Source: a bacterium (lineage in GTDB: Bacteria > UBP18 > UBA7526). From it: a DNA stretch of 18,188 bases. The DNA lies in NCBI GenBank assembly GCA_030619985.1, contig JAUXAI010000018.1:1-18188 (forward strand), in the 5' to 3' direction. The notes below the pieces were generated by a model. It was not told where the DNA came from. It did not search any database and saw only the letters and a program-made list of their open reading frames with translations. Shown here piece after piece: positions 1 to 18,188 of the stretch. Positions within the stretch are counted from its first letter, which is position 1; every line of letters starts with the position of its first letter. Position numbers and translations under genes: made by a program.

Positions 1-174
1 GGAGCAGTGGGCATCAGAGTGGAGAAGAAGGAGGATGTTCTTCCTGCCCTGAAGAAAGCAATCTCTATCAATAAACCAGTAGTCTTAGATTTTATCATCG
101 ATCCAGAGGAGAATGTCTTTCCCATGGTGCCTGGTGGAGCACCTCTCACTGAGATGCTCCGCGGTCTCGCTTAA
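1..174 (+). CDS. ilvB: Acetolactate synthase large subunit, C-terminal end (partial)
   Basis: The window opens inside an open frame whose last 57 codons read as the C-terminus of the thiamine-diphosphate-dependent acetolactate synthase catalytic subunit. The visible pattern is GIRVEKKEDVLPALKKA, then a VLDFIIDPEENVFPMVP stretch, and a terminal APLTEML, which is the usual end of this family. The enzyme condenses pyruvate (or pyruvate plus 2-oxobutyrate) to acetohydroxy acids, the first common step of valine, leucine and isoleucine synthesis. The catalytic domains lie upstream of the window. The regulatory subunit gene follows 96 nt downstream, as expected for an ilvBN pair. The stop codon runs straight into an ACGCAGAT-type repeat unit. 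Confidence 0.93.
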   Translation, partial: GAVGIRVEKKEDVLPALKKAISINKPVVLDFIIDPEENVFPMVPGGAPLTEMLRGLA

Positions 175-259
175 ACGCAGATTAGCACAGATAACAACAC
201 GGATTAGCACTGATTTAATCCGTGATCATCCGTACGAAATCCGTGATCATCCGTGCACC
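175..259 (+). repeat. Short-period repeat array between ilvB and ilvN
   Basis: The spacer is built almost wholly from variants of ACGCAGAT, CACGGATTAGCAC and ATCCGTGATC. The block ATCCGTGATCATCCGT occurs twice, 5 nt apart (about 209-248). The array starts directly at the ilvB stop codon and ends just before the ilvN SD (GGAGG, 260-264). No promoter or terminator is evident, so the two genes are probably cotranscribed. Confidence 0.75.
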
Positions 260-270
260 GGAGGTGTAAA

Positions 271-753
271 ATGAAGCATATCATTAATGTTTTGGTAGAG
301 AATAAACCGGGGGTTCTGGCAAGGATCTCTGGGCTATTCAGCGCAAGGGGATTCAATATCAATTCTCTGGCAGTGGGGGAGACAGAGAACCCGGATACTT
401 CAAGAATGACCTTAGTTGTGGAGGGAGATGACCGGGTCTTAGAACAGGTGACGAAGCAGCTCCATAAACTAATCGATGTCATCAAAATCGCTGACTTCGT
501 GGGGGAGAAGCCCATCGCAAGAGAGCTATTATTGGTCAAGATCGCGCTAACAAAGGGAATAAAACCCCAGATCCTGCAGATCGTCAATAACTTTCCCGAG
601 GCCAGGATCGCTGACGTGGGAGAGAAGACGATAACCATCGAAATCGTGGGAGAAGAGGATAGGATCCAAACCATCTTAGATCTCTTGAGGCCCTTTGGCA
701 TAAAGACCTTGAGTCGCACGGGCAAGATCGCTCTACCCCGCGGCAGCAAATAG
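271..753 (+). CDS. ilvN: Acetolactate synthase small (regulatory) subunit
   Basis: This 160-residue protein matches the usual length of the IlvN/IlvH regulatory subunit. The N-terminal ACT domain (about residues 2-75) opens with KHIINVLVENKPGVLARISG and the RGFNINSLAVGET motif typical of the family. A C-terminal domain follows, ending in the conserved IKTLSRTGKIAL-type tail. The subunit binds the large subunit and usually mediates feedback inhibition by valine. I chose ATG 271 because GGAGG at 260-264 lies 6 nt before it. An in-frame GTG at 253 would place the SD inside the gene and add unconserved residues. The gene sits between ilvB and ilvC, as expected for the pathway. Its TAG stop abuts the next repeat array. 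Confidence 0.96.
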   Translation: MKHIINVLVENKPGVLARISGLFSARGFNINSLAVGETENPDTSRMTLVVEGDDRVLEQVTKQLHKLIDVIKIADFVGEKPIARELLLVKIALTKGIKPQILQIVNNFPEARIADVGEKTITIEIVGEEDRIQTILDLLRPFGIKTLSRTGKIALPRGSK

Positions 754-928
754 ACGCAGATTAACGCAGATCAAAACGCAGATGATCGCAGATAGTTTAG
801 TTCGGAGTTAGGAGTTCGGAGTTGGGAGTCTCCGAACACCGAACTCAAGGCCGAAGGCCGTGCTCTGAACTGCTGAATCAGCGGCAATCTGCGCGCTGTA
901 TCAGCGGTCATCAGCGTATAAAAGGAGG
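754..928 (+). repeat. Composite repeat array between ilvN and ilvC
   Basis: The array begins at the ilvN stop with four ACGCAGAT/TCGCAGAT units at roughly 10-nt spacing. A heptamer array follows at 799-826 (AGTTCGG, AGTTAGG, AGTTCGG, AGTTGGG), and then two inverted copies of the heptamer (CCGAACACCGAACT, 832-845). A small hairpin GGCC-GAA-GGCC sits at 849-859, and ATCAGCG units follow. The last 38 nt (891-928) match 6802-6839 with one mismatch and include the AAGGAGG SD of ilvC. Confidence 0.85.
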
Positions 929-934
929 TATGGA

Positions 935-1933
935 ATGGCAAAAGTCTATTATGAGAAGGATGCTAATTTGGATCTCTTGAAAGGGAAAAGAATTGCCATC
1001 ATTGGCTACGGCTCTCAGGGCCATGCTCAGGCCCAGAACCTGAGGGATTCAGGACTCGATGTCATAGTGAGTGAAGTGGAAGGAACAGACAATTACCGAT
1101 TGGCAGTAGAACATGGTTTTAAACCAGTTCCTTGTGCTCAAGCAGCGAAGGAGGCAGATATCATCCAGATTCTGATACCAGATACCGCTCAAGGTAAGGT
1201 ATATAAGAAGGATATTGAACCCCATTTAAAGGAAGGGAATGCTTTGGCCTTTTCCCATGGATTCAACATCAGGTTCAAGCAAATTGTTCCTCCTGAGAAT
1301 ACCGATGTTTTCATGGTAGCCCCTAAGGGACCAGGACATTTAGTGAGGAGGATGTTTACTGAAGGGAAAGGGACCCCAGCCCTGGTTGCTGTGGAGCAGG
1401 ATTATACGGGCAAAGCGAAGGAGATCGCCTTAGCCTATGCTAAGGGGATCGGTTGTACGCGAGCAGGAGTGATTGAAACCACCTTCACTGAGGAGACGGA
1501 GACTGATCTCTTCGGTGAGCAGGTCATCCTCTATGGTGGAGTGAGCGAACTCATCAAGGCAGCCTTCGATACCTTAGTAGAAGCCGGTTATCAGCCAGAG
1601 ATCGCCTACTTTGAGTGTCTCCATGAACTAAAGCTCATTACCGACCTCATCTACGAGGGAGGAATTACCTGGATGAGATACTCTGTCTCGGATACCGCAG
1701 AATATGGCGATCTTACCAGAGGAAAGAGAGTCATTACTCAGGCAGTTCGAGACGAGATGAAGAAGATACTATCTGAAGTTAAAGACGGCTCCTTTGCTAA
1801 GGAATGGATCGCTGAGAATGAAAAGAGGTGCCCGAAGTTCAATGAACTGAGAGAGAGGGAGAAGAAGCACTTAATAGAGAAGGTGGGCAAGGAACTACGC
1901 AGCATGATGCCCTTCATAAAAAAGCACGGATGA
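935..1933 (+). CDS. ilvC: Ketol-acid reductoisomerase (class I, short form)
   Basis: This 332-residue protein converts acetolactate and acetohydroxybutyrate to dihydroxy acids using Mg2+ and NAD(P)H. The Rossmann motif [13 protein letters not shown] lies at residues 24-36. The knotted C-terminal domain carries the expected metal-binding acids D191 and E195 (in TDLFGEQ) and E227 and E231 (in ECLHE), followed by [13 protein letters not shown]. The length fits class I enzymes. ATG 935 is preceded by AAGGAGG at 922-928. An ATG at 930 is out of frame. The cofactor loop (residues 46-55, [10 protein letters not shown]) lacks the arginine and one of the serines that usually bind the NADPH phosphate, and it has three acidic residues, so NADH use is possible. 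The last codons and the stop (GCACGGATGA) are themselves a repeat unit. Confidence 0.97.
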
Positions 1934-2015
1934 GCACGGATTGAAAGAGACAGATGAGCACAGATTAAATCAGTGCTAATCCGTATAATAGAATCAGTGC
2001 TAATCAGTGTATTAA
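1924..2015 (+). repeat. Repeat array from the ilvC stop to the leuA SD
   Basis: Two 10-nt units, GCACGGATGA and GCACGGATTG (1924-1943), start the array, and the first contains the ilvC stop codon. Forward units (GAGCACAGATT) are followed by reverse-complement units (CAGTGCTAATCCGT, TCAGTGCTAATCAGTG), so a transcript could fold back on itself. The leuA SD AGGAGA (2021-2026) follows closely. Confidence 0.8.
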
Positions 2016-2032
2016 TTATAAGGAGAAAAGAG

Positions 2033-3547
2033 ATGGCTGAGCGGATATTGATTTTTGATACTACCCTGAGAGATGGAGAACAATCCCCAGGGGCGAGTTT
2101 GAATATCCAGGAGAAGTTAGAGATTGCCAAGCAGCTCGCAAGATTAGGGGTGGATATCATTGAGGGCGGCTTTCCCATCTCCTCACCCGGTGACTTTGAG
2201 GCAGTAAAGCTTGTTGCCAAGGAAGTGAAAGGGCCCATCATCACTGGATTGGCAAGGGCCAAGAAGGAGGATATACAAAGGGCCTGGAATGCGGTAAAGT
2301 ATTCTAAGAAGCCCAGGATCCATGTCTTCTTAGCCACCTCAAAGATTCATATGAAGTATAAACTAAAAAAGGCCAAGGAGGAAATCTTAAGGCTTGCTGT
2401 AGAAGGGGTGAAGTATGCCAAGAAGTTTACCAATGATGTTGAATTCTCTCCAGAGGATGCCTCAAGGACAGAGCCCCAATTCTTATATCAAGTAGTAGAG
2501 GCAGTAATCGATGCCGGAGCAACGACAGTCAACATTCCCGATACCGTGGGCTATGCTACGCCAGTAGAGTTTGGACAATTAATTAGAGGAATAACTCAAG
2601 AGGTTCCCAATATCGGCCAGGCAGTAATAAGCATCCACTGCCACAATGACTTAGGCCTGGCAGTGGCCAACTCCTTAGCAGCCATCTTGAATGGTGCTAC
2701 CCAGGTGGAGTGCACCATAAACGGCATTGGGGAGAGAGCCGGGAATGCCTCATTAGAGGAGATCGTTATGGCCCTGAGGACCAGGAAAGATACTTTCAAT
2801 AAAGTAACCGGAATAAAGACCAAGGAGATCTATAAGACGTCAAGATTAGTAAGTGGTCTTACCGGGATTTTGGTTCAGCCCAATAAGGCCATCGTGGGTG
2901 CCAATGCATTTGCCCATGAGGCAGGGATCCATCAGCATGGGGTATTGGCAAAGAGGATCACCTATGAGATCATGACCCCCCAGTCGGTAGGCATTGCCGG
3001 GACCAAGTTGGTCCTGGGGAAACACTCGGGAAGGCATGCCTTCAGGAAGAGATTGGAGGAACTGGGCTATACTGAGCTTTCTAACGAAGACTTGAATAAG
3101 GCCTTCGTCCGATTCAAGAGTTTAGCAGATAAGAAGAAAGAGGTCTTTGATGAGGACCTGGAGGCCATCATTGAGGACGAGGTCCGTATGATTCCCGATA
3201 CCTTTATCTTAGAGGATATGGAGATTAGAAGCGGAACAAAGGTCACTCCAGAGGCGAGAATTAGAATAAAGAAAAAAGGCAAGATAATTGAAGAGACGGC
3301 CACTGGTGATGGTCCAGTAGATGCCTGCTACAAAGCGATAGATAAGATTATTAAGATAAAGTGCAGATTAGTTGACTATGCTCTAAGGGGAGTGACCGGT
3401 GGTAAGGAGGCCTTAGGAGAGGTCATCGTAAAGATAGAGAGTAAAGGAGAGACCATTACTGGCCATGGTGCTTCAACAGATGTCATTGAGGCTTCAGCCA
3501 AGGCCTATATCAATGCCCTGAATCGTCTCGTCTATCGGAGGCGATAA
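2033..3547 (+). CDS. leuA: 2-isopropylmalate synthase
   Basis: The 504-residue enzyme condenses acetyl-CoA with 2-oxoisovalerate, the committed step to leucine. The TIM-barrel domain opens with [14 protein letters not shown] (residues 8-21). It carries the metal ligands H202 and H204 in HCHND, the [14 protein letters not shown] motif, and [11 protein letters not shown] in the linker region. The C-terminal half after about residue 375 resembles the LeuA allosteric domain, which normally binds leucine. ATG 2033 is chosen because AGGAGA at 2021-2026 is well placed and [16 protein letters not shown] fits the family start. The open frame continues upstream to 1973, but that stretch is repeat DNA. 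Citramalate synthase is the main alternative, but the [16 protein letters not shown] region favours LeuA. Confidence 0.95.
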
Positions 3548-3562
3548 GTATAGCAATAGTTT

Positions 3563-3649
3563 ACAGTAACCAGCGAACAGTAACCAGTAAAAAGTGAGAG
3601 AAAATAAGTCACAGGCTACAAGCTGCAAGCTACAGGCTACAGGCTTCAG
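3563..3649 (+). repeat. Tandem 14-mer and heptamer arrays after leuA
   Basis: The leuA-3747 spacer contains two copies of a 14-nt unit (ACAGTAACCAGCGA and ACAGTAACCAGTAA, 3563-3590). It then holds five consecutive 7-nt units at 3612-3646: CAGGCTA, CAAGCTG, CAAGCTA, CAGGCTA, CAGGCTT. The same heptamer family occurs inside the truA coding region (13831-13858). A small GC-rich fold (3668-3688) and AT-rich sequence fill the rest up to 3746. I see no convincing promoter or terminator. Confidence 0.85.
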
Positions 3650-3746
3650 AAAAAAGTTACTGAACCTGTCCTCCGACGAGGCGGGGACAAAAATTCGTTT
3701 AAGAAAAGTTAACCACTATTTTTCTTATGAATTTTGGAATTAAAAG

Positions 3747-4202
3747 ATGGAAATAAAATTTCCTGTTTTAGAAAACATTCTCAATTCTTTCGTGGAATGG
3801 TTAAAAAAAGACAGACGAAAAATACTACCATATAGCGAGGTAGCAATAGGAACATACCAAACAAACAATCTTACAGTTGATATACGTGCCAAAATAGTAT
3901 TAGGAGAAAGTGCACAACCCAATGTTGAAATTTTTTTAGATAGGATTGAAATAGGAAAACCATATTGTCCTAAGTGTTCTCGGCCTCTCGATTATTGGAA
4001 TGCAAGTTTTATGGCAGATGGTATTCAGATAGGATATAAATGTAACGTATGTAAAACAGAGTGCGAAGGTGATAGGTATGAAGTGCTTGATGATGTTAAA
4101 GGGAACGTTAGGCAAAATTATTCGCAATATTGGTCTCAATATAAGCGTGAAATTGATTTATTGACAAGGGGCAAGCCCCAAAGGTATAAACTCGAAGAAT
4201 AA
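3747..4202 (+). CDS. Hypothetical protein with a zinc-ribbon-like motif
   Basis: I do not recognise this 151-residue protein. A basic, amphipathic N-terminal part (FVEWLKKDRRKILPYSE) is followed by a probable beta-rich segment (about residues 32-68). A pair of CxxC knuckles then appears, CPKC near residue 74 and CNVC near residue 99, consistent with a single zinc ribbon. The C-terminus is polar and tyrosine-rich. Codon use is AT-rich, unlike the flanking leucine genes, suggesting foreign origin. The SD is weak, so the start is uncertain. The gene lies in an island that splits leuA from leuC and shows no functional link to leucine synthesis. It is probably a cytosolic zinc protein, with no assignable reaction. 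Confidence 0.6.
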   Translation: MEIKFPVLENILNSFVEWLKKDRRKILPYSEVAIGTYQTNNLTVDIRAKIVLGESAQPNVEIFLDRIEIGKPYCPKCSRPLDYWNASFMADGIQIGYKCNVCKTECEGDRYEVLDDVKGNVRQNYSQYWSQYKREIDLLTRGKPQRYKLEE

Positions 4203-4366
4203 AAAATAGTGGCTGATATGCTGTTTGTAGCTTTACTGCCTTTCGCCCAAATGCTCCGCTCTTTTTAGCTTAAGAACAATAGATAAAATCTTACTATACA
4301 GGGTTCGAAATAGTGTTGTTACAATAGGTAGTAAGGTTGAAAGGGTAGAATGTAAGTAGGGTATCT

Positions 4367-4456
4367 ATGAATAAAAAAACAGGTGATAGTTCTTTGGATT
4401 TTGGGGATACAGGAATTTTAGAGAGAACTTTAGAGAGAACCAGGGGAAAAGTTTAG
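4367..4456 (+). pseudogene. Degenerate copy of the start of the 5013-5207 gene
   Basis: About 53 nt from ATG 4367 closely match the first 53 nt of the small membrane-protein gene at 5013. The shared core is TTCTTTGGATTTTGGG. A one-base length difference shifts the frame, so the hydrophobic N-terminus is lost and a 29-codon frame remains, ending at 4456. A short tandem TTTAGAGAGAAC repeat (about 4419-4440) follows the matching part. The rest of 4203-4366 is AT-rich and shows no gene or clear signal. Confidence 0.45.
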
Positions 4457-4492
4457 AAGGATATGACAAAATTTAAATGGGTGGAGTGGATT

Positions 4493-5008
4493 ATGAAGAA
4501 GTGGATGATTATTTTAGTGTGTCTGGTGTTTATTCCTTTTTTAACTTGGGCCCAAACCAGAGAGATGCGAACCTATGATTCTACTAAAGTTGATTTCGCT
4601 GTTACTACAGTAAAAGAAGTAAAAGCAATATCATATATATCGGGTGATGAGTATTTTGTTAAACGCCCTGAAACGGGTAAAAAATTTCTTTTGGTTTATG
4701 TTACCTTCCACAACGGAAGCCAACAAGTTCATTATGCTAAACCTCACAATTTCATACTAAAGGATTTTGATGTTAAACAAAGAGTTTATAAATCTTACAG
4801 TATTGATTCAATAACTCGTCTTATGGATAATGGTTTTAATGCTACAAATCTTCTTCCAGAAACACAAACAAGTGGATGGCTTGTATTTCAAATAAAAACG
4901 TCATCTATCATCATGCGCTATCATATGAACCCACACTATCCTACGAAACTGATATATGTTGGCTTGGAAGATGTTAAAGTTGAGAAAAATATAATGAAAA
5001 CGGAATAA
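4493..5008 (+). CDS. Exported DUF4352-like protein
   Basis: The predicted 171-residue product starts with a classical signal peptide: MKK, a hydrophobic core of about 14 residues, then TWAQ with likely cleavage after WA. The mature part shows the pattern of DUF4352/telokin-like beta-sandwich proteins: GKKFLLVYVTFHNGSQ, an aromatic-rich middle, then LLPETQTSGWLVFQI. Such domains are usually secreted or lipid-anchored and of unknown or binding function. ATG 4493 is preferred over the in-frame ATG 4463. It has GGAG at 4483-4486 with 6-nt spacing and gives a clean signal peptide, while the earlier ATG has its SD only 2 nt away. The gene is AT-rich and sits 4 nt before the next small gene, so the two probably form one transcript. 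Confidence 0.65.
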   Translation: MKKWMIILVCLVFIPFLTWAQTREMRTYDSTKVDFAVTTVKEVKAISYISGDEYFVKRPETGKKFLLVYVTFHNGSQQVHYAKPHNFILKDFDVKQRVYKSYSIDSITRLMDNGFNATNLLPETQTSGWLVFQIKTSSIIMRYHMNPHYPTKLIYVGLEDVKVEKNIMKTE

Positions 5009-5012
5009 AAAT

Positions 5013-5207
5013 ATGAACAAAAAACAGATGGTAATTCTTTGGATTTTGGGAATATGGGTATCTTTGGTTATTATGGACGCAGGTGGTAAAATCTTTTTCT
5101 TCCATGAATATTCCCGTAGTATTCCGTTAAAAATCTTGGGGAGTATTGTTCCACCTTTAATTATTGGAAGTTTATTGATTTACAGTTTACGAACAAGAAA
5201 GAAATAA
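5013..5207 (+). CDS. Small two-helix membrane protein
   Basis: The 64-residue product has a first hydrophobic segment at about residues 6-22 (MVILWILGIWVSLVIMD) and a second at about 39-57 (LKILGSIVPPLIIGSLL). It ends in the basic tail RTRKK. I recognise no family. It starts 4 nt after the stop of the DUF4352-like gene and may be translationally coupled, since its own SD is weak. A degraded copy of its 5' end lies upstream at 4367, so this locus has undergone local duplication. It may be a membrane partner of the exported neighbour, which is inference from position only. Confidence 0.5.
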   Translation: MNKKQMVILWILGIWVSLVIMDAGGKIFFFHEYSRSIPLKILGSIVPPLIIGSLLIYSLRTRKK

Positions 5208-5288
5208 TGAGTCCAAACTACCCAAAGGTATTCCATCTGCAGTTTTGATTTGATTGCCATCTGGATTTGAAGCAGTGTAATATTTGAG
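5187..5288 (-). pseudogene. Possible antisense coding relic
   Basis: The minus strand reads a stop-free stretch including YYTASNPDGNQIKTADG followed by IPLGSLDS, ending at a TAA (5187-5189). The residue composition looks protein-like rather than like translated noise. No start codon or SD is visible, and the frame is closed upstream. It could be the remnant of a gene on the other strand at the edge of the AT-rich island, or chance. Confidence 0.2.
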
Positions 5289-5304
5289 TGGGTAGAATAC
5301 GGGT

Positions 5305-5396
5305 CAGAATACCTTATTTTCGTATTCTCTTGTTTTCGTATTCTCATATTTTCTTATTCACTTATTTACTTATCAACTTATTAACTTGTCAACTGG
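5305..5396 (+). repeat. Octamer array upstream of leuC
   Basis: Two CGTATTCTC units (near 5321 and 5337) precede five consecutive 8-nt units at 5353-5392: CTTATTCA, CTTATTTA, CTTATCAA, CTTATTAA, CTTGTCAA. The array ends in CTGG just before the leuC SD. It happens to be open in the leuC frame, which makes a spurious N-terminal extension appear. Confidence 0.85.
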
Positions 5397-5416
5397 CAGA
5401 CAAACCGGAGTTTACC

Positions 5417-6715
5417 GTGGGAATGACCATTACTGAGAAGATATTAGCTGCTCATACCAATCGTAAGAGGGTAGAGCCAGGGGAGTTCATTGAGGCCAAG
5501 GTAGATATTGCTTTAGGGAATGATATCACCGCCCCCCTGGCTATAGAGGAGTTTAGAAAGTCCGGGGTAAAGAAGGTCTTTGACAGAAGCAAAGTCGTCT
5601 TAGTTCCCGATCACTTCACTCCCAATAAGGATGCTCCTTCTGCCCAACAAGCGAAGATCTTAAGGGACTTTGCTAAAGAACAGAATCTTAAATATTACTT
5701 TGATGTGGGGAGGATGGGGATAGAGCATGCTCTCCTTCCTGAACAGGGAATTGTAGGGCCCGGGGATTTAATCATTGGTGCAGATAGTCATACCTGTACC
5801 TATGGTGCTTTGGGTGCTTTTTCTGCTGGCGTGGGTTCGACAGACTTAGCAGCAGTAATGATTACTGGGAAACTCTGGTTCAAGGTTCCAGAGACAATAA
5901 GATTCATCTATCGTGGAAAACTAAACAAATGGGTGAGTGGGAAGGACCTCATCCTCTACACTATTGGTGATATTGGGGTAGATGGCGCCCTATATAAAAC
6001 CATGGAATTTACCGGAGAGGCGGTCTCCAGCCTTTCCATGGATTCTAGATTCAGTATGTGTAATATGGCCATCGAGGCCGGAGCAAAGTCAGGAATTATT
6101 GCTCCCGACAAAATCACTCTCGAATATGCAAAGAAACACTGTTCACTGTTTCAGCCGAAGGCTGATCCGCCTCTGGCGGACACTGTTCACTGTTCACTGC
6201 CAACGAGCGATCCCGATGCCAATTATTGTGAAATAAGAGAATACGACTGCTCCAAGATCGAACCTCAGGTTGCCTTTCCCCATTTGCCCTCAAATACCAA
6301 ACCAGTGAGTGAAGTAGGAAATATCCCTTTAGATCAGGTAGTCATCGGCTCCTGCACCAATGGAAGGATGGAGGATTTGAGAATTGCGGCCAAAGTTTTG
6401 AAGGGAAGGAAAATCCCCTCTTATATAAGACTCATCATCATTCCTGCTACACAGAATATCTATCTTCAGGCAGTAAAGGAAGGATTGACCGAGATATTCT
6501 TAGAGGCAGGAGGGGTGGTTTCTACCCCTACCTGTGGTCCCTGTCTCGGTGGCCATATGGGGGTCTTAGCAGAAGGGGAAAAGGCCCTAGCAACCACAAA
6601 CAGGAACTTTAAAGGCCGTATGGGCCATCCTAAATCAGAGGTCTACCTTTCTAATCCGGCAGTGGCTGCAGCCAGCGCCATCAAAGGAAGGATTGCCCAT
6701 CCCACAGAAATCTAA
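5417..6715 (+). CDS. leuC: 3-isopropylmalate dehydratase large subunit
   Basis: This 432-residue aconitase-family subunit isomerises 2- to 3-isopropylmalate with LeuD, using a [4Fe-4S] cluster. The cluster ligands are C313 (GSCTNG) and C373 and C376 (TCGPCLGG). The substrate region [20 protein letters not shown] is intact. The size fits the short archaeal/HacA-like LeuC type. I place the start at GTG 5417: GGAG at 5407-5410 lies 6 nt away, and [13 protein letters not shown] fits the family start. The upstream ATG 5288 would add 43 residues encoded by repeat DNA. Residues 241-262 are a repeat-encoded insertion before the conserved SDPDANY segment, probably in a surface loop. leuD follows only after two small genes, an unusual separation. 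Confidence 0.95.
6137..6200 (+). repeat. Heptamer and hairpin insertion inside leuC
   Basis: Two CACTGTT heptamers at 6137-6150 and two and a half at 6181-6199 flank two perfect hairpins: CAGCC-GAA-GGCTG (6152-6164) and TCCGCC-TCT-GGCGGA (6166-6180). The block stays in frame and encodes about 22 residues of LeuC where related proteins, as I recall them, have a shorter linker. Confidence 0.8.
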
Positions 6716-6839
6716 ACGCAGATGACCGCAGATCAAAACGCAGATTTTCGCAGATAAATCAGCGGATAAGCCTCAAGGCAAACGAAGTGCGTTGAGTATC
6801 AGCGCGCTATATCAGCGGTCATCAGCGTATAAAAGGAGG
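6716..6839 (+). repeat. Composite repeat array after leuC
   Basis: The array starts at the leuC stop with ACGCAGAT, CCGCAGAT, ACGCAGAT and TCGCAGAT units. It continues through ATCAGCGG and a small inverted repeat (CTCAA...TTGAG, 6772-6796, with an inner AACG/CGTT), and ends in ATCAGCG units. Its last 38 nt repeat 891-928 with a single mismatch and provide the GGAGG of the next gene. Confidence 0.85.
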
Positions 6840-6847
6840 AATGAGAA

Positions 6848-7123
6848 ATGGAAGAGATTGAAGGAGAGAAGAAGGAGATTGTGATCTATCTCCCAAATTG
6901 TAAGGTGGAGGGCTGGGTAACCCTTCCCCCCGGTTGCCGAAGTCTGCCTGACTTCGTAACCCTCAATCCCGCCAAGAAATTTGTTGCCGTAGTCGATGCT
7001 ACTGTCACTGCTATCCGGGCTCATGAGACTTGGAAATATAGGGTGGAAAGGATAAGTATAAGCAAAGACTATATTGTAAACATCTTTGCCAGAGAAGGGA
7101 TGAAGCCTATAGAAGGGAGGTGA
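6848..7123 (+). CDS. Small hypothetical protein (possibly DUF6812-like)
   Basis: The 91-residue product has an acidic/basic head followed by a beta-rich pattern: VIYLPNCKVEGWVTLPPGC, then DFVTLNPAKKFVAVVDATVT, then ISISKDYIVNIF. This resembles small bacterial domains in which a strand pair is followed by a RLSDFLN-like turn and a KKFIAVTDA-like strand. I recall such a family as DUF6812, with low certainty. A hairpin-forming palindrome CGAAGTC-TGCCT-GACTTCG lies in the turn region (about 6937-6956) and may have added a few residues. ATG 6848 follows the AGGAGG at the end of the repeat array. The gene overlaps or touches the next one, so the two are probably cotranslated. Function is unknown. 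Nothing links it to leucine synthesis beyond position. Confidence 0.6.
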   Translation: MEEIEGEKKEIVIYLPNCKVEGWVTLPPGCRSLPDFVTLNPAKKFVAVVDATVTAIRAHETWKYRVERISISKDYIVNIFAREGMKPIEGR

Positions 7124-7128
7124 GAAGG

Positions 7129-7335
7129 ATGTTAAAGAACCTTAACTACAATCTGATCTCAGCCTTGGCCATAAAGTCAAGAGGACTTGCCCGCTATGAC
7201 AAGTGCATCGAAGATGCTGCTGAATGCCCATCCTGTCAGGAGATCTGGAAGAAGATCAAGCAAACGGATGAGGAGCTCGTCAGCCTCTTAAGGGATGAGA
7301 TTAAAAAGCATTTAGAAGCATCAAAATTTGATTAG
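7129..7335 (+). CDS. Small helical protein with a CPSC motif
   Basis: This 68-residue protein is probably all-helical: NLNYNLISALAIKSRGLARYDKCIEDA, a turn with CPSCQ, then a charged helix EIWKKIKQTDEELVSLLRDEI. The layout resembles a short ferritin-like or rubrerythrin-like two-helix protein, but no iron-ligand set is clear, so this is only a suggestion. GGGAGG at 7115-7120 is 8 nt before ATG 7129, which I prefer over the GTG at 7120 that overlaps the upstream stop. It and its upstream neighbour separate leuC from leuD. The tight spacing suggests they form a pair. Confidence 0.6.
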   Translation: MLKNLNYNLISALAIKSRGLARYDKCIEDAAECPSCQEIWKKIKQTDEELVSLLRDEIKKHLEASKFD

Positions 7336-7338
7336 TTA

Positions 7339-7433
7339 CACGGATGGGCACAGATTAAAAGACACAGATTAGCACCGATTCTCATCGGTAAATCCGTGCT
7401 AATCAGTTTAGTCAATCTGTGCTAATCTGTGGA
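7339..7433 (+). repeat. Inverted repeat array upstream of leuD
   Basis: The left arm (7363-7380, CACAGATTAGCACCGATT) and the right arm (7414-7431) are reverse complements with one mismatch in 18. An inner hairpin (ACCGAT-TCTC-ATCGGT) and further AATCCGTGCTAATC units lie between them. A GAGCGAAGCGAGG motif follows at about 7441-7453. A long stem-loop in the leuD leader is therefore possible, but no U-run makes it a terminator. Confidence 0.8.
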
Positions 7434-7481
7434 GATTGCCGAGCGAAGCGAGGACATCTTGAGGGGGAAGGGTTCGATTAA

Positions 7482-8000
7482 GTGAGACTCAAAGGAAGAG
7501 TTCATAAGTTCGGGGACGATGTCAATACCGATGAGATCATCCCCGCAAAGTATCTGGTAACTACCGACCCTAAAGAATTAGCAAAGCATTGTCTGGAAGG
7601 AAGAAGCAAAGACTTTGCTAAAAAGGTAAAGCCCGGAGACATCGTCGTTGCCGGAAGGAACTTTGGCTGTGGTAGTTCCCGGGAACATGCCCCTTTAGCA
7701 ATAAAGGGGTGTGGTGTCTCCTGCGTCATTGCTTCCTCTTTTGCCAGGATCTTCTTTAGGAACTGTATCAATATGGGTCTGCCTATACTGGAGAGTGAAA
7801 AAGCAGCCAAAGAAGCAAAACAGAACGACAACTGGAAGATTGATCTGAGCAAGGGGGAGATTAAAAATATCACTAAAAAGAGGGTCTATAAAGTTCAGCC
7901 CTTTCCAAAATTTTTAAAGAGGATAATCTCTTCCGGTGGATTAATGAGCTATATTTCATCAAAAGAGGGAAAAGAGCGAAGAAAAAGAAAAGCTACTTAG
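7482..8000 (+). CDS. leuD: 3-isopropylmalate dehydratase small subunit
   Basis: The 172-residue protein is the swivelling domain that completes the LeuCD isomerase. It opens with the expected MRLKGRVHKFGDDVNTDEII and carries the GRNFGCGSSREHAP substrate-recognition motif at residues 58-71, then VIASSFARIFFRNCINMG. The start is a GTG, supported by the family alignment, with a purine-rich GGGGGAAGGG stretch (about 7463-7472) upstream. The C-terminus has a lysine/arginine-rich tail (KEGKERRKRKAT) beyond the usual end. The stop codon falls in the first unit of the following repeat array, so the tail may be repeat-driven or simply variable. LeuB follows at a 98-nt spacing. Confidence 0.95.
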   Translation: MRLKGRVHKFGDDVNTDEIIPAKYLVTTDPKELAKHCLEGRSKDFAKKVKPGDIVVAGRNFGCGSSREHAPLAIKGCGVSCVIASSFARIFFRNCINMGLPILESEKAAKEAKQNDNWKIDLSKGEIKNITKKRVYKVQPFPKFLKRIISSGGLMSYISSKEGKERRKRKAT

Positions 8001-8094
8001 CTATCGAACTATCCAGCTATCGAGCATTCGCGATAATTCGCGTCCAATAAGCCCACGCAGTAAGCAATTCAAAGAAATTCGCGTCTTAAGGAGA
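7999..8094 (+). repeat. Repeat array between leuD and leuB
   Basis: Octamers AGCTATCG, AACTATCC and AGCTATCG (7999-8022) overlap the leuD stop codon. A block at 8026-8085 follows, made of ATTCGCG units around a conserved GTAAGCAAT..AAAGAAATTCGCGTC core. It matches 16806-16865 at 51 of 60 positions without gaps. Both copies continue into an AAGGAGA SD. Confidence 0.85.
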
Positions 8095-8098
8095 AGTG

Positions 8099-9154
8099 AT
8101 GTATAAGATTGCCGTCATCCCTGGAGATGGAGTGGGACCAGAGATAATAATAGAGGGTTTAAAGATTCTTAAAGCGGTTGCTAAGAAGGAGAACATCAAG
8201 TTTGAATTTATAAACTATGACTTCGGTGGAAATAGATACTTAAAGACTGGTGAAGTCTTACCAGATTCTGCCCTAGAAGAGATGAAAAAGATGGATGCCA
8301 TCTATCTCGGCTCTGTAGGCCATCCGGATGTTAAACCAGGAATACTGGAAAAGGGCTTACTTCTCAAACTACGCTTTGGCCTCGATCAGTATATAAACCT
8401 AAGACCGGTTAAACTCTATCCCGGAGTTGAGACCCCAGTAAAGGATAAGAGACCAGAAGATATCGACTTCGTTGTGGTGAGGGAGAATACCTCTGGTCTA
8501 TATAAAGGGGAAGGGGAGATAAAGGATAAGGGAACAAAGGACGAGGTTGCCACCCAGGTGATGAGATATACTAGGGGGGAGGTAGACCGGTGTCTGAAGT
8601 ATGCCTTTGAGTATACTAAGAAGAGAAATAAGGATAAGAAGGTGACCCTCTGTGGAAAGACGAATGTCTTGACCAATGTCTATGACCTATGGGAGAGAGC
8701 CTTTAATGAGATGGGAGAAAAGAATTACCCAGATATCAAGAGGGACTATGCTCATGTGGATGCCATTTGTATGTGGATGATAAAGAATCCCGAATGGTTC
8801 GATGTCATCGTTACTGGTAATATGTTCGGGGATATTATTACCGATCTGGGTGCCATGGTTCAGGGAGGGATGGGGATCGCTGCTGGTGGGAATATCAATC
8901 CTAAAGGAGTTTCTATGTTTGAGCCCATCCACGGTTCTGCTCCCAAGTATACGGGAAAGAACGTTATCTGTCCCCTGGCCACCATCGCTGCGGGAGGGAT
9001 GATGCTTGAGATATTGGGAGAGGAGAAAGGCGCTCAATTAGTTGAAGGGGCAATCATCAAAGCTCTGGAGACGGGAAAGATAAAGAGCCTGGGAGCAGGA
9101 AAGATGGGTCTTTCCACAAGTGAAGTGGGAGACCTGGTAGCGGGTTTTGGATAA
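8099..9154 (+). CDS. leuB: 3-isopropylmalate dehydrogenase (beta-decarboxylating dehydrogenase family)
   Basis: The 351-residue enzyme belongs to the isocitrate/isopropylmalate dehydrogenase family. It oxidises and decarboxylates 3-isopropylmalate to 2-oxoisocaproate with NAD+. Visible motifs are IPGDGVGPEI (7-16), LRFGLDQYINLRPVKLYPG, VVRENTSGLYKGEGE, the metal-binding acids D245 and D249 in GNMFGDIITD, and EPIHGSAPKYTGKN in the cofactor region. Context next to leuD and leuA supports LeuB over tartrate or homoisocitrate dehydrogenase, although the RENTSGLYKG loop differs from the enterobacterial form. ATG 8099 is preferred to GTG 8096 because AAGGAG (8088-8093) is 5 nt upstream. The next gene starts directly after its stop codon. 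Confidence 0.88.
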   Translation: MYKIAVIPGDGVGPEIIIEGLKILKAVAKKENIKFEFINYDFGGNRYLKTGEVLPDSALEEMKKMDAIYLGSVGHPDVKPGILEKGLLLKLRFGLDQYINLRPVKLYPGVETPVKDKRPEDIDFVVVRENTSGLYKGEGEIKDKGTKDEVATQVMRYTRGEVDRCLKYAFEYTKKRNKDKKVTLCGKTNVLTNVYDLWERAFNEMGEKNYPDIKRDYAHVDAICMWMIKNPEWFDVIVTGNMFGDIITDLGAMVQGGMGIAAGGNINPKGVSMFEPIHGSAPKYTGKNVICPLATIAAGGMMLEILGEEKGAQLVEGAIIKALETGKIKSLGAGKMGLSTSEVGDLVAGFG

Positions 9155-9565
9155 ATGGAAAAGAAGAGTCCAATAATCACAGCGGATATTATTATTGAGT
9201 TAGAGGATAAAGGAATCGTTCTGATTAAGAGGAAGAATCCTCCTGTGGGCTGGGCTTTACCTGGTGGATTCTTAGACTATGGGGAGAGTTTGGAGGACTG
9301 TGCAATAAGGGAGGCAAAAGAAGAGACCTCCTTAGATGTAGAACTAAAGGGACAGTTCCATACCTATTCTACCTTAGATAGGGACCCCAGGTGGCATACA
9401 GTAACTACGGTCTTCATTGCTACTTCTTCTGGGGCACCAAAGGCCTCTACTGATGCCTCTGAGATAGGGGTATTCAAGAGAGGAAAGATACCAAAGGATT
9501 TGGTCTTTGATCACAATAATATTTTGGAGGATTACTTTAAGGCAAAAGATAAGGGAGAGTTTTGA
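9155..9565 (+). CDS. Nudix hydrolase, ADP-ribose pyrophosphatase-like
   Basis: This 136-residue protein has a Nudix box at residues 38-60: G38, E44, R52-E53, E56-E57. The usual glycine near the end is serine (EETSL, S59). The preceding [12 protein letters not shown] and the later [17 protein letters not shown] resemble small ADP-ribose pyrophosphatases such as the archaeal MJ1149 type, which hydrolyse ADP-ribose to AMP and ribose phosphate. The substrate cannot be fixed from sequence. ATG 9155 immediately follows the leuB stop, and asd overlaps its end by one base (TGATG), so all three are probably translationally coupled. A Nudix gene in this slot is not an obvious pathway member and may serve metabolite repair. 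Confidence 0.85.
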
Positions 9566-10617
9566 TGAGAGAGTATAAGACTGCTGTGGTCGGGGCAACG
9601 GGTGCTGTTGGCCAAGAGATGATTAAGATATTGGAAGAGAGGGATTTCCCTATTAAAGAGATCAAACTCCTGGCCTCTAAAAGATCAGCAGGAAAGAGAT
9701 TAAAGTTTAAAGGCAGAGAGGTAATTGTTGAGGAATTGACCCCTGATTCTTTTAAGGATGTAGAAATTACTCTATTCAGCATTGGAGCAGAGATCAGCAA
9801 GAAATTTGCTCCCATTGCTGTTAAAGCAAAGACAGTGGTCGTAGACAATAGTAGCGCCTGGAGGATGGACCCCAAGGTTCCCTTAGTTATTCCGGAAGTA
9901 AATCCTCGTGCCGTAGAGAAACATAAGGGTATCATCGCCAATCCCAACTGCTCTACTATCCAGCTAGTAGTAGTTCTAAAGCCCTTGCACGATGCTGCCA
10001 AGATTAAAAGGGTAGTAGTTTCTACCTATCAGTCTGTCTCTGGCTGGGGAAGAGAGGCTATGGAGCAACTCCATCAAGAAACAGTTAATCAGTTAGCCAG
10101 TTGGCCAGTTAGCCAGTCTAAAACTGGTAAACCGGTAAACAGGAAAACCGGCAAACGAGTTTTACCTTACCAGATCGCTTTTAATGTAATACCCCAGATA
10201 GATGACTTCATTGGGAGCGGTTATACCAAGGAAGAGATGAAGATGGTGAATGAAACCAGAAAGATAATGGAGGATGATTCTATCCAGATAACCGCCACCT
10301 GCGTGAGGGTCCCGGTCTATATCGGCCATTCCGAGGCCATAAATATTGAGACAGAGAGGAAATTAACTGCCGAGGAAGCAAGGGAGATACTATCTAAGAC
10401 ACCTGGAGTAGTTGTTATTGATGATCCGAAAGAATCAAAGTATCCCATCCCTATTGATGCCGCAGGAAAGGACGAAACATTCGTGGGAAGGATAAGAGAG
10501 GATGAATCAATACCAAACGGCCTTAACCTCTGGGTGGTTTCGGATAACCTAAGGAAGGGAGCCGCTCTAAACACCATCGAGATCGCTGAACTTTTGATAG
10601 AAAAGAATCTACTCTAA
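9565..10617 (+). CDS. asd: Aspartate-semialdehyde dehydrogenase
   Basis: The 350-residue enzyme reduces aspartyl phosphate to aspartate semialdehyde with NADPH, feeding lysine, threonine, methionine and isoleucine synthesis. It has the Rossmann motif VVGATGAVGQEM near the start, the catalytic C129 in NPNCSTIQL, STYQSVSGWG, IAFNVIPQID, and the active-site H255 in VYIGHSEAINIE. ATG 9565 overlaps the upstream stop, with GGGAGA at 9553-9558. Residues about 174-199 (VNQLASWPV... to ...TGKRV) are encoded by an octamer repeat and related repeats in a loop that is usually shorter in the family, so the protein is slightly long. A terminator follows, closing the branched-chain/aspartate transcript. Confidence 0.95.
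   Translation: MREYKTAVVGATGAVGQEMIKILEERDFPIKEIKLLASKRSAGKRLKFKGREVIVEELTPDSFKDVEITLFSIGAEISKKFAPIAVKAKTVVVDNSSAWRMDPKVPLVIPEVNPRAVEKHKGIIANPNCSTIQLVVVLKPLHDAAKIKRVVVSTYQSVSGWGREAMEQLHQETVNQLASWPVSQSKTGKPVNRKTGKRVLPYQIAFNVIPQIDDFIGSGYTKEEMKMVNETRKIMEDDSIQITATCVRVPVYIGHSEAINIETERKLTAEEAREILSKTPGVVVIDDPKESKYPIPIDAAGKDETFVGRIREDESIPNGLNLWVVSDNLRKGAALNTIEIAELLIEKNLL
10084..10161 (+). repeat. Octamer repeat insertion inside asd
   Basis: Units CAGTTAGC, CAGTTGGC, CAGTTAGC and CAGT run from 10090 to 10117. They are followed by a hairpin-capable ACTGG (pairing with CCAGT) and by imperfect repeats of AAACYGGYAAAC to about 10156. The block is in frame and extends one loop of Asd. The reverse complement of the octamer (CTAACTGG-like) resembles the octamers ahead of leuC. 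Confidence 0.8.
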
Positions 10618-10639
10618 ACCAAGAAAGATAAAAGTAGTC

Positions 10640-10671
10640 ACCCCCTATAAAATGGGGGTTTTCTATTTTTT
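10640..10671 (+). terminator. Rho-independent terminator after asd
   Basis: A six-pair stem ACCCCC/GGGGGT with an 8-nt loop (TATAAAAT) is followed by TTTTCTATTTTTT. It lies 22 nt after the asd stop and separates asd from the next transcription unit. Confidence 0.85.
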
Positions 10672-10793
10672 AACCCACTTTCCTAGTCTGTCTACTTTAC
10701 TATTCTTTTTTTAGTTTTAAATTCTTAAGAATTTGGAAATATGAGATAAATTGAGGATAATATTGAATAAAATGAAAAAAGTTAAAAAAAGAC

Positions 10794-10822
10794 TTGACAA
10801 AGTTAAAGTTATGAGTTATATT
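10794..10822 (+). promoter_or_regulatory. Sigma-70-type promoter of the DUF2089/HEAT unit
   Basis: TTGACA (10794-10799) and TATATT (10817-10822) are separated by exactly 17 nt in AT-rich DNA. The predicted start near 10830 gives a leader of about 25 nt. Together with the upstream terminator this marks an independent operon. Confidence 0.85.
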
Positions 10823-10854
10823 GTATTTAGAAACTAAAATTAGAGGAGAGGAAG

Positions 10855-11214
10855 ATGAATAGATTGTCCGGAAGATGTCCTTATTGTTATGGGAAGATGG
10901 AGATTGAGAGATTGAGATGCACTTCCTGTAAGGTAGCCATTGAAGGAAAGTTTCCCATTTCAAGATTATCCCAACTGAACACAGAACAGCAGAGGTTTAT
11001 CGAACTCTTTGTCCTATCAAGCGGAAGCCTGAAGGAGATGGCCAGGAAGTTAAATGTCTCCTATCCCACAGTGCGCAATAGGCTCGATAGGGTCATTGAG
11101 GCCTTAAAGGGAAAGATGAAGCCCCTGGAAGAGCAGAAGGGTCAGATACTGGATGCGGTAGAAGAGGGAAAACTATCAGCAGAGGAAGCAGCAGAACTAA
11201 TAAAACAATTGTGA
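10855..11214 (+). CDS. DUF2089-type zinc-ribbon helix-turn-helix regulator
   Basis: The 119-residue protein begins with a zinc ribbon (C8, C11, C22, C25: RCPYCYGKM and RCTSCKV). A short SRLSQLNTEQQRFIELF segment follows, then a helix-turn-helix at about residues 57-82 (LKEMARKLNVSYPTVRNRLDRVIEAL). This is the layout of DUF2089 family proteins, which are likely transcription factors. A C-terminal helical hairpin (96-119, ILDAVEEGKLSAEEAAELIKQL) resembles the SHOCT-like motif. The SD GAGGAG/GAGAGG lies just before ATG 10855. It is the first gene of a three-gene unit, 10 nt before the membrane HEAT protein whose N-terminus carries a similar hairpin. It may control its own operon, though no operator is evident. 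Confidence 0.85.
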   Translation: MNRLSGRCPYCYGKMEIERLRCTSCKVAIEGKFPISRLSQLNTEQQRFIELFVLSSGSLKEMARKLNVSYPTVRNRLDRVIEALKGKMKPLEEQKGQILDAVEEGKLSAEEAAELIKQL

Positions 11215-11224
11215 GGAGGAAATA

Positions 11225-12430
11225 ATGGAGAAGGAAAGGGAGAGAATAGAGAGGATGTTGAGGGAAGGGAAGATTACCAAAGAGCAGAGTGAGAAATTGC
11301 TAAAGGCATTGGAGGAATCAGCCGTCGCAGAGAAAGAAAGGAGAGTAAGAAAACCTAAGACGAAGACTGTTAGTATTTTAATAACGGTGGTTGCTTTGGT
11401 TGTCATTGGGGGATTGTTGGCTGTTTATTTGCCTAAGGTAAAATTGCAAAGGAAGATAGATAGAGAAATTTCTCAGCTTGGGACAGGAGATCGGTTTAGA
11501 GCATTGAATGTAATAATTAAAATTGGAGAGCCAGCTGTTCCAGCACTAATCGAGGCTCTTCAGGATAAAAGTAATCCTTTTACCCGTCGCTGGGAGGCAG
11601 CTAAAGCTTTAGGTGCCATAAAAGACGAAAGGGCAGTAGAGCCACTGATTAAAGCAATGAGTGATGAGAATGAGGTTGTCCGCAGGGTTACCGCTGAAGC
11701 ATTAGGAAGATTAGGAGACAAAAGAGCGATACCGGTATTGAAAGAAGCCCTGAAAGATCCCAAGTATTATTATGATAAGCGAACGGGCATAAACCGCTAC
11801 TATACGAGAGAATCAGCAGCAGAAGCTCTTGAGAAACTGGAAATAAAAGTCATACAAAGAGGCAATGAATACATAGTGGCAGGCCAGGAGTTACAAGAGG
11901 AAATTCCAACAAGAGATGTCGTTGCCGAAGGTGAAAGGTTATATCAAAAGGGACCCAATCTCCTTAAAAATTCTGGTTTTGAGGAAGGTACGGGCAATAA
12001 GCCATCTAATTGGTTTAAAGCTATGGTCCCTGCTCCAGGATTAAAACTCTTTTGGGATAAAAAAGTTAAATATGGAGGAAAAGCAAGCGTAGCTATTACC
12101 AATACCCATGTCTATAACCGAGTAGTCTGTAACAACTGGGCCCAGAATATCACAGCCTTTCCAAGAGGTAAAAGGCTCGAACTATCTGGATATATCAAGA
12201 CCAAGAATGCCCAAAGTGTGGTTATCTGTGCCCAGTGTTGGAGCAGGGACAATAAGATGTTAGCCTTCGGTACTACTCAAACCACCCAAGAGATAAGTGG
12301 TACTACTGGTTGGGCTAAATATACCGCATTCATTACTGTACCAGAGGGGACAAATAAGATAACGGTCAGGGCAGTACTGACTGGCACGGGACAAGTCTGG
12401 TTCGATGATATCCAATTAGCAATTCAATAA
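11225..12430 (+). CDS. Membrane-anchored HEAT-repeat protein with C-terminal carbohydrate-binding-like domain
   Basis: The 401-residue protein has four visible parts. A short cytoplasmic helical hairpin (5-31, ERIERMLREGKITKEQSEKLLKAL) resembles SHOCT-like motifs. A basic stretch (38-47) and a single transmembrane helix (49-69) point to an N-in, C-out topology. HEAT repeats (about 84-206) include AVPALIEALQD, AVEPLIKAMSDE and AIPVLKEALKD units. The C-terminal part (245-401) reads as a jelly-roll domain of the CBM4_9-like type: NLLKNSGFEEGTGNKPSNW, then ISGTTGWAKYTAFITVPEG, then VWFDDIQLA. The protein probably displays a binding surface outside the membrane and signals to, or is regulated with, the upstream DUF2089 protein. 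The SD AGGAGGAAATA (from 11214) is strong. The ligand is unknown. Confidence 0.75.
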   Translation: MEKERERIERMLREGKITKEQSEKLLKALEESAVAEKERRVRKPKTKTVSILITVVALVVIGGLLAVYLPKVKLQRKIDREISQLGTGDRFRALNVIIKIGEPAVPALIEALQDKSNPFTRRWEAAKALGAIKDERAVEPLIKAMSDENEVVRRVTAEALGRLGDKRAIPVLKEALKDPKYYYDKRTGINRYYTRESAAEALEKLEIKVIQRGNEYIVAGQELQEEIPTRDVVAEGERLYQKGPNLLKNSGFEEGTGNKPSNWFKAMVPAPGLKLFWDKKVKYGGKASVAITNTHVYNRVVCNNWAQNITAFPRGKRLELSGYIKTKNAQSVVICAQCWSRDNKMLAFGTTQTTQEISGTTGWAKYTAFITVPEGTNKITVRAVLTGTGQVWFDDIQLAIQ

Positions 12431-12456
12431 TTATTTTAGGTAGTTATGAGGAAGAA

Positions 12457-13656
12457 ATGATGGAAAAGGAAAGAGAGAATAGGACGAAGATTATCGGTAT
12501 CTCGATAGCAGTAATTGCCTTAATTATTGTTGGGGGATTATTGGCATTCTGTCAGCCCGAAACAGAATTGCAAAGGAAGATAGATAGAGAGATTTCCCAA
12601 CTTGGAACAGGTGATCGGTTTGAAGCGTTAAGGGCATTAGTTGAAATTGGAAAGCCGGCTGTTCCAGCACTAATTGAGGCCCTCCAGGATAAAGGCAATC
12701 CTGTTACCCGTCGCTGGCAGGCGGCTAAAGCCTTAGGTGCCATAAAGGATGCAAGGGCAGTAGAGCCATTGATTAAAGCAATGAGTGATGAGAGTGAGTT
12801 TGTCCGTAGAGTTGCCGCTGAATCGTTAGGAAAATTGGGAGACAAAAGAGCAATACCGGTATTAAAAGAAGCCCTGAAAGATAAGGGTTGGCATGTCAGA
12901 CGGAGCGCAGCAGAAGCCCTCAAAAAACTGGAAATAGAAGCCAAACAAAAAGGTGGTGAATACCCGGTAGCAGACCAGAAGTTACAAAAGAAAATTCCAT
13001 CAAGAGATATTGTTGTTAAAAGCGAAAAGTTATATAAAAAGGGAATTCAACTATGGCGTAAGGACGAGATTGATGAAGCAATTGAAACTTTAAGAGAGGT
13101 GGTGGATAAGTATCCTGAAACCAATCGGGCGGGCTGCGCTTTGATATCTATTGGCAAGATCTATATGGGGCAGAGTGATTATCAAGAGGCTATTGAAAGT
13201 TTTAAAGAAGCAATTGAGAAACATCCCAGTTCTCGATATGGAGAAGCAATTGTTGGTGCCTATGCCTGCTTCTATTTAGGAAAATGCTACATTCGCGAAG
13301 AGAGATGGGATGAAGCAAAGAAAATTCTTAATCAACTATTGGAAAAATATCCGGAGAGTACTGACCCCGTAGGGAGAAAATTAGCTCCTCATGTAAGATC
13401 GCTCCTTGAAGAAATAGAACCTAAAGAAATAAACAGCTTTCATTTGCCTAAAGTAAAATTACAGAGGAAGCAGGAAAAAATTCTATTAACCTCTGAGGAA
13501 AAGGCGAAGGCCCTCTATACTTTGGGAGAGAATTACCAATTGAATAAGATGTATCACAAGGCAATAAAAGAATATGAGAAACTAATAAAAGAATATCCCA
13601 AAACCACCTGGGCAGAGAAGGCCGGCCAACGGATTAAAGAGATAAAAGCCAAGTAA
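12457..13656 (+). CDS. Membrane-anchored HEAT-TPR protein, paralogue of the preceding gene
   Basis: The 399-residue product has a short cytoplasmic head, a transmembrane helix (12-31), HEAT repeats (about 50-160) nearly identical to those of the upstream protein, and then TPR repeats (about 188-305 and 345-385). The TPR part shows the DEAIETLREVVDKYPETNRAG and QEAIESFKEAIEKHPSSRYGEA pattern. It lacks the N-terminal SHOCT-like hairpin and the beta-sandwich of its neighbour. Homology between the two runs through the HEAT block and a linker, ending near SEKLYKKG, where the C-terminal domains differ. TPRs outside the membrane suggest a protein-binding scaffold. GAGG at 12448-12451 serves either ATG 12457 or ATG 12460. 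A cysteine after the helix (LLAFC) lacks a proper lipobox. Confidence 0.75.
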   Translation: MMEKERENRTKIIGISIAVIALIIVGGLLAFCQPETELQRKIDREISQLGTGDRFEALRALVEIGKPAVPALIEALQDKGNPVTRRWQAAKALGAIKDARAVEPLIKAMSDESEFVRRVAAESLGKLGDKRAIPVLKEALKDKGWHVRRSAAEALKKLEIEAKQKGGEYPVADQKLQKKIPSRDIVVKSEKLYKKGIQLWRKDEIDEAIETLREVVDKYPETNRAGCALISIGKIYMGQSDYQEAIESFKEAIEKHPSSRYGEAIVGAYACFYLGKCYIREERWDEAKKILNQLLEKYPESTDPVGRKLAPHVRSLLEEIEPKEINSFHLPKVKLQRKQEKILLTSEEKAKALYTLGENYQLNKMYHKAIKEYEKLIKEYPKTTWAEKAGQRIKEIKAK

Positions 13657-13684
13657 AAATAAAGATAGGTTTAAAAAATGATTG

Positions 13685-13710
13685 GCAGGATTCAATTGTC
13701 CTGCTTTTTT
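13685..13710 (+). terminator. Rho-independent terminator of the HEAT operon
   Basis: The stem GCAGGA/TCCTGC with loop TTCAATTG is followed by six T residues. It lies 28 nt after the HEAT-TPR stop and closes the three-gene unit. Confidence 0.88.
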
Positions 13711-13712
13711 CT

Positions 13713-13741
13713 TTGCCTTCTTTTCAAAGTTATGGTAATAT
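13713..13741 (+). promoter_or_regulatory. Probable truA promoter with extended -10
   Basis: TTGCCT (13713-13718) and TAATAT (13736-13741) are 17 nt apart, and TGG immediately precedes the -10, giving an extended -10 form. Both hexamers are imperfect. The strong terminator just upstream means truA needs its own start. Confidence 0.5.
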
Positions 13742-13765
13742 ATTGGATATTGCGAGGCAGACTAG

Positions 13766-14569
13766 ATGCAGAATATAAGACTCATTATTGAATATGAAGG
13801 GACGAATTATAGAGGGTGGCAGAGACAGGACAGGCCTCAGGCTTCAGGCCGCAGGCTGCAAAAGAAAACCATACAGGGAGTTTTGGAGGAAACGCTAAGT
13901 AAGATTACTAAGGAGAGAATAAGGGTGATTGGGGCGGGGAGGACGGATTCTAAGGTCCATGCTCTGGGACAGGCGGCAAACTTCAGGACAAAGAGCAAGA
14001 TGACCCCAGAGGAATTTAGAAGAGCATTAAATAGCATGCTCCCTAAGGACATTGTCATTAAAAATGCTCAGCGAGTAAAAGAAAAATTTCACGCCCAGTT
14101 CGATGCTAAAAGTAAACACTATAGATATATTATCTATCAGGGCTCCACTCCTTCACCATTTCTAAAGGATTATGTCTTCTATATTCCATACAAACTTAAT
14201 CTCAAGGCCATGAGAGAAGGAGCGAAGTATTTAGTGGGTAAACACGATTTTTCCTCTTTTGAACTCTCAGGCTCAAGTGTCCGAAACCCAATTCGCACCA
14301 TCACAAAACTCTCCATAACTTCTTATAGAAGTTACCGATCACCGATCACCGTTCACCGATCACTTAACAGTAGATTTATCTTCATCGATTGCGTGGCCGA
14401 CGGCTTCCTCTACGGAATGGTGCGCTCCATTGTAGGAACCTTAATCGAGGTAGGAAGAGGAAAGATTAGTCCTTCTAAGATAAAAGAGATACTAAAGGCT
14501 CGCAATCGCAGATTGGCCGGCCCCACCGCCCCCGCCAAAGGCCTTTATCTCATAAAAGTGGGATATTAG
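13766..14569 (+). CDS. truA: tRNA pseudouridine(38-40) synthase
   Basis: The 267-residue enzyme makes pseudouridine at positions 38-40 of tRNA anticodon arms. The N-terminus LIIEYEGTNYRGWQRQ is standard. The catalytic aspartate is D61 in GAGRTDSKVHALGQ, and LVGKHDFSSF and ADGFLYGMVRSIVGTLIEVGRG are present. The protein carries two insertions. Residues 22-34 are encoded by four CAGGCYN heptamers, and residues about 185-202 by a palindrome plus four ACCGATC heptamers. The first shifts the catalytic aspartate to 61, against the low fifties I would expect without it. Both lie where other TruA proteins, as I recall, have short loops, so activity is likely retained. GAGG at 13754-13757 supports ATG 13766. 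Confidence 0.93.
   Translation: MQNIRLIIEYEGTNYRGWQRQDRPQASGRRLQKKTIQGVLEETLSKITKERIRVIGAGRTDSKVHALGQAANFRTKSKMTPEEFRRALNSMLPKDIVIKNAQRVKEKFHAQFDAKSKHYRYIIYQGSTPSPFLKDYVFYIPYKLNLKAMREGAKYLVGKHDFSSFELSGSSVRNPIRTITKLSITSYRSYRSPITVHRSLNSRFIFIDCVADGFLYGMVRSIVGTLIEVGRGKISPSKIKEILKARNRRLAGPTAPAKGLYLIKVGY
13831..13858 (+). repeat. Heptamer array inside the 5' part of truA
   Basis: Four consecutive 7-nt units (CAGGCCT, CAGGCTT, CAGGCCG, CAGGCTG) belong to the same family as the intergenic array at 3612-3646. They encode RPQASGRRL, between the GWQRQ and TIQGVLEE motifs of TruA. Confidence 0.85.
14317..14363 (+). repeat. Palindrome plus heptamer array inside the 3' part of truA
   Basis: A perfect hairpin AACTTC-TTATA-GAAGTT (14317-14333) abuts four 7-nt units: ACCGATC, ACCGATC, ACCGTTC, ACCGATC (14334-14361). 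The block is in frame and encodes the SYRSYRSPITVHRS stretch of TruA. Confidence 0.85.
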
Positions 14570-14637
14570 TCATTCCCACATTCCCGGGCTATTCTGGCTT
14601 TAACCAGAATCCCGCTTTAGCGGGCATTTGGGAATGA
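14570..14637 (+). repeat. Three-way-junction palindromic element after truA
   Basis: An outer 9-pair stem (TCATTCCCA, 14570-14578, with TGGGAATGA, 14629-14637) encloses two perfect hairpins: ATTCTGG-CTTTAA-CCAGAAT (14591-14610) and CCCGC-TTTA-GCGGG (14611-14624). It starts right at the truA stop. The layout resembles a REP/MITE-type dispersed palindrome. No U-run follows, so it is not a classic terminator. Confidence 0.7.
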
Positions 14638-14676
14638 TAAAATCTTAATATGATGATGTTATATCAAAAATTAAAC

Positions 14677-14705
14677 TTGACTTTATAGAATGGTCGTGGT
14701 AAAAT
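14677..14705 (+). promoter_or_regulatory. Sigma-70-type promoter of nfeD-SPFH
   Basis: TTGACT (14677-14682) and TAAAAT (14700-14705) are separated by 17 nt, 44 nt before the nfeD start codon. Confidence 0.8.
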
Positions 14706-14748
14706 TTCAACATAAGAGATTGAAGATATTAAGTAATGGAGGAGGAGA

Positions 14749-15192
14749 ATGATTGACCCTTGGGTTTACTGGGCTGCCGCCGGTGTAATTCTGGTCATTG
14801 CCGAAATTTTAACACCAGGCACCTTCTTCTTTGTCTGCTTGGGATTGGGAGCCCTATTAGCCGGGCTCAGTACCCTTTTCACTGAAATCTGGTGGGTTTC
14901 CTGGCTGGTCTTTGTTAGCCTTGCCGCGCTTTTAGTTTTGGGTAGCCGCCCCTTAGTTCGGAGGCTGGAGAAGAAGGTTTCGGCACAGCGCACCACCATT
15001 GATGCCTTGCCGGGCAAGGAGGCTCGGGTAGTGGAGGCGTTAGAACCCGGGAAGATGGGCATGGTTATAGTGGAAGGCGAGAAGTGGCGTGCGGAAGCCA
15101 AGGAAAGGATTGCTTCGGGCGAAAAGGTGAAGATACAAGAGGTAAAAGGGACCCACTTAGTAGTCGAGAAAGGAAAGGAGGTAGTATTATGA
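14749..15192 (+). CDS. NfeD-like membrane protein (short form)
   Basis: This 147-residue protein has about three hydrophobic segments (roughly 6-22, 25-43 and 47-66: WVYWAAAGVILVIAEI, FFFVCLGLGALLAGL, WVSWLVFVSLAALLVLG). A C-terminal OB-fold domain follows (about 88-145, GKEARVVEALEPGKMGMVIVEGEKW-type pattern). This is the short NfeD type without the ClpP-like protease domain. Such proteins partner SPFH/stomatin proteins in membrane microdomain or membrane protein quality control. That fits the next gene, whose ATG overlaps its stop by 4 nt (ATGA). The SD GGAGGAG precedes ATG 14749 closely. Codon use looks more GC-rich than in the neighbours, which may reflect a separate history. Confidence 0.88.
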   Translation: MIDPWVYWAAAGVILVIAEILTPGTFFFVCLGLGALLAGLSTLFTEIWWVSWLVFVSLAALLVLGSRPLVRRLEKKVSAQRTTIDALPGKEARVVEALEPGKMGMVIVEGEKWRAEAKERIASGEKVKIQEVKGTHLVVEKGKEVVL

Positions 15193-16085
15193 TTGGACCA
15201 GTAATTTTTGGCTTAGTTGTCCTGGTAATTATCTTTGGGACCAAGGCCCTGCGCATCATCCGTCCCTTTGAAAAGGGTCTGGTAGAGAGGCTGGGTAAGT
15301 TTGTGCGCACTGAGGAACCTGGACTGGCCTTCATCTTCCCCTTAGTAGAAACCATCAGGAAGGTGGACGTGCGGGAACGGGTCATCGATGTGCCACCCCA
15401 GGATGTAATCACCAAGGATAATGTTTTGGTTACCGTAGATGCCGTCATCTACTTTCAGGTAACCGATCCCTTCAAGGTCACCTATAATGTAGCGCGCTTT
15501 ACGGTAGCGGCCTTAAAATTGGCCCAGACCAACCTGCGAAATGTTATCGGTGATATGCTACTTGACCAGACCCTGACCTCACGTAACCGAATAAATGAGC
15601 AACTTCGCCTGGTGCTGGATGAGGCCACGGATAAATGGGGGGTCAAAGTCACCCGGGTTGAACTTCAGAAGATCGATCCACCTAAGGATATTACTGAGGC
15701 TATGGGCAAACAGATGAAGGCGGAGAGGACAAAGCGAGCTGTCATCTTGGATGCGGAGGGAGTAAAGCAGGCCGCCATCCTAAGAGCAGACGGTGAGAAG
15801 CAGGCCGAGATTCTGAGGGCGGAAGGCCGCCGACAGGCCAAGATTCTCGTTGCTCAGGGCGAGGCCCAGGCCATTGAGAGTGTCTATGGAGCCATACATA
15901 AGGGGAGACCGACCAATGACTTGGTTGCCATAAAATACCTTGAGGCTTTGCAGAAAATTGCTGATGGCAAGGCGACTAAGATTTTCCTGCCATTAGAGAC
16001 AACCGGGGTTCTGGGAAGCATAGCTGGCATAAGCGAATTGTTCAAGGAGACGAAGGAAACTCCAAAGGAAGAGAAAAAGAGTTAA
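15189..16085 (+). CDS. SPFH/band 7 (stomatin-prohibitin family) membrane protein
   Basis: The 298-residue product has an N-terminal membrane segment (1-18). The SPFH domain (about 20-175) includes IIRPFEKGLVERLGKF, PGLAFIFPLVETIRKVDVRE and TKDNVLVTVDAVIYFQV. A long alanine/glutamate-rich coiled coil follows (about 180-235, repeated AEILRAEGxRQA units), and a charged tail. Such proteins form large membrane-associated oligomers. ATG 15189 overlaps the nfeD stop and is preceded by GGAGG near 15178, and it gives the family N-terminus. The frame runs back to 15084, but that part lies inside nfeD. Together with NfeD it forms the two-gene module commonly seen in bacteria. A terminator follows 26 nt after the stop. 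Confidence 0.92.
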   Translation: MIGPVIFGLVVLVIIFGTKALRIIRPFEKGLVERLGKFVRTEEPGLAFIFPLVETIRKVDVRERVIDVPPQDVITKDNVLVTVDAVIYFQVTDPFKVTYNVARFTVAALKLAQTNLRNVIGDMLLDQTLTSRNRINEQLRLVLDEATDKWGVKVTRVELQKIDPPKDITEAMGKQMKAERTKRAVILDAEGVKQAAILRADGEKQAEILRAEGRRQAKILVAQGEAQAIESVYGAIHKGRPTNDLVAIKYLEALQKIADGKATKIFLPLETTGVLGSIAGISELFKETKETPKEEKKS

Positions 16086-16111
16086 AGAGAGATTATTTTC
16101 CTGTAGCAGAC

Positions 16112-16145
16112 AAAAAGGGGTTTCGAGCCATCGAAACCCCTTTTT
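16112..16145 (+). terminator. Strong terminator after the SPFH gene
   Basis: A perfect 15-pair stem AAAAAGGGGTTTCGA/TCGAAACCCCTTTTT with a GCCA loop is flanked by A and T runs, so it could act in both directions. It ends the nfeD-SPFH transcript and isolates the ribosomal promoters downstream. Confidence 0.92.
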
Positions 16146-16200
16146 GTTGTTTTCATACGAGAGATAAATCATCCCCTTTTTAGGAATTAAAAAGCAAAAC

Positions 16201-16229
16201 TTGACCCCGCTCCTTCTTTGTGACATAAT
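16201..16229 (+). promoter_or_regulatory. Possible upstream promoter (P1) of rplM-rpsI
   Basis: TTGACC (16201-16206) and CATAAT (16224-16229) lie 17 nt apart. It sits 55 nt upstream of the consensus promoter and overlaps the left arm of an inverted repeat. Confidence 0.45.
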
Positions 16230-16255
16230 GTTTATATCTTGATGAAGGGGCGGGG
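16205..16255. promoter_or_regulatory. Inverted repeat around P1, possible operator
   Basis: CCCCGCTCCTTC (16205-16216) and GAAGGGGCGGGG (16244-16255) are reverse complements at 11 of 12 positions with a 27-nt centre. The arms overlap the P1 -35 and abut the P2 -35, so a dimeric regulator or DNA looping could act here. No regulator is known. Confidence 0.4.
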
Positions 16256-16284
16256 TTGACAAAAAAACGATTTTATAATATAAT
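16256..16284 (+). promoter_or_regulatory. Consensus sigma-70 promoter (P2) of rplM-rpsI
   Basis: TTGACA (16256-16261), a 17-nt spacer and TATAAT (16279-16284) form a perfect consensus, as expected for a highly expressed ribosomal operon. The leader of about 40 nt contains a small hairpin, ATGGC-TAT-GCCAT (16296-16308), and the SD GAGG (16318-16321). Confidence 0.93.
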
Positions 16285-16330
16285 TTTAAGTTAATTATGG
16301 CTATGCCATCACCTTGTGAGGTAGAAAGAT

Positions 16331-16756
16331 ATGGAGAAGACATATAGTGCTAAGAAAGAGGATATTAAGAGAAAGTGGTATATCATAGATGCCAAAGGAA
16401 AGGTCCTGGGCAAGGTGGCGGTAAAAGCAGCTACCATCTTGAGAGGAAAGCATAAGCCCATCTATACTCCTCATATTGATACCGGGGACCAGGTAATAGT
16501 AATCAATGCCTCTCAGGTGGTCCTGACCGGGAAGAAATTAGAGCAGAAGTACTATCGCCGCCACTCTGGCTATCCGGGAGGGCTGAAGTCCATAAGGTAT
16601 GATAGGTTATTGAAAGAGAAGCCAGAGAAGGTAATAGAGTTGGCAGTTAAGGGGATGCTTCCCAAAACGAAATTAGGAAGGGCGATGTTTAAAAAACTGA
16701 GGGTCTATAAGGGGAGCGAGCATCCCCATGAGGCCCAGAACCCCATACGCGAATAA
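16331..16756 (+). CDS. rplM: 50S ribosomal protein L13
   Basis: The 141-residue protein matches the usual L13 length. Characteristic segments are [25 protein letters not shown] split by [38 protein letters not shown] and [18 protein letters not shown], followed by [14 protein letters not shown]13 is a primary 23S rRNA-binding protein needed early in large-subunit assembly. It is the first gene after the consensus promoter and is followed by rpsI, the conserved pair. Its last two codons and stop (ACGCGAATAA) are the first unit of the repeat array downstream, so the RE ending is set by repeat sequence. Confidence 0.98.
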
Positions 16757-16874
16757 ACGCGAATGGCACAAAGCAAAAATAAAAAGACGCGAATCCACGC
16801 GAATAATTCGCGACTATTCGCGTCCTATAGGCTCCAACAGTAAGCAATACAAAGAAATTCGCGTCTAAGGAGAA
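16747..16874 (+). repeat. Repeat array between rplM and rpsI
   Basis: Units ACGCGAATAA and ACGCGAATGG (16747-16766) open the array, and the first supplies the rplM stop codon. Further ACGCGAA units follow. A block at 16806-16865 then matches the leuD-leuB array (51 of 60) and continues into the AAGGAGA SD of rpsI. Such an insertion is unusual in this normally tight ribosomal gene pair. Confidence 0.85.
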
Positions 16875-16878
16875 ATAA

Positions 16879-17283
16879 ATGGTTAAAAAGAAAAAGATAA
16901 CCCAATATCAGGGAACAGGGAGAAGGAAGGATGCTACAGCAAGGGTGAGGCTAATTCCCGGGAAGGGGCAGATACTTGTTAATAGGAAGCCTTTGCAGGA
17001 ATACTTCCCTCAGGAGATTCAGAGAATAATCATTAAGCAGCCTTTGGAGATTACTAAAACAGGCGATAAATTCGATATCTTTGTCCGGGTGAATGGAGGA
17101 GGGAATTCTGGTCAGTCAGAGGCCCTGCGACATGGCATCTCTCGTGCCTTAGTTCAGGCAGATGAGTCCTTTGGACCAATATTAAAGAAGGCAGGACTTT
17201 TGACCCGGGATCCCAGGATGAAGGAGAGGAAGAAGTACGGTCAGAAGGGAGCCAGGAAGCGCTTCCAGTGGACTAAACGCTGA
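16879..17283 (+). CDS. rpsI: 30S ribosomal protein S9
   Basis: The 134-residue protein shows the S9 signature: [21 protein letters not shown], a central [23 protein letters not shown], then [28 protein letters not shown]. The conserved basic C-terminal tail, which reaches the P-site tRNA, ends here in TKR. The SD AAGGAGA at 16867-16873 precedes ATG 16879 and is part of the repeat array. The stop codon lies in a repeat unit (ACGCTGATAA, 17277-17286). It is cotranscribed with rplM and probably reads into argC, as no terminator lies between them. Confidence 0.98.
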
Positions 17284-17313
17284 TAATCGCAGATCAAAAC
17301 GCAGATTGCCGCA
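17277..17313 (+). repeat. Short repeat array between rpsI and argC
   Basis: The units ACGCTGATAA, TCGCAGATCA, AAACGCAGAT and CCGCAGAT run from the last rpsI codon to just before the argC SD (AGGTGGA). They belong to the ACGCAGAT family seen after ilvN and leuC, and share the GCAGATCAAAACGCAGAT core. Confidence 0.85.
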
Positions 17314-17328
17314 GATAGGTGGAAGAGA

Positions 17329-18188
17329 ATGATTAAAGTAGGGATTGCTGGTGCTACAGGATATGCCGGAATAGAACTCATCAGGATACTTCTGGGCCAT
17401 CCGGAGGCAAAAATCACCAAATTAGCGGCCAAGATGGATGGAAAACCTCAGGAAATATCCGATATCTTTCCTTCTTTAAAGGGAAGGATCAATTTGGTAT
17501 GTACTGATTTAGATATTAATGATATGGCAAAGGAGAGTGATCTCATATTTCTTGCCCTTCCCCATAAAGTATCCCTGAAGTTTGTTCCCCAATTCATCAA
17601 GTTAGGAAAGAAGGTCATTGATCTAAGTGCCGACTTCCGTTTTGACGACCTTAAGATCTATGAAGAGTGGTATGCCCCTCATACAGAAGAGAGCAAGAAG
17701 TTAAATTCTCAAGCGATCTATGGATTACCAGAGCTCTATAAAGAGAAGATAAAGAAAGCAAACCTAATAGCCAATCCTGGATGTTATCCCACGGGCATTA
17801 TCCTCGGCGTGGCACCGCTTTTGGCAAATAAGATAGTGGAGACTGAGAATATCATTGCCAATTCTCTATCTGGTGCCACGGGGGCAGGAAGGGTCCCCTC
17901 TATGGTCGCTCACTATCCGGAGTGCAATGAGAATGTCAAGGCCTATTCCATCGCTACACATCGCCATACCCCAGAGATAGAACAGGAACTATCCAAATTA
18001 GCAAAGAAGGAAATCAAGATTTCCTTCACTCCCCATCTTCTGCCCATGAACCGGGGAATACTCTCCACTATTTACCTTAACTTAACCAAAAAGATGAAGG
18101 AGGAAGAGATCATAAAACTATATCAAAACTTCTATAAAAAGGAACCATTTGTCCGAATCTTGGAGAAAGGCACTTTTCCAGAGACAAG
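17329..18188 (+). CDS. argC: N-acetyl-gamma-glutamyl-phosphate reductase (3' end outside the window)
   Basis: The open frame runs off the right edge after 286 codons. It encodes the NADPH-dependent reductase of the third step of arginine synthesis. The start MIKVGIAGATGYAGIELIRIL contains the nucleotide-binding GATGYAG motif (8-14). The catalytic C152 lies in NPGCYPTG. The region SGATGAGR and the HRHTPEIEQ motif are also present, followed by FTPHLLPMNRGI. ATG 17329 has the SD AGGTGGA at about 17316-17322. About the last 50-60 residues should lie beyond the window. Its position behind rpsI fits the conserved order rplM-rpsI-argC, and other arg genes may follow. Confidence 0.95.
   Translation, partial: MIKVGIAGATGYAGIELIRILLGHPEAKITKLAAKMDGKPQEISDIFPSLKGRINLVCTDLDINDMAKESDLIFLALPHKVSLKFVPQFIKLGKKVIDLSADFRFDDLKIYEEWYAPHTEESKKLNSQAIYGLPELYKEKIKKANLIANPGCYPTGIILGVAPLLANKIVETENIIANSLSGATGAGRVPSMVAHYPECNENVKAYSIATHRHTPEIEQELSKLAKKEIKISFTPHLLPMNRGILSTIYLNLTKKMKEEEIIKLYQNFYKKEPFVRILEKGTFPET

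Follow-up and report, generated by a model that had tools for sequence, protein, structure and literature searches.

Very small heptamer and octamer arrays inside truA and other bacterial genes, probably replacing one another between related species

In related bacterial species, the same place in a gene or spacer can hold tandem arrays of unrelated seven- or eight-base words, and the repetitive segment inside truA, the gene for tRNA pseudouridine synthase A, is one such array. With slightly better than even confidence, we regard this segment as a member of a genome-wide set of very small dispersed repeats, which are probably selfish, occupy permissive sites and replace each other. A preliminary description had noticed the truA array and a matching array in a spacer. 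Its observation is confirmed and is larger than reported, with dozens of families, dozens of host genes and unrelated families swapping at one site between species, and its interpretation is partly supported. Within the window, meaning the whole analysed stretch of 18,188 bases, a second truA array and an inverted octamer pair in asd (10079-10156) are added to what it had described.

The window is one complete contig of the 1.25-Mb genome of an uncultured bacterium, in 91 contigs, here called G000. We compared it with two congeners, G001 and G002, and with a sister genus, G003, which served as outgroup mainly via its truA contig. All genomes are draft assemblies in many contigs, and the data comprise roughly half of G000, together with 0.9 Mb from G002, 0.19 Mb from G001 and a small part of G003. 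The array detector and its thresholds were purpose-written scripts. The features of the window are collected in Table 1.

Table 1. Genes and repeat arrays located in the window
Feature	Position	Strand	Remarks
Spacer array AGTTCGG/AGTTAGG	799..829	+	Between ilvN-like and ilvC genes
Spacer array, CAGTAAC family	3564..3590	+	Neighbour of the CARGCTN spacer array
Spacer array CAGGCTA CAAGCTG CAAGCTA CAGGCTA CAGGCTT (CARGCTN x5)	3611..3649	+	Units 3612-3646; downstream of leuA
Long octamer array, TATTTTCG... drifting to AACTTATT/AACTTGTC	5315..5394	+	Upstream of the leuC ORF or in its unconserved 5' end
Short CACTGTT array in leuC	6181..6199	+	Identical in G002
asd octamer array, AGTTAGCC family	10079..10117	+	First arm of inverted pair; G002 has a AAAGTGGG octamer array here
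asd octamer array, AAACCGGT family	10121..10156	+	Second arm of inverted pair
truA (tRNA pseudouridine synthase A)	13766..14569	+	267 aa; Pfam PseudoU_synth_1; two arrays inside
truA array 1: CAGGCCT CAGGCTT CAGGCCG CAGGCTG CA (CARGCYN family)	13831..13860	+	Four full units, 13831-13858
truA array 2: ACCGATC x4.3	14334..14363	+	

The best solved relatives of the truA ORF are the TruA structures 1dj0, 2nqp and 1vs3, and the ORF is the only truA match in the genome. The two heptamer runs from which the preliminary description started, CAGGCYN x4 in truA and CARGCTN x5 in the spacer, both read as it had them. The first array lies between GWQRQ and the next conserved motif and adds 9 residues relative to E. 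coli TruA (1dj0), where about 10 had been claimed, and the catalytic Asp of GRTD is residue 61 when counted from the ATG, as had been said. The stretch with the second array is 14 residues longer than in 1dj0. It had also been claimed that an intergenic repeat family sits inside an essential-type gene without breaking it, and this agrees with a single-copy truA, a dN/dS of about 0.14 against a congener, and the lack of the segment in the TruAs of the sister genus and of distant bacteria. As a separate observation, the region around TruA residues 61-63 (window 13946-13954) reads GRTDSKVHA in G000, whereas the congeners and the other aligned TruAs have GRTD(A/S/T)GVHA; of all TruAs aligned, only that of G000 shows this G-to-K change close to the catalytic Asp.

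The idea that TruA needs the segment as a conserved functional feature retains hardly any probability. As this idea would have it, the frame is open and the gene evolves under purifying selection, but the alignment of TruA homologues contradicts conservation across distant TruAs, which the preliminary description had named as a possible refutation of its claim. Neither the sister-genus TruA nor the distant ones have the segment, and unrelated peptides are encoded in G000 and G002 compared with G001.

At the first truA site, G000 and G002 carry CAGGCYN units, G001 carries AAAGTCC units split by a GC-rich palindrome, and the aligned G003 gene has no array. The second site has ACCGATC in G000 and GCGATAT in G001 and G002, with only a remnant-like stretch in G003. 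The first site thus groups G000 with G002, the second groups G001 with G002, and any three-species tree therefore needs at least one array that was replaced or independently re-inserted in place. The argument for replacement in truA holds whichever species tree of G000, G001 and G002 applies; orthologue triples favour G000 with G002 in 18 of 33 genes, and a truA tree in which part of the insert columns was kept favours G001 with G002.

GC-rich palindromes of about 18-35 bp are found inside heptamer arrays of one species and are missing from the same array elsewhere, at the first truA site (L035) and at three further loci (L131:19769 compared with L089, L082:925 compared with L384, and L018:14166 compared with L411). 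They are a second type of small element that uses the arrays as landing sites.

Among the other arrays of the window, the long octamer array lies before the part of LeuC that aligns with the G002 protein. The site at 799-829 holds a small ORF instead in G002 and G001 (L099, L390), which is GxxExxY-type-like as judged by eye. Octamer arrays are sometimes paired in opposite orientation and then form a long imperfect hairpin, also within genes (window 10079-10156; L027:2790-2871; L074:2764-2861; L125:9400-9474). Such close inverted pairs are clear in examples like asd, and only a handful of neighbouring pairs qualify in an automatic count. A detector score of at least 13 is reached by six real 7/8-mer arrays of the window, compared with one array in 60 dinucleotide shuffles.

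The window is a small sample of a large population. In 610 kb of G000 we found 167 degenerate heptamer or octamer arrays. A strict cut-off applied to 390 kb of G000 left 76 (43 heptamer and 33 octamer arrays), compared with none in dinucleotide shuffles of the same 390 kb, and a looser cut-off gave 142 heptamer and 102 octamer arrays in 641 kb of G000 and a congener. Periods 7 and 8 dominate, periods 6, 9, 10 and 12 being rare, and the lengths have modes at 30-33 bp for heptamers and 34-37 bp for octamers, which is about 4.5 units for either period. The density is 23-27 arrays per 100 kb, compared with about 1 per 100 kb at the loci surrounding truA in distant genomes.

The CARGCYN word of truA represents one of dozens of families, others being GGTNNAC, AGTAACC, ACCGATC, AGTTCGG, TTTGGAC, GATGTGG, AAGGGTT, ATTTTGC, AAGTTRAY, AGTTNGCC and CTGATNAC. 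For CARGCYN x3 the genome has 12 overlapping matches at about six places, of which at least three are coding (truA, a FolC-like gene and the ORF L018:14971-15661). The preliminary description had named absence of the heptamer elsewhere in the genome as its second possible refutation, and it survives here as well. In a sample of 386 genomes, 5 of the 6 that belong to this family have CARGCTN x4, whereas the remaining 380 have none. Among the matches listed from about 85,000 species genomes, it is found in Pseudomonas, Halomonas, Alcanivorax, Omnitrophota, Planctomycetota, Hydrogenedentes and others, where the arrays are often longer and purer. Four loci from Omnitrophota, Syntrophaceae, Hydrogenedentes and Desulfuromonadales (L160, L152, L189, L212) show several degenerate heptamer arrays within a few kb, often of multiple families. 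CARGCTN x4 is also seen in 104 viral-contig stretches (L271-L350 and further), which may be phage or host DNA. Within the genus, AAAGTCC x3 forms about eight arrays in G001 compared with two each in G000 and G002, suggesting a modest lineage-specific burst of this word in G001.

At least 46 of the 167 arrays in the 610-kb sample lie within ORFs whose congener protein spans both sides. The host genes include a FolC-like Mur ligase with three different arrays, RibD, RibE (lumazine-binding), Lnt, RmlD, PurH, a PFOR subunit, WaaA, a large class I tRNA synthetase (IleRS by its zinc finger), TsaD, a CbiB-like protein, Asd and TruA, and in the congener G001 also LpxK, TrpE and DapF. The hosts in which arrays are swapped have dN/dS values of 0.08-0.20, indicating functioning genes under purifying selection.

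Comparison with a congener was possible for 66 arrays with tight orthologous flanks, spacers included, and 37 of these are the same array in both species. Where the array is not the same (29 cases), the place is taken by a 7/8-mer array of an unrelated family in 19 cases and is shorter by at least 20 bp or devoid of an array in 7. Random 33-bp segments handled likewise met a congener array in 2 of 368 cases. This suggests that new arrays hit or rewrite old ones more than other places. In 331 G000/G002 pairs of orthologous genes, the family is the same at 12 sites, and in 15 array comparisons two different families share a site, two sites being counted twice in the latter number as one array stands opposite an inverted pair; arrays present in one species only number 12 and 14. 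The junctions can be exact, as in the FolC-like gene, where GAAGTTAT-ACCGATC...CCG-TAAT stands opposite GAAGTTAA-ACGGTTC...CGG-TAAT, 33 nt against 33 nt.

Where an array is conserved, it is stable. The 37 conserved arrays are 92.5% identical between the species, compared with 90.6% for their flanks; 23 of them have no length change, and whole-unit multiples account for 2 of the 14 length changes (21 and 24). Orthologous arrays thus do not differ by whole units in the manner of phase variation, and their stability is unlike that of slipping repeats.

Ordinary slippage, in which a polymerase slips by 7 or 8 bases locally, arrays arise independently wherever they are tolerated and point mutation later degrades them, is an unlikely account. 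A heptamer excess in bacteria is established and is discussed together with a slippage hypothesis in PMC4679880 and PMC4692102, which also cite that heptamers outnumber other long simple repeats in many bacteria and that a polymerase-footprint model has been proposed. Slippage would also fit the unit-number change seen at a few sites (L028:6264) and the many arrays that share no unit order with others of their own family. However, the array lengths are narrowly distributed and not geometric, the length changes of conserved arrays are seldom whole units, the same families recur at many unrelated loci, and an unrelated array takes the place of the old one far more often than in the random controls. 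We consider it improbable, too, that insertions are tolerated only in a few highly permissive spacers and loops, where unrelated arrays land independently and are quickly lost again. Relatives do vary in length at the array sites, and at some swapped sites the total lengths are still a multiple of 3 apart. However, a changed site more often holds another array than none (19 to 7, and 15 array pairs to 12 in coding regions), and at least half of the permissive sites would need to be occupied at any given time although only a minority of genes bear arrays.

A single ancestral array that diverges in place by concerted turnover of its units, so that the "different families" are its descendants, has very little in its favour as a general account. 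A few pairs are in phase, namely AAAGTCC/AACTCCG in an amidohydrolase gene and AACTGGT/AACTGGCT, and since families were assigned through a similarity threshold, some swaps between related words such as AAAGTCC/AACTCCG could be divergence. Taken as a set, the swapped partners are no more similar than random pairs of arrays (mean best identity 0.543 vs 0.519, p ~0.14), which argues that most of them are not one drifted array and leaves concerted divergence unsupported for the whole set. We also observed that the amidohydrolase gene (L383:14180-15533 compared with L086:1881-3270) has two arrays, which consist of AAAGTCC at either site in G001 and of AACTCCG at either site in G002, approximately in phase; this looks like a joint change of the two sites.

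According to the reading that we favour, of small dispersed repeats replacing each other, the arrays would be micro-elements, selfish or neutral, whose copies reach new places. As their occupancy suggests, new arrays may preferentially land on, or rewrite, sites that already bear an array. Selection would tolerate them at length-tolerant protein loops when the net length keeps the reading frame. Once placed, they are inherited, diverging like the flanking DNA and mostly keeping their unit number. The exact unit order is common to unrelated loci for some arrays (35/35, 34/34, 33/33 and 29/29 bases), and array pairs sharing unit order at p<=0.05 are about twice as frequent as expected, which supports copying for a minority of arrays. 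By the unit register and unit-order permutation tests, most arrays of one family share no unit order beyond chance, so that new arrays may also arise by synthesis from a word, without a whole array being copied; copying of whole arrays as a general rule holds for a subset only. Stepwise drift, with each unit copied from its neighbour, predicts a similarity that falls with distance, but similarity at lag 2 is about that at lag 3.

Searches for an agent of movement were negative. The few clean pairs of occupied and empty sites show no target-site duplication, and a search of the flanks for a common motif returned array-like words only. Y1_Tnp gave no match in the genome itself and four relatives of its family, and RVT_1 (reverse transcriptase) none in the five genomes searched from the family, which are 75-93% complete; the controls were positive for both. 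It is possible, though unlikely, that arrays are rewritten in place by a cellular process that swaps the old array for about 4.5 units of the word currently active in the lineage, essential enzymes included, so that positions are inherited and sequence is exchanged. Such rewriting could proceed through break- or fork-induced iterative copying of a short template by a polymerase.

Tandem repeats are expected to gain and lose units, but here size and place are kept and the word is changed, in single-copy housekeeping genes under purifying selection. Ordinary stretching and shrinking of repeats does not explain the replacement of words between species. Should the replacement prove real, it would point to an undescribed route by which very small bacterial DNA elements spread or are rewritten. 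In the freely accessible literature we came across no account of an array giving way to an unrelated one at an orthologous site. The arrays also provide a natural experiment on which loops of enzymes tolerate foreign peptides, as the same loop of TruA, FolC, PurH, RibD or IleRS has different peptides in sister species. The occurrence of like heptamer words in Pseudomonas, Halomonas, Omnitrophota, Planctomycetota and others suggests that the question reaches beyond one lineage.

The TAACTGA direct repeats of Beggiatoaceae occur in 2-6 copies, are scattered over unrelated phyla and lie mainly upstream of start codons, with few in ORFs and those mostly at protein ends; heptamers different by one base were rarely repeated (MacGregor 2015, PMC4679880). 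They are heptamer direct repeats like ours, but one heptamer stands there against many degenerate families here. TAACTGA is not one of the family consensus sequences that were listed. The GGGNATC heptamer arrays of Xanthomonas and Nostoc form one G-rich family, and in two Xanthomonas species they take the same intergenic places, 83% being present in both, with variable length and sequence (Rehm 2015, PMC4692102). Their positions are conserved likewise, and the sections of that paper on these arrays describe no swap by unrelated families. The REP/BIME repeats moved by RAYT (Y1) transposases are, like the present arrays, short, dispersed, non-autonomous and present in many copies, whereas our arrays are not palindromic, are tandem inside and come from a genome in which no Y1_Tnp gene was found.

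The short tandemly repeated repetitive (STRR) heptamers of heterocystous cyanobacteria are tandem, degenerate and dispersed over the genome, and are also reported inside rnpB. The preliminary description had been reminded of them, and the likeness stands for the unit length and the dispersed arrangement; it is a likeness of form. The present arrays differ in that they include 8-mers beside 7-mers, fall into dozens of families, have about 4.5 units, lie in many cases in housekeeping protein genes and show replacement of families at orthologous sites. Rickettsia palindromic elements are palindromes of over 100 bp (100-150 bp) that lie in frame inside housekeeping genes. The parallel once drawn to them applies insofar as our arrays are in frame in such genes and absent from relatives; it fails for their structure, as the arrays are non-palindromic tandem repeats of 30-37 bp, tandem heptamers of some 30 bp in the case of truA. 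The nearest analogues are the STRRs for unit length and the Rickettsia palindromic elements for in-frame presence, neither of which seems to fit as a family.
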